A stretch of DNA of 64,000 nt from Acidovorax sp. 1608163. GTDB lineage: Bacteria > Pseudomonadota > Gammaproteobacteria > Burkholderiales > Burkholderiaceae_C. The stretch is from the NCBI RefSeq assembly GCF_003669015.1, contig NZ_CP033069.1, forward strand, positions 4,474,501 through 4,538,500. Reading direction: 5' to 3'. A program made the position numbers and the translations under genes. The notes beneath the pieces are model-generated. The model made no database searches, was not told where the DNA came from, and worked only from the letters and a program-made list of their open reading frames with translations. Below, piece by piece: positions 1 through 64,000 of the stretch. The first letter of the stretch is position 1, and each line of letters opens with the position of its first letter.

Positions 1-4
1 CATG

Positions 5-47
5 AAAAACGCTCCCGGCCCGCCGAGAGGCAGGACGGGAGCGTTTT
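5..47 (-). terminator. Terminator after rpoC
   Basis: A 12-bp inverted repeat (arms 5-16 and 36-47, core ACGCTCCCG) lies directly after the rpoC stop as read on the minus strand. It ends in a run of five T on the transcript side. This is a standard intrinsic terminator closing the rplKAJL-rpoBC transcription unit. Confidence 0.9.
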
Positions 48-64
48 AGACGGCGCCCAAAGGC

Positions 65-4297
<4,233 letters not shown>

Positions 4298-4318
4298 AGT
4301 GACTCTTTCCTTTTCTGC

Positions 4319-8431
<4,113 letters not shown>

Positions 8432-8476
8432 GAGATCTCCGGGCAAAGACATGAGTCCTGGGTCTTCGACGACTGA

Positions 8477-8501
8477 CCCGCAAGGTGCTTTCCTTTGCGG
8501 G
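8477..8501 (-). other. Small hairpin in the rpoB leader
   Basis: A 7-bp stem (CCCGCAA pairing with TTGCGGG) with an 11-base loop lies about 45 bases upstream of the rpoB start. There is no T-run, so it is not a terminator. It may be an RNA-processing or translational-control element of the rplL-rpoB spacer; its function is not known from the sequence. Confidence 0.4.
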
Positions 8502-8653
8502 CTTGGCGGTTGGCCACTACCAACCATGGCGGACGGCGATGCATTGCACATCACCCGAACCAAGGTATCTTCTGCTGTCGGGGTTGTCAGAAGACACTCG
8601 AAACTCAACTCATTGCAGACTCGTAACGCCCTGCATCAAGTCACTTTTCGGGT

Positions 8654-8702
8654 GCGCTCTGAAAGCGCCAAAGGCTGGAGGCCCTTGAGGAGCACTCCAG
8701 CC
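8654..8702 (-). promoter_or_regulatory. Hairpin pair between rplL and rpoB, probable attenuator or processing site
   Basis: Starting 16 bases after the rplL stop there is an 8-bp stem (GGCTGGAG/CTCCAGCC, 8673-8702), followed by a second stem (GCGCT/AGCGC, 8654-8668). Neither has a clear T-run. In Escherichia coli the rplL-rpoB spacer holds a partial attenuator and an RNase III site that set the ratio of L7/L12 to polymerase. The position and structure here suggest the same role; this is inference. Confidence 0.55.
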
Positions 8703-8718
8703 CTTGAAAGAGACCGAA

Positions 8719-9096
<378 letters not shown>

Positions 9097-9135
9097 TTTT
9101 ATTTCCTAACAATTAGTTGGTTGTCTGCCGGGCTA

Positions 9136-9660
9136 TCAAGCCGCAACAGGTTCGGCGGCCGTTTCGGCTGCGCCTTCGCCTTTTTTCGCCGCCAGCGCGC
9201 CCAGCACAACTGCTGTACGCGACATGGGGGACATAAGCAAGCCACAAATCTGAGCCAGCAAAACTTCCTTGGAAGGAATGTTGGCCAGTTGCTTAACGCC
9301 GTTGACATCCAGGGCTTTGCCACCGAAAGCGCCACCGCGAATCACCAACTTGTCGTTGGTTTTCGCGAAATCGGCCACCACCTTAGCGGCAGCCACAGCG
9401 TCTTCGGAGAAGCCATAGATCAGCGGACCGGTCATCTGGTCGGCCACAACGTCAAATGCGCTACCAGCCACAGCACGGCGAGCCAGGGTGTTCTTCAGAA
9501 CACTCAGGGTGACGCCCTTGCTGCGTGCATCAACGCGCAGTTTGGTCATGTCGGCGACCGTGATGCCACGGTATTCCGCGATCACGAGCGTTTGAGCTTT
9601 AGCGGCGAGGCTGGTCACTTCACTGATGACCGCTTCTTTCTCACTGCGATTAAGACTCAA
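9136..9660 (-). CDS. rplJ: 50S ribosomal protein L10
   Basis: Stalk base protein, 174 residues, which binds 23S rRNA and the L7/L12 dimers and, in other bacteria, represses its own mRNA. The start is a TTG at 9660: the family N terminus [12 protein letters not shown] begins exactly there, and a perfect AAGGAG lies 6 bases before it, with no ATG in a suitable place. The [12 protein letters not shown] and LKNTLARRA segments are typical. The rare start codon may be part of the control of L10 synthesis. Confidence 0.97.
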
Positions 9661-9896
9661 GGTCTACTCCTTAAAATGCGCACTCGGCGATGGCCTTGTG
9701 CGCGCTCTTGTTGCAGCGACCAACTGTTTTGGAAAATTTCCATCTGCAGCGGGATCGCCATCTGCGTTGGCACCATCTCTGGCTTTAAGCGCGAGTAACT
9801 CACACACCAACGGTCTTGGATGGCCTGAAGCTACCGAGGTAGCCTCAGCCCACCACATCAATCTCGCCCGAAGGCAAGATTGAAGATTTTTTGCAA
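9661..9896 (-). promoter_or_regulatory. rplJ leader, probable L10 autoregulatory region
   Basis: This 236-base gap between rplA and rplJ holds two strong hairpins on the minus strand. One is a 10-bp stem capped by a UUCG tetraloop (9859-9882) right after the rplA stop. The other is a longer stem interrupted by bulges (9822-9850, GGCTGA...GGTAGC). In many bacteria the rplJ leader binds the L10(L12)4 complex and represses translation. The location fits that; the exact binding site cannot be assigned by eye. Confidence 0.55.
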
Positions 9897-10592
9897 TTAT
9901 GCTGCGATGGTTTGCGTATCCACGCGGACACCCAAGCCCATCGTGGAGGACACAGCCACCTTGCGCAGGTACAGACCCTTGCTGGTAGCTGGCTTGGCCT
10001 TGTTCAGGGCTTCAATCAGCGCAGCCAGGTTGCCTTGCAGCTTTTCGTTGTCGAACGAACGGCGACCGATCGTGCTGTGCACGATACCAGCCTTGTCGAC
10101 GCGGAATTGCACTTGACCCGCCTTGGCATTCTTCACAGCCGTAGCGACGTCAGGCGTCACGGTACCCACCTTGGGATTAGGCATCAGGCCACGTGGACCC
10201 AGGATCTGGCCCAGCGTACCCACAACGCGCATGGCGTCAGGGGCAGCAATCACCACGTCGAAAGGCATGTCGCCGGCCTTGACCATGGCGGCCAAGTCGT
10301 CCATACCCACGATGTCGGCACCTGCAGCCTTGGCTTCTTCAGCCTTGGCGCCTTGGGCGAACACGGCCACGCGAGTCGTCTTGCCGGTACCGTTAGGCAG
10401 CACCACAGCACCACGCACCACTTGGTCCGACTTCTTGGCATCAATGCCAAGTTGAACGGCCACATCGATGGATTCATCAAACTTGGCGGTAGCAGCTTCT
10501 TTCACGATTGCAACTGCTTCAGCGAAAGCGTACAGCTTGGTGCTGTCGACCTTGCCTTGCAGGGCTTTTTGCTTCTTTGTCAGCTTGGCCAT
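9897..10592 (-). CDS. rplA: 50S ribosomal protein L1
   Basis: Large-subunit protein of the L1 stalk, 231 residues, the usual size. It binds 23S rRNA near the exit site and represses the rplK-rplA mRNA in other bacteria. Recognisable segments are [13 protein letters not shown] at the N terminus, the signature [19 protein letters not shown], and the C-terminal [21 protein letters not shown]. Its ATG lies one base beyond the rplK stop codon, consistent with translational coupling. Confidence 0.99.
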
Positions 10593-10593
10593 T

Positions 10594-11025
10594 TTACAAA
10601 CCCTCCACCGTCACGCCCATGGAGCGTGCAGAGCCAGCCAGCGTGCGCACAGCGGCGTCGACGTTGGCAGCGTTCATATCCTTCAGCTTGGTCTTCGCGA
10701 TCTCTTCAAGCTGTGCGCGAGTGATCTTGCCGACCTTGGTCTTCAAAGGGTTGGAAGAACCCTTCTCGAGCTTGATGGCCTTCTTGATCAGAGTCGTCGC
10801 AGGCGGCGTCTTGATGATGAAGGTGAAGCTCTTGTCCGCAAAAGCCGTGATGACCACGGGCAATGGCAGGCCTGGCTCGACGCCCTGGGTCTGCGCATTG
10901 AATGCCTTGCAGAACTCCATGATGTTGAGGCCACGCTGACCCAGTGCGGGGCCGATTGGTGGGGATGGGTTGGCCTTACCTGCTGGGACTTGCAGCTTGA
11001 TAAAACCGACGATTTTCTTCGCCAT
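10594..11025 (-). CDS. rplK: 50S ribosomal protein L11
   Basis: Large-subunit protein of the GTPase centre, 143 residues, needed for factor-dependent GTP hydrolysis and RelA activation. The N-terminal domain has the conserved proline-rich [23 protein letters not shown] stretch (about residues 9-31). The C-terminal rRNA-binding domain ends with the family signature [19 protein letters not shown] sequence (here [16 protein letters not shown]). It is first in the rplK-rplA pair, 125 bases downstream of nusG. Confidence 0.99.
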
Positions 11026-11150
11026 GCTTTGCTCCTTGCGGGTTGTAACGCCTGCCTATGCAACATGCACTAGCAGGCTCCCCGGGGGTTAACGACTCAC
11101 AAAACCTCTCGCACCGAGTCGAAAAATGCGAGGTATTTATTCCACTAGGC
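11026..11150 (-). promoter_or_regulatory. nusG-rplK spacer, candidate L1 control region
   Basis: This 125-base spacer precedes rplK and ends with a GGAG-containing ribosome site. In Escherichia coli the equivalent leader carries the L1-binding site that represses rplK-rplA, and also a promoter. Several short inverted repeats are visible, such as AGCCTGC/GCAGGC around 11046-11075. I cannot assign the L1 site or a promoter with confidence. Confidence 0.35.
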
Positions 11151-11744
11151 TCAGGTTTTTTCAACCTGTCCAAATTCCAATTCGACGGGTGTAGACCGGC
11201 CAAAAATCATCACAGAAACGCGCAGACGATTCTTTTCGTAGTTGACTTCTTCGACCGAGCCATTGAAGTCAGTGAATGGGCCCTCCTTGACCCGCACCAA
11301 CTCACCCACCATAAATTCGACCTTGTGGCGTGGCTTGTCAGTGCCTTCCTGCATCTGGCTGACGATCTTTTGCACCTCGTCTTCCGAGATGGGCGCAGGC
11401 CGATTCTTGACCCCACCAACGAAACCCGTCACTTTGTTGGTGTGCTTCACCAAGTGCCAAGTGTCGTCGTCCATCACCATTTCAACAAAGACATACCCAG
11501 GAAAAAGACGCCGCTCGGTCGTCTTCTTCTGGCCATTTTTCATCTCAACCACTTCTTCAGTGGGGACGAGAATTCGGCCAAATTTGTCTTGCATGCCAGC
11601 GCGGCCGATGCGCTCGACAATGTTGCGCTCAACCGCCTTTTCCATGCCCGAATAGGCATGAACGATGTACCAACGCAAATCAGGATTAGAGGGCGTAGAT
11701 GAAACGGGCGCACCGCCATCGGCCACCACTGCATCGGTTGTCAT
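11151..11744 (-). CDS. nusG: Transcription termination/antitermination protein NusG
   Basis: Transcription elongation factor of 197 residues that binds RNA polymerase and links it to Rho or to the ribosome. The N-terminal NGN domain includes [18 protein letters not shown] and FPGYVFVEM. The C-terminal KOW domain includes [17 protein letters not shown] and ends [12 protein letters not shown] chose the ATG at 11744 because it overlaps the secE stop as ATGA, a typical coupling arrangement. A second ATG 12 bases upstream is less likely. An N-terminal stretch of about 20 residues is poorly conserved. Confidence 0.97.
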
Positions 11745-12127
11745 GACTTTCTCCATCCCAAAATGAGGTCGTAAAAGACCCATTCCAGCGTTTTATCCGT
11801 GAACCACAGAAACAAGGCCATGATGACCACAAAGGCAAAAACGTAAGCCGTTATTTGCAGTGTTTCTTTTCGGGTTGGCCAAACCACTTTTTTGACTTCG
11901 CGCCAAGCATCACGCGCAAATGCAACAAACTGGCGGCCCGACTCAGAAACCAAGAAAACGCCCACAGCAGCCAACAGTCCGACAATCAGGGCCGCCCACT
12001 GAGCGTATACACCTTGCTTTCCAAGCAAATAAAAACCAGCAATAGCAGCTAGCACCAAAGCAACAGCAGCAGCGAGCTTTGCTTTGTCCGCACCGGAACT
12101 TACGGTTTCAACCTGTGAGGCAGCCAT
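11741..12127 (-). CDS. secE: Preprotein translocase subunit SecE
   Basis: Essential small subunit of the SecYEG channel in the inner membrane, 128 residues. Three hydrophobic segments are visible, as in the enterobacterial form: about residues 22-40, 45-62 and 95-115. Between the second and third lies the conserved cytoplasmic [14 protein letters not shown] motif. I chose the ATG at 12127; a GTG five codons upstream (12142) is an alternative. The stop overlaps the nusG start by four bases. Confidence 0.95.
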
Positions 12128-12173
12128 GTTTGATACTTTCACTTCATTTCACACGGCATCACACAAGACACCG

Positions 12174-12198
12174 AAGCCCGCCAGATCCTGGCGGGCTT
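12174..12198. other. Strong hairpin between tRNA-Trp and secE
   Basis: An 11-bp perfect stem (AAGCCCGCCAG / CTGGCGGGCTT) with a 3-base loop lies between tRNA-Trp and secE. On the minus strand it is not followed by a T-run, so it is not a classical terminator for the tuf-tRNA transcript. It could be a processing stem, a weak attenuator or a boundary between the tRNA-tuf part and the secE-nusG part. Confidence 0.6.
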
Positions 12199-12216
12199 TG
12201 ATTGAGCCACTTTAAG

Positions 12217-12292
12217 TGGCAGGGGCAGTAGGAATCGAACCTACAACCTTCGGTTTTGGAGACCGACGCTCTGCCAATTGAGCTATACCCCT
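12217..12292 (-). tRNA. tRNA-Trp (CCA)
   Basis: A 76-base cloverleaf with encoded CCA. The acceptor stem AGGGGTA pairs with TGCCCCT, the T loop is GTTCGATTC, and the anticodon loop CTCCAAA places CCA at positions 34-36. It sits between tuf and secE, as in many proteobacteria. Confidence 0.98.
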
Positions 12293-12305
12293 ATACACAA
12301 ACTAA

Positions 12306-13496
12306 TTAAGCAATGATCTTGGCAACCACGCCGGCGCCCACAGTGCGGCCGCCTTCGCGGATAGCAAAGCGCAGGCCTTCTTCCATAGCGATGGGGTTGA
12401 TCAGCTTCACAGTGATCGACACGTTGTCGCCAGGCATGACCATTTCCTTGTCGGCTGGCAGCTCGATGGCGCCAGTCACGTCAGTCGTACGGAAGTAGAA
12501 CTGAGGACGGTAGTTGTTGAAGAAAGGCGTGTGACGGCCGCCTTCGTCCTTGCTCAGCACATACACTTCGGCAGTGAAGTGGGTGTGTGGCTTGATCGAG
12601 TTGGGCTTGCACAGCACTTGGCCGCGCTCGACGTCTTCGCGCTTGGTGCCGCGCAGCAGCAGGCCAACGTTGTCGCCAGCTTGACCTTGGTCCAGCAGCT
12701 TGCGGAACATTTCCACGCCGGTGCAGGTGGTCTTTTGTGTGTCGCGGATACCGACGATTTCGATTTCTTCGCCGACCTTGATGATGCCGCGCTCGATACG
12801 GCCCGTCACCACGGTGCCACGACCGGAGATCGAGAACACGTCTTCCACAGGCATCAGGAAGGCACCGTCCACAGCGCGCTCAGGCGTAGGGATGTAGGTG
12901 TCCAGGGCTTCGGCCAGCTTGTCGATGGCTTGTTCGCCCAGAGGGCCCTTGTCGCCTTCCAGAGCCAGCTTGGCGGAACCACGCACGATGGGGGTGTCGT
13001 CGCCAGGGAAGCTGTATTTGTCCAGGAGTTCGCGAACTTCCATTTCGACGAGTTCCAGCAGTTCTTCGTCGTCCACCATGTCGCACTTGTTCAGGAACAC
13101 GATGATGTAAGGCACGCCCACTTGGCGGGCCAGCAGGATGTGTTCGCGGGTCTGGGGCATTGGGCCGTCAGCAGCGGAGCACACCAAGATAGCGCCGTCC
13201 ATTTGGGCAGCGCCGGTGATCATGTTCTTCACATAGTCAGCGTGGCCAGGGCAGTCCACGTGAGCGTAGTGGCGGTTGGCGGTTTCGTATTCAACGTGGG
13301 CAGTGTTGATGGTAATGCCGCGTGCCTTTTCTTCGGGCGCTGCGTCGATTTCATCGTACTTCTTGGCTTCGCCGCCAAACTTGGCAGACAGCACGGTAGC
13401 GATAGCAGCCGTCAGGGTTGTCTTGCCATGGTCCACGTGACCGATGGTGCCCACGTTGACGTGGGGCTTGGTGCGTTCGAATTTTCCTTTTGCCAT
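12306..13496 (-). CDS. tuf: Elongation factor Tu (first copy)
   Basis: Translation GTPase of 396 residues that delivers aminoacyl-tRNA to the ribosome. The P-loop GHVDHGKTT is near residue 19, followed by DCPGHADYV (G3) and NKCD (G4). The C-terminal beta-barrel domains are complete and end [10 protein letters not shown]. It lies in the tRNA-tuf-tRNA-secE arrangement typical of tufB. GGAG lies about 10 bases before the ATG. The coding sequence is almost identical to the second copy at 49698-50888; I found four silent differences. Confidence 0.99.
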
Positions 13497-13569
13497 TTTT
13501 CCGACTCCGAAAAATATCTATTTCAAAAAACAGGATCTTGGCGCAACCAGAACCGGACGCACCCGAAAG

Positions 13570-13645
<76 letters not shown>

Positions 13646-13697
13646 ATCCAAGCATCACATCAATGATGTCAGACGAAACTACAAAACCAAAACAATG

Positions 13698-13771
13698 TGG
13701 AGCGGGAGACGGGAATCGAACCCGCGTCATTAGCTTGGAAGGCTAGGGTTCTACCATTGAACTACTCCCGC
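13698..13771 (-). tRNA. tRNA-Gly (TCC)
   Basis: A 74-base cloverleaf with encoded CCA. The acceptor stem GCGGGAG pairs with CTCCCGC. The loop CTTCCAA gives anticodon TCC. The outermost anticodon-stem pair (27-43) reads as C-A, a mismatch, while the rest of the molecule is regular. Confidence 0.97.
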
Positions 13772-13830
13772 ACAAGCCAACGACTCCTGCGAAGCCTGCA
13801 CAACCCAACAGACAAACTCACACTAAATTT

Positions 13831-13916
13831 TGGTGGAGGGGACTGGATTCGAACCAGTGTAGGCGTAAGCCAACAGATTTACAGTCTGCCCCCTTTAGCC
13901 ACTCGGGCACCCCTCC
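13831..13916 (-). tRNA. tRNA-Tyr (GTA)
   Basis: An 86-base class II tRNA with a long variable arm and encoded CCA. The acceptor stem GGAGGGG pairs with CCCCTCC, and the loop CTGTAAA gives anticodon GTA. It belongs to the Tyr-Gly-Thr-tuf array found in many proteobacteria. Confidence 0.98.
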
Positions 13917-13987
13917 GATCAGCCTTGAATTCTAGCACGGTTTTTGCAAACCCGAACAAAACCCGAAATTCAAGCAACATATTTATC

Positions 13988-14063
13988 TGGTGCGGCTGGC
14001 GGGGATCGAACCCACGACCCTTGGCTTCGGAGGCCAATACTCTATCCACTGAGCTACAGCCGC
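13988..14063 (-). tRNA. tRNA-Arg (CCG)
   Basis: A 76-base cloverleaf with encoded CCA. The acceptor stem GCGGCTG pairs with CAGCCGC. The anticodon stem TTGGC/GCCAA closes the loop CTCCGAA, giving anticodon CCG, which reads the arginine codon CGG. It is first in the minus-strand tRNA array. A GATAAT hexamer (14087-14092) just upstream may be the -10 box of the array; no convincing -35 box was found. Confidence 0.97.
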
Positions 14064-14125
14064 ACGAATTCACATGTTAGCCATGGATTATCGCACGGAG
14101 CAACGCTCCAGGCGATCACCTTGCA

Positions 14126-14761
14126 CTACGTGTCAGCAACGGGCCAGCAAAGCCCCACCCCCTGCAAAAAAGCATCCGTCGCACGCCCCCCCACACTCAC
14201 CAGATCAAACCCGCCCTGCCCAAGAATCCAGTTTTGAATCAACCCGTCGAACAGCGCATGCAATGACACAGCCGCCTCATGCGGAGACAAGGGCATGCTC
14301 AATCGCCCCCCCTCCACAGCCAGCGCAAAGTCGCGAGCCAGCTGGGCAGTGAAATTACCCGACGCGGCAATGTGCCGATCCCGCACCGCAGCCATTTCAT
14401 CCACGTACTCCACCTTGTACATGGCAATCTCAAAAACCCGCCGAGCCTGCGCATTGGACGCCACCGCATGAAGCACAAACGCCATGACCGCGCGCAAGCG
14501 CCCTACGGGATCTCCGCCCGCCACACACGAAAACTGAGCACACCCTTGCTCCAGCGGCAAAGTCACCCGATCCATCATGGCATTGAACAGATCCACCTTG
14601 TCCTTGAAATGCCAGTAGATCGCGCCGCGGGTAGCCCCCGCAGCGCTGGCAATGTCACTTAAAGACGCACGCGACACGCCCTTCTCACAAAACACACGCT
14701 CGGCCGCATCAATCAGGCCATTGCGCGTAGCCGCCGCATCTTCTTTTGTTCTGCGAACCAT
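14126..14761 (-). CDS. TetR-family repressor of the adjacent efflux operon
   Basis: A 211-residue regulator of the AcrR/TtgR branch. The N terminus MVRRTKEDAAATRNGLIDAA is typical of that branch, and the helix-turn-helix includes SLSDIASAAGATRGAIYWHFKDK (about residues 32-54). The C-terminal two-thirds is a variable ligand-binding domain. I chose the ATG at 14761 by family alignment; an ATG four codons upstream is possible. It is divergent from the RND pump genes, with a palindromic operator at 14814-14841, so it most likely represses both itself and the pump until a toxic ligand binds. The ligand cannot be inferred. Confidence 0.93.
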   Translation of the reverse strand: MVRRTKEDAAATRNGLIDAAERVFCEKGVSRASLSDIASAAGATRGAIYWHFKDKVDLFNAMMDRVTLPLEQGCAQFSCVAGGDPVGRLRAVMAFVLHAVASNAQARRVFEIAMYKVEYVDEMAAVRDRHIAASGNFTAQLARDFALAVEGGRLSMPLSPHEAAVSLHALFDGLIQNWILGQGGFDLVSVGGRATDAFLQGVGLCWPVADT

Positions 14762-14813
14762 TTCGCCATCCATTTCTACAAGCACCGCCATCGCCAGCAC
14801 GTGCTGCAAATTC

Positions 14814-14841
14814 ATTATACATTCATGACTGTATGTATAAT
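14814..14841. promoter_or_regulatory. Operator with divergent -10 boxes for the repressor and the efflux operon
   Basis: A 28-bp inverted repeat with 9-base arms ATTATACAT and ATGTATAAT lies between the two divergent genes. Each arm contains a consensus TATAAT: on the plus strand at 14836-14841 (pump) and on the minus strand at 14814-14819 (repressor). Binding of the TetR-type repressor here would block both promoters. The role is inferred from position and symmetry. Confidence 0.8.
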
Positions 14842-14950
14842 CTCTCAGCAGCCATGTCGGGTTTTCGCGCCCCTGCCATCTTTTGTGGCCATCTTGTTTC
14901 AGGCTACGGGCACATCAGCCCTCCTCTCGCCTCATCACCAAAGGATTTCC

Positions 14951-16207
14951 ATGCTTCGCTTGCATGATGAACAACCCGTTCAACAAACATCCAACAGAAC
15001 ACAGCACCTGCTTCTCGGGAGCCTTGTCGCAACCAGCCTATTGCTAGCCGCTTGCGGCAAAGAGGCGTCGGCACCAGCTGGAGCAGGCGGCCAAAAGCCT
15101 GCAGTAGAGGTCGGAACAGTGACAGCGACGCCCGGCGACATTGGGCTGGTGACCGAACTGCCAGGGCGTGTAGAGGCCTCTCGCGTTGCACAAGTGAGGG
15201 CTCGGGCTGCAGGGATCTTGCAGCAGCGAACCTTCAAGGAGGGCAGCGATGTCAAGGCTGGGCAGTCTTTGTTCAAAATCGACGAGGCCCCATATGCAGC
15301 AGCCCTGGACAGCGCCAAAGCCAGCCAGGCCAAAGCCGAAGCCAACCTGGCGCAGACCCAAGCCCAACTGGAGCGTTATCGCCCGCTCGTCGAAGCCAAC
15401 GCCATCAGCAAGCAAGACTATGTGAACGCCGAAGCGGCGCTCAAGCAATCTCAAGCCGATGTGGCCTCGGCCAAGGCGGCCGTGCGCACGGCAGGCATCA
15501 ACCTGGGTTACGCCAGCGTCTCGGCCCCCATTTCCGGGCGCATTGGGCGTGCCTTGGTAACCGAGGGCGCCTTGGTCGGCCAAGGGGAAGCAACCCCTTT
15601 GGCGGTGATTCAACAGATTGACCCGGTGTACGTGAACTTCACCCAGTCTGCGAACGACATCTTGCAATTGCGCAAAGCCATGGCCAACGGGCAGTTCAAG
15701 CGCGCAGACGGCAAGGAGGCCGCCAGCGTTCGCTTGATCCTGAGCGATGGCACTGAATACGCCCAAGCAGGCAAGCTGCTTTTTTCTGATTTGTCCGTGG
15801 ACGCGAGCACGGGTCAGGTGACCTTGCGCGCAGAAGTCCCCAACCCCAAGGGCGAGTTGTTGCCAGGCCTGTATCTGCGTGTGCGACTGGAACAGGCACA
15901 GGCCAGCAATGCCATCACGCTGCCTCAACAAGCGGTCACGCGCACGCAGCAAGGGGACACAGTCAGCGTGGTGGGTGATGACGGAAAGATCAGCCAGCGC
16001 ACCGTCAAGATCAGTGCGGCACAAAACAACCGCTGGGTCGTGCGTGAAGGCCTGCAAGCGGGCGAAAAGGTCATGGTGGATGGCTTTCAGAAACTGCAGA
16101 TGCTGCCCCCAGGCACTCCCGTTAAAGCCGTGCCATGGCAGGCGCCCGGACAGGCTGCAACGCCCGCTCCGGCCCCGGCAGCCGATGCATCTGCAGCCAA
16201 GCCCTGA
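14951..16207 (+). CDS. acrA: RND efflux periplasmic adaptor (AcrA/MexA/TtgA type)
   Basis: Membrane-fusion protein of a tripartite drug efflux pump, 418 residues. It begins with a lipoprotein signal ending LLLAAC with the lipidated Cys at residue 35, so it is anchored to the inner membrane from the periplasm. The lipoyl-like half motifs (GRVEASRVAQVRARAAGIL and SAPISGRIGRALVTEGALV) flank a coiled-coil hairpin rich in Ala, Gln and Lys. AAGGA lies 6 bases before the ATG. The acrB gene follows after 11 bases. Confidence 0.96.
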   Translation: MLRLHDEQPVQQTSNRTQHLLLGSLVATSLLLAACGKEASAPAGAGGQKPAVEVGTVTATPGDIGLVTELPGRVEASRVAQVRARAAGILQQRTFKEGSDVKAGQSLFKIDEAPYAAALDSAKASQAKAEANLAQTQAQLERYRPLVEANAISKQDYVNAEAALKQSQADVASAKAAVRTAGINLGYASVSAPISGRIGRALVTEGALVGQGEATPLAVIQQIDPVYVNFTQSANDILQLRKAMANGQFKRADGKEAASVRLILSDGTEYAQAGKLLFSDLSVDASTGQVTLRAEVPNPKGELLPGLYLRVRLEQAQASNAITLPQQAVTRTQQGDTVSVVGDDGKISQRTVKISAAQNNRWVVREGLQAGEKVMVDGFQKLQMLPPGTPVKAVPWQAPGQAATPAPAPAADASAAKP

Positions 16208-16218
16208 GAGGCACGCAC

Positions 16219-19200
16219 ATGGCCAAGTTCTTTATTGACCGACCCATCTTTGCGTGGGTCATCGCACTGTTCATCATGGTCATGGGGGGCGTGGCAATCA
16301 CCCAGCTGCCCATCTCGCAGTACCCCCCCGTCGCTCCGCCGTCCATCGTCATCAATACCTCGTACCCAGGCGCTTCTGCACAGACGCTGGAAGACAGTGT
16401 GCTGTCGGTGATTGAGCGCGAGATGAATGGCTCCCCGGGGTTGATCTATATGGAGTCCGTTGCACAAGCAGACGGCTCCGGCAGCATCACGCTGAGTTTC
16501 CAGCCCGGCACCAACGCAGACCTGGCGCAGGTGGACGTACAAAACCGGCTGTCCAGAGCCACTCCACGGCTGCCGTCAACCGTCACGCAGCAAGGCGTGC
16601 GCGTGGACAAATCGAGGTCCAACTTCTTGCTGTTCACGATGTTGTCCTCCAGCGACCCGAAAACAGACACCGTGGCGCTGGGTGACTATGCATCTCGCAA
16701 CGTGGTGCCTGAACTGCAGCGGCTGAGCGGCATCGGCCAGGCCCAGCTCTTCGGCACCGAAAGGGCGATGCGCATCTGGATCGACCCCGCCAAGATGGAG
16801 AGCTTCAACGTCTCTGCGGCCGAAGTGAGTGCAGCCATCCGCGCCCAAAATGCACAAGTGGCCAGCGGCACCATTGGCGATTTGCCCAACTTGGCGGGCC
16901 AGGGCATTTCCGCAACCGTGGTGGTGACAGGCCAGTTGTCCAGCGTAGAGCAGTTCTCCAACATCATCCTGCGGGCCAATGCAGACGGCTCTACCGTTCG
17001 GATCAAAGATGTGGCGCGCGTGGAACTGGGCGGCCAGGCCTACGCCACCGCTGCCCGACTCAACGGCAAACCGGCCATTGGCATTGGTGTCCAGTTGTCT
17101 CCTAGCGGCAACGCGCTGGAGGCAGCCAAAGCCGTGCGCACCAAGATGGACGAGCTGTCCCGGTACTTTCCTCAAGGCATGAGCTGGAGCATTCCCTACG
17201 ACAGCTCGCGCTTTGTGGACATCTCCATCACCCAAGTGGCCAAAACGCTGCTGGAAGCCGTCGCCCTGGTGTTCCTGGTGATGTTCCTGTTTCTGCAGAA
17301 CTGGCGCTACACCGTCATTCCCACCATCGTGGTGCCGATTGCGTTGCTGGGCACTTTTGCGACGTTGCTGGCGCTGGGCTTCTCCATCAACGTGCTTACC
17401 ATGTTCGGCATGGTGCTGGTGATCGGTATCGTCGTGGACGATGCCATCGTGGTGGTCGAGAACGTCGAGCGCATCATGAGCGAAGAAGGTCTCTCGCCGC
17501 TGGAAGCCACACGCAAAGCCATGCGCCAGATTTCGGGCGCCATCATTGGCGTGACCGTGGTGCTGATCTCCGTGTTTGTGCCTCTGGCGTTCTTCGCAGG
17601 CTCTACCGGCAATATCTACCGCCAATTCTCGGCGGTCATGGTGGCGTCTATCGGGTTCTCGGCCTTCATGGCCTTGTCGTTGACGCCAGCGCTGTGCGCC
17701 ACCTTGCTCAAGCCAGTGGAAGCAGGCCACCACCACGAAAAGACGGGCTTTTTCGGCTGGTTCAACCGGCGCTTCACCGTTGCCGCCAAAGGCTATGAAG
17801 GCTGGGTCGCTCGCATGCTCAAGCGCGCAGCGCGATATTTGGTCATTTACGCGGCCATCGTTGGTGCCGTGGCAGTCGTCTACATGCGCCTGCCAACCTC
17901 CTTTTTGCCCAGCGAGGACCAAGGCAACATCATCGTGAACGTGCAGTTGCCGCCGGGCGCGACGCAGGAGCGGACGCTGGCCGTCATGGAGCAAGTGGAA
18001 AGCTTCATCCTCAAGCAGCCCGAAGTGCAAAGCATGGTGGGGGTTCTCGGTTTCAGCTTTTCTGGCCAAGGACAGAACGCAGCATTGGCCTTTGTGACGC
18101 TCAAGGACTGGAGCGAGCGCCATGGTCCAGGCCAGTCGGCGCAAGACGTGGCCAACCGAGCCTTTGGTGGGCTAATGGGCATTCGCGATGCATTCATCTT
18201 CCCGCTCAGCCCACCGCCCATCCCCGAGCTGGGCAACGCCAGCGGGTTCACGTTCCGCTTGCAAGACCGCAGCGGTGCGGGGCACGAAGCGTTGGTCAAT
18301 GCCCGCAATCAACTGCTGGGCATGGCGTCCCAGAGCAAGGTGCTCACGCAAGTGCGCCCAGACGGACTGGAAGACGCCCCGCAACTGCAAATTGACATTG
18401 ACCGCGACAAAGCCAATGCACTGGGCGTGACGTTCGATGCCATCAACTCCACGCTGTCCACCGCCCTGGGGTCCAGCTATGTCAACGACTTCCCGAACCA
18501 AGGGCGACTACAGCGTGTCGTGGTGCAGGCAGATGCCCCTGCCCGCATGCAGCCTGATGATCTGATGAAATTGAACGCAAGCAACAGCCAAGGCAAGCCG
18601 GTGCCACTCTCGGCCTTTGCAACCACCAAGTGGGTCAAGGGCGCACAACAGACGGTGCGCTACAACGGCTATCCCGCGATGCGCATCTCTGGCAGCCCTG
18701 CGCCAGGTCTGAGCACTGGTGCGGCCATGGCGGAGATGGAGAAGCTGGCCGGCCAGTTGCCGGCAGGCTTTGGCTTTGAATGGACCGGACAGTCGCGTGA
18801 AGAAAAACTCGCAGGCTCACAGTCCTTGATTCTGTACAGCTTCGCCATCCTGGCAGTGTTCCTCTGCCTGGCTGCACTGTATGAAAGCTGGTCCATTCCG
18901 TTGGCCGTGGTGCTGGTGGTGCCGCTGGGCGTGCTGGGGGTGTTACTCGCCACGCTGATGCGGGGATACGCCAACGACGTCTACTTCCAGGTGGGGCTGA
19001 TCACCATCATTGGGCTGTCTGCCAAGAATGCGATTTTGATCATTGAGTTCGCCAAAGACCTGCAAGCCCAAGGCAAGGGTGTCATTGAGTCGGCCCTGGA
19101 AGCAGCGCATTTGCGCTTCAGGCCCATCATCATGACCTCCATGGCGTTTGGCCTGGGCGTGGTGCCACTGGCCATTGCCAGCGGCGCCGGGTCTGCCAGC

Positions 19201-19374
19201 CAACGCGCCATCGGCACTGGTGTGCTGGGGGGTATGTTCACGGGCACCGTCTTGGCGGTGTTCTTTGTCCCCGTCTTTTTCGTGGTCGTGCGCGGGCTCT
19301 TCAAGGGCAGCGCACGCCAACAAGAAATGAACCGCCGCCATGCCGAAGAAGCAGGAATTGGAAACCATGACTAA
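16219..19374 (+). CDS. acrB: RND efflux inner-membrane transporter (AcrB/MexB/TtgB type)
   Basis: Proton-driven drug exporter of 1051 residues, the usual size of the hydrophobe/amphiphile RND family. It starts MAKFFIDRPIFAWVIA. The proton-relay residues are present: the Asp pair in VIGIVVDDAIVVVENVERIM (transmembrane segment 4) and the Lys in GLSAKNAILIIEF (segment 10). Two large periplasmic loops are in the expected places. The C terminus overlaps the outer-membrane factor gene by 8 bases, so the three pump genes form one operon. Confidence 0.98.
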   Translation: MAKFFIDRPIFAWVIALFIMVMGGVAITQLPISQYPPVAPPSIVINTSYPGASAQTLEDSVLSVIEREMNGSPGLIYMESVAQADGSGSITLSFQPGTNADLAQVDVQNRLSRATPRLPSTVTQQGVRVDKSRSNFLLFTMLSSSDPKTDTVALGDYASRNVVPELQRLSGIGQAQLFGTERAMRIWIDPAKMESFNVSAAEVSAAIRAQNAQVASGTIGDLPNLAGQGISATVVVTGQLSSVEQFSNIILRANADGSTVRIKDVARVELGGQAYATAARLNGKPAIGIGVQLSPSGNALEAAKAVRTKMDELSRYFPQGMSWSIPYDSSRFVDISITQVAKTLLEAVALVFLVMFLFLQNWRYTVIPTIVVPIALLGTFATLLALGFSINVLTMFGMVLVIGIVVDDAIVVVENVERIMSEEGLSPLEATRKAMRQISGAIIGVTVVLISVFVPLAFFAGSTGNIYRQFSAVMVASIGFSAFMALSLTPALCATLLKPVEAGHHHEKTGFFGWFNRRFTVAAKGYEGWVARMLKRAARYLVIYAAIVGAVAVVYMRLPTSFLPSEDQGNIIVNVQLPPGATQERTLAVMEQVESFILKQPEVQSMVGVLGFSFSGQGQNAALAFVTLKDWSERHGPGQSAQDVANRAFGGLMGIRDAFIFPLSPPPIPELGNASGFTFRLQDRSGAGHEALVNARNQLLGMASQSKVLTQVRPDGLEDAPQLQIDIDRDKANALGVTFDAINSTLSTALGSSYVNDFPNQGRLQRVVVQADAPARMQPDDLMKLNASNSQGKPVPLSAFATTKWVKGAQQTVRYNGYPAMRISGSPAPGLSTGAAMAEMEKLAGQLPAGFGFEWTGQSREEKLAGSQSLILYSFAILAVFLCLAALYESWSIPLAVVLVVPLGVLGVLLATLMRGYANDVYFQVGLITIIGLSAKNAILIIEFAKDLQAQGKGVIESALEAAHLRFRPIIMTSMAFGLGVVPLAIASGAGSASQRAIGTGVLGGMFTGTVLAVFFVPVFFVVVRGLFKGSARQQEMNRRHAEEAGIGNHD

Positions 19375-20776
19375 GAAACTCGCCCCCCTGAGCCTGGCGA
19401 TGGTGGCCCTGCTGGCTGGCTGCTCCATGATTCCGGCATACGAGCGCCCTGCAGCCCCAGTGCCCACGGGCTACACCGCAGCGTCGACGCAGCCCGGCGC
19501 TCCGCTCCCCTCCTGGCGCAGCTACTTCTCCGAGCTACGCCTGCAACAGCTCATTGAGATCGCGCTGGACCACAACCGTGACCTGCGCATCGCCAGCCTC
19601 AATGTCGAGCAAGCGCGCGCACAGTTTCAGGTGCGCAGAGCGGCGCAGTACCCTGCAGTGGGGCTGGCCGCCAATGCCTCCCGCGCGCCCGCCTCGGGCT
19701 CTGGCGACCTGACCAACAGCTTCAGCGTGGGCCTTGCTGTCACCGCCTGGGAGCTGGACTTTTTTGGCCGCGTCGCCAGCCTCAAGGAGCAGGCACTGGC
19801 ACAGTACCTTGCAAGCGAAGAAGGGCGCAATGCCGCCCAGGTCAGCCTGATCAGCGCAGTGGCCAATGCCTGGCTGACGCTGCTGGCCGACGAGCAGTTG
19901 CTGGAGCTTTCACGCCGGACCTTGACCACCCGCGAAGAGTCCGTGCGGCTGACCAAGCTGCGGCTGGACTCCGGGGCAGCGTCAGAACTTGACTATCGGC
20001 AAGCGGAATCACTGACCCAGGCCGCACGGGCGACGCTGGCCCAGCAGCAGCGCCAAAGAGCCCTCGACGAGAATGCCCTGGCCCTGCTGCTGGGCCAACC
20101 GTTGCCTGAGGACATTCGAGCCAGCTTGACCCGCAGCGATTTGCGGGCCGCCCCCAGCATGCAGACAGTTCCTACAGGCTTGCCCTCAGATCTGCTGGCA
20201 CAGCGGCCAGACATTCGACAGGCAGAGCAGCAACTGGTGGCGGCCAATGCCAACATTGGAGCCGCGCGTGCCGCATTCTTTCCGCGCATTGCCTTGACGG
20301 CGCAGGCCGGAACCGCCAGTGGCGAGCTTTCAGGCCTGTTCAAAAACGGCTCCTGGGGCTTCACCTTGGCCCCATCGCTGCTGCTGCCTCTGTTCGATGC
20401 GGGCGCCAACCAAGCGAACCTCGATAGTGCACAGGTGGGCCGCAAACTTGCCGTAGCGCAGTATGAGAAGGCCATCCAAACGGCATTCCGGGAGGTGTCT
20501 GACGCGCTGGCCAGCCAAAGCACCCTGACAGAGCAACTGGACGCGCAAACCAAGCAAGCCGAGGCTGAGGCCATACGCCTGAACCTGGCGGATCTGCGCT
20601 ACAAAAACGGGGTGGCCAGCTACCTCGATTTGCTGGACGCACAGCGCTCACTGTTCAGCACGCAGCAAGGCGTGGTGCAGGTGCGCCTGGGGCAGTTGCA
20701 AAATCAAGTCACGCTGTTCAAGGCGCTGGGCGGCGGCTGGGATGCGGAAACAGGCCAAGCCAGCAAAGCGCCCTGA
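19367..20776 (+). CDS. oprM: Outer-membrane efflux channel lipoprotein (OprM/TtgC type)
   Basis: Outer-membrane factor of the pump, 469 residues. A lipoprotein signal ends LLAGC with Cys at residue 19. Two repeated outer-membrane efflux domains follow; visible conserved parts include AWELDFFGRV, LLGQPLPED, LPSDLLAQRPDIRQAEQQL and NGVASYLDLLDAQRSLFSTQQ. I chose the ATG at 19367 because it gives a complete lipoprotein signal and overlaps the acrB end; an in-frame ATG nine codons upstream is less likely. Confidence 0.97.
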   Translation: MTKKLAPLSLAMVALLAGCSMIPAYERPAAPVPTGYTAASTQPGAPLPSWRSYFSELRLQQLIEIALDHNRDLRIASLNVEQARAQFQVRRAAQYPAVGLAANASRAPASGSGDLTNSFSVGLAVTAWELDFFGRVASLKEQALAQYLASEEGRNAAQVSLISAVANAWLTLLADEQLLELSRRTLTTREESVRLTKLRLDSGAASELDYRQAESLTQAARATLAQQQRQRALDENALALLLGQPLPEDIRASLTRSDLRAAPSMQTVPTGLPSDLLAQRPDIRQAEQQLVAANANIGAARAAFFPRIALTAQAGTASGELSGLFKNGSWGFTLAPSLLLPLFDAGANQANLDSAQVGRKLAVAQYEKAIQTAFREVSDALASQSTLTEQLDAQTKQAEAEAIRLNLADLRYKNGVASYLDLLDAQRSLFSTQQGVVQVRLGQLQNQVTLFKALGGGWDAETGQASKAP

Positions 20777-20854
20777 GAAAGCCCCTCGTGGGATACCGAC
20801 GAATATCTTGCGGGGTCTGGTCAGTGACCATCTATCACAGGCCTACCCCACAGA

Positions 20855-20860
20855 TATAAT
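20855..20860 (+). promoter_or_regulatory. Candidate -10 box for the downstream cytochrome gene
   Basis: A consensus TATAAT lies 44 bases upstream of the cytochrome start in the 127-base gap after the efflux operon. I see no good -35 box at the matching distance. No terminator is visible between the efflux operon and this gene. Confidence 0.4.
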
Positions 20861-20903
20861 TTAGGGTTATTCCATCAAAGACCCCGCCACTCCAGAGGAC
20901 GTC

Positions 20904-21440
20904 ATGAGCGACAACCACCACGAAGAAGCGCATACAGGCCCGATCAAAACCCCCAAGCAACTACTGATCGCGGGATTTTTCTCGTTCGTGGTGCCTATCT
21001 TTGCCATCATCGGCCTGGTTCTCTACGTGACCTCCAGCAACAAGCCTGCCGCTGGTGCCGCCAACCCTGAAAAGGCACTGGCCGAGCGCATCCAAAAAGT
21101 GGGCATGGTGGAAGTGCGCGATGCCAATCGCCCTCTGCGCGCAGGCGAAGAAGTGTTCAAGGGCCAATGCGCCGCTTGCCACGCCACCGGCGCAGCAGGG
21201 GCACCCAAGCTGGCCGACGCTGCAGCCTGGGGCCCTCGCATCAAGACCGGCTTTGAAGCGCTGGTCCAGTCCGCCCTCAAGGGCAAGGGCGCCATGGCGC
21301 CCCAGGGTGGTGGTGACTTCAACGACACCGAAATTGCCCGGGCCGTGGTGTTCATGGCCAATGCCGGCGGTGCCAAGTTTGCTGAGCCTGCAGCGCCAGG
21401 CGCTGCCGCCCCAGAGGCCGGAGCCTCTGCAGCGCAGTAA
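20904..21440 (+). CDS. Membrane-anchored c-type cytochrome (cytochrome c5-like)
   Basis: A 178-residue electron carrier. One hydrophobic segment (about residues 19-43) acts as an uncleaved anchor and is followed by a periplasmic domain. The single haem motif CAACH is at about residues 90-94, in EEVFKGQCAACHATGAAGAPKL. The sixth ligand is probably a Met in GKGAMAPQGGG. The C terminus is Ala/Pro-rich and probably disordered. The pattern fits the cytochrome c5 family common in betaproteobacteria. Its redox partner is not shown by the neighbours. A terminator follows directly. Confidence 0.9.
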   Translation: MSDNHHEEAHTGPIKTPKQLLIAGFFSFVVPIFAIIGLVLYVTSSNKPAAGAANPEKALAERIQKVGMVEVRDANRPLRAGEEVFKGQCAACHATGAAGAPKLADAAAWGPRIKTGFEALVQSALKGKGAMAPQGGGDFNDTEIARAVVFMANAGGAKFAEPAAPGAAAPEAGASAAQ

Positions 21441-21473
21441 CCCAAGGCGGCTGCACACAGCGGCCAGTCCATC

Positions 21474-21503
21474 AAAAAAGCCGATGCATGCATCGGCTTT
21501 TTT
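21474..21503. terminator. Bidirectional terminator after the cytochrome gene
   Basis: A perfect palindrome (GCCGATGC/GCATCGGC) is flanked by six A on the left and seven T on the right. It ends the plus-strand cytochrome gene, and with its A-run can also end the minus-strand gene that stops at 21534. Confidence 0.9.
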
Positions 21504-21533
21504 ATTGCGCGTCCTGCGGTCGCTACTTTGCCT

Positions 21534-22058
21534 CTACTTCGCCTGTGCAGCCGGACTCAAAACGAACTGAAACTCCTGCGGCAATTGGGTCGATAAAACG
21601 TCACGCGGCACCCACAGCCCTTGCTCCACCGCTTCGGCGGCGTACACCATGTCTTGGGTATGCACTACACCCAAACCCAAGGCCGAGGCGATATACAAGC
21701 GCCCTTGTTCATCCACGCAGCAGTCCTGCGCGTCCGCCAGGTGGCCGGTGTGCGACTGCAAACGAAAGTCTGGCAATACCCGCCAGACCCAAGGGGCGGC
21801 CTCCAACTCCACATAGACCCGCTGCGGGCCATTCTGGAAAAACCACAGCCCCTGGGCATCGCACTCGTAGTTGCGCCCGATGAACTCGATCAGCTTGGCA
21901 TGCTGCAGCCACGACCCACGGCTGCTGGCAAAATCGCCGGCCGCCTGCACAGCAGCATCGCGCATGAACCAGCGCCCACGTGCATCCAAGCCCAGCCAGC
22001 CGTAGCAATCGGGCACATGGGGCCACTTCACCAACGCTTGTTTGACGATGTCATCCAT
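21534..22058 (-). CDS. Uncharacterised conserved protein
   Basis: A 174-residue soluble protein that I recognise only as a conserved betaproteobacterial family annotated as a domain of unknown function. It starts MDDIVKQALVKWPHVPDCYGWLGLDARGRW. It is rich in Trp, Gly and Asp and contains CYGW, FIGRNYECDAQGLWFFQNGPQRVYVELE and DAQDCCVDEQGRLYI, suggesting a small beta-rich fold. No signal peptide or membrane segment is seen. Its start overlaps the end of the YheT-like hydrolase gene by 8 bases, so the two are co-translated. No function is proposed. Confidence 0.85.
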   Translation of the reverse strand: MDDIVKQALVKWPHVPDCYGWLGLDARGRWFMRDAAVQAAGDFASSRGSWLQHAKLIEFIGRNYECDAQGLWFFQNGPQRVYVELEAAPWVWRVLPDFRLQSHTGHLADAQDCCVDEQGRLYIASALGLGVVHTQDMVYAAEAVEQGLWVPRDVLSTQLPQEFQFVLSPAAQAK

Positions 22059-23058
22059 GGGCTGATTGTGCCTGCGGCAATGCGGCGGCACAGGCCAGCC
22101 AATCGCTGACCGCATCGGGCATGGCGCGCACATGCCCCGGCCAACGCCCTTGGGCAAAGCCGACATGCCCACCGTGCTCCGGCTGCCACAACGTCACACA
22201 GGGCCCAACGTCACAGGCCCCCGGCAAACTGTCCGCAGGAACAAAGGGGTCGTTCAGCGCATTCACGACCAATGCAGGCACCTGAATCAGGGGCAACAGG
22301 GGCTTGGAAGACGCACGGTGCCAATAGTCCGCCGTGTCCTGAAACCCATGCAAGGGGGCGGTAAACACGTTGTCGAAGGCATACAAATCCCGTGCGGCCA
22401 AGAGTGCATCCTTATCAAACAAGCCCGGGTGCTGTTGCCACTTTTGCAACGCCTTGGGCACCATGGTCCGCAAGAACATGCGCGTGTAAATCTGTCGATT
22501 GAGGCCTTTTCCGATGGCAAGGCCTCCCGCCGCCAAATCAAGCGGCGCACACACGGCGGCTACGGCTCTCACACTCCGGGCCGCCAGGCCTTGCGCTTCA
22601 GCAGCCCAGCGCATCAAAGCGTTGCCGCCCAATGAAACCCCCACCGCCACCAGCGGCCCTGGGTGCGCGGCTTGCAGTTGGCCCAGTATCCAGCCGATTT
22701 CTTCGTGGTCGCCAGAGTGGTAGGCGCGGGGGGCATGGTTGATCTCGCCACTGCAACCGCGAAAGTGGGGCAATGCGCAGGCCCATCCCCTCTCGCGCGC
22801 CACCTCGGCAAAAGCCTCGCAATAGTGGCTGCGCGACGAGCCCTCCAGACCGTGAAAGACCACCAGCATGGGGGTCTCAGAGGCCACAGCCGTTGGGGCG
22901 TCGGCCAAGAAATCCACATCCACAAAATCGGCATCCGGGGTGGTCCACCGCTCGCGCCGATAGACCGGGGCCGAACCATGGGTTCGACGCGAAAACAAGG
23001 CAGGCCAAAGGGTCTGCAGTTGTCCGCCGGGGAGCCAGTTAGGCGCTACATATTTCAT
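22051..23058 (-). CDS. YheT-family alpha/beta hydrolase
   Basis: A 335-residue alpha/beta hydrolase of the YheT (UPF0017) family. Family features are WLPGGQLQTLWPAL near the N terminus, VVFHGLEGSSRSHY (oxyanion region), the nucleophile elbow GVSLGG, the acid in NDPFVP, and the histidine in EHGGHVGF. The substrate is unknown; relatives are thought to act on lipid-like esters. The ATG at 23058 and the first few codons lie inside the arm of a palindromic repeat (23045-23103), and no Shine-Dalgarno sequence is visible before it. Confidence 0.92.
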   Translation of the reverse strand: MKYVAPNWLPGGQLQTLWPALFSRRTHGSAPVYRRERWTTPDADFVDVDFLADAPTAVASETPMLVVFHGLEGSSRSHYCEAFAEVARERGWACALPHFRGCSGEINHAPRAYHSGDHEEIGWILGQLQAAHPGPLVAVGVSLGGNALMRWAAEAQGLAARSVRAVAAVCAPLDLAAGGLAIGKGLNRQIYTRMFLRTMVPKALQKWQQHPGLFDKDALLAARDLYAFDNVFTAPLHGFQDTADYWHRASSKPLLPLIQVPALVVNALNDPFVPADSLPGACDVGPCVTLWQPEHGGHVGFAQGRWPGHVRAMPDAVSDWLACAAALPQAQSAHG

Positions 23059-23103
23059 AGCTGCTTGCGCTTATTGAATAAGCGCTAGAGGCCTATTTGA
23101 TTC
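23045..23103 (+). repeat. Dispersed palindromic repeat, copy 1
   Basis: The core is a 19-bp near-perfect palindrome with arms GCGCTTATT and AATAAGCGC (23067-23085). It is preceded by the short inverted pair GCTA...TAGC and followed by TAGAGGCC and a T-rich end. Four further copies of the same architecture occur at 36032, 43490, 56461 and 59845. It lies at the 5' end of the YheT-like gene. Confidence 0.9.
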
Positions 23104-23147
23104 AAAACACAACCTTCGCAGTTCAACAGAGACAGCGCTTGCACCCG

Positions 23148-23597
23148 TCAGTGCAATACCTGTGGCACCTCAGGCCCGGGCAAGCTATCGGGAGATCCGC
23201 CCGTGCTGGCATGGTGCGCCACCAGGCGCCAACCCTCCGGTGTGCGGTGGTACACATTGGTGGCCAGCAAAAAAGCAGCGTGCAGCCCATCTGGCAACAT
23301 GATCTCCACACGCTCGGCCACACTGTGCACGGCACTGGAAACCGACTGAACACGGTGCACCTGGGAAACCGTGAGCCGAATGCTTCCCTGCGAGAACATC
23401 CCATCAAAGGCCGCCCGTATGGCCGCCGCGCCCACCAAGCGCGAGCCGCCCGGGTGGACACACAGGATGTCTTCCTCGTCCGCCCAGCAAGACATCAACA
23501 AATCGATGTCGCCTTTCTGCAAAGCCTCGTAGAACAGAGCTTCCGTGTCATCAGGCGATCCGCCCAACGACTGGGCAGGGTGTTTGGTGCGTGGCAT
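23148..23597 (-). CDS. NTF2/SnoaL-like domain protein
   Basis: A 149-residue protein with the cone-shaped NTF2-like fold, judged from FYEALQKGDIDLLMSCWADEEDILCVHPGG followed by a C-terminal HRTPEGWRLVAHHAS strand. Proteins of this kind are commonly annotated as SnoaL-like or DUF4440-like; the specific function is unknown. I chose the ATG at 23597; the frame stays open seven codons further to a TTG. It is a separate transcription unit on the minus strand, with an Asp and two His in the pocket region. Confidence 0.8.
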   Translation of the reverse strand: MPRTKHPAQSLGGSPDDTEALFYEALQKGDIDLLMSCWADEEDILCVHPGGSRLVGAAAIRAAFDGMFSQGSIRLTVSQVHRVQSVSSAVHSVAERVEIMLPDGLHAAFLLATNVYHRTPEGWRLVAHHASTGGSPDSLPGPEVPQVLH

Positions 23598-23812
23598 AGG
23601 AATGGATTGCAACCGCAAATGGGCTTCTGGACCCTGGATTGTGAGGGAGCCAAGGCCCTAGCGCGGGGATAGCAGACAGCGCGGCCCTAGATATCCCGAC
23701 AAAACGGATCTGCGTCGACGCAAGCTCCTCTTTGCCATGTGCAAGGAAAAGTCGGGCACACGCTCAATGCCTCTCCAATCTCTTGATGGCGCCAGCGACC
23801 GGTGAACAGCCA

Positions 23813-23841
23813 TAAAAAACCCGGACATGCCGGGTTTTCTT
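23813..23841 (-). terminator. Terminator of the ATP synthase operon
   Basis: The stem AAAACCCGG/CCGGGTTTT with a CATGT-type loop is followed on the minus strand by a run of six T. It lies 26 bases after the atpC stop. The 269-base gap 23598-23866 between atpC and the NTF2-like gene holds nothing else that I can assign. Confidence 0.92.
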
Positions 23842-23866
23842 GGAAGAGGTGGACGCTGCGTGCAGC

Positions 23867-24286
23867 TCACTTCTTTTGGCGGTACTTGCGCAAAGCCGCA
23901 ATCTGCGCAGCCATCACAGCCAATTCAGACTGTGCCTTGGCCAGATCGAGATCGCTCTTGGCGTTCTTGAGCGCTTCCTGGGCTGCCGCCTTGGCAGCAT
24001 TGGCCTTCTCGTCGTCCAGGTCCTTGCCACGGATGGCGGTATCAGACAGAACCGTGACGCAGTTGGGCTGGACTTCCAGAATACCGCCCGCAACGAAGAC
24101 AAACTCTTCGCCACCGTCTGCCGTTTCGATGCGCACCGAACCGGGCTTGATACGGGTGATCAGCGGGGTGTGGCGAGGGTAAATGCCCAACTCGCCGGAT
24201 TCGCCAGGCAGAGCGACAAAACGCGCCTCGCCAGAGAAGATGGACTCTTCGGCGCTGACCACATCAACGTGGATAGTGTTCATCAT
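23867..24286 (-). CDS. atpC: ATP synthase F1 subunit epsilon
   Basis: Regulatory epsilon subunit of the F1 rotor stalk, 139 residues. It starts [24 protein letters not shown], so ATG codons at 24286 and 24283 are both possible. [19 protein letters not shown] is the typical beta-sandwich signature, and the C-terminal Ala/Lys-rich two-helix hairpin can inhibit ATP hydrolysis. It is last in the operon, 72 bases after atpD. Confidence 0.98.
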
Positions 24287-24358
24287 GGCTCCTAAGAAAA
24301 AGAGGGGGACTTGACTACAGAGGGCTGAACCACCGGACGGTGTTCAGCCCATCTGAGA

Positions 24359-25798
<1,440 letters not shown>

Positions 25799-26665
25799 TT
25801 ACACAGCGGCGGCGCCGGCCACGATTTCCGAAAGTTCTTTCGTGATCGCTGCCTGACGCGTCTTGTTGTAGACCAGCTTCAACTCACCAATGACGCTGCC
25901 GGCGTTGTCTGTTGCGGCCTTCATGGCCACCATCCGCGCCGATTGCTCTGACGCCATGTTTTCTGCAACGGCTTGGTAGATCAGGGACTCGACATAGCGG
26001 ACCAGCAACTCGTCGATGACGCTTTGCGCATCGGGCTCGTAGATGTAGTCCCAGCCGTGTTCCGTCTTCTCAGCCTGCATTTGTTCGGAGGACAGAGGAA
26101 GCAATTGCTCCACCACTGACTCCTGCTTCATGGTGTTGATGAACTTGGTGTAGCTCAGGTACACCGCATTGATCTTGCCTTCGGCATATGCGTCAAGCAG
26201 CACCTTCACCGGGCCAATCAGCTTGTCCAGATGGGGCGTATCGCCCAGGCCTGTCACGTGTGAAACCACCTTGGCACCCACACGGTTCAAGAAACCCAGA
26301 CCCTTGTTACCAATCGCCACCGCTTCAGTCGAGACACCGGCACCTTGCAGCTCACGCAGCTTGGTTGTCACGGCACGCAACACGTTGGTGTTCATGCCAC
26401 CGCACAGACCCTTGTCTGTGGTGATGACAATGACACCAGCGGTCTTTGCATCGTTCACTTTCATGAACGGATGCACGTACTCTGGATTGGCGTGGCCGAG
26501 GTTGGCTGCAATATTGCGGATCTTCTCGCTATAGGGACGGGCTGCCCGCATCCGCTCCTGCGCCTTGCGCATTTTGGATGCAGCCACCATCTCCATGGCT
26601 TTGGTGATCTTCTTGGTGTTTTCCACCGATTTGATCTTGCCCCGTATTTCCTTGCCTGCTGCCAT
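25799..26665 (-). CDS. atpG: ATP synthase F1 subunit gamma
   Basis: Central rotor shaft, 288 residues. The N-terminal helix begins [36 protein letters not shown], seen here within the first 35 residues. The C-terminal helix contains the family signature ending in [12 protein letters not shown]. It sits between atpA (18 bases upstream) and atpD, the standard order. Confidence 0.99.
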
Positions 26666-26683
26666 GATGGCTCCTCGTCCGGT

Positions 26684-28237
26684 TTAAGCGAACGACTTCT
26701 TGAACGCGGCGACAGCAGCGGTCAATTCGGCTTCAGCTTCCTTGTCCATGGCCTTGGCCTGTTCCAGCTTGGCCAGCAGTGCGGCGTGGCTGGTCTTCAG
26801 GAACTGGTGCAGGCCGTGTTCGAAATCAAGAACCTTCTTGACATCGATGTCGTCCATGAAGCCCTTGTTCACAGCGAACAGCGTCGCGCCCATCAGCGAG
26901 ATGGACAGGGGGCTGTACTGTGCCTGCTTGAGCAGTTCGGTCACGCGGGCACCGCGGTCCAGCTGCTTGCGGGTGGCTTCGTCCAGGTCGGAAGCGAACT
27001 GCGCAAACGCAGCCAGTTCACGGTACTGGGCCAAGTCGGTACGGATACCGCCGGACAGGTTCTTCACCAGCTTGGTCTGGGCAGCACCACCGACGCGCGA
27101 CACCGAGATACCGGCGTTGATGGCGGGGCGAATACCGGCGTTGAACAGGCTGGTTTCCAGGAAGATCTGGCCGTCCGTGATCGAGATCACGTTGGTTGGC
27201 ACGAAAGCGGACACGTCGCCAGCTTGCGTTTCGATGATCGGCAGTGCAGTCAGCGAACCGGTCTTGCCCTTGACTTCACCCTTGGTGAAGGCTTCGACGT
27301 AGTCGGCGTTCACGCGGGCTGCGCGTTCGAGCAGACGGCTGTGGAGATAGAACACGTCGCCAGGGTAGGCTTCGCGGCCTGGTGGGCGGCGCAACAGCAG
27401 CGACACTTGACGGTAAGCAACCGCTTGCTTGGACAGATCGTCATACACGATCAGGGCGTCTTGGCCACGATCGCGGAAGTATTCGCCCATCGTGCAACCC
27501 GAGTAGGCCGACACGTACTGCATGGCGGCCGATTCGGAAGCCGATGCGGCCACCACAATCGTGTACTCCATGGCACCAGCTTGTTCCAGCGCGCGCACCA
27601 CGTTCTTGATCGACGAAGCCTTCTGACCGATGGCGACGTAGATGCAGGACACGCCTTGGCCCTTCTGGGCAATGATGGCGTCGATAGCCACAGCGGTCTT
27701 GCCGGTCTGGCGGTCACCGATGATCAGCTCGCGCTGACCACGGCCCACGGGCACCATCGAGTCGATGGACTTCAGACCCGTCTGCAGGGGTTGGTCCACC
27801 GATTTACGGGCGATCACGCCCGGAGCGACCTTTTCGATCACGTCGGTGAGCTTGGCGTTGATGGGACCCTTGCCGTCGATAGGCTGGCCCAGGGCGTTCA
27901 CCACGCGGCCAATCAGCTCGGGGCCGACGGGCACTTCCAGAATGCGGCCCGTGCACTTGACGGTGTCGCCTTCGGAGATGTGCTCGTACTCACCCAAAAT
28001 CACGGCGCCGACGGAGTCGCGCTCGAGGTTCAGGGCCAGGCCGAAGGAGGGCTGGCCGTCCTTGGTGGCGGGGAACTCAAGCATTTCACCGGCCATCACG
28101 TCCGACAGGCCGTGCACGCGCACGATACCGTCGGACACGGACACCACGGTACCCTGGTTGCGGATATCGCTGCTGGCGGCCAGACCTTCGATGCGGCTCT
28201 TGATGAGTTCAGAAATTTCTGCGGGATTGAGTTGCAT
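26684..28237 (-). CDS. atpA: ATP synthase F1 subunit alpha
   Basis: Non-catalytic nucleotide-binding alpha subunit, 517 residues. It starts [19 protein letters not shown]. The P-loop GDRQTGKT is near residue 170 and the signature [17 protein letters not shown] near residue 365. Its length is the usual one for betaproteobacteria. It follows atpH after 42 bases. Confidence 0.99.
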
Positions 28238-28279
28238 GACTCTTTCCTTCTTTCTTTGGTTCGCTGTCCTCGCCGCGCG

Positions 28280-28822
28280 TTACGCGGTGAGGGCCGCTTT
28301 CATTTGTTCAAGACGGGCCTTGACCGAAGTGTCCAGCACCTCGTCACCCACCACTACGCGAATGCCACCGATCAGGGACGCATCCAGCTGAGCGGTGAGG
28401 TTGAGCTTGCGGCCAAAGCGCTTTTCCAGGGCTGCGCTGACATCGGCCAGGGCTGCAGCATCCATTGGGAAAGCGCTGTGTACCACAGCATCCGAAGAGC
28501 CTGTGCGGCCATTCACGAGGGCACGGAATTGCACGGCGACTTCAGGCAGCGCTTCAAGGCGCCCGTTGTCGATGACCGTGCGCAGGAAGTTCTTGGCCGC
28601 ATCGGACAGCGCCGAACGCGCAACACCCGTGACGACAGCAAACACCTGGTCTGCCGTCACCTTGGGGTTGTCGGCCAGCTGGCGCAACTGGGGGTTGGCG
28701 GCAATGGCCGCCAGTTCATCGACCCAGTCAGCAGTGCTGGCCAGGTCCATGCCCGCACCCGCAGTAGCGGCCTTGAACAGGGCTTCGGCGTAAGGGCGGG
28801 CAATGGTGGCGAGTTCAGCCAT
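28280..28822 (-). CDS. atpH: ATP synthase F1 subunit delta
   Basis: Peripheral-stalk delta subunit, 180 residues, which joins the b dimer to the top of F1. It begins [19 protein letters not shown], the typical N-terminal helix, and has the C-terminal signature [28 protein letters not shown] (about residues 143-170). It lies 10 bases after atpF. Confidence 0.98.
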
Positions 28823-28832
28823 GTGTGTCCCC

Positions 28833-29303
28833 TTACAGCTCGGTCTTCAGGCGGTTGAGCAGGTCGGCGTGAACGCCGGCATTGACTTCCTTGCGGAGAA
28901 TCTGCTCTGCACCTTTGACGGCCAGCGCGGCCACCTGCTCACGCAGGGCTTCGCGGGCTTGCACCGTTTGCTGTTCGGCTTCTGCACGTGCGGATGCAAC
29001 GATCTTGTTGCCTTCCTCCGTAGCGCGTGCCTTGGCTTCTTCGACGATGGCCTGGGCACGGCGGTCGGCGTCCGCAAGACGCGAGGCCGTTTCGTTGCGT
29101 GCCTGTGACAGTTCCTTTTCGACGCGCTGGTTGGCAGCGGTCAGTTCGGACTTGGCACGATCGGCAGCAGCGAGGCCTTCGGCGATTTTCTGGGCTCGTT
29201 CATCCAACGCCTTCGCGATCGGAGGCCACACGAATTTCATCGTGAACCATACCAGGATCAAGAAGACGATGGCCTGAATGAACAGGGTCGCGTTGATACT
29301 CAC
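28833..29303 (-). CDS. atpF: ATP synthase Fo subunit b
   Basis: Peripheral-stalk b subunit, 156 residues. One N-terminal membrane helix ([21 protein letters not shown], about residues 6-26) is followed by a long charged coiled coil rich in Ala, Glu and Arg. The start is a GTG at 29303, with AAAGGTG about 8 bases upstream, which matches the family start. It follows atpE after 34 bases. Confidence 0.98.
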
Positions 29304-29337
29304 GGCAACACCTTTCTAGAGTGGCGTTGAACGGGAA

Positions 29338-30545
<1,208 letters not shown>

Positions 30546-30564
30546 CGGACAACTCTTCTCTCTA

Positions 30565-31038
30565 TCAATCGGTTTTTCGGACACCAGGCCGCACCCACAG
30601 CGCAACCCAGTACGTTTTCATTGTGACCACCATGCCAACCAGCAGGGCGATCCAGCTCAAGCCCACCACCAGCCGGGGTGCCGCTGCCAGCAGCGCCACC
30701 GTCAACACGATTTTGGCGATTTCCCAACCAAAGAACCCCAGCATGGCGGCACGCGGATTGGATGACGCCTTGTGACGCAACACCCCCCGGGCAAACAAAG
30801 CTGCCGGGACCACTACCGCCAGGGCACCATAGGCTGCAGACCAGCCCACCGATGCCCTGCCCGTCAGAACCCAGGCCACCAGGGCCACCAGCATTCCAAC
30901 CAGTGCCTGACCCGCCACCACCTTCCACACCGAAATGGGAGGATTGCGACTGCGCCACTGCTGCGCCTCTTGGGCGGTCAGGGGCTTGAAGTCAGAATCT
31001 TCAGCCTCAGTTTCAGTCTCTGGCGCGATTGTTTTCAT
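30565..31038 (-). CDS. atpI: ATP synthase subunit I
   Basis: First gene of the operon, 157 residues. After an acidic N-terminal tail of about 35 residues there are four hydrophobic helices, the AtpI pattern. In other bacteria AtpI helps to assemble the c ring or acts in magnesium uptake, but is not part of the final enzyme. It is poorly conserved, so the call rests on size, topology and position directly before atpB. Confidence 0.9.
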   Translation of the reverse strand: MKTIAPETETEAEDSDFKPLTAQEAQQWRSRNPPISVWKVVAGQALVGMLVALVAWVLTGRASVGWSAAYGALAVVVPAALFARGVLRHKASSNPRAAMLGFFGWEIAKIVLTVALLAAAPRLVVGLSWIALLVGMVVTMKTYWVALWVRPGVRKTD

Positions 31039-31086
31039 TATTGAATGACGTCCGCGTTACAGACCGCAACTTTTACAAAGCCTCTA

Positions 31087-31092
31087 ATTATA
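31087..31092 (-). promoter_or_regulatory. Candidate -10 box of the atp operon
   Basis: A consensus TATAAT on the minus strand lies 49 bases upstream of the atpI start. It is in the 275-base divergent gap between atpI and ybeD. No good -35 hexamer stands 16-18 bases upstream. The rest of the gap shows no gene. Confidence 0.45.
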
Positions 31093-31313
31093 AGTAAAAA
31101 CCCGTGACGCCAGGAAAATTCCACATGGCGGGCACAAATGCGGTGCGCGCGCGTGCCCCTTTGTGGTGACACGCCAACGCCGTACACACCGAAGGCCGGC
31201 ACAAAGTTGCGGACTGATAACGGGTATTTGCAGCACAATGCCAGCGATTGCACAGGCCCAGAAGGCTTACCAGCAAAGCGCTGAAAGCTACCAAAAGAGA
31301 AGCACCCTTGACC

Positions 31314-31631
31314 ATGACATCCTCTGCGCCCCCCTCCCCCCACGGCACCGACGCAGCCACGCCGGACCCGAGCAAAGACTCGCTGATCGAATACCCCTGC
31401 CTGTTCCCGGTCAAAGTGATGGGCGCCAAGACAGACGATTTTGTGCTGCAAATGACCGCCCTGGCCAAGCAGCATGACCCGTTTCTGGACGCCGCCACCA
31501 TCGCCCAGCGTGACAGCGCAGGGGGCAAGTACATCAGCCTCACCATCACCATCACGGCCACCAGCCGCGATCAGCTGGACAATTTTTACAGGGCACTTAC
31601 CGCCCATCCGCTGGTGAAATACGCGCTCTGA
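31314..31631 (+). CDS. YbeD-like protein (DUF493)
   Basis: A 105-residue member of the DUF493/YbeD family, almost always found beside lipB. The core IEYPCLFPVKVMGAKTDDF is followed by a C-terminal ferredoxin-like fold ending HPLVKYAL. The first 20 residues are a Ser/Pro-rich unstructured tail. I chose the ATG at 31314. A regulatory role in lipoate metabolism has been suggested for the family but is not proven. The lipB gene starts 3 bases after its stop. Confidence 0.92.
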   Translation: MTSSAPPSPHGTDAATPDPSKDSLIEYPCLFPVKVMGAKTDDFVLQMTALAKQHDPFLDAATIAQRDSAGGKYISLTITITATSRDQLDNFYRALTAHPLVKYAL

Positions 31632-31634
31632 ACG

Positions 31635-32330
31635 ATGTCCATGGAACTGCGCCAGCTGGGCCGCGTGGACTACGCACACACGGTGCAGTCGATGCAAGAC
31701 TACACCGCTGCGCGCACGCCAGACAGTCCCGACATGCTCCTGATTTGTGAGCATCTACCGCTTTATACACAAGGCCTTGCAGGCAAAATAGATCACCTCC
31801 TAAACCCCGGCGACATCCCTGTGGTGGCGACCAACCGGGGCGGGCAGGTCACCTTCCACGGCCCGGGGCAGGTGGTGGCCTACCCACTCATTGATTTGCA
31901 CCGTGCCGGTTACTACGTCAAGGAGTACGTGTACCGCGTCGAAGAGGCGGTGATCCGCACACTGGACCACTTTGGCGTGACCGGGCACCGCGTGGCAGGT
32001 GCGCCGGGCATCTACGTGCGGCTGGACGACCCGCACAGCCACGCCCTGCTGCCGCAGCGCCCGCAAAAGCGCGAGGGGGCGGCTGCGCCGGTGCCGGATT
32101 TTGAAGGCCTGGGCAAGATAGCTGCGCTGGGCATCAAGGTCAGCCGCCACTGCACCTACCACGGCGTGGCGCTGAACGTGGCAATGGACCTGGAGCCCTT
32201 TGCGCGCATCAACCCTTGCGGTTACGCAGGTTTGCAAACCGTGGACCTTTCTACAATCGGGGTCCACACCACCTGGGAAGAAGCCGCGCAGGTGCTGGGC
32301 CAGCAGCTCAGCATCCGGTTGGCGCCCTGA
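31635..32330 (+). CDS. lipB: Octanoyl-[acyl-carrier-protein]:protein N-octanoyltransferase
   Basis: Transfers octanoate from acyl carrier protein to the lipoyl domains of 2-oxoacid dehydrogenases and GcvH, the first step of lipoate synthesis. It has 231 residues. The signature [18 protein letters not shown] (about residues 68-85), the catalytic lysine in [22 protein letters not shown] and the catalytic cysteine in [11 protein letters not shown] are all present. A 20-residue insertion lies near residues 137-155, before the catalytic lysine. The gene is followed by lipA after 15 bases. Confidence 0.98.
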
Positions 32331-32345
32331 ACTCCGCCTACAGCC

Positions 32346-33326
32346 ATGAGCACCCCTGAAGTCGTCCGCGAAGCGCAATCCACCGAAGCCTATAACCCGC
32401 TGGCCAAGCAAAAAGCGGCAGCCAAGCTGTCGCGCATTCCGATCAAGGTGGAGCATGGCGAAGTGCTCAAGAAGCCTGACTGGATTCGGGTGAAGGCGGG
32501 CAGCCCTACCACGCGCTTTTACGAGATCAAGGAGATCCTGCGCGAGCACAAGCTGCACACCGTGTGTGAAGAAGCCTCCTGCCCCAACATCGGCGAGTGC
32601 TTTGGCAAGGGCACGGCCACCTTCATGATCATGGGCGACAAGTGCACGCGCCGTTGCCCGTTCTGCGACGTAGGCCATGGCCGCCCCGACCCGCTGGACA
32701 AGGACGAGCCCCTGAACTTGGCCAAGACCATTGCCGCGCTCAAACTCAAGTACGTGGTGATCACCAGCGTGGACCGCGACGACCTGCGCGACGGCGGCAG
32801 CGGCCACTTTGTGGAATGCATCCAGAACATCCGCGAGCTGTCGCCCCAAACGCAAATCGAAATCCTGGTGCCGGACTTCCGTGGCCGCGATGACCGCGCC
32901 CTCGAAATCCTGAAAGCCGCGCCACCCGACGTGATGAACCACAACCTGGAAACTGCGCCCCGCCTGTACAAGGAAGCGCGCCCAGGCTCTGACTACCAGT
33001 TCAGCCTGAACCTGCTGAAAAAGTTCAAGGCTCTGCACCCCAATGTGCCCACCAAGAGCGGCATCATGGTCGGCCTGGGCGAAACGGACGAAGAGATCCT
33101 GCAGGTCATGCGCGACATGCGCGCGCACAACATCGACATGCTGACCATCGGCCAATACTTGGCCCCGAGCAACAGCCACCTGCCCGTGCGCCGCTACGTG
33201 CACCCCGACACCTTCAAGATGTTCGAGGAAGAGGCATACAAGATGGGCTTCAGCCACGCAGCCGTGGGCGCCATGGTTCGGTCGAGCTACCACGCCGACC
33301 AGCAGGCCCACGCCGCCGGCGTGTAA
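32346..33326 (+). CDS. lipA: Lipoyl synthase
   Basis: Radical S-adenosylmethionine enzyme that inserts two sulfurs into octanoyl groups, 326 residues. It carries the auxiliary cluster motif CX4CX5C ([12 protein letters not shown]), the radical-SAM motif CX3CX2C (CTRRCPFC) and the C-terminal RSSYHAD segment whose serine binds the auxiliary cluster. [13 protein letters not shown] and [11 protein letters not shown] are also family-typical. It forms an operon with ybeD and lipB. Confidence 0.99.
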
Positions 33327-33350
33327 GCCAGGCACCTCCACAGCCCAGCC

Positions 33351-34070
33351 ATGGCCAACGCCGCCGATGCCCTCACGCTGCGGCGCTACGGCCCCTCGCC
33401 AGGCAGCCACAGCCATGACCATTTCCAGGTGCTGCTGGGCCTGGAGGGGACGCTGGAGCTGGAGATTGAAGGCCGCGGCCTGCGCGTGGCCCATGGCAAC
33501 GGCTGCGTGATTGAGCCCGGCGCTCGGCACGATTTTGAGTCCCGCCGGGGCAGCCTGTGCCTTGTGCTTGACAGCGCCCACGCGGGCTGGACGGCCTATG
33601 CCCAGCGCAACGAACCCTTGCCCGCACAGGCTCGCCCGTTGGCGCAATACCTGGCCAGCGCCCTGCTGCAAGGCCGCCCGCTGGCCCAGGCCCATGGCCC
33701 GGCCCTGCTGCTGGAGGCTTGGGGCGCAACCCCATCGGCCACCAGCGCGGCATCGCGGCGCCGGTCCATCGATTGGCTGCAACTCTCACAGTGGGCAGCC
33801 CGCGAGTGGCACAGGGCCCTCACCGTGGCCGAGCTCGCCCAGCGCGTGCACCTGAGCCCCAGCCAGTTCGGCGCCCGTTGCCGCGAGGAGCTGGGCCTGG
33901 GCGCCATCGAGTGGCTGCGCAGCCAACGCCTGGCCCAGGCCCGCTTGCTGCGGGACAGCGGCCTGTCGGTGGCCGAGGTGGCGCACCAAACGGGCTACCG
34001 CTCGCCCTCGGCGCTGACGGCCGCACTGCGGCGCGATGCGCCAGGCAAAACACTGCCCGCCGCACGCTGA
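33351..34070 (+). CDS. AraC-family transcriptional regulator
   Basis: A 239-residue regulator. The N-terminal part looks like a cupin sensor (HSHDHFQVLLGLEGTLELEIEGRG, conserved His). The C-terminal 90 residues hold two helix-turn-helix motifs, VAELAQRVHLSPSQFGARCREELG and VAEVAHQTGYRSPSALTAALRR. It lies 24 bases after lipA on the same strand. The two EamA-type transporters downstream are plausible targets, but the effector is unknown. Confidence 0.9.
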   Translation: MANAADALTLRRYGPSPGSHSHDHFQVLLGLEGTLELEIEGRGLRVAHGNGCVIEPGARHDFESRRGSLCLVLDSAHAGWTAYAQRNEPLPAQARPLAQYLASALLQGRPLAQAHGPALLLEAWGATPSATSAASRRRSIDWLQLSQWAAREWHRALTVAELAQRVHLSPSQFGARCREELGLGAIEWLRSQRLAQARLLRDSGLSVAEVAHQTGYRSPSALTAALRRDAPGKTLPAAR

Positions 34071-34219
34071 CCGCCCCCCAAAGCAAGCGCTGGCAGACCG
34101 GGCCATCGCCCTGCGCCAGCGCGACCGGTGCACACACCCTCGTGTACACCCGCCGCACGCGACGATATTCCATCGTTGCGCGACGACCGCCGGGGCGGCA
34201 AACCCCCTACAGTCGGCCC

Positions 34220-35092
34220 ATGTCCTCTGCGCCGCCACCCCACCCTCACGCGTCCAACCTCAAAGCCAATGCTTATGCCCTGGGCGCCATTGCCCTGTGG
34301 GCCTCCCTGGCCTCGCTGGGCGTATCGCTCACGCATGTGCCGCCCTTCTTGCTCACGGGCATCGCGCTCATCCTGGGCAGCGTGCCGGCGTGGCCGTTTG
34401 TGCTGCGAGATCCCGCCCAGTGGCGCATCCCCCTGCGCACGTTGGCACTGGGCATTTATGGCTTGTTTGCTTACCACTTCCTGCTGTTCATCGCGCTGCG
34501 GCATGCGCCTGCGGTAGAGGCCAACCTCGTCAACTACCTGTGGCCGCTGTTCATCGTCGTGCTGTCGCCCGTGATCTTGCCGGGGGTGCGCTTGCGCACT
34601 GCGCATGTGCTGGCCGCCTTGCTGGGCTTTGGTGGCGCGGCCATCGCCATCGTCGGTGGGCGTGAGCTGAGCGGGGACCTGGCCTGGGGCTACCTGCCCG
34701 CGCTGGCGGCGGCGTTCATCTGGGCCAGCTACTCGCTGCTGACCAAGCGTGTAGCGGCATTCCCCACCACGGCGATTGGCCTGTTCGGCCTGGTGTCTGG
34801 CGCACTGTCGCTGCTGTGCCATGTGCTGCTGGAGCCCAGCACCACGCTGCAGTGGCGCGACTGGGGCCTGCTGGCCTTGCTGGGGCTGGGGCCTCTGGGC
34901 GCGTCGTTTTTCATGTGGGACAAGGCGCTGAAGCTGGGCGATGCACGGCAGATTGGCATCCTGAGCTACATCACCCCGCTGGCCTCCACCACCCTGCTGG
35001 TGCTGGTGAGCGGGCGCCCCTTCAGCTGCAGCATCGTGGTGGCCACCGGGATGATCTTGGCCGCAGCTGTGCTGGGCATGCGCGCCCGCTAA
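34220..35092 (+). CDS. EamA/DMT-family transporter (first)
   Basis: A 290-residue inner-membrane protein with about ten hydrophobic helices in two similar halves, the drug/metabolite transporter (EamA) layout. The conserved APAVEANLVNYLWPLFIVVLSP is typical of the YdcZ/aromatic-amino-acid exporter-like branch, and the C-terminal half has QIGILSYITPLASTTLLVLV. I chose the ATG at 34220; the frame remains open far upstream across the end of the araC gene but that part has no family character. The substrate is unknown. Confidence 0.9.
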   Translation: MSSAPPPHPHASNLKANAYALGAIALWASLASLGVSLTHVPPFLLTGIALILGSVPAWPFVLRDPAQWRIPLRTLALGIYGLFAYHFLLFIALRHAPAVEANLVNYLWPLFIVVLSPVILPGVRLRTAHVLAALLGFGGAAIAIVGGRELSGDLAWGYLPALAAAFIWASYSLLTKRVAAFPTTAIGLFGLVSGALSLLCHVLLEPSTTLQWRDWGLLALLGLGPLGASFFMWDKALKLGDARQIGILSYITPLASTTLLVLVSGRPFSCSIVVATGMILAAAVLGMRAR

Positions 35093-35116
35093 AGCGCACA
35101 CCCGCGCCCTCAGCCC

Positions 35117-36025
35117 ATGGCCCATCCGCCCCCTTCCACCGGCCCGCACGCCACGACCAAGCCCCTTGCGCTGATGGCGCCCGGCGCATTCGTGCTGATC
35201 TGGTCCACCGGATTTTTGGTGGGGCGCGGCGTGGCGCCCCATGCCGACCCTTTCTGGTTTCTGTCTGCGCGATTTGCCTGCGTAGCGCTCGCCTTCAGCG
35301 CTGCTGCACTGTGGGTGCGCGCCACCTGGCCCAGCGGGGGGCGGCGCATTGCACTGCACTTGCTGGCCGGTGCCTTGATGAGCGGCATTTACCTGGGGCC
35401 GAGCTGGTGGGCCATGGCGCGTGGCATGCCCGCCGGGGTGATGGCATTGATCGGAGCGCTGCAGCCGCTGTTCACCGCCCTGGTGGCCGTGCTGTGGCTG
35501 CGGCAACACCTGCCTGCGCGCACCTGGGGCGGGTTGGCGCTGGGCTTTGGTGGCGTGGCCCTGGTGCTGGCCCCGCGCCTGGCTGCCACCGATGCCGGTG
35601 CGCTGCCATGGCCCGTGGTGCTGGCCGCAGCGGGGAGCATTGTGTCGCTCACCCTGGGGGCCATGGTGCAAAAGTCGCGCTGGCTAGCGCAAGACGACCT
35701 GCGCAGTGCCAGTGCGGTGCAAAACCTGGGCGCGGTGGGCGTGCTGCTTGCCATGGCCCTGACCCTGGGCACGCCCCACTGGGACGGCTCGGCCGCGCTG
35801 TGGGGTTCGTTGGCGTTTGCGGTGGTGGTGCTGTCGATTGGCGGTGCCACGCTGCTGATCTGGCTGATGCGCCGGGGCGAGGCCACCCGCACCGCCGCGC
35901 TGCTGCTGGCCGTGCCGCCGCTGGCCGCGCTGGAGGCCTGGGCCCTCTTTGGCGAAACGCTGGCCCCCTTGCAACTGCTGGGCTTTGTGCTGGCCATGGC
36001 TGGCGTGGCGCTGGCCAGGCGCTGA
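35117..36025 (+). CDS. EamA/DMT-family transporter (second)
   Basis: A 302-residue protein with ten hydrophobic helices in two EamA halves. The N-terminal half begins with PGAFVLIWSTGFLVGRGVAPHADPFWFLSARF, and ALIGALQPLFTALVAVLWLRQHL is the typical fourth helix. It shares only family-level similarity with the first transporter, so the pair is not a recent tandem copy. It starts 24 bases after it. Metabolite or drug export is likely; the substrate is unknown. Confidence 0.9.
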   Translation: MAHPPPSTGPHATTKPLALMAPGAFVLIWSTGFLVGRGVAPHADPFWFLSARFACVALAFSAAALWVRATWPSGGRRIALHLLAGALMSGIYLGPSWWAMARGMPAGVMALIGALQPLFTALVAVLWLRQHLPARTWGGLALGFGGVALVLAPRLAATDAGALPWPVVLAAAGSIVSLTLGAMVQKSRWLAQDDLRSASAVQNLGAVGVLLAMALTLGTPHWDGSAALWGSLAFAVVVLSIGGATLLIWLMRRGEATRTAALLLAVPPLAALEAWALFGETLAPLQLLGFVLAMAGVALARR

Positions 36026-36031
36026 GGCATT

Positions 36032-36091
36032 AAAGGCAAAAATGCCTCTAGCGCTTTATTTACAAGCGCTAGCAGCTATCAAATATATAGC
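36032..36091 (-). repeat. Dispersed palindromic repeat, copy 2
   Basis: The arms are CTAGCGCTT (36048-36056) and AAGCGCTAG (36064-36072), flanked on one side by the inverted pair GCTAT/ATAGC (36075-36091) and on the other by AGGCATTTTTGCC as read on the minus strand. It fills the gap between the convergent transporter and ptsI genes and may also act as their terminator. Confidence 0.9.
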
Positions 36092-36102
36092 AAACAATCC
36101 AA

Positions 36103-37851
36103 TCAACTGCCAGGCGTGAGCGACATCTCGCCCAGCATCACCTGCTGCGCCCAAGGCGTGAGCTTGCGGGTATCGGCGCGCAGCACTTCCTGCTTCACCG
36201 CCAGGATCTGCGCCGGGTGCATGGAGAAGCTGCGCAAACCCAGGCCCAGCAGCAGGCGCGTCATGGTCACATCGCCCGCAGTCTCTCCGCACACCGACAC
36301 CACCTTACCCTGGGCGTGCCCTTCGGCAATCACATCGGCCACCAGCCGCAGCACGGCGGGGTGCAACGGGTCGTACAAGTGCGCCACGGCCTCGTCGGCA
36401 CGGTCAATGGCCAGCGTGTACTGGATCAAATCGTTGGTGCCGATGGACAGGAAATCGAAGTATTTGAAGAAGGTGCGCACCATCAGCGCAGCCGCTGGAA
36501 TCTCGATCATTGCGCCCAGTTGCACATCGCCATAGGCCACGCCACGCGCGTCCAGCTCGGCCCGGGCCAGCTCCACCTGGGCCAGGGTCTGGGTGATCTC
36601 AGAGACATGCGCCAGCATGGGGAACAGCAGCTTGACCTTGCCATGCGCCGCTGCGCGCAGCACGGCGCGCAGCTGGGTGCGGAACATGGCCGGGTCGGCC
36701 AGACTCCAGCGGATGGCGCGCAGGCCCAGGGCGGGGTTCAGGTGCGTGTCTTTGTGGCCCTTGTCCAGCGGCTTATCGGCCCCCACGTCGATGGTGCGGA
36801 TGGTGACAGGCAAGCCCTGCATACCGTCCAGCGCCTGCCGGTAAGCCAGGTACTGCGCTTCCTCGCCCGGCAATTTGCCGGTTTTGCCCATGAAGAGGAA
36901 TTCGCTGCGAAACAGCCCGACCCCCACGGCCCCGGCCAGCACGGCAGTGGGGGCGTCGTCGGGCTGCTCGATGTTGGCCAGCAGCTCGATCTTTTGCCCA
37001 TCGATGGTGACGGCAGGCGTGTGCCGCAGGCGAGACAGGCGCTCGCGTTCCAGCTCGCCCTGGCGCTGGCGAAAGCCGTACTCGGCCAGGATGATGGGCG
37101 AGGGGTCCACGATCATCACGCCCGCATCGCCGTCGATGATGACCCAGTCGTCCTGGCGCACCAGTTGGCTGGCGGCACGCGCGCCCACCACGGCCGGAAT
37201 GTCCATGCTGCGCGCCACGATGGCGGTGTGCGATGTCTTACCACCCACGTCCGTCACAAAACCGGCAAACACGCTTTGCTTGAACTGCAGCATGTCGGCG
37301 GGAGACAGGTCGTGTGCCACCAGCACCAGGGGCACGTCCACGGTGTCGTCCAGCAGCAGGTCTTGTTGCGTTTTGCGGCGCTGGCTGATGGGCGGCGCCA
37401 CAGGGCTGTCCACGCCTTTCATGTAGCGCAGGATGCGCTCGACCACCTGCTCCAGATCGGCCTTGCGCTCACGCAAGTACTCGTCTTCCATCTCGTCAAA
37501 CTGGCGCGCGATGACTTCAAGCTGCGTGGTCAGCGCCCATTCGGCGTTGTACAGGCGCTCGGTAATCCAGTGCTTGACGCCACCTGTCAGGGCCTCGTCC
37601 TGCAGCAGCATCAGGTGCACATCCAGCAGCGCCGTCAACTCGGGCGGTGCGTCGGTGGGCATGTCGGCCTGCAGGCGCTGCAGCTCTTCCACCACGGCAT
37701 TGCGCCCCTGGCGCACCCGTTCAATTTCAGCAGCCACCTGCTCGGGCTGGACAAAGTAATGCGCCACATCCACCCGGCTGGACGCCACCAGCACGGCGCG
37801 GCCAATGGCGATACCTCGCGCAACGGCCAGGCCATGGACGGAAAAGGTCAT
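36103..37851 (-). CDS. ptsI: PTS enzyme I (phosphoenolpyruvate-protein phosphotransferase)
   Basis: Transfers phosphate from phosphoenolpyruvate to HPr; 582 residues. The phospho-histidine segment GGKTSHTAIVARSMDIPAVVG is near residue 190, the PEP-binding TIDVGADKPL and GTNDLIQYTLAIDRAD lie in the C-terminal barrel, and the catalytic Cys is in VSVCGETAGD (about residue 500). It is last of an operon after ptsH (64-base gap). No PTS permease is nearby, so the chain probably has a regulatory role. Confidence 0.98.
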   Translation of the reverse strand: MTFSVHGLAVARGIAIGRAVLVASSRVDVAHYFVQPEQVAAEIERVRQGRNAVVEELQRLQADMPTDAPPELTALLDVHLMLLQDEALTGGVKHWITERLYNAEWALTTQLEVIARQFDEMEDEYLRERKADLEQVVERILRYMKGVDSPVAPPISQRRKTQQDLLLDDTVDVPLVLVAHDLSPADMLQFKQSVFAGFVTDVGGKTSHTAIVARSMDIPAVVGARAASQLVRQDDWVIIDGDAGVMIVDPSPIILAEYGFRQRQGELERERLSRLRHTPAVTIDGQKIELLANIEQPDDAPTAVLAGAVGVGLFRSEFLFMGKTGKLPGEEAQYLAYRQALDGMQGLPVTIRTIDVGADKPLDKGHKDTHLNPALGLRAIRWSLADPAMFRTQLRAVLRAAAHGKVKLLFPMLAHVSEITQTLAQVELARAELDARGVAYGDVQLGAMIEIPAAALMVRTFFKYFDFLSIGTNDLIQYTLAIDRADEAVAHLYDPLHPAVLRLVADVIAEGHAQGKVVSVCGETAGDVTMTRLLLGLGLRSFSMHPAQILAVKQEVLRADTRKLTPWAQQVMLGEMSLTPGS

Positions 37852-37915
37852 TCAGCAGTCTCCTGTGGGCTGTGTGCTGTGTACGGGCGGCGGCAAGCGT
37901 TGTCAGACCTTGCGG

Positions 37916-38185
37916 TCACTCCCCTTCGCCAAACTTGTCGGCAATCAGCGCCAGCAGCGCGTCCATCGCTTCCTGTTCGCGGTCGCCATGGGTTTCCAGT
38001 TCCACTTCCGAGCCAATGCCTGCGGCCAGCATCATCACGCCCATGATGCTTTTGGCATTCACGCGGCGGTCGCCACGGCTCATGAAAACGTCACACGGAA
38101 AACTGCCCGCCAGCTTGGTGAGCTTGGCAGAGGCGCGGGCGTGCAGGCCCAGCTTATTGCTGATGGTCGTACGGGTCTTGATCAT
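37916..38185 (-). CDS. ptsH: Phosphocarrier protein HPr
   Basis: An 89-residue phosphocarrier. His15 in NKLGLHARASAKLTKL is the phosphorylation site for enzyme I. Ser46 in AKSIMGVMMLAAG is the position used by HPr kinase. The ATG at 38185 overlaps the end of the EIIA gene by 32 bases. Betaproteobacteria with this gene set often control carbon storage or metabolism through it. Confidence 0.98.
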   Translation of the reverse strand: MIKTRTTISNKLGLHARASAKLTKLAGSFPCDVFMSRGDRRVNAKSIMGVMMLAAGIGSEVELETHGDREQEAMDALLALIADKFGEGE

Positions 38186-38603
38186 GGATATTGCGTCGGG
38201 ACTGGTTTTGCGGTGCGGCAATGGCCACCTGCATCACCCCCTGCGTGCCGCCCACCACTGCGCGGGAGACGACGGAATCCAAGGGTTCGGCACGGTAGCT
38301 GACAGCGCGCAGCAGCATGGGAAGGTTGACCCCCGTGACAAGGCGGGAGCGCACGCCGTCCACCAAGCGCTGGGCCACGTTGCAAGGCGTGGCGCCAAAC
38401 ACATCGGTCAGCACCAGCGTCGTATCGGTGGCCATGTTGGCAAGCAGGATGCGCGCCTGGGCCAGGGTTTCCTCCGGTGGCTCGTGGGGCTGCACATCCA
38501 GTGCGGTGACGGCGGCGCCGCAGTCGGCAAACACATGCAGCGCACATTCGCGCAGTGCATGGGCCAAGGGGGCGTGGGCAATGATGAGGATGCTGGTGCT
38601 CAT
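38154..38603 (-). CDS. PTS EIIA component, mannose/fructose type
   Basis: A 149-residue EIIA of the mannose family. It starts MSTSILIIAHAPLAHALREC with the phosphorylated His10, and the typical LVLTDVFGATPCNVAQRLV follows. No EIIB or EIIC is adjacent, so it is a stand-alone acceptor with probable regulatory use. Its start overlaps the MFS gene stop as ATGA. Its last 10 codons overlap ptsH. Confidence 0.95.
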   Translation of the reverse strand: MSTSILIIAHAPLAHALRECALHVFADCGAAVTALDVQPHEPPEETLAQARILLANMATDTTLVLTDVFGATPCNVAQRLVDGVRSRLVTGVNLPMLLRAVSYRAEPLDSVVSRAVVGGTQGVMQVAIAAPQNQSRRNIHDQDPYDHQQ

Positions 38604-39976
38604 GGGTGGGCGGTTTGCTTTGCATTATGGCGCCGTGGCTGCAGCACAAACCACGCGTACGCAACCACGTTGCAAGCCAGGTACACCGCCATGGCCGCCC
38701 GAAACGATGCCACCGTGCCCCAGCCCAGCGCGGCAAACGCATCCACGGCCAGGCCAATGCCCCACTGCACCACAAACACCCCGGCAAAAATCACCAGGTT
38801 GAAGGCCGACAACGCGCGCCCCGCCAGCGCGGGCACAAACGCCAGGGCCAGAGCAGGCTGCGAGAGCGAGACAAAACTGCTGGCCATGCAAAACAGCGCC
38901 CACGCTGCGCCGCCCGCACGCGGGCCCGCCAGCACCGTGCACAGCAGCACCAGCAAGCTCAGCGGCAGCCCCCAGAGCATGAGCCGGTTGGCGTCCCAGC
39001 CACGCCGCAGCAGCCAGGGACTGAGCATGCCCCAGGACCAAAAGGTGCAGAGCATGGAGACATTGATCCAGAACAGCCCCGTGGCCGCCTGCAGCGGCGT
39101 GTAGCCTGCCACCTGCTGCATCCAGGGCCCGGCCCACAGCGTCTGCACGGCCACCATGCCGCCGTACACACAAAACGCCAGCGGCGCCAGGCGCTGAAAG
39201 TACGGGTGCCGCCACACCATGCGGTAGCCCGCTGGGGGAGCCACATCGCCCACCATATCGCCAACGGCATCGCCCCCCACCGCGCGCTGCGCAGGCAATG
39301 CGGCGCGCCAGGCTGGCACGCGCAGTGCAATCAGCAGCATGGCCAGCGCAATCAGGCCCGCCAGGGCCCAGAACAAGGGCCGCCAGCCCACCAGGGGCAG
39401 CGCCCACTGCACGGGCAGGGTCGAGGCCACCATGCCGAGCGAGCCCGTCATCAGCATCCACGAATTGGCCCGCATCTGAGCCGTGGGCTCCAGCCAGCGC
39501 CGGTAGCCCGTCAGGGGCGCCATCAGGCAGGCGCTGACGCCCGCCCCGCACAGCACGCGCCCGGCCAGCAGCCCGGCAAACCCCATGGCCTGCGAAAACA
39601 CCAGGCAGCCCAGCACCGCCACTCCCAAAAAACCCAGCGACACCTTGCGCGGACCATGCCGGTCCAGCCACCGGCCCAGCGGCAGCTGCATGGCGGCAAA
39701 GCCCAAAAAGTAGCCGCCCGCCAACAGCCCCAGGTCGCGGGCCTGCAGTGCAAATTCCTGCGCCAGCGTGGGGGCCAGCGTGGCAGTGACGGCCCGCACC
39801 AGGGCCGATAGAAAGTACGCAAACGCAAAGGTCAGAAAAACGGCGACGGCAGAGCGCCACTCCAGCGTGCTGCTGGATGCGCTGGCGACATTGGCAACAT
39901 GGATAGAAGGCAGCGCCGTGCCCGCCTTGGGCTCGCTTGCAGGCGCGGCATCGGAGGAATCTGCAGGGTGTCTCAC
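38600..39976 (-). CDS. MFS transporter
   Basis: A 458-residue major facilitator with about twelve hydrophobic helices. The cytoplasmic loop 2-3 motif is GRWLDRHGPRKVSLGFLG and helix 1 starts near LTFAFAYFLSALVRA. A 45-residue hydrophilic tail precedes helix 1. I chose the GTG at 39976, which overlaps the upstream stop as GTGA; a start further inside the tail is possible. The gene is coupled to EIIA through an ATGA overlap, which is unusual for this PTS group. The substrate is unknown. Confidence 0.88.
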   Translation of the reverse strand: MRHPADSSDAAPASEPKAGTALPSIHVANVASASSSTLEWRSAVAVFLTFAFAYFLSALVRAVTATLAPTLAQEFALQARDLGLLAGGYFLGFAAMQLPLGRWLDRHGPRKVSLGFLGVAVLGCLVFSQAMGFAGLLAGRVLCGAGVSACLMAPLTGYRRWLEPTAQMRANSWMLMTGSLGMVASTLPVQWALPLVGWRPLFWALAGLIALAMLLIALRVPAWRAALPAQRAVGGDAVGDMVGDVAPPAGYRMVWRHPYFQRLAPLAFCVYGGMVAVQTLWAGPWMQQVAGYTPLQAATGLFWINVSMLCTFWSWGMLSPWLLRRGWDANRLMLWGLPLSLLVLLCTVLAGPRAGGAAWALFCMASSFVSLSQPALALAFVPALAGRALSAFNLVIFAGVFVVQWGIGLAVDAFAALGWGTVASFRAAMAVYLACNVVAYAWFVLQPRRHNAKQTAHP

Positions 39977-40545
39977 TTCAGCTCCAGGCCAGCAAAAAAG
40001 GTGTCGGCCACCGCCGGCTGCGGCTTGGGCGACAACACCACGGCGTGGTAGACCAGCACCTCGCCGCCCACCGCCCGCGCAAACCATACCGCCTGGGCCG
40101 CGACGGCGGCGCCATCGGGCCTGCGCCCCAGCACGGTGGTGCGCACCGCTTGCGGCACGGCCAGAGCACCGGGAGGCACAAAGGGCTGAGGGGCAGGCGC
40201 AGCACCTGGCACCGAAGCGGGAACCCCCATGCGAGCCAGGGCGGCCGCCTGCCAATGCTCCAGTGCCCGCCCCACCTGCGAAGGGTCGGCCAGACGGGTA
40301 TACGACACAGCAAACGTGGCGCCGTCGGCATCACACCCCAGCATGGACATCGCCAAAGGCGTGCCGGCCAGCTCCACCGTGCGCGTCGCCTGCTCGGGCT
40401 TACAAGGGAGCATGGCCTGCAACGCCGCTTCGGGCACCGGCACGCTGCGCCAGTTCAAGGCCGGGCTGCAGGCTTGCAGCCCCAGGGCGGCCCCCAGCGC
40501 CAACCAGCGCGCGCGATTCCTCATTGCGGTCCATGGTCGTTTCAT
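39973..40545 (-). CDS. Putative lipoprotein of unknown function
   Basis: A 190-residue protein with a probable lipoprotein signal: basic start MKRPWTAMRNRARW, hydrophobic core, and LGLQAC with Cys at residue 26. After that comes a domain with two cysteines (CKPEQ and LGCDADG) that I do not recognise. A second ATG at residue 8 is an alternative start. Its stop overlaps the MFS gene start by four bases, so it is the first gene of the MFS-EIIA-HPr-EI operon. Confidence 0.75.
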   Translation of the reverse strand: MKRPWTAMRNRARWLALGAALGLQACSPALNWRSVPVPEAALQAMLPCKPEQATRTVELAGTPLAMSMLGCDADGATFAVSYTRLADPSQVGRALEHWQAAALARMGVPASVPGAAPAPQPFVPPGALAVPQAVRTTVLGRRPDGAAVAAQAVWFARAVGGEVLVYHAVVLSPKPQPAVADTFFAGLELK

Positions 40546-40785
40546 AGGGCCATTATCAGCAGCACCAGCATTGCGCACGGCAGAACTTTTATGCAACCGC
40601 TGACTCCCACTTCGGCTGCAGACTGCAGCAGTGGGTGGAACGACCTTGCCTTGGGTCAAGTTTCAAGGTGCCACCAACAACGCCCGTGGGGTGAATCAAG
40701 GACAATCAACTGCACGCTGCGGCGCAGCACGCCGTAGCCCGAAGCCGCCGTTGAGCGTCTGCGGGCTTGCGCATACGAGGACATC

Positions 40786-41289
40786 ATGGGTATCAAACAT
40801 TGGTTGGGCGGATTGGCCGTGGTGGCGTTTGCAGGCATCGGCGCCTATGTGTACCTGGACACGGGCCGCTCGGCCGCCCCCGAGAGCACGTTTGTGCTGC
40901 TCGACGGCTCACGCCAGTCCACCGCCGATCTGCGCGGCAAAGTCACGCTGGTCAACTTCTGGGCCACCAGCTGCACGACCTGCGTGGCCGAAATGCCCGA
41001 GATCATTGCCACCCACAAGAAATACGCCACCCAGGGTTTTGAAACCATGGCCGTGGCCATGAGCTACGACCCGCCCAGCTACGTGGTCAACTTTGCCGAA
41101 ACGCGCAAGCTGCCCTTCAAGGTTGCCATCGACAACACCGGCGCGGTGGCCAAAGCCTGGGGCGATGTGCGCCTGACCCCCACCACCTACTTGGTCAACA
41201 AGCGCGGCGAGATCGTGAAAAGCTATGTGGGGGCGCCCGACTTCCCCGCGCTGCATCAGCTGATTGAGAAATTGCTGGCAGAGACCTGA
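40786..41289 (+). CDS. TlpA/ResA-like thioredoxin-fold protein
   Basis: A 167-residue protein with an N-terminal signal anchor (about residues 5-24) and a periplasmic thioredoxin domain. The active-site pair is Cys63-Thr-Thr-Cys66 in VNFWATSCTTCVAEMPE, with the cis-Pro in DVRLTPTTYLVN. It probably reduces disulfides in the periplasm, as in cytochrome c maturation. GAGG lies 7 bases before the ATG. It is divergent from the PTS operon across a 240-base gap with no other clear feature. Confidence 0.92.
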   Translation: MGIKHWLGGLAVVAFAGIGAYVYLDTGRSAAPESTFVLLDGSRQSTADLRGKVTLVNFWATSCTTCVAEMPEIIATHKKYATQGFETMAVAMSYDPPSYVVNFAETRKLPFKVAIDNTGAVAKAWGDVRLTPTTYLVNKRGEIVKSYVGAPDFPALHQLIEKLLAET

Positions 41290-41304
41290 GCAGCCCAGCC
41301 CCTG

Positions 41305-41347
41305 AAACGCAAAAGGCCGATTTCAATGAAATCGGCCTTTTGCGTTT
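41305..41347. terminator. Bidirectional terminator
   Basis: A long, nearly perfect palindrome (AAACGCAAAAGGCCGATTT and its complement, with a CAATG centre). A/T runs are on both flanks of the GC core. It ends the thioredoxin-like gene on the plus strand and can act on the minus strand. Confidence 0.92.
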
Positions 41348-41451
41348 CCGCCCGCGGTATTGGCTGGCTGCAATACGGCTTCACCAATCCATGCCCAGGC
41401 ACGCCGCAAGCCGGGGGACGCCGCGCAAGGGCCGCCCCGCCGCGCTGACGT

Positions 41452-41512
41452 CGTCCTCCTTCCCGAATCGCTCAGCGATTCGAGAGAAAGGGGATGCGGC
41501 GAAGCCGCTCAG
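41452..41512. repeat. Two-hairpin element, probable dispersed repeat
   Basis: Two adjacent small hairpins, GAATCGC-TCA-GCGATTC (41465-41481) and GCGGC-GAA-GCCGC (41496-41508), are separated by AGAAAGGGGAT and flanked by CCTTCC and CAGGGGG. This arrangement is familiar to me from intergenic regions of Comamonadaceae genomes. It is the only copy in this window and lies just after the cytochrome c' stop. Confidence 0.5.
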
Positions 41513-41522
41513 GGGGTTGTCT

Positions 41523-41978
41523 TTACTTCGAGCGGAAATTGTCATGGCAGGCCTTGCAGGTGCCTGCCGTCGCGCCAAAGGCGGTCTTCACGTTGTCGAG
41601 GTTGCCGGTTTTGGCGGCTGCCGCCAGCTTGGTGGCCTCAGCCTGCAGCTTGTCCGAATGATCCTTGAACTTGGCCTGCTCCGCCCATACGGCAGGCAGC
41701 GCCTTGGTGGGAGCGCCCTTGTCGGTGCCTGCGCCAAAGGCTTCCCATGGCAGCTTGGACATCACGGCCACGATGTCTGCACTCTCTTGCGCAGCCTTGG
41801 CGTCAAACGGCGCCTTGCCATTGGCCATGGCGCCAATGCGGGAGAAATGCTGGGCCATCACGACAAAAGCACTTTGGCGGTATTTGATGGCGTCTTCGGC
41901 CTTGGCAAACTCGGCCGAGGCCGGGGCCGACAAAGTGACCGCAGCGGCGGCCAGGGCAAATGCAGCAAGTTTCTTCAT
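41523..41978 (-). CDS. Cytochrome c' / c-556 family protein
   Basis: A 151-residue periplasmic cytochrome. A cleavable signal peptide ends LSAPASA (about residue 22). The fold is a four-helix bundle, and the haem motif CKACH is at the C terminus (TCKACHDNFRSK), as in cytochrome c'. The family binds NO or acts in electron transfer. AAGGAAG lies 6 bases before the ATG. It is divergent from a cytochrome b561 gene, a common pairing. Confidence 0.95.
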   Translation of the reverse strand: MKKLAAFALAAAAVTLSAPASAEFAKAEDAIKYRQSAFVVMAQHFSRIGAMANGKAPFDAKAAQESADIVAVMSKLPWEAFGAGTDKGAPTKALPAVWAEQAKFKDHSDKLQAEATKLAAAAKTGNLDNVKTAFGATAGTCKACHDNFRSK

Positions 41979-42183
41979 GGGGACTTCCTTTGTAATGGGG
42001 TGGCTGGGCGCCGCGAAGCGGCCCATGGGGTTGGCAGAGGTGCGTGCCCACAGGCCCTGGAGCCCAGGCGCAGTATGCCCTGAGCCATCTTTTTTTGCCG
42101 AACACTGGCAGAACCGGAGCGCCCATCGGAGCGGCCCACCTGTCGCACAATGCCAATCTCACCAAAACGCCCACGGAGTTTTC

Positions 42184-42852
42184 ATGCCGCAGCACACCGT
42201 CCGCATCTGGGATTTGCCCACCCGCCTGTTCCACTGGCTGCTGGCCAGCAGCATCGTGGGTCTGGTCATCACCGCCAAAGTCGGTGGCAACGCCATGGTC
42301 TGGCATTTCCGGCTGGGCTATGTGGTGCTGGCGCTGGTCGCCTTCCGGCTGGTGTGGGGCCTGGTGGGTGGGCGCTGGTCGCGCTTTGCGTCATTTGTGC
42401 CCACGCCCGCACGGCTGCTGAACTACCTGCGAGGCAACCCCCGCCCCCAAGACAAGGCCGGACACAACCCGCTCGGCGCGTTGTCGGTGCTGGCGCTGCT
42501 GGGCGTGACCGCAGCCCAGGTCAGCAGCGGCTTGTTCACCGACGACGAAATCGCCTTCTCAGGCCCACTGACGCGCTTTGTCTCGGGCGAAGTCGTCTCG
42601 CAGTTCACCACGTACCACAAAGAGGTAGGGCAGTGCCTGCTGCTGGGTCTGGTGGCGCTGCACTTGCTGGCGATTGTGTTTTACGCGCTGGTCCGCAAGG
42701 AGCGCATCGTCCGACCCATGGTGCAGGGCGACAAGCAACTGCCAGACGCCGTCCCGCCGAGCCTTGACAGCTTGGGCACCCGCGCACTGGCCATCGCCCT
42801 GGCGGGGGCTTGTGCCGCACTGGCATGGTGGGTGTCCAGCCTGGGGGGCTAA
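42184..42852 (+). CDS. Cytochrome b561-type membrane protein
   Basis: A 222-residue di-haem cytochrome b with four main hydrophobic helices and a fifth at the C terminus. Candidate haem ligands are the histidines in RLFHWLLASS, VWHFRLGY, YHKEVG and LVALHLLAIVFY. It is of the bacterial Ni-hydrogenase b-type/b561 kind. GGAG lies 8 bases before the ATG. It probably passes electrons from quinol to the adjacent cytochrome c'. Confidence 0.93.
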   Translation: MPQHTVRIWDLPTRLFHWLLASSIVGLVITAKVGGNAMVWHFRLGYVVLALVAFRLVWGLVGGRWSRFASFVPTPARLLNYLRGNPRPQDKAGHNPLGALSVLALLGVTAAQVSSGLFTDDEIAFSGPLTRFVSGEVVSQFTTYHKEVGQCLLLGLVALHLLAIVFYALVRKERIVRPMVQGDKQLPDAVPPSLDSLGTRALAIALAGACAALAWWVSSLGG

Positions 42853-42954
42853 CTGCGGCACAGAAAGCACCTTGGGCACAGCACAGTGCAGCCTTGACGC
42901 GTCTTCAGGGCGGCCAGAGAAGGAGCCGCTACACTGCGCCTTCCGATACAACCG

Positions 42955-43458
42955 TTGCCGAGCATTGTGGAAAAGCCCACCGTGACCCTGGTCACACCCT
43001 CTTGCGCGCAAGAGATGGAGGCCGTTCGGGAGATATTTCGAGAGTACGCCCAGAGCCTGGGCATCGATCTGTGCTTCCAGAACTTCGAAGACGAGCTGGC
43101 CCAGTTGCCTGGAGACTATGCCCCACCCCGGGGCCAACTCTTGTTGGCCATGGTCGACGGTGCTGTGGCGGGCTGCTGCGCACTGCGCCCCGTGGACGGC
43201 ACCGACTATCCCAACGCCAGCGAGATGAAGCGACTGTACGTGCGCAAAGCCTTTCGGGGCTTTGGCCTGGGCCGCGAACTGGCCGAAGCCAGCCTGGATG
43301 CCGCCCGCCGTGCCGGTTATGCCTGCGTGCTGCTCGACACGCTGGACGAGATGGAATCCGCACGGGCGCTGTACACAGACCTGGGCTTTCAAGAGATCCC
43401 ACCCTACTATCACAACCCCATTGCAGGGGCGCACTACCTCAAGGTCAATATTGACTAA
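42955..43458 (+). CDS. GNAT-family N-acetyltransferase
   Basis: A 167-residue acyltransferase of the GNAT superfamily. The acetyl-CoA loop is RKAFRGFGLGRELAEASLDAARR, preceded by the beta-strand EMKRLYV, and the C-terminal SARALYTDLGFQEIPPYYHNP is typical. No ATG is suitably placed. Starts could be TTG 42955, GTG 42967 or GTG 42982, and I report the longest. The acceptor substrate is unknown. It is a monocistronic plus-strand gene followed by repeat copy 3. Confidence 0.88.
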   Translation: MPSIVEKPTVTLVTPSCAQEMEAVREIFREYAQSLGIDLCFQNFEDELAQLPGDYAPPRGQLLLAMVDGAVAGCCALRPVDGTDYPNASEMKRLYVRKAFRGFGLGRELAEASLDAARRAGYACVLLDTLDEMESARALYTDLGFQEIPPYYHNPIAGAHYLKVNID

Positions 43459-43489
43459 TGGTGGGGAATGGAATGGCAGGTTTGAAAGA

Positions 43490-43542
43490 AAATGGGCACT
43501 AGCGCTTGATAGACAAGCGCTAGCAGCTATATATTCGATAGC
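43490..43542 (-). repeat. Dispersed palindromic repeat, copy 3
   Basis: The arms CTAGCGCTT (43499-43507) and AAGCGCTAG (43515-43523) are followed by the inverted pair GCTAT/ATAGC (43526-43542), all in the same order as copy 2. It lies in the 215-base gap between the acetyltransferase and the peroxiredoxin, near their convergent 3' ends. Confidence 0.9.
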
Positions 43543-43637
43543 AAACAGCCGAGAGACTGATGCTTGGGCCTTTGCCGAAGAGCCTGGTCAACAAGGCAGG
43601 CATTGCACCCACCCCGACCTTGCAGCAGGGCGACCCG

Positions 43638-43663
43638 ACCTCTCAGCGTGACGCATGAGAGGT
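43638..43663 (-). terminator. Hairpin after the peroxiredoxin gene
   Basis: An 8-bp inverted repeat ACCTCTCA/TGAGAGGT with a 10-base loop lies 11 bases beyond the peroxiredoxin stop on the minus strand. There is no T-run, so termination by this hairpin is uncertain. Confidence 0.45.
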
Positions 43664-43673
43664 GAGTGCATGC

Positions 43674-44180
43674 TTAGGCCTTGGCCTGCGCCAGCAAAGT
43701 GCCAGCGTCGCTGACCTCAAATTTGCCGGGGCCTTCCACGTTCAAGGTCACCACCTTGCCGTCGCGCACCAGCATCGAATAGCGGTTGCTGCGCAGGCCC
43801 AGGCCCTTGCCCGTCAGATCCAGTGTGAGGCCCGTGGCCTTGGCAAAGGCAGCGTCGCCATCGGCCAGCATGCGCACCTTGCCTTCGGTTTTCTGGTCAC
43901 GCGCCCAGGCACCCATCACAAAGGCGTCGTTCACGCTCAGGCACCAGATTTCATCCACGCCAGCCGCCTTGAACTCTTCTGCTTTTTCCAGGTAACCAGG
44001 CACGTGCTTGGCAGAGCAGGTGGGGGTGAATGCCCCTGGCAAGGCAAACAAGGCAATGGTCTTGCCCGCAGTGGCCTTATCCACCGGCACGGGGTTCGGG
44101 CCGATGCTGCAGCCTTCGCCTTCCACTTCCGAGTATTCCATCAGCGTTGTTGCAGGCAGGGTGTCACCAATTTTGATCAT
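43674..44180 (-). CDS. Peroxiredoxin (Prx5 type)
   Basis: Thiol peroxidase of 168 residues that reduces hydroperoxides in the cytoplasm. The peroxidatic Cys55 is in LPGAFTPTCSAKHVPGY, the Prx5 signature. GLGLRSNRYSMLVRDGKVVTLNVE is also typical. Only one other cysteine pair position (Cys24 and the one in IWCLSVND) could help resolve the disulfide. AAGGAG lies 7 bases before the ATG at 44180. It is downstream of the S10 operon but behind its terminator. Confidence 0.97.
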   Translation of the reverse strand: MIKIGDTLPATTLMEYSEVEGEGCSIGPNPVPVDKATAGKTIALFALPGAFTPTCSAKHVPGYLEKAEEFKAAGVDEIWCLSVNDAFVMGAWARDQKTEGKVRMLADGDAAFAKATGLTLDLTGKGLGLRSNRYSMLVRDGKVVTLNVEGPGKFEVSDAGTLLAQAKA

Positions 44181-44233
44181 TGCATCTTCTCCTTGAGCGA
44201 ATCGCCGGGGCCTCGAAAGCGGCCCCAAAAAGC

Positions 44234-44260
44234 AAAACGGCCCACATTGTGGGCCGTTTT
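44234..44260 (-). terminator. Terminator of the S10 operon
   Basis: A perfect stem AAAACGGCCCAC/GTGGGCCGTTTT with a short loop lies 32 bases after the rpsQ stop. On the minus strand it ends TTTTGCTTTTT. It separates rpsQ from the peroxiredoxin gene. Confidence 0.92.
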
Positions 44261-44292
44261 GAAAGGGCTTTGGAGCCTTGAGCCTTTAGGGC

Positions 44293-44562
44293 TTACAGCA
44301 GACCAGCCTTTTGAACCAAGCGGGTAGCAACCCAGTTCTTGGTCTTGGACAGCGGACGGCTTTCGGTGATTTCGATCACATCGCCCAGCTTGTACTCACC
44401 CTTTTCGTCGTGGGCGTGGTACTTGCTCGACTTTGCAACGATCTTGCCGTAGAGCTCGTGCTTCACACGACGCTCCACCAGCACGGTCACAGTCTTTTGA
44501 CGCTTGTCGCTGACCACCTTGCCAATCAAGGTGCGCTTGAGGGATTTTTTAGGTTCCGTCAT
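44293..44562 (-). CDS. rpsQ: 30S ribosomal protein S17
   Basis: Primary 16S rRNA-binding protein, 89 residues. It has the family core [22 protein letters not shown] and the signature [20 protein letters not shown]. It is the last gene of the S10 operon, as in Escherichia coli, and starts 9 bases after rpmC. Confidence 0.99.
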
Positions 44563-44571
44563 GTGGGCTCC

Positions 44572-44766
44572 TTACTTGGCGGCTTGCTTTTCAGCAAGAA
44601 TGGTCTTGGCACGGGCGATGTCGCGGCGGGTGGTACGCAGCGTGTTGGTGTTAGCCAACTGCTGTGTAGCCTTCTGCATACGCAGACCGAAATGGGCCTT
44701 TTGCAAGGACTTGATTTCGGCTTCGATACCGGCGACGTCTTTTTGGCGCAGTTCAGTAGTCTTCAT
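44572..44766 (-). CDS. rpmC: 50S ribosomal protein L29
   Basis: A 64-residue helical-hairpin protein at the ribosomal exit tunnel. It starts [21 protein letters not shown] and has the family segment [32 protein letters not shown], seen here at about residues 28-58. It lies 16 bases after rplP. Confidence 0.98.
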
Positions 44767-44782
44767 TGCTTGTTCTCCTGAA

Positions 44783-45199
44783 TTACGAACCAATGTGACG
44801 GCTGACGAACGTGGTGCGCAGCGGCAGCTTGGCGGCAGCCAGGCGGAACGCTTCGCGGGCCAGTTCTTCAGGCACACCGACGATTTCGAACACGATCTTG
44901 CCGGGCTGGATTTCGGCCACGTAGTACTCGGGGTTGCCCTTACCGTTACCCATACGCACTTCTGCGGGCTTGGTAGAGATTGGCTTGTCCGGGAACACGC
45001 GGATCCAGATACGGCCGCCACGCTTGACGTGACGGGAAATCGCACGGCGTGCAGCTTCGATCTGGCGGGCCGTCAGACGGCCACGATCGGTGCACTTCAG
45101 ACCGAAATCACCGAACGCAACGGAGGCACCCCGAGTTGCGACGCCAGTGTTACGGCCTTTTTGCTCCTTGCGGTATTTGCGGCGAGCAGGTTGCAGCAT
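44783..45199 (-). CDS. rplP: 50S ribosomal protein L16
   Basis: Large-subunit protein near the A site, 138 residues. It starts [17 protein letters not shown], has [28 protein letters not shown] and ends [12 protein letters not shown]. The conserved Arg in that region is the one hydroxylated in some bacteria. It is separated from rpsC by two bases. Confidence 0.99.
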
Positions 45200-45201
45200 C
45201 T

Positions 45202-46083
45202 TTATTCTCCTTTGCCGTCCGCTGCTGTAGCGGGCGCGTCAGCTTTACGAACGCGCTTAACGGCGGTTGCATCAGCGCCACCGGCACCGGCGGGCTTGTC
45301 GCTGCCATCAGCAGGGGCCACATTGGCACCTACGGGACGGCGAGGACCGCGACCTGCACCGGCACGGTCGCCACCTGGGCGGCCATCACGGCGTGGGCCA
45401 CGTGGGCGACGCTCTTCTTCCGGACGTGGAGTTTCCACGGCTGGCAGATCGTTGCGACCCAGTGTGTCACCCTTGTAGACCCAGACCTTGACGCCGATCA
45501 CACCGTAGGTGGTCTTGGCTTCAGAGGTGCCGTAGTCGATATCAGCGCGCAGGGTGTGCAGTGGCACACGGCCTTCGCGGTACCACTCGGTACGGGCGAT
45601 TTCGATACCGTTCAGACGACCAGACGACATGATCTTGATGCCTTGGGCACCCAGACGCATGGCGTTTTGCATGGCGCGCTTCATGGCACGACGGAACATG
45701 ATCCGCTTTTCGAGCTGCTGCGTGATGCTGTCAGCGATCAGCTTGGCATCGATTTCAGGCTTGCGCACTTCTTCGATGTTCACTGCGACAGGCACGCCCA
45801 GACGGGTCGCGAGTTCCTTCTTCAGGTTCTCGATGTCTTCGCCCTTCTTGCCGATCACCACACCAGGACGAGCCGAGTAAATGGTGATGCGTGCGTTCTT
45901 GGCAGGACGCTCGATCAGGATGCGCGAAACGGCGGCGTTCTTCAGCTTGGCCTTCAGGTATTCGCGAACCTTGATGTCTTCGGCCAGCATGCCGGCGAAG
46001 TCACGGTTGCTCGCGTACCAGCGGCTGGACCAGTTGCGGCTAACCGCAAGGCGGAAGCCAGTAGGATGGATTTTTTGTCCCAT
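45202..46083 (-). CDS. rpsC: 30S ribosomal protein S3, with long C-terminal extension
   Basis: Small-subunit protein at the mRNA entry site, 293 residues. The N terminus [24 protein letters not shown], the KH domain ([25 protein letters not shown]) and the C-terminal domain ending [13 protein letters not shown] are normal. After about residue 215 there is an unusual tail of some 75 residues, rich in Arg, Gly, Pro and Ala. The family norm is about 233 residues. The tail is probably disordered and exposed. Confidence 0.98.
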
Positions 46084-46097
46084 AGTCTTCCTTGGCC

Positions 46098-46430
46098 TCA
46101 GTTACCAACCGTCACGTACACATGGCACGTGGGCTTGCTGATGCGGTTGCCGCGGCCTTTGGCGCGCGCGGTGAAGCGCTTGAGCGTGGTGCCTTGTTCG
46201 ACGTAGATGGTCTTGACCTTCAGTTCGTCGATGTCAGCGCCATCGTTGTGTTCTGCATTGGCAATTGCCGATTCCAGAACCTTCTTGACGATGCCAGCAG
46301 CTTTTTTCTGCGTGAATGTCAGGATGTTCAGAGCCTGGTCCACCTTCTTGCCGCGGATCAGGTCCGCAACCAGACGGCCTTTGTCGACCGACAGACGGAC
46401 GCCCCGGAGGACTGCACGTGTTTCAGACAT
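46098..46430 (-). CDS. rplV: 50S ribosomal protein L22
   Basis: A 110-residue protein lining the exit tunnel with a long beta hairpin. It has [44 protein letters not shown] and ends [25 protein letters not shown], seen in about the last 25 residues. No insertion is seen in the macrolide-sensitive loop by eye. It lies 14 bases before rpsC. Confidence 0.99.
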
Positions 46431-46439
46431 GGTCGTTCC

Positions 46440-46718
46440 TTACTTCTTCTGGACTTTTTTGTCCGCGGGGTGACCCTTGAAGGTGCGCGTCAGGGCGAAT
46501 TCGCCCAGCTTGTGGCCCACCATCTGGTCGGTGACGTAGACAGGCACGTGCTGCTTACCGTTGTGCACGGCAATGGTCAGACCGATGAACTCGGGCAGAA
46601 CCATGGAGCGACGCGACCAAGTCTTCACTGGCTTCTTATCCTTGGTGGCAACGGCTTTTTCAACCTTGGCCAGCAAGTGATGGTCAACAAATGGACCCTT
46701 TTTGAGAGAGCGAGTCAT
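46440..46718 (-). CDS. rpsS: 30S ribosomal protein S19
   Basis: A 92-residue protein of the small-subunit head that binds S13 and 16S rRNA. It starts [22 protein letters not shown] and has the signature [24 protein letters not shown]. It lies between rplB and rplV with 10 and 9 base gaps. Confidence 0.99.
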
Positions 46719-46728
46719 CTGTTACCCC

Positions 46729-47553
46729 TTACTTCTTGCGACGCGACACAATCATGACTTGTGTGCGCTTGTTGTTACGGGTGCGATAACCCTTGGTCAG
46801 ATTGCCCCAAGGATCGACTGCATGACGGCCTTCGCCGGTGCGGCCTTCGCCACCACCGTGAGGGTGATCCACAGGGTTCATGGCTACGCCACGAACCGTA
46901 GGACGAATACCCATCCAACGCTTCACACCGGCCTTGCCCAATTGGCGCAGGCTGTGTTCTTCGTTAGCCACTTCACCAATGGTGGCGCGGCATTCGATGT
47001 GGATCTTGCGCACTTCGCCGGAACGCATACGCACTTGGGCGTAGATGCCTTCACGGGCCAGCAGCGTTGCCGAAGCACCTGCCGAGCGAGCGATTTGAGC
47101 ACCGGCACCGGGCTTGAGCTCGATGCAGTGGATGGTCGAACCCACGGGGATGTTGCGGATAGGCAGCGTGTTGCCTGCGCGGATCGGGGCTTCCGAACCG
47201 GAGTGCAGGGTTGCGCCAACTTCCAGACCACGGGGAGCGATGATGTAACGACGCTCGCCGTCGGCATAGCACACCAGAGCGATGTGGGCCGTACGGTTGG
47301 GATCGTATTCAATGCGCTCAACCTTGGCGGCAATGCCGTCCTTGTTGCGCTTGAAGTCCACGACACGGTAGTGGTGCTTGTGACCACCGCCCTTGTGGCG
47401 GGTCGTGATGTGACCGTTGTTGTTACGGCCAGCCTTCTGGAATTGTGGCTCCAGCAGGGGGGCGTAAGCTTCACCCTTGTACAGGTGGTCACGGGTAACC
47501 TTCACCACAGCACGTTGGCCGGGCGAAGTGGGTTTCATTTTAATGACGGCCAT
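46729..47553 (-). CDS. rplB: 50S ribosomal protein L2
   Basis: A 274-residue core protein needed for subunit joining and peptidyl transfer. It has [19 protein letters not shown], the signature [23 protein letters not shown] with the conserved His residues, and ends [12 protein letters not shown]. It follows rplW after two bases. Confidence 0.99.
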
Positions 47554-47555
47554 GA

Positions 47556-47870
47556 TTACGCAGCCTCCCCAGAGAGGTTCAGCTCTTGACCTGGTTGCAG
47601 CGTGACGTATGCCTTGCGAACGTTGTCGCGGCGGCCCACAGTCTTGCCAAAACGCTTGGTCTTCCCTTTGGTGTTCACCACGGAAACGCCCTTGACCTCA
47701 ACCTTGAACATCAATTCCACAGCGGCCTTGATTTCTGGCTTGGAAGCGTTTTGCAGCACCTTGAACGTCACAGCATTGGACTTTTCAGCAACCATAGTGG
47801 CCTTTTCGGACACGATGGGAGCGACCAGCACTTGCATCAGACGACCTTCGTCAAACTTGAGTGTGCTCAT
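47556..47870 (-). CDS. rplW: 50S ribosomal protein L23
   Basis: A 104-residue protein at the tunnel exit, the docking site for trigger factor and SRP. It has [24 protein letters not shown], and [26 protein letters not shown]. Its ATG overlaps the rplD stop as ATGA. Confidence 0.98.
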
Positions 47871-48487
47871 GCGAACATCTCCTTGAGTTTGTCGATAGCG
47901 CCCTTGGTGACGAGCACTTTCTTGAAACGCACCAGCGACACGGGATCGGCGTAACGTGGCTCAACAACGAGCACGTTCACCAGATTGCGCGAGGCCAGGT
48001 ACAGGTTTTCGTCCACTTCATCGGCAATCACCATCACCGATTGCAGGTTCATCGCCTTGAACTTGTCAGCCAAAACCTTGGTCTTGGGCGAGTCCAGCTT
48101 CAGCGAGTCGACCACAGCCAGACGGCCTTCGCGGGCCAGCTGCGACAAAATCGCAGACATGCCAGCGCGGTACATCTTCTTGTTGATCTTCTGTGTGAAG
48201 TTTTCGTCCGGCATGTTCGGGAAAATCCGACCACCCCCACGCCACAGAGGCGAGGAAGTCATACCAGCACGTGCGTTACCCGTACCCTTTTGCTTGAAAG
48301 GCTTCTTGGTCGAGTGACGAACTTGTTCGCGGTCCTTCTGGGCGCGAGTGCCTTGACGGGCGTTGGCCTGGTAGGCCACCACGATCTGGTGAACCAGATC
48401 TTCGTTGTATTCACGACCGAACACGGTTTCGGGAACATCCAGCTTGGATGCGCCTTGGCCTTGGTCATTCAGGAGTTCGAGCTGCAT
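47867..48487 (-). CDS. rplD: 50S ribosomal protein L4
   Basis: A 206-residue protein of the exit tunnel and, in enterobacteria, the repressor of the S10 operon. It has [29 protein letters not shown], the tunnel loop [25 protein letters not shown] and ends [14 protein letters not shown]. Its ATG shares one base with the rplC stop (TAATG). Confidence 0.99.
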
Positions 48488-49161
48488 TAGTTCGCTCCTT
48501 TAGAGGCTTTGGCCTTGACGGCGGGACGCACTGTCACGAACCCACCCTTGGAGCCCGGAATAGCGCCCTTGATCAAGAGCAGTTGACGCGCTTCATCGAT
48601 GCGAATGACATCGAGGTTTTGCGTGGTCTTGGTGACGTCGCCCAGGTGGCCAGTCATGCGCTTGCCGGGGAACACACGACCTGGGTCTTGTGCCATACCG
48701 ATCGAGCCGGGCACGTTGTGCGAACGGCTGTTACCGTGCGAAGCACGTTGCGAAGCCATGTTGTGGCGCTTGATGGTACCGGCGTAGCCCTTACCAATCG
48801 AAGTACCTTGCACGTCGACCTTTTGACCCACGGAAAACACGGACGTTACAGCCACAGATGCGCCAGCTTGGTACTGGGCAGCGGTGTCAGCCGTCACGCG
48901 GAATTCTTGGATGATTTCACCGGCTTCCACACCTGCCTTAGCAAGGTGACCGGCTTCTGGCTTGGTAACACGCGATGCTTTGCGCGAACCGAACGTGACC
49001 TGCAGGGCCACGTAGCCATCGTTCTCTTGGGTTTTGATCTGGGTAACACGGTTGTTAGAAACATCAACCACTGTGACAGGCACTGCGTCCCCATCATCAG
49101 TGAACAGACGCATCATGCCCACCTTGCGACCCAGCAACCCCAGGGAGTTGCTCAGACTCAT
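48487..49161 (-). CDS. rplC: 50S ribosomal protein L3
   Basis: A 224-residue protein near the peptidyl transferase centre. I chose the ATG at 49161, giving [33 protein letters not shown]. The conserved [35 protein letters not shown] is present. A seven-codon upstream extension starting with a rarer codon was rejected. It is the first gene after the internal promoter at 49283-49311. Confidence 0.98.
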
Positions 49162-49282
49162 TTGTTTCTCCAAAACTCTCACCGCTGTGACTTCAATTGG
49201 CCTCAGCGTTTGCGCGCCAGCGCGTGAAAGAAGGTTAATAAAACTTCACTCCTCTGCATACGCAAAGAAAGCGAAGCCCTAA

Positions 49283-49311
49283 AGTATAACGCGGACTGCT
49301 TTTTCAAGCAA
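49283..49311 (-). promoter_or_regulatory. Probable promoter of rplC and the rest of the S10 operon
   Basis: On the minus strand TTGCTT (49306-49311) and TATACT (49283-49288) are separated by exactly 17 bases. This is a good sigma-70 promoter in the 201-base gap between rpsJ and rplC. Transcription would start near 49275 and give a leader of about 110 bases before rplC. Confidence 0.7.
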
Positions 49312-49320
49312 GTCCGCGTT
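49288..49320 (-). terminator. Hairpin between rpsJ and rplC overlapping the promoter
   Basis: A 10-bp stem AACGCGGACT/AGTCCGCGTT with a 13-base loop lies after rpsJ and covers most of the promoter above. The transcript continues ATACTTTAGG, so the T-run is weak. It could partly terminate transcripts from rpsJ, with the promoter restoring expression of rplC onward. Confidence 0.6.
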
Positions 49321-49362
49321 ATTGACCATCGGACGGGCCCTGGCGAGCCCGCCTTCAGGGGA

Positions 49363-49674
49363 TTACTGCAGCTTGATTTCGACGTCCACGCCAGCAGGCA
49401 GGTCGAGCTTCATCAGTGCGTCCACCGTCTTGTCTGTTGGATCAACGATGTCCATCAGGCGTTGGTGCGTACGGATTTCAAGCTGGTCACGGCTGGTCTT
49501 GTTGACGTGCGGCGAACGCAGAATGTCAAAACGCTTCATGCGGGTTGGCAGTGGCACAGGGCCCTTGACAATCGCACCGGTGCGCTTGGCTGTGTCAACG
49601 ATCTCAGCAGCAGACTGATCGATCAACTTGTAATCGAACGCCTTCAGGCGGATGCGGATTTTTTGCTTGGACAT
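49363..49674 (-). CDS. rpsJ: 30S ribosomal protein S10
   Basis: A 103-residue small-subunit protein, also the NusE antitermination partner of NusB. It has [26 protein letters not shown] and the signature [30 protein letters not shown]. It follows tuf after 23 bases and belongs here to the str transcription unit. Confidence 0.99.
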
Positions 49675-49697
49675 GGCAAGTTCCTTTTGCTTAAAAA

Positions 49698-50888
49698 TTA
49701 AGCAATGATCTTGGCAACCACGCCGGCGCCCACAGTGCGGCCGCCTTCGCGGATAGCAAAGCGCAGGCCTTCTTCCATAGCGATGGGGTTGATCAGCTTC
49801 ACAGTGATCGACACGTTGTCGCCAGGCATGACCATTTCCTTGTCGGCTGGCAGCTCGATGGCGCCAGTCACGTCAGTCGTACGGAAGTAGAACTGAGGAC
49901 GGTAGTTGTTGAAGAAAGGCGTGTGACGGCCGCCTTCGTCCTTGCTCAGCACATACACTTCGGCAGTGAAGTGGGTGTGTGGCTTGATCGAGTTGGGCTT
50001 GCACAGCACTTGGCCGCGCTCGACGTCTTCGCGCTTGGTGCCGCGCAGCAGCAGGCCAACGTTGTCGCCAGCTTGACCTTGGTCCAGCAGCTTGCGGAAC
50101 ATTTCCACGCCGGTGCAGGTGGTCTTTTGTGTGTCGCGGATACCGACGATTTCGATTTCTTCGCCGACCTTGATGATGCCGCGCTCGATACGGCCCGTCA
50201 CCACGGTGCCACGACCGGAGATCGAGAACACGTCTTCCACAGGCATCAGGAAGGCACCGTCCACAGCGCGCTCAGGCGTAGGGATGTAGGTGTCCAGGGC
50301 TTCGGCCAGCTTGTCGATGGCTTGTTCGCCCAGAGGGCCCTTGTCGCCTTCCAGAGCCAGCTTGGCGGAACCACGCACGATGGGGGTGTCGTCGCCAGGG
50401 AAGCTGTATTTGTCCAGGAGTTCGCGAACTTCCATTTCGACGAGTTCCAGCAGTTCTTCGTCGTCCACCATGTCGCACTTGTTCAGGAACACGATGATGT
50501 AAGGCACGCCCACTTGGCGGGCCAGCAGGATGTGTTCGCGGGTCTGGGGCATTGGGCCGTCAGCAGCGGAGCACACCAAGATAGCGCCATCCATTTGGGC
50601 AGCGCCGGTGATCATGTTCTTCACATAGTCAGCGTGGCCAGGGCAGTCCACGTGAGCGTAGTGGCGGTTGGCGGTTTCGTATTCAACGTGGGCAGTGTTG
50701 ATGGTAATGCCGCGTGCCTTTTCTTCGGGCGCTGCGTCGATTTCATCGTACTTCTTGGCTTCGCCGCCAAACTTGGCAGACAGCACGGTAGCGATAGCAG
50801 CCGTCAGGGTTGTCTTGCCATGGTCCACGTGACCGATGGTGCCCACGTTGACGTGGGGCTTGGTGCGTTCAAACTTACCTTTTGCCAT
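49698..50888 (-). CDS. tuf: Elongation factor Tu (second copy)
   Basis: A 396-residue translation GTPase with the same protein sequence as the copy at 12306-13496. The only differences I found between the two genes are one silent change at 50589 and three silent changes in codons 4 to 6, next to the start. It sits in the str operon after fusA, the tufA position. An ATG at 50888 with GGAG upstream is the start; seven in-frame codons upstream were rejected. Confidence 0.99.
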
Positions 50889-50997
50889 TTTGCAATCTCC
50901 AAAGAGCAATACCTGTGTAGTGGTTTAACGTCTGCATTCGGTTGCTGATTCGCCCCGCACAGGGAACAGGGCGGCACCGGATCGCAGACAAAGCAAA

Positions 50998-51017
50998 GCC
51001 CGGGTCGGAACCCGGGC
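50998..51017 (-). other. Hairpin between fusA and tuf
   Basis: The stem GCCCGGG/CCCGGGC with a 6-base loop lies 8 bases after the fusA stop. On the minus strand it is followed by TTTGCTTTGT. It looks like a weak terminator or attenuator, or a stem protecting the upstream mRNA, between fusA and tuf. Confidence 0.6.
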
Positions 51018-51024
51018 CCAGAAC

Positions 51025-53127
51025 TTACTTGGCGCGCGAAGCCATGATGGCTTCAGACACATTGCGAGGGGCTTCGCTGTAGTGCTTGAATTCCATCGAG
51101 TACGTGGCGCGACCTTGGGTTGCGGAACGCAGCGAAGTCGAGTAGCCGAACATTTCGGACAGCGGCACTTCAGCACGGATGGCCTTGCCACCGCCTGGGA
51201 TGTCGTCCATGCCCTGCACCATGCCGCGGCGGCTGGACAAGTCACCCATCACGGTACCGGCGTAGTCTTCAGGTGTTTCCACTTCCACGGCCATCATGGG
51301 CTCCAGGATCACGGGGTTGGCCTTGCGGCAACCTTCCTTGAAACCAAAGATGGCAGCCATCTTGAACGCCAATTCGTTCGAGTCCACATCGTGGTACGAA
51401 CCGAAGTGCAGCGTGACCTTGACGTCCACCACGGGGTAGCCAGCCAACACACCTTGCGTGACGGCTTCGTTGAAGCCCTTTTCCACCGCAGGGATGAATT
51501 CTCGAGGAACCACACCGCCCTTGATGGCGTCCACGAATTCGTTGCCCTTGCCGGCTTCGTTCGGCTCGATCTTGAGCACGACGTGGCCGTACTGACCCTT
51601 ACCGCCGGACTGGCGCACGAACTTGCCTTCGGCTTCTTCCACCGTCTTGCGAATGGTTTCGCGGTAGGCCACTTGGGGCTTGCCCACGTTGGCTTCCACG
51701 CCGAATTCACGCTTCATGCGGTCCACGATAATTTCCAGATGGAGCTCGCCCATCCCGGCAATCAGGGTCTGACCGGATTCTTCGTCGGTCTTCACACGGA
51801 AGGATGGATCTTCAGCAGCCAGACGCTGCAAAGCGATACCCATCTTTTCCTGGTCAGCCTTGGTCTTGGGTTCCACGGCCTGTGTGATCACAGGCTCAGG
51901 GAACACCATGCGCTCCAGAATCAGCGGCGAATCGATGTCGCTCAGTGTTTCACCGGTGGTAACGTCCTTCAAACCCACGCAAGCAGCGATGTCACCGGCG
52001 CGAATTTCTTCGACTTCCTGGCGTTCGTTTGCATGCATTTGCACGATACGGCCGATACGCTCTTTCTTGCCCTTGATCGGGTTGTAGACGGTGTCGCCCT
52101 TGGAGAGCACGCCCGAATACACACGCACGAACGTCAACTGACCCACAAACGGGTCGGTCATCAGCTTGAACGCCAGTGCAGAGAACTTCTCGTTATCGTC
52201 CGCCTTACGGGTCACTGGCTTTTCGTCTTCATCGGTACCCGTCACGTCAGGAATGTCCGTCGGTGCTGGCAGGTAGTCGATCACGGCGTCCAGCATGCGC
52301 TGCACACCCTTGTTCTTGAAGGCGGTGCCGCAGAGCATGGGGTGGATTTCAGTCGCGATCGTGCGGGTGCGCAGACCTTGCTTGATTTCCGCTTCGCTCA
52401 AGTCACCCTCTTCGAGGTACTTGTTCATCAGCTCTTCAGAGGCTTCAGCAGCAGCTTCCACCATCTTTTCACGCCATTCCTTGGCGGATTCGAGCAGGTC
52501 AGCCGGGATTTCTTCGTAGCTGAACTTCATGCCTTGCGACGCTTCGTCCCACAGGATGGCCTTCATCTTCAGCAGATCGACCACGCCAGTGAACTTGTCT
52601 TCAGCGCCAATTGGGATCACCACGGGCACAGGGTTGGCCTTCAGGCGCAACTTCATTTGCTCGTAGACCTTGAAGAAGTTGGCACCGGTACGGTCCATCT
52701 TGTTCACAAAGGCCAAACGAGGCACCTTGTACTTGTTGGCTTGGCGCCAAACGGTTTCCGACTGGGGCTGCACGCCACCCACAGCGCAGTACACCATGCA
52801 AGCGCCGTCCAGCACGCGCATGGAACGTTCCACTTCGATCGTGAAGTCCACGTGGCCGGGGGTGTCGATGATGTTGAAGCGGTGCTCTTCGTAAGAGTTG
52901 TCCATGCCCTTCCAGAAGCAGGTCGTGGCAGCGGACGTGATCGTGATGCCGCGCTCTTGTTCCTGCTCCATCCAGTCCATGGTGGCAGCGCCATCGTGCA
53001 CTTCACCAATCTTGTGGCTCACGCCTGTGTAGAACAGGATACGTTCGGTGGTCGTGGTCTTGCCAGCGTCAATGTGGGCCGAGATACCGATATTGCGGTA
53101 GCGCTCGATGGGAGTCTTGCGAGCCAT
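51025..53127 (-). CDS. fusA: Elongation factor G
   Basis: A 700-residue GTPase that moves the ribosome along mRNA. The P-loop [14 protein letters not shown] is near residue 20, DTPGHVDFT and NKMD follow, and the C-terminal domains are complete ([39 protein letters not shown]). I chose the ATG at 53127 with AAGGAT upstream; a 20-codon upstream extension was rejected. The order rpsG-fusA-tuf is that of the str operon. Confidence 0.99.
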
Positions 53128-53277
53128 GGTGGATCCTTGGATGGGTCGTGTTATTCGGGGGACAGGGCAGCCATTGTGGCGCTGCATCCCGTCAATTTTG
53201 TGACCGCCTCAATCGCCACAAGGCTGCAGGCAAAAATGCCGGCAGCCTTGCGCTTGACGACGAAGCGACTCGTCGAT

Positions 53278-53751
53278 TTAGAAGCGGAAGTGGCTGAATG
53301 CCTTGTTGGCTTCGGCCATGCGGTGCACTTCATCACGCTTCTTCATGGCGCCGCCACGGCCTTCGGTGGCCTCGAGCAGCTCATTGGCCAGGCGTTGGGC
53401 CATCGACTTTTCACCGCGCTTGCGGGCGGCTTCCTTGATCCAGCGCATGGACAGAGCCAGGCGACGGACAGGGCGCACTTCCACAGGCACTTGGTAGTTG
53501 GCACCGCCCACGCGGCGGGACTTCACTTCCACCATGGGCTTCACGTTGTTGATGGCAACAGTGAAAGCTTCCAGAGGGTCCTTATCGGGGTGCTTCTTCT
53601 CGATCAGTTCCAGAGCACCGTAAATGATGCGCTCTGCAACCGCCTTTTTGCCGCCTTCCATGATCACGTTCATGAATTTGGACAGCTCTACATTGCCGAA
53701 CTTAGGATCCGGCAGGATTTCACGTTTGGGGACTTCGCGACGACGTGGCAT
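53278..53751 (-). CDS. rpsG: 30S ribosomal protein S7
   Basis: A 157-residue protein that organises the small-subunit head and is the translational repressor of the str operon in Escherichia coli. It begins [20 protein letters not shown] and has the signature [16 protein letters not shown]. It lies 173 bases after rpsL and 150 bases before fusA; neither spacer shows a gene. Confidence 0.99.
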
Positions 53752-53924
53752 TTTTCACCTCTATCTTTGCTTCAGTTGGCGTCTTTTCAGACACCGCGAG
53801 AGTCATTGAAACTCCCACTTACTCGACCCGCGCAGAACACCTGCGTTTGGGGTCACTACGCTGCACCTTCCGCGCCACGCGGAAAAACAGCACCGAAAAT
53901 TCTTCAGACCAGAAGGGCCAGGGC

Positions 53925-54302
53925 TTACTTGGCCTTTGGCTTCTTCGCGCCGTACTTGGAGCGCGACTGCTTGCGGTCTTTCACGCCTTGCAAGTCGAGC
54001 GAACCGCGCACGATGTGGTAACGCACACCAGGCAAGTCCTTGACACGACCGCCGCGAACCAGCACAACGCTGTGTTCTTGCAGGTTGTGGCCTTCACCGC
54101 CGATGTAGGAGATGACCTCAAAACCGTTGGTCAGGCGCACCTTGGCGACCTTACGCAGAGCGGAGTTAGGCTTCTTAGGCGTCGTGGTGTACACACGGGT
54201 GCACACGCCACGGCGCTGTGGAGAGTTTTCCATCGCGGGGCTCTTGGACTTGGTCTTTTCGACCTCGCGCCCCTGACGGACCAGTTGATTAATGGTTGGC
54301 AT
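53925..54302 (-). CDS. rpsL: 30S ribosomal protein S12
   Basis: A 125-residue decoding-centre protein. It begins [24 protein letters not shown]. Lys43 in [14 protein letters not shown] and the lysine in [14 protein letters not shown] are the wild-type residues, so resistance to streptomycin through these positions is not expected. It is the first gene of the str operon, with a promoter at 54380-54408. Confidence 0.99.
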
Positions 54303-54379
54303 GAAATACGTCCCTAAACGTGAATTTGCTTCGTGAAAGCGAAAACGTGAATCCCTTCGGAAATTCCGAAAAGCCTTCT

Positions 54380-54408
54380 AATGTATCAGACTGCAGCGCG
54401 AGAGGCAA
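54380..54408 (-). promoter_or_regulatory. Promoter of the str operon
   Basis: On the minus strand TTGCCT (54403-54408) and TACATT (54380-54385) stand exactly 17 bases apart. The start would be about 75 bases before rpsL. The leader contains a direct repeat of AAACGTGAAT (54316 and 54343) and a small palindrome (TCGGAA/TTCCGA, 54357-54369). Confidence 0.75.
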
Positions 54409-54466
54409 GCATTGCTTAAATTTACAGCAACCTCACACACTGCATCGCCAAGGCAAATACCCAAGA

Positions 54467-55639
54467 TCACTTGATCCAGAGCCGGATGGCGTCCCAGGCG
54501 CGACCCAAAATGCCCGCTTGCTCAACACCTTCCAGCGCCACCAGAGGCACTTCGGCCAGGGTTTGCTCACCCAGCATCACCTTGAGGGAGCCCACGGCTT
54601 GCCCCTTGGTAAAGGGCGCGACCAGAGGGTCTGGGCGAGAGACGGCCGTCTTGATCTTGCCGGCGCTGCCTGCAGGCACGGTGACCACGATGGCGTCTGG
54701 GCGGCCGATTTTGAGCAGGTTTTCCTTGCCCTTCCAGACCTCGGGCGTGGCCACGGCGGCGTTGGCTTCAAAGAGCTTGACGGCGTCAAACGCGGTGTAG
54801 CCCCAGTTCAGCAGCTTTTGGCTTTCGTTGGCACGGGCGTTTTCGCTGGCGGTGCCCAGCACGATCGACAGCAGGCGGCGCTGGCCCACGTTCGGGAAGT
54901 CACGCTTGGCCGTGGCCACCAGGCAGTAGCCTGCGGCGGCGGTGTGACCGGTCTTCAGACCGTCCACGGTCGGGTCGCGGAACAGCAGGGTGTTGCGGTT
55001 GCTGCCGTTGGATGCAGGCGTGCCGGGGTAGCTGTACTGCTTGGTGGAGTAGTAATGCATGTACTCCGGGAAGTCCTTCATCAGGCGCATGGCCAGCACG
55101 CTCAGGTCGCGCGCCGTGGTGGTGTGGCCGGGCTCCGTCAGGCCTTCGGGGTTCTTGTAGCTCGTGCCCTTCATGCCCAGCGCCTGGGCCTGGTCGTTCA
55201 TGAGCTTGACGAAGTTCTCGGCCGTGCCGCCCACGCCTTCGGCCAGGGCCATGGTGGCGTCGTTGCCGGACTGCACGATCATGCCCTTGATGAGGTCTTC
55301 CACCGGAACCTGCATCTTGGGGTCGATGAACATGCGCGAGCCGGGCATCTTCCAGGCGCGCACGCTCACGGGCAGCTTCTGGTCGAGCGTGATCTTCTTG
55401 GCGCGCAGGGCGTCAAACACCAGGTAACCCGTCATCAGCTTGGTCAGCGATGCCTGCTCCACCGGCGCGTCGATGTCCTTGGCGGCCAGCACCTGGTTGG
55501 CCGTCACGTCCACCAGCAAGTAGGTGCGCGCGGCGATTTCAGGGGGCTGGGGAGCCTGCTGCGCCAGGGCGCCAAATGCGGCGGGCGCAACGGCGGCAAA
55601 CAAGGCCAGGGATCGCAGGGCGGGCAAGATTCGTTTCAT
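54467..55639 (-). CDS. D-alanyl-D-alanine carboxypeptidase (PBP5/6 family)
   Basis: Low-molecular-weight penicillin-binding protein, 390 residues, which removes the terminal D-Ala from peptidoglycan stem peptides in the periplasm. A signal peptide ends at FGALA (about residue 24). The three active-site motifs are SLTK (SxxK), SGN in MIVQSGNDATM, and KTG in DGLKTGHTAAAGYC. The C-terminal domain ends in an amphipathic helix GRAWDAIRLWIK that anchors the enzyme to the inner membrane. I chose the ATG at 55639. Confidence 0.96.
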   Translation of the reverse strand: MKRILPALRSLALFAAVAPAAFGALAQQAPQPPEIAARTYLLVDVTANQVLAAKDIDAPVEQASLTKLMTGYLVFDALRAKKITLDQKLPVSVRAWKMPGSRMFIDPKMQVPVEDLIKGMIVQSGNDATMALAEGVGGTAENFVKLMNDQAQALGMKGTSYKNPEGLTEPGHTTTARDLSVLAMRLMKDFPEYMHYYSTKQYSYPGTPASNGSNRNTLLFRDPTVDGLKTGHTAAAGYCLVATAKRDFPNVGQRRLLSIVLGTASENARANESQKLLNWGYTAFDAVKLFEANAAVATPEVWKGKENLLKIGRPDAIVVTVPAGSAGKIKTAVSRPDPLVAPFTKGQAVGSLKVMLGEQTLAEVPLVALEGVEQAGILGRAWDAIRLWIK

Positions 55640-55801
55640 GGGAAGGTCAGGGATGCGGCCAGCGGCCGATGGAAAGAAAGGCAGAACCACCAACCCAGCG
55701 GCGGCGCTGTGGGCCACACGCTGCAGAAGGTGACGAGTGATGGGAGGCTGAGTCGTGTGGGGGTGAGAGGTTCCACCTGCGGCGTGCAGGCGAACCCTCT
55801 G

Positions 55802-56455
55802 TTACACCGCCGACTGCAGGTGCCGAACCACCAGGTTTTTGAGCAGCGGCAATTGTCCGTGAAAGAAATGACCGCCTCCGGGCACCACGGTGACGGGCAG
55901 TATTTGCGGGCGGGCCCAGTCCATCACGGCCGACAGGGCCACGGTGTCGTCGTGCTCGCCGTGCACCACCAGCGTCCGCAGGTGGGCATCGGGCGGCACC
56001 GGCGCCACCGTGAAGCGGCTGGCCGCCGTGCCCACCAGCACGGCACGGTCGATGGTGCGCTGCGGCCACAGCGTGGCCAGGGCGTGGCTGGTGACAAATG
56101 CGCCAAACGAGAAGCCTGCCAGCGCCAGGGGCTGCGCGCCCTCGCCTGCGGGCGCCACTTGCTCAATCACCGATAGCAGGTCTTGCAGCTCGCCGCGCCC
56201 TTCGTCGTGCGCCCCCTCGGTGGAGCCCACGCCGCGAAAGTTGAAGCGCACCGCCGTCCAGCCGCACTGGACAAAGGCACGCGCCAGGGTCTGCACCACC
56301 TTGTTGTCCATGGTGCCGCCAAACAGCGGATGGGGGTGGGCGATGACGGCCACGCCGCGCGGGGCGGCGCCGTCGGGCAGGCTGGCTGCGTCGCGGGCCA
56401 CCTCGATGGCTCCCGCAGCGCCTTGCAGCAGCAGGCGTTCGGTTTGAGAGTTCAC
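55802..56455 (-). CDS. Alpha/beta hydrolase
   Basis: A 217-residue small alpha/beta hydrolase. It has AHPHPLFGGTMDNKVVQTLARAF, the nucleophile in LAGFSFGAFVTS, and the acid and histidine regions VVHGEHDDTV and VPGGGHFFHGQL. The family is often annotated as a CocE/NonD-like or KTN-type hydrolase. The substrate is unknown. The start is a GTG at 56455, just beside repeat copy 4; no good ribosome site is seen. Confidence 0.9.
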   Translation of the reverse strand: MNSQTERLLLQGAAGAIEVARDAASLPDGAAPRGVAVIAHPHPLFGGTMDNKVVQTLARAFVQCGWTAVRFNFRGVGSTEGAHDEGRGELQDLLSVIEQVAPAGEGAQPLALAGFSFGAFVTSHALATLWPQRTIDRAVLVGTAASRFTVAPVPPDAHLRTLVVHGEHDDTVALSAVMDWARPQILPVTVVPGGGHFFHGQLPLLKNLVVRHLQSAV

Positions 56456-56460
56456 TTTGT

Positions 56461-56518
56461 GCTATTTATTTGATAGCTTCTAGCGCTTATTTAATAAGCG
56501 CCAGGCAGCAATTTCATG
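56461..56518 (+). repeat. Dispersed palindromic repeat, copy 4
   Basis: The arms are GCGCTTATT and AATAAGCGC (56483-56501), preceded by GCTAT...ATAGC (56461-56477) and followed by a CAATTTCATG end. It fills almost the whole gap between the ferredoxin stop and the start of the hydrolase. Confidence 0.9.
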
Positions 56519-56531
56519 CAAAGACCAGGGC

Positions 56532-56894
56532 TCAACGCCCCAGCTCGGGCGGCACCAGCAAGCGCTCGACCACCTGGCCGTTTTTGAGGTGCGATTCCAC
56601 GATCTCATCGATGTCGCTGGTATCCACAAAGGTGTACCAGGTTCCCTCGGGGTAGACCACGGCCACGGGGCCTGCGGCGCAGCGGTCCAGGCAACCCGCC
56701 TTGTTCACCCGCACCTTGCCCGCGCCCGCCAGGCCTGCAGCCTTGACCTGGGCCTTGCAGCGGTCAAACCCTGCCTGGGCATTGTGGTGCGCGCAGCTGT
56801 CTTCGCCGTTGGTGCGCTCGTTCAGGCAAAAGAAGATGTGGCGCTGGTAGTAACCAGGCGCAGCCGAGGTAGGGGTTGGGGTGGGTTCGCTCAT
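56532..56894 (-). CDS. Thioredoxin-like [2Fe-2S] ferredoxin
   Basis: A 120-residue protein with the 2Fe-2S motif of the NuoE/Shethna-type fold. The cluster cysteines are in FFCLNERTNGEDSCAHH and AGCLDRCAAGPVAVVYPEGTWY. The N-terminal 14 residues are Pro/Thr-rich. Stand-alone members of this family are common in betaproteobacteria but their partner is not known. The VanZ-like gene ends 9 bases upstream on the same strand, so the two may share a transcript. Confidence 0.92.
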   Translation of the reverse strand: MSEPTPTPTSAAPGYYQRHIFFCLNERTNGEDSCAHHNAQAGFDRCKAQVKAAGLAGAGKVRVNKAGCLDRCAAGPVAVVYPEGTWYTFVDTSDIDEIVESHLKNGQVVERLLVPPELGR

Positions 56895-56903
56895 GGCGGT
56901 ATT

Positions 56904-58001
56904 TTAGGTTTGGGTGTCACGGCGCGAGACGCGCACCAGCACATACAGCAGCGTGACGTAAGGCCAGAGCCAGCCCAGCCATTGGCCCAGGCCATAAAAG
57001 CGTATGAAGCGCCCCTGCTCCCACTGCTGCAGGGTTTGCGCAAAGTACACGCTGGTCGGCGCCTGGTTGAGCACCCCCAGGTGCCACACCAGCGCCACCA
57101 GCAACACGGCAGCACTGGCGCGGCGCGGCAGCATCAGCAACAGCACCGCCACCCCGGCCGCCGCCCACACGCCTACGCGCACCGGCTCGTCCAGCCAGCC
57201 CCAGGCATGCACCGGCCCCCAGCTCAGCGCGGCCGACAGCGCCGTCGCCACCACCCCCACACCCAGGGCGGCAAAGGCAAACACGGCCCGGCGCCCCACA
57301 TGGCGGATGACGCAGTACCCCAGCAGGCAAGGCACCAGCAGGCCCAGCATCACGCACAGCACCTCGCCGCCGGGCGACAGGGGTTCCAGCACGGCTTCGC
57401 GGGCGGGCAGCCATTCGAGGAAAGGGGTGTCCTCCAGCGCCAACTCCACGGCAGCCTCCAGCCGCTCCAGCACCTGCCCCAGGCCAAAAGGCACGCCCGC
57501 TGGGAACAGCAGCGCCGCAGGCCACAGGGCCAGCAGCACCAGCGCGCCACGCGCATCGGACACAAACCATCGGTCGCGAAAGTGGCTCCAGCGGTCAATG
57601 GCGCCCAGGCGCTCCAGCACCGCCGCCACCAAAGCACCGACCAACGACCCCGCAGCGTTGAGCACCAAGTCCAGATTGGAGGGAACGCGCCGAGGCAGGT
57701 AAATCTGCAAAAACTCCATGGACAGCGACAGCAGCGTGCCCGCCAAAAAGGCCAGCCACACCGCACCCCAGGCCCAGCCGGTGCGCAACAGCGCCAGTGC
57801 CAGCAAAAAGCCCAGCGGGGCGTAACCGATCAGGTTGGAGGTGACGTCAAACCCCGTCCAGTACGGCGGCGGCAAGGGCGCCATGAGGAACACCCAAGGC
57901 TCCAGCCCCTGGGCACGCCAGCCGGAGAAGGGGAACAGGCTGGCAAAAACGATCAAGGCGACATAACTGGTCGCCAAAGGCCAGGCAGAGGTCTTGTGCA
58001 C
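56904..58001 (-). CDS. VanZ-like membrane protein
   Basis: A 365-residue membrane protein with about nine hydrophobic helices. The N-terminal half is a VanZ-like domain: LFPFSGWR, SNLIGYAPLGFLLALAL and LSLSMEFLQIYLPRRVPSNLDLVLNAAGSLVGA. The second half is a hydrophobic extension of unknown role. VanZ was found as an accessory of teicoplanin resistance, but most members of the family have unknown function. The start is a GTG at 58001. It lies 18 bases after hemJ. Confidence 0.85.
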   Translation of the reverse strand: MHKTSAWPLATSYVALIVFASLFPFSGWRAQGLEPWVFLMAPLPPPYWTGFDVTSNLIGYAPLGFLLALALLRTGWAWGAVWLAFLAGTLLSLSMEFLQIYLPRRVPSNLDLVLNAAGSLVGALVAAVLERLGAIDRWSHFRDRWFVSDARGALVLLALWPAALLFPAGVPFGLGQVLERLEAAVELALEDTPFLEWLPAREAVLEPLSPGGEVLCVMLGLLVPCLLGYCVIRHVGRRAVFAFAALGVGVVATALSAALSWGPVHAWGWLDEPVRVGVWAAAGVAVLLLMLPRRASAAVLLVALVWHLGVLNQAPTSVYFAQTLQQWEQGRFIRFYGLGQWLGWLWPYVTLLYVLVRVSRRDTQT

Positions 58002-58019
58002 GTGGGCGGCCCCGTCCCG

Positions 58020-58448
58020 TCAGAAAGGCTTGACCACCACCAACACCACGGCGATCAGCAGCAGCAGCACCGGCGCCTCGTTGAACCAGCGAAACCACCG
58101 ATGGCTGCGGCGGCTGCTGCCATCCGCCAGCTTGCGCAGCAACACAGCGCAGCTGTGGTGGTAACCGATCACCAAGGCCACCACGGTCAACTTGGCGTGC
58201 ATCCAGCCGTTGCCAGGACCCCGCCCGATGCCGTAACCCAGCCACAGCCACAGCCCCAGGGCCAACGCGGGCACCGCCAGCAGGGTGGTAAAGCGCAAAA
58301 GCTTGCGCGCCATCAACAAGAGGCGATCACGCTCGGCGGCCGAGCCGGGCGCCACCATTGCCAAATTGACAAAAATGCGCGGCAGATAGAACAAGCCCGC
58401 AAACCAGCTGGCCACGAACACGATGTGAAAGGCTTTTACCCAGAGCAT
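58020..58448 (-). CDS. hemJ: HemJ-type protoporphyrinogen oxidase
   Basis: A 142-residue integral membrane enzyme thought to oxidise protoporphyrinogen IX to protoporphyrin IX. It has four hydrophobic helices, starts MLWVKAFHIVFVASWFAGLFYLPRIFV (His8 is the probable haem ligand) and has the conserved MHAKLTVVALVIGYHHSC. The neighbouring hemB, two steps back in the same pathway, supports the call over the related CopD proteins. Confidence 0.9.
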   Translation of the reverse strand: MLWVKAFHIVFVASWFAGLFYLPRIFVNLAMVAPGSAAERDRLLLMARKLLRFTTLLAVPALALGLWLWLGYGIGRGPGNGWMHAKLTVVALVIGYHHSCAVLLRKLADGSSRRSHRWFRWFNEAPVLLLLIAVVLVVVKPF

Positions 58449-58590
58449 GGGCGCAGTTTAAGCGCGCCACCGAGCGTCCTGCGCCAAAGCAGAGGTAAAG
58501 CCCCTGAAAGGCCCCCACAGCGGATACGGTGCCTGTGCGCTGCAGAGTGGCCCGCCCTGAAACCCCACTAACCCGCCAACCGCAACGGGC

Positions 58591-58618
58591 AAAAAAAAGC
58601 CCGGCACATGGCCGGGCT
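58591..58618 (-). terminator. Terminator of the small RNA
   Basis: An 8-bp stem AGCCCGGC/GCCGGGCT (58598-58618) is followed on the minus strand by eight T. It is oriented so that it can end only a transcript coming from the 58.6-58.7 kb region, where no protein gene exists. Confidence 0.92.
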
Positions 58619-58691
58619 GAGAAGCCTTGACTGCGCGTAGCAATCGAAGGCCCCGCTCAGGGAGGAAAAAGCGGGAGGCAGAGGGCTGCCC
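58591..58691 (-). ncRNA. Probable small regulatory RNA with an anti-Shine-Dalgarno loop
   Basis: No protein gene is on the minus strand here, yet a promoter (58699-58727), three hairpins and a terminator follow one another. The hairpins are GGCAG/CTGCC (58677-58690), CCCGCT/AGCGGG (58652-58675) with the loop UUUUCCUCCCUG, and a long stem GCCTT-GATTGC/GCAGTC-AAGGC (58624-58651). The CCUCCC loop could pair with Shine-Dalgarno sequences. The set resembles, from memory, the 'Betaproteobacteria toxic small RNA' family. Function is inferred. Confidence 0.75.
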
Positions 58692-58698
58692 GGGATCA

Positions 58699-58727
58699 AA
58701 TTTATCATTAATGACAAACCGTTACAA
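58699..58727 (-). promoter_or_regulatory. Promoter of the small RNA
   Basis: On the minus strand TTGTAA (58722-58727) and TAAATT (58699-58704) are spaced by exactly 17 bases. The predicted start is near 58691, one base before the first hairpin. The rest of the 401-base gap 58449-58849 holds only the hemB upstream region (58730-58849), where I see no clear promoter. Confidence 0.65.
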
Positions 58728-58834
58728 GCGTATGCAATTAGTTGCATAAATCAGTAGGGTTATTTGTGGCTCCCACCCCCGCCCTCAGGGCCGCGTGGTG
58801 ACAGGCCAGGGCCCCCAGGGCGTTGCCGAGATAG

Positions 58835-59902
<1,068 letters not shown>

Positions 59903-59917
59903 TTCACCCACTCCCGC

Positions 59918-61054
59918 ATGCGCATCTTCCACATCCACAGCAGCGGCGTGACCGAGCTGCCCGAGCTGCCCGCCCAGGCCCCTGCCCAGGGCTTTCTGTG
60001 GATTGCCGTGGCCCGCCCGGCCTTTCAGGCGCGCCTGCTGGAGATCCAGAGCGCCCTGCAAAACCTGGTGGGGCTGCAGCTGGTGGACTTGCACGTGTCG
60101 GACCTGCTGAACGCGCAACTGCCCTCGCACTACGACTACACCTCGCAGTACGACCTGCTGGTGTTCCGCCGCCTGGCCACGGCCAGCGCCGGCATCGATG
60201 CCGAAGACGCCAGCCAAGCCACACCGCCCCGCAAGCCCACCGGCCCGCTGGTGCTGCGGCGCCTGGACACCAGCCCCGTGGGCTTTGCGGTGTTTGACCA
60301 CGTGCTGCTCACGGTGCACCCCAGCGACTGCACCGTGCGCGAGGCCTATGCGAGCAAGCTGCTGGCCACCGCGCCCGGTGCCCCCGCAGAGCAGCGCGAA
60401 GGCCGCGCCAACCCCATCCCCGGCTCGCGCCTGCCCGCCAGCCCTGCCGACCTGATGCTGCGCGTGGTCAACCTGATGGTGGACGGCTACCTGGACCTGC
60501 GCCGTGAGCTGACGCGCCAGCTCGACCACTGGCAGACCGAGCTGCTCAGGCCCCGGGCCCGGCATGTCAACTGGAGCTCGCTGCTGGATGCGCGCCTGTC
60601 GCTGCACCAGCTCGATGAAATCTGCGAAGACCAGCGCAGCGCCGTGCAAGACTGGATCGATGCGCTGGAGACCTGGGCCCAGCCTGACACGCCCACAGGG
60701 CAGCGCGAGCTGGACCTGCTCAAGGTGCGCAGCCGCGACGTGCTGGAGCACATCGAGCGCGTGGTGCACCACGTGCGCCGGCTGGAACAAAGCACCGAAA
60801 CCGCCGTGCAGATGCACTTTTCGGTGCAAGGCAACCGCACCAACGACATCATGCGCACCCTCACGGCGCTCACAGCCGTGTTCCTGCCGCTGAACCTGAT
60901 CGCGGGCATCTTTGGCATGAACTTCGAGTTCATCCCCCTCATCCACAAAGCCGATGGCTTCTGGTGGGCCATGGGCGCCATGGCGTCCATTGCGCTGGCA
61001 CTGGTCTTGCTGTTCTGGCGCAAGCGCTACCTGGCGCGCACCGGCCACGCCTGA
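59918..61054 (+). CDS. corA: CorA-family divalent-metal transporter
   Basis: A 378-residue magnesium or divalent-metal channel of the CorA family. The long N-terminal cytoplasmic domain is followed by two C-terminal helices, the first ending in the selectivity motif GMN (AGIFGMNFEFIPLI). The C-terminal tail is basic (WRKRYLARTGHA). A 20-residue insertion near residues 95-110 and another near 155-170 make it longer than the Escherichia coli protein (316). It follows hemB with the repeat between them. Confidence 0.95.
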   Translation: MRIFHIHSSGVTELPELPAQAPAQGFLWIAVARPAFQARLLEIQSALQNLVGLQLVDLHVSDLLNAQLPSHYDYTSQYDLLVFRRLATASAGIDAEDASQATPPRKPTGPLVLRRLDTSPVGFAVFDHVLLTVHPSDCTVREAYASKLLATAPGAPAEQREGRANPIPGSRLPASPADLMLRVVNLMVDGYLDLRRELTRQLDHWQTELLRPRARHVNWSSLLDARLSLHQLDEICEDQRSAVQDWIDALETWAQPDTPTGQRELDLLKVRSRDVLEHIERVVHHVRRLEQSTETAVQMHFSVQGNRTNDIMRTLTALTAVFLPLNLIAGIFGMNFEFIPLIHKADGFWWAMGAMASIALALVLLFWRKRYLARTGHA

Positions 61055-61162
61055 GCCCCATGCAACGAAAGGGTGCGGGCCACCCCTGCCAGCGCCCCCA
61101 CGCGAGCAGCACGGCCACCTGGCTGCGCGGCCCCGCCCCACTGTTCAACGCCCACCGCATCC

Positions 61163-61933
61163 ATGCCCACATCCGCCCCTCGCCCGATCCTGATCATCAA
61201 GACCGGCGACACCCTCGACACACTGCGCCCCAACATTGGCGACTTTGAGCATTGGATCGAAACCGGACTGATCGCAGGCGCTGGCGAGGGTTCCGGCGAC
61301 AAGGCCGACCCAGCGAACGCACACCAGCCCCCGTCCATACAGGTGCTGGACGCCCGCCACGCCAACCCCCTGCCCGGGCCTGAAACGCTGGCCGGGGTCG
61401 TCATCACCGGCAGCCATGCCATGGTGTCCGACCGCGAAGCCTGGAGCGAGGCCCTGGTGCCCTGGCTTGCCCGCCTCGTGGCCCAAGGCACGCCGGTGCT
61501 GGGCATTTGCTACGGCCACCAGTTGCTGGCCCACGCGCTGGGGGGCGAGGTGGGCTACCACCCTGGTGGGCTGGAGCTGGGCACCGTGCCCATCACCCTC
61601 ACGCCCAAGGCCCAGGCCGACCCCCTCTTTGCCCACCTGCCCAGCCAGTGGAACGCCCAGGTGGTGCACGCCCAGTCCGTGCGCGCCCTGCCCCCTGGGG
61701 CCGTGCGGCTGGCTGGCAACGCCCACGAGCCCCACCAGGCCTACCGCATCGGGGCCAACGCCTGGGGCGTGCAGTTCCACCCCGAATTCAGCCTGGCGGC
61801 CATGCAGGGCTATGTGCAGCACCTGGCCGCCACCCTGCCCGCCGGGCACACCCTACCCATGGTGCAAGAGACACCCCAAGCCTGCAGCCTGCTGGGCCGG
61901 TTTGCGCAGCTGTGCGGGCCCGCACGCCACTGA
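61163..61933 (+). CDS. Class I glutamine amidotransferase
   Basis: A 256-residue protein with the triad of class I glutaminases: the nucleophile in LGICYGHQLLAHALGG, and the His and Glu in WGVQFHPEFSL. The N-terminal part begins RPILIIKTGDTLDTLRP. The same type is often annotated as GMP synthase-like, but there is no synthetase domain here. The substrate partner is unknown. I chose the ATG at 61163; 30 upstream in-frame codons have no family character. Confidence 0.93.
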   Translation: MPTSAPRPILIIKTGDTLDTLRPNIGDFEHWIETGLIAGAGEGSGDKADPANAHQPPSIQVLDARHANPLPGPETLAGVVITGSHAMVSDREAWSEALVPWLARLVAQGTPVLGICYGHQLLAHALGGEVGYHPGGLELGTVPITLTPKAQADPLFAHLPSQWNAQVVHAQSVRALPPGAVRLAGNAHEPHQAYRIGANAWGVQFHPEFSLAAMQGYVQHLAATLPAGHTLPMVQETPQACSLLGRFAQLCGPARH

Positions 61934-62103
61934 AGCACCTGCACGCGCACAGCAAATAGCAAGCAGCAGCCCACCCTGCGCATTTGCCCACGGCCGACGG
62001 CGCGCGGCGATATTCGTAACAAAGGTAACGGCGCTTGACCTTCCTCAAGCCCTCTTCCGGTGTGCTCGATACCCTCGATGGCGCACTTAAAAGAACCTGT
62101 CTT

Positions 62104-63699
62104 ATGAATCAAATCGCCATTGGAAAACGCCTCTCCCTGGGCTTTGGGTTATTGCTTGCCTTGTCTCTGTTGGGCACCCTGCTGGGCGTGTGGCAACTGC
62201 AAACGGCCTCCACCTCCACCCAGGCCGTGATTGAACAACCCCTGGCCAAAGAGCGGCTCATCAGCGACTGGTACCGACTGATCCACACCGCCGTGCGACG
62301 CACCACCGCCGTAGCCAAAAGCAGCGACGTATCGCTGGCCACCTACTTTGCCGACGAACAAAAGCTGTCGGCCAGCACCACCACCGACATCCAGACCAAG
62401 GTGGAAGGACTGATGCAGACCGATGCGGAGCGTGCATTGTTCAAAGACATCAGCAACCTGCGCCGCAACTACACCGAAGCGCGCGACGCTGTGATTGATT
62501 TGCGCCGCAGCGGCCAACACGAGCAGGCCGACGCGCAGCTGGAAACCCGCTTCGTGCCCGCCGCCAAGCAATACATGGCCCGCGTGGAAGCGCTGATGGA
62601 GCTGCAGCGCAAAGCACTGGACGAATCTGCCGCCCCCATCAAGGCCGCCAACGACCAGGCCCGCTACTGGCTGATTGCGCTAGGCGCCATTACCTGCGGC
62701 CTGGGCATGGCGCTGGCCGTCACCATCACCCGCAGCATCACCCTGCCGCTCAGCGACTCCGTGGCCGTGGCAGACACCATTGCGCGTGGCGACCTGACCA
62801 GCAGCATCATGAGCACCCGCAAGGATGAAACCGGGCACCTGCTGCGCGCCCTGGGCGACATGCAGCACTCGCTGGCGTCGATGATTGGCCAGATCCGCGA
62901 TGCGGGCAACCAGATCGCCAGCGCCAGCGACCAGATTGCAGGCGGCACGCAAGACCTCTCTTCCCGCACAGAGCACACCGCAGCCAACCTTCAACAGACA
63001 GCCTCGTCCATGGAGCAGTTCACGGCCACCGTGCAACAGTCGGCCGAAGCCGCCCGCACGGCCAGCGGCCTGGCCTCGTCGGCGGCCGAGGTGGCCTCGC
63101 AAGGTGGCAGCATCGTGGCCCAGGTGGTGGACACCATGGAAGACATCCACACCAGCTCGCGCCGCATTGCCGACATCATTGGCGTGATCGACGGCATCGC
63201 CTTCCAGACCAACATCCTGGCGCTGAACGCGGCCGTAGAAGCCGCCCGTGCAGGCGAGCAAGGCCGGGGCTTTGCCGTGGTGGCGGGCGAAGTGCGCAGC
63301 CTGGCCCAGCGCAGCGCCGAAGCGGCCAAGGAAATCAAGGGCCTGATCTCCACCAGCGTGGACAAGGTGGGCGAAGGCACCCAGCTCGTGCACAACGCCG
63401 GGGCTGCCATGCAGAACATCGTCAGCTCGGTCCAAAAGGTGACGGAGGTAATCGCCCACATTGCCTCCAGCGCCCGCGAGCAGTCTGACGGCATTGCCCT
63501 GGTGAACGACGCCATCGCCCAGCTCGACCAGGCCACCCAGCAAAACGCCGCGCTGGTGGAAGAATCTGCCGCCGCCGCCCAAAGCCTGCGCGAGCAAGCC
63601 TACCGCCTGGCCCAGGCCGCCTCCACCTTCAAGGTGGCCGACAGCGCCGCGCCCCTGCGGCGCCCCGGGCGCCAGCAGCCCCAGCTCACGGCAGCCTGA
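62104..63699 (+). CDS. Methyl-accepting chemotaxis protein
   Basis: A 531-residue chemoreceptor. Two membrane helices (about residues 12-30 and 190-210) bracket a four-helix-bundle type periplasmic sensor with no recognised ligand pocket. A HAMP domain (about 212-265) is followed by the signalling coiled coil whose hairpin tip is [35 protein letters not shown]. The C terminus ends in Pro/Gln-rich sequence and lacks the NWETF-type CheR-binding pentapeptide. It is a single gene behind a 170-base gap with no other feature. Confidence 0.96.
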
Positions 63700-63733
63700 C
63701 AAGGCGGCGCCGTCTGGGCTGGCTGCCGCTGCA

Positions 63734-64000
63734 TCAAGGCAGCAGCGCTTCCTTGAGCTGGTGGTCCACCGGCACCGGGCCCAGCCAGATGCGCAGCACC
63801 ATGCCAAAGTACTCGGCATCGCCCACGGGGGCGCCCTGGGGCTGGCCCTGGATGTAGAAGGTGGTGCCCTTGCCCGGCACATATTCCATGGCAAAGGTCT
63901 CGCCGGGGGCCAGCTTGGGGCGGCCCGAGAAGATTTCGATCAGCCGGTTGCTGGCAGGCGTGTAGCGGCGAATCTGCTCGGCCGGTGAGTTGTTGGACAA
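63734..64000 (-). CDS. Chalcone isomerase-like domain protein (partial)
   Basis: The C-terminal 88 codons of a protein that continues past the right edge of the window. It has ETFAMEYVPGKGTTFYIQGQPQGAP and ends MVLRIWLGPVPVDHQLKEALLP, the pattern of bacterial chalcone isomerase-like domain proteins, usually exported proteins of unknown function. No start can be assigned inside the window. Confidence 0.8.
   Translation of the reverse strand: MSNNSPAEQIRRYTPASNRLIEIFSGRPKLAPGETFAMEYVPGKGTTFYIQGQPQGAPVGDAEYFGMVLRIWLGPVPVDHQLKEALLP

What the first reader, a model, noticed from the sequence alone, without database searches (positions are those of the whole stretch)
58591..58730. Probable small RNA with an anti-Shine-Dalgarno loop between hemJ and hemB
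Seen: on the minus strand TTGTAA-17-TAAATT is followed by three hairpins in about 65 bases and a strong terminator with eight T. No open reading frame of that strand needs the terminator. The second hairpin exposes CCUCCC in a loop, complementary to GGGAGG/GGAG Shine-Dalgarno sequences. Known: I recall a family called Betaproteobacteria toxic small RNA with hairpin loops carrying an anti-Shine-Dalgarno sequence, and CCUCC-loop RNAs in alphaproteobacteria. Inferred: this is a translational regulator, perhaps toxic when overproduced. The location next to hemJ/hemB is unexplained.
Basis: partly seen in the sequence, partly recalled or inferred. Interest (0 to 1): 0.75.

Follow-up and report, generated by a model that had tools for sequence, protein, structure and literature searches.

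The report
anti-hemB small RNA beside hemB
The window holds a copy of a known but unexplained bacterial small RNA, anti-hemB, whose exposed loop can cover ribosome-binding sites, and comparison with relatives suggests that in many of them the cell-envelope stress factor RpoE switches it on.

Summary
On the minus strand (about 58692-58591) a promoter-like TTGTAA-17-TAAATT precedes three hairpins and a terminator ending in eight T; the second hairpin exposes CCUCCC. It is a catalogued RNA: Rfam RF02837, anti-hemB (52.7 bits, cut-off 49.5), ncS04 in Burkholderia cenocepacia, where papers report a 105-nt, Hfq-bound transcript without known function. It is not the toxic family RF02278 (25.6 bits, cut-off 50).

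The RNA is over cut-off in 133 of 200 genomes of the order, usually divergent from hemB (47 of 61 fetched loci). Its 5' hairpin, outside the Rfam model, covaries.

Not met in my literature searches: many relatives have a sigma-E-type promoter before the RNA (exact pattern in 41 of 200 genomes, 21 families, reversed control 0). The same motif lies upstream of rpoE in 14 of 25 of these genomes, and in 0 of 5 of the window's genus, where the RNA has a sigma-70-like promoter instead.

Best reading: a trans-acting anti-Shine-Dalgarno RNA, probably envelope-stress controlled in many relatives and rewired in this lineage. No target was found.

The parts
58591..58692 (-). anti-hemB small RNA, predicted transcript of about 102 nt (start inferred about 7 nt after the -10)
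   Evidence: Rfam RF02837 on 58591-58678, 52.7 bits; fold z -4.57; the B. cenocepacia transcript is 105 nt (PMC5688073)
58722..58727 (-). -35-like TTGTAA
   Evidence: sequence; same position and letters in 12 of 17 distinct same-genus rows
58699..58704 (-). -10-like TAAATT
   Evidence: sequence; TAAATT or TAGATT at the same place in 17 of 17 distinct same-genus rows
58676..58691 (-). 5' hairpin H0 (GGGCAG-CCCU-CUGCCU), outside the Rfam model, abutting H1
   Evidence: covariation in 31 relatives (22 distinct): 4 of 6 pairs changed on both sides, 12 cells against 3.4 in shuffles
58652..58675 (-). hairpin H1 (CCCGCUU...GAGCGGG) with the anti-Shine-Dalgarno loop
   Evidence: compensatory stems across the order
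58660..58665 (-). CCUCCC, complementary to GGGAGG Shine-Dalgarno sequences
   Evidence: CCUCCCU mean unpaired probability 0.99 over 104 distinct sequences
58624..58651 (-). hairpin H2
   Evidence: a hairpin here in 101 of 104 distinct relatives
58591..58618 (-). intrinsic terminator with eight T
58850..59860 (+). hemB (ALAD, PF00490), divergent neighbour
58020..58448 (-). hemJ (UPF0093, PF03653), downstream on the RNA's strand; incidental
58702..58717 (.). near-palindrome TTGTCATTAATGATAA overlapping the -10; possible operator
   Evidence: sequence; kept in G326, altered in G341

Best explanation
This is the genome's single copy of the anti-hemB small RNA (Rfam RF02837, ncS04 of Burkholderia cenocepacia): a free-standing RNA of about 100 nt, transcribed divergently from hemB. 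Shown here: family membership, the four-hairpin architecture with covarying H0 and H1 stems, a strongly conserved CCUCCCUGA loop, and synteny with hemB across the order. Shown by sequence only: many relatives, mostly outside the window's family, have a sigma-E-type promoter (GGAACTT-N16-TCTnA) before the RNA, and the same motif stands before rpoE in many of those genomes; in the window's genus neither has it and the RNA carries a sigma-70-like promoter at the same distance. Inferred: the RNA acts in trans, with Hfq, by pairing its exposed CCUCCC loop with GGGAGG-type Shine-Dalgarno sequences and blocking translation; it belonged to the envelope-stress (RpoE) response in ancestors or sister lineages and lost that control in this one.
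For: Rfam match over cut-off, the only non-tRNA match in the window. Spread: over cut-off in 233 of 299 family, 31 of 47 genus and 133 of 200 order genomes, 0 of 14 controls. hemB divergent in 47 of 61 fetched RNA loci, none in another orientation, including 20 of 20 from the genus search and 10 of 10 from the order search; seen from hemB, 54 of 80 named hemB loci carry the RNA on the opposite strand (49 by strict core, 5 more by Rfam). Structure; lower energy than the opposite strand in 100 of 111. Promoter: sigma-E score 10 or more in 14 of 15 loci of one deep clade, at nearly one position (0.8% of shuffles); exact pattern in 41 of 200 genomes of 21 families, reversed control 0; same motif upstream of rpoE in 14 of 25 of those genomes against 0.8% in shuffles. 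Hfq binding and a 105-nt transcript for ncS04 (PMC5688073 and PMC4603805, passages).
Against: No target was found. An 11-nt complement placed before a start codon occurs in 12 of 47 genus genomes (reversed control 3 places) and not in the own genome; the reading frames behind the 12 sites differ and most look like chance frames. The 8-nt complement is rarer than its reversed control in the own genome (6 against 11 places), and its one site before a long gene (an M48 peptidase) is in 2 of 47 genomes only. 67 of 200 order genomes lack a match over cut-off; Delftia and Comamonas hemB loci lack one. ncS04 showed no significant change in seven conditions (PMC5688073). Promoter classes: 20 of 102 rows undecided; two loci of the window's family (L005, L008) have the sigma-E type, one deep row (L091) scores sigma-70. 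A published meningococcal sigma-E -35 differs from GGAACTT (PMC2893595), and the rpoE motif is missing in 11 of 25.
Confidence: 0.65

Rival explanations
1. Cis-acting: the RNA, or its transcription, regulates hemB itself, by overlap with the hemB leader or by interference between the divergent promoters.
For: Synteny with hemB is widespread; in some loci the loop lies only about 81-95 bases from the projected hemB start, so the two promoters would be very close. The review PMC6321483 (passage) says hemB was predicted as target of Bc7.
Against: In the window about 150 bases separate the inferred RNA start from the hemB start. In 14 of 61 fetched RNA loci no hemB was found within the fetched 1.5 kb (one of them cut by a contig end), yet core and hairpins persist; in two Hydrogenophaga loci the RNA is about 1.5 kb from hemB. 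A cis role does not explain a conserved CCUCCC loop.
Confidence: 0.15
2. Leader or attenuator of hemJ: the transcript is a terminated 5' region of the hemJ operon.
For: hemJ lies about 140 bases downstream on the same strand; hemJ found in 61 of 110 RNA loci.
Against: By tblastn with the window's HemJ, 0 of 10 order-level RNA loci and none of the named Burkholderia, Cupriavidus and Pandoraea loci have hemJ nearby, while RNA and terminator persist.
Confidence: 0.04
3. A functional copy of the Betaproteobacteria toxic RNA (RF02278) type that inhibits growth when abundant.
For: Shared CU-rich unpaired motif; overproduced ncS27 of RF02278 slows growth of B. cenocepacia (PMC5688073).
Against: 25.6 bits against a cut-off of 50; four hairpins, not two; the genome has its own RF02278 match over cut-off.
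Confidence: 0.08
4. The functional strand is the plus strand: a hairpin in the hemB leader displaying AGGGAGGA, for example for an RNA-binding protein such as CsrA.
For: The plus strand also folds (z -2.54) and its loop holds GGA motifs.
Against: Promoter-like elements, terminator and T run are on the minus strand; the minus strand folds better in 100 of 111 relatives; ncS04 is a mapped transcript on the strand opposite BCAL0264 (PMC4603805; that this gene is hemB is inferred from the RNA's name).
Confidence: 0.03

Closest known systems
Rfam RF02837 anti-hemB (ncS04 of Burkholderia cenocepacia)
   Same: Sequence and structure over the whole 81-position model, similar length, CU-rich loop.
   Different: Low-scoring member (52.7 bits; best relatives 66-81); covarying 5' hairpin outside the model; sigma-70-like promoter; no second CCCCUUU stretch in the terminator loop.
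Rfam RF02278 Betaproteobacteria toxic small RNA (double-hairpin RNAs ncS03/05/27/62)
   Same: Unpaired CU-rich stretch complementary to ribosome-binding sites, then a terminator.
   Different: Two hairpins, 57-92 nt in B. cenocepacia (PMC5688073); scores only 25.6 bits here (cut-off 50).
MicA and RybB, the sigma-E-dependent small RNAs of enterobacteria
   Same: In relatives of the window's RNA: a sigma-E-type promoter directly before a short terminated RNA.
   Different: No sequence kinship shown; a loop rather than the 5' end as likely seed (RybB/MicA seed recalled); targets unknown; the window's own copy lacks the sigma-E-type promoter.
CCUCC-loop RNAs of alphaproteobacteria (SorX and kin)
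   Same: Idea of a loop complementary to Shine-Dalgarno sequences (recalled).
   Different: SorX model only 22.1 bits against a cut-off of 46.6.

Membership tests
RF02837 anti-hemB | score at or above the curated gathering score | tested here: met
   52.7 against 49.5 bits, E 2e-9
RF02837 anti-hemB | consensus structure: CCUCCCUGA hairpin, middle hairpin, terminator with U run | tested here: met
RF02837 anti-hemB | divergent neighbour of hemB | tested here: met
   hemB PF00490 at 58850 on +; 47 of 61 fetched loci
RF02837 anti-hemB | transcript of about 105 nt, Hfq-bound | not testable with these tools
   reported for ncS04 in PMC5688073 and PMC4603805 (passages)
RF02278 Betaproteobacteria toxic small RNA | score at or above the gathering score | tested here: not met
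   25.6 against 50 bits
RF02278 Betaproteobacteria toxic small RNA | double-hairpin architecture | tested here: not met
   four hairpins
RF02278 Betaproteobacteria toxic small RNA | inhibits growth when introduced into E. coli | not testable with these tools
   no experiment
sigma-E-dependent small RNA (MicA/RybB type) | sigma-E-type promoter, in the window | tested here: not met
   best score 8 of 12, reached by 41% of shuffles
sigma-E-dependent small RNA (MicA/RybB type) | sigma-E-type promoter, in relatives of the same RNA | tested here: met
   41 of 200 order genomes exact, control 0; rpoE shares the motif in 14 of 25
sigma-E-dependent small RNA (MicA/RybB type) | transcript depends on RpoE | not testable with these tools
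   no expression data
sigma-E-dependent small RNA (MicA/RybB type) | represses outer-membrane protein mRNAs | not tested
   no target prediction over gene tables was done
SorX / alphaproteobacterial CCUCC-loop RNAs | score at or above the SorX gathering score | tested here: not met
   22.1 against 46.6 bits
hemJ leader | hemJ downstream wherever the RNA occurs | tested here: not met
   61 of 110 RNA loci, 0 of 10 order-level loci

The most novel reading that the evidence does not exclude
The anti-hemB RNA is the non-coding, translation-blocking arm of the RpoE envelope-stress response in betaproteobacteria, a counterpart of enterobacterial MicA/RybB that works through one or two anti-Shine-Dalgarno loops; in the window's lineage, where rpoE shows no such autoregulatory motif in the 260 bases examined, the RNA was rewired to a sigma-70-type promoter while keeping start-site geometry, structure and loop.
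Probability: 0.5. Interest if true: 0.65.

Novelty: new member of a known kind. Interest (0 to 1): 0.45.

Why it matters
anti-hemB is a widespread small RNA of its order (133 of 200 genomes over cut-off), and the paper passages I saw give it no trigger and no tested target. A sigma-E-type promoter before it in 21 families, shared with rpoE itself in many of the same genomes, names a trigger that a single rpoE deletion can test. The window's lineage offers the contrast: same RNA, different promoter class.

Tried and rejected
Targets: an 11-nt complement before start codons in the genus (12 places in 12 of 47 genomes, reversed control 3; the frames behind them were read: 21 to 212 codons, no recurring gene, one plausible start in G326) and an 8-nt complement in the own genome (6 places at 5 sites, reversed control 11). 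The only long downstream ORF there, an M48 peptidase, is in 2 of 47 genus genomes, so it was dropped as a conserved target. Porins were considered and not tested.

RNAalifold on the 72-row MAFFT alignment recovered only H1: I judged the other helices misaligned there and used single-sequence folds and a near-gapless alignment of 31 rows for H0 and H1. H2 and terminator covariation was not counted.

Circularity: the segments were picked by a pattern containing CCTCCCTGAGC, and those by a looser one still containing C[CT]TCCC, so loop invariance is partly built in. Five loci found by Rfam without the strict pattern have other stems but the same loop, though the Rfam model favours that loop too; L064 has CCUCCCUUA and was not over cut-off. 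In one search, one of 118 listed hairpins is an unrelated chance match.

At E <= 0.001, 3 of 14 control genomes also ring for RF02837, so I cite counts over cut-off (0 of 14). The loci fetched are best-scoring ones (30, 20 and 10), not random samples; with L001 they make 61. The pattern contains CTCCTCCCTGA, a loop letter that the window and most of its family do not have, so its silence in that family (0 of 5 sampled) says nothing; the sigma-70 class there rests. Promoter classes use thresholds of my own, the tree is a quick one with many open forks, 20 of 102 stayed undecided, and single sigma-70 scores are weak. The 25 genomes were chosen from the 41 (they are related, 15 families), the 5 of the window's genus by hand; rpoE upstream regions were not selected on. 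A first script for rpoE recognised 22 of 30 genes and found the motif in 12; one search used the match positions and all 30.

Literature searches bearing on function or a link to RpoE: open-licence library only, listings; passages read in PMC5688073, PMC3521395, PMC6515984, PMC6321483, PMC4603805, PMC7011215, PMC9029176, PMC1804206, PMC2893595. Supplementary files were not read. The original Hfq co-purification paper was not seen; the toxic-RNA paper (PMC3317161) is not held.

Full report
What is there. On the minus strand upstream of hemB the sequence reads TTGTAA (58727-58722), 17 bases, TAAATT (58704-58699), then hairpins H0 (58691-58676), H1 (58675-58652), H2 (58651-58624) and a terminator with eight T ending at 58591. 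The 110-nt strand folds to -50.7 kcal/mol, z -4.57, with no shuffle of 200 as low; the other strand has z -2.54. CCUCCC is in the H1 loop, and among 11 CCTCCC sites in the window it is the only one inside a stem of at least six pairs.

What it is. Rfam's covariance model RF02837, anti-hemB, matches 58591-58678 at 52.7 bits (cut-off 49.5), the only non-tRNA match over cut-off in the 64 kb. Anti-hemB is listed for B. pseudomallei in PMC3521395 (one passage) and is ncS04 in B. cenocepacia: 105 nt, 3' end confirmed by RACE, northern blot, Hfq-bound (as cited there), no significant change in seven conditions (PMC5688073, passages; PMC4603805, passages). PMC6321483 (passages) mentions Bc7, with hemB as predicted target and RybB as homologue; that Bc7 and ncS04 are one RNA is my inference.

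Spread and place. Over cut-off: 233 of 299 genomes of the GTDB family, 31 of 47 of the genus, 133 of 200 of the order; 0 of 14 control genomes. The own genome has one copy. Of 61 fetched RNA loci (best-scoring ones plus the window's), 47 have hemB divergent within the fetched 1.5 kb, including 20 of 20 from the genus and 10 of 10 from the order search; in 14 no hemB was found. From the other side, 49 of 80 named hemB loci have the strict core, always on the opposite strand, and 5 more match Rfam over cut-off; Delftia, Comamonas, Polynucleobacter and others have none. hemJ was found in 61 of 110 RNA loci and in none of the 10 order-level ones, so the RNA is not a hemJ leader.

Structure under selection. 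In 104 distinct sequences, single-sequence folds give H0 in 99, H1 in 102 and H2 in 101; the CCUCCCU stretch is unpaired with mean probability 0.99 (segments were chosen by their core). H0, absent from the Rfam model, covaries in 31 relatives (22 distinct): 4 of 6 pairs change on both sides (17 of 500 shuffles reach 4), 12 such cells against 3.4 in shuffles (0 of 500 reach it), 96.6% of cells paired; registers slid by 1 to 3 columns reach at most 7 such cells and 71% paired. H1 never varies there but changes across the order in matched fashion, CCCGC/GCGGG, CCUGC/GCAGG, CACGU/GCGUG, around the same CCUCCCU. The RNA's strand folds better than its complement in 100 of 111. In 15 of 117 sequences a CCCCUUU stretch follows in the terminator region: the ten order-search loci, L102 (Sideroxydans), L066, L067 and L070 (Noviherbaspirillum, Paucimonas, Keguizhuia), and L021, of the window's family, which may be chance; in the order loci it is the terminator loop. 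The window lacks it.

Promoters. In 17 distinct same-genus rows the -10 is TAAATT or TAGATT in all and the -35 TTGTAA in 12. In 15 loci of one HemB clade (L100, L102, L103, L106, L107, L135-L144) nearly the same place holds GGAACT-N16/17-TCTnA-like elements, scoring 10 or more of 12 in 14 (L140 scores 9), a level reached by 0.8% of shuffles. The exact pattern GAACT-N16-18-TCT followed by the RNA core occurs in 41 of 200 order genomes, 21 of the 51 family codes, its reversed control in none; of 30 loci fetched, 23 have a hemB match and all 23 are divergent. Two loci of the window's own family code, L005 and L008, also have it (scores 11 and 10). This is the promoter type of enterobacterial sigma-E: -35 GGAACTTTT and -10 GTCAAA for rybB and micA (PMC1804206, passages). 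PMC2893595 (passages) gives GGAACTT for E. coli but a different -35 for meningococci, a caution within the betaproteobacteria. An independent check: RpoE (TIGR02939) is present in all 30 genomes tried; the same exact motif lies within 260 bases upstream of rpoE in 14 of 25 genomes that have the motif at the RNA, and in 0 of 5 of the window's genus; shuffles 0.8%, reversed control 0. In that genus RpoE also scores lower on its family model (254-258 bits against 303-334). On a quick HemB tree the promoter classes cluster: 5 changes among the 82 rows given one of the two classes; counted against all other rows the sigma-E class needs 8 changes and the sigma-70 class 16; 20 of 102 rows are undecided. 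The sigma-E class holds all 15 rows of that clade and rows of Pandoraea, Paraburkholderia, Paucimonas and Keguizhuia; Burkholderia sensu stricto is labelled sigma-70, Cupriavidus undecided, and one other deep row (L091) sigma-70. The counts cannot fix direction; a change to sigma-70 on the way to the window's clade is my reading.

How it works. Shown: identity, structure, conservation, promoter motifs. Inferred: a trans-acting RNA, Hfq-assisted, whose loop pairs with GGGAGG-type ribosome-binding sites. Against: I found no conserved target, and in the own genome AGGGAGGA placed before a start codon is rarer than its reversed control (6 against 11 places). This may mean avoidance, short seeds, or another mechanism. 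A cis role on hemB remains the main rival.

Novelty. The RNA is a new member of a known family. The covariation of the 5' hairpin, the sigma-E-type promoter over many families, its sharing with rpoE and the difference of promoter class did not turn up in the searches named in Tried and rejected (open-licence library, listings and passages).

Noticed in passing
58748-58731 and 58717-58702: Two inverted repeats, TATGCAACTAATTGCATA and TTGTCATTAATGATAA, lie between the RNA and hemB, the second over the RNA's -10; kept in one same-genus genome (G326) and partly in another (G341) of 47: possible operator sites.
   Followed up: partly
L002 (G000:C1:4054816-4054878): A Betaproteobacteria toxic small RNA match over cut-off (RF02278, 65.1 bits) in the same genome outside the window.
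   Followed up: no
L223-L227: RpoE of five genomes of the window's genus scores lower on TIGR02939 (254-258 bits) than in 25 other genomes (303-334), and the gene lacks the GAACT-N16-18-TCT motif within 260 bases upstream.
   Followed up: partly
L037, L046: In two Hydrogenophaga loci the RNA (still before hemJ) lies about 1.5 kb from hemB.
   Followed up: no
G087, G159: Two family genomes show six RF02837 matches each at E <= 0.001; in G087 two of them lie within 300 bases: tandem and dispersed copies.
   Followed up: no
L066, L067, L070, L102, L135-L144: A second CU-rich stretch (CCCCUUU) in the terminator region of these relatives, absent in the window.
   Followed up: partly
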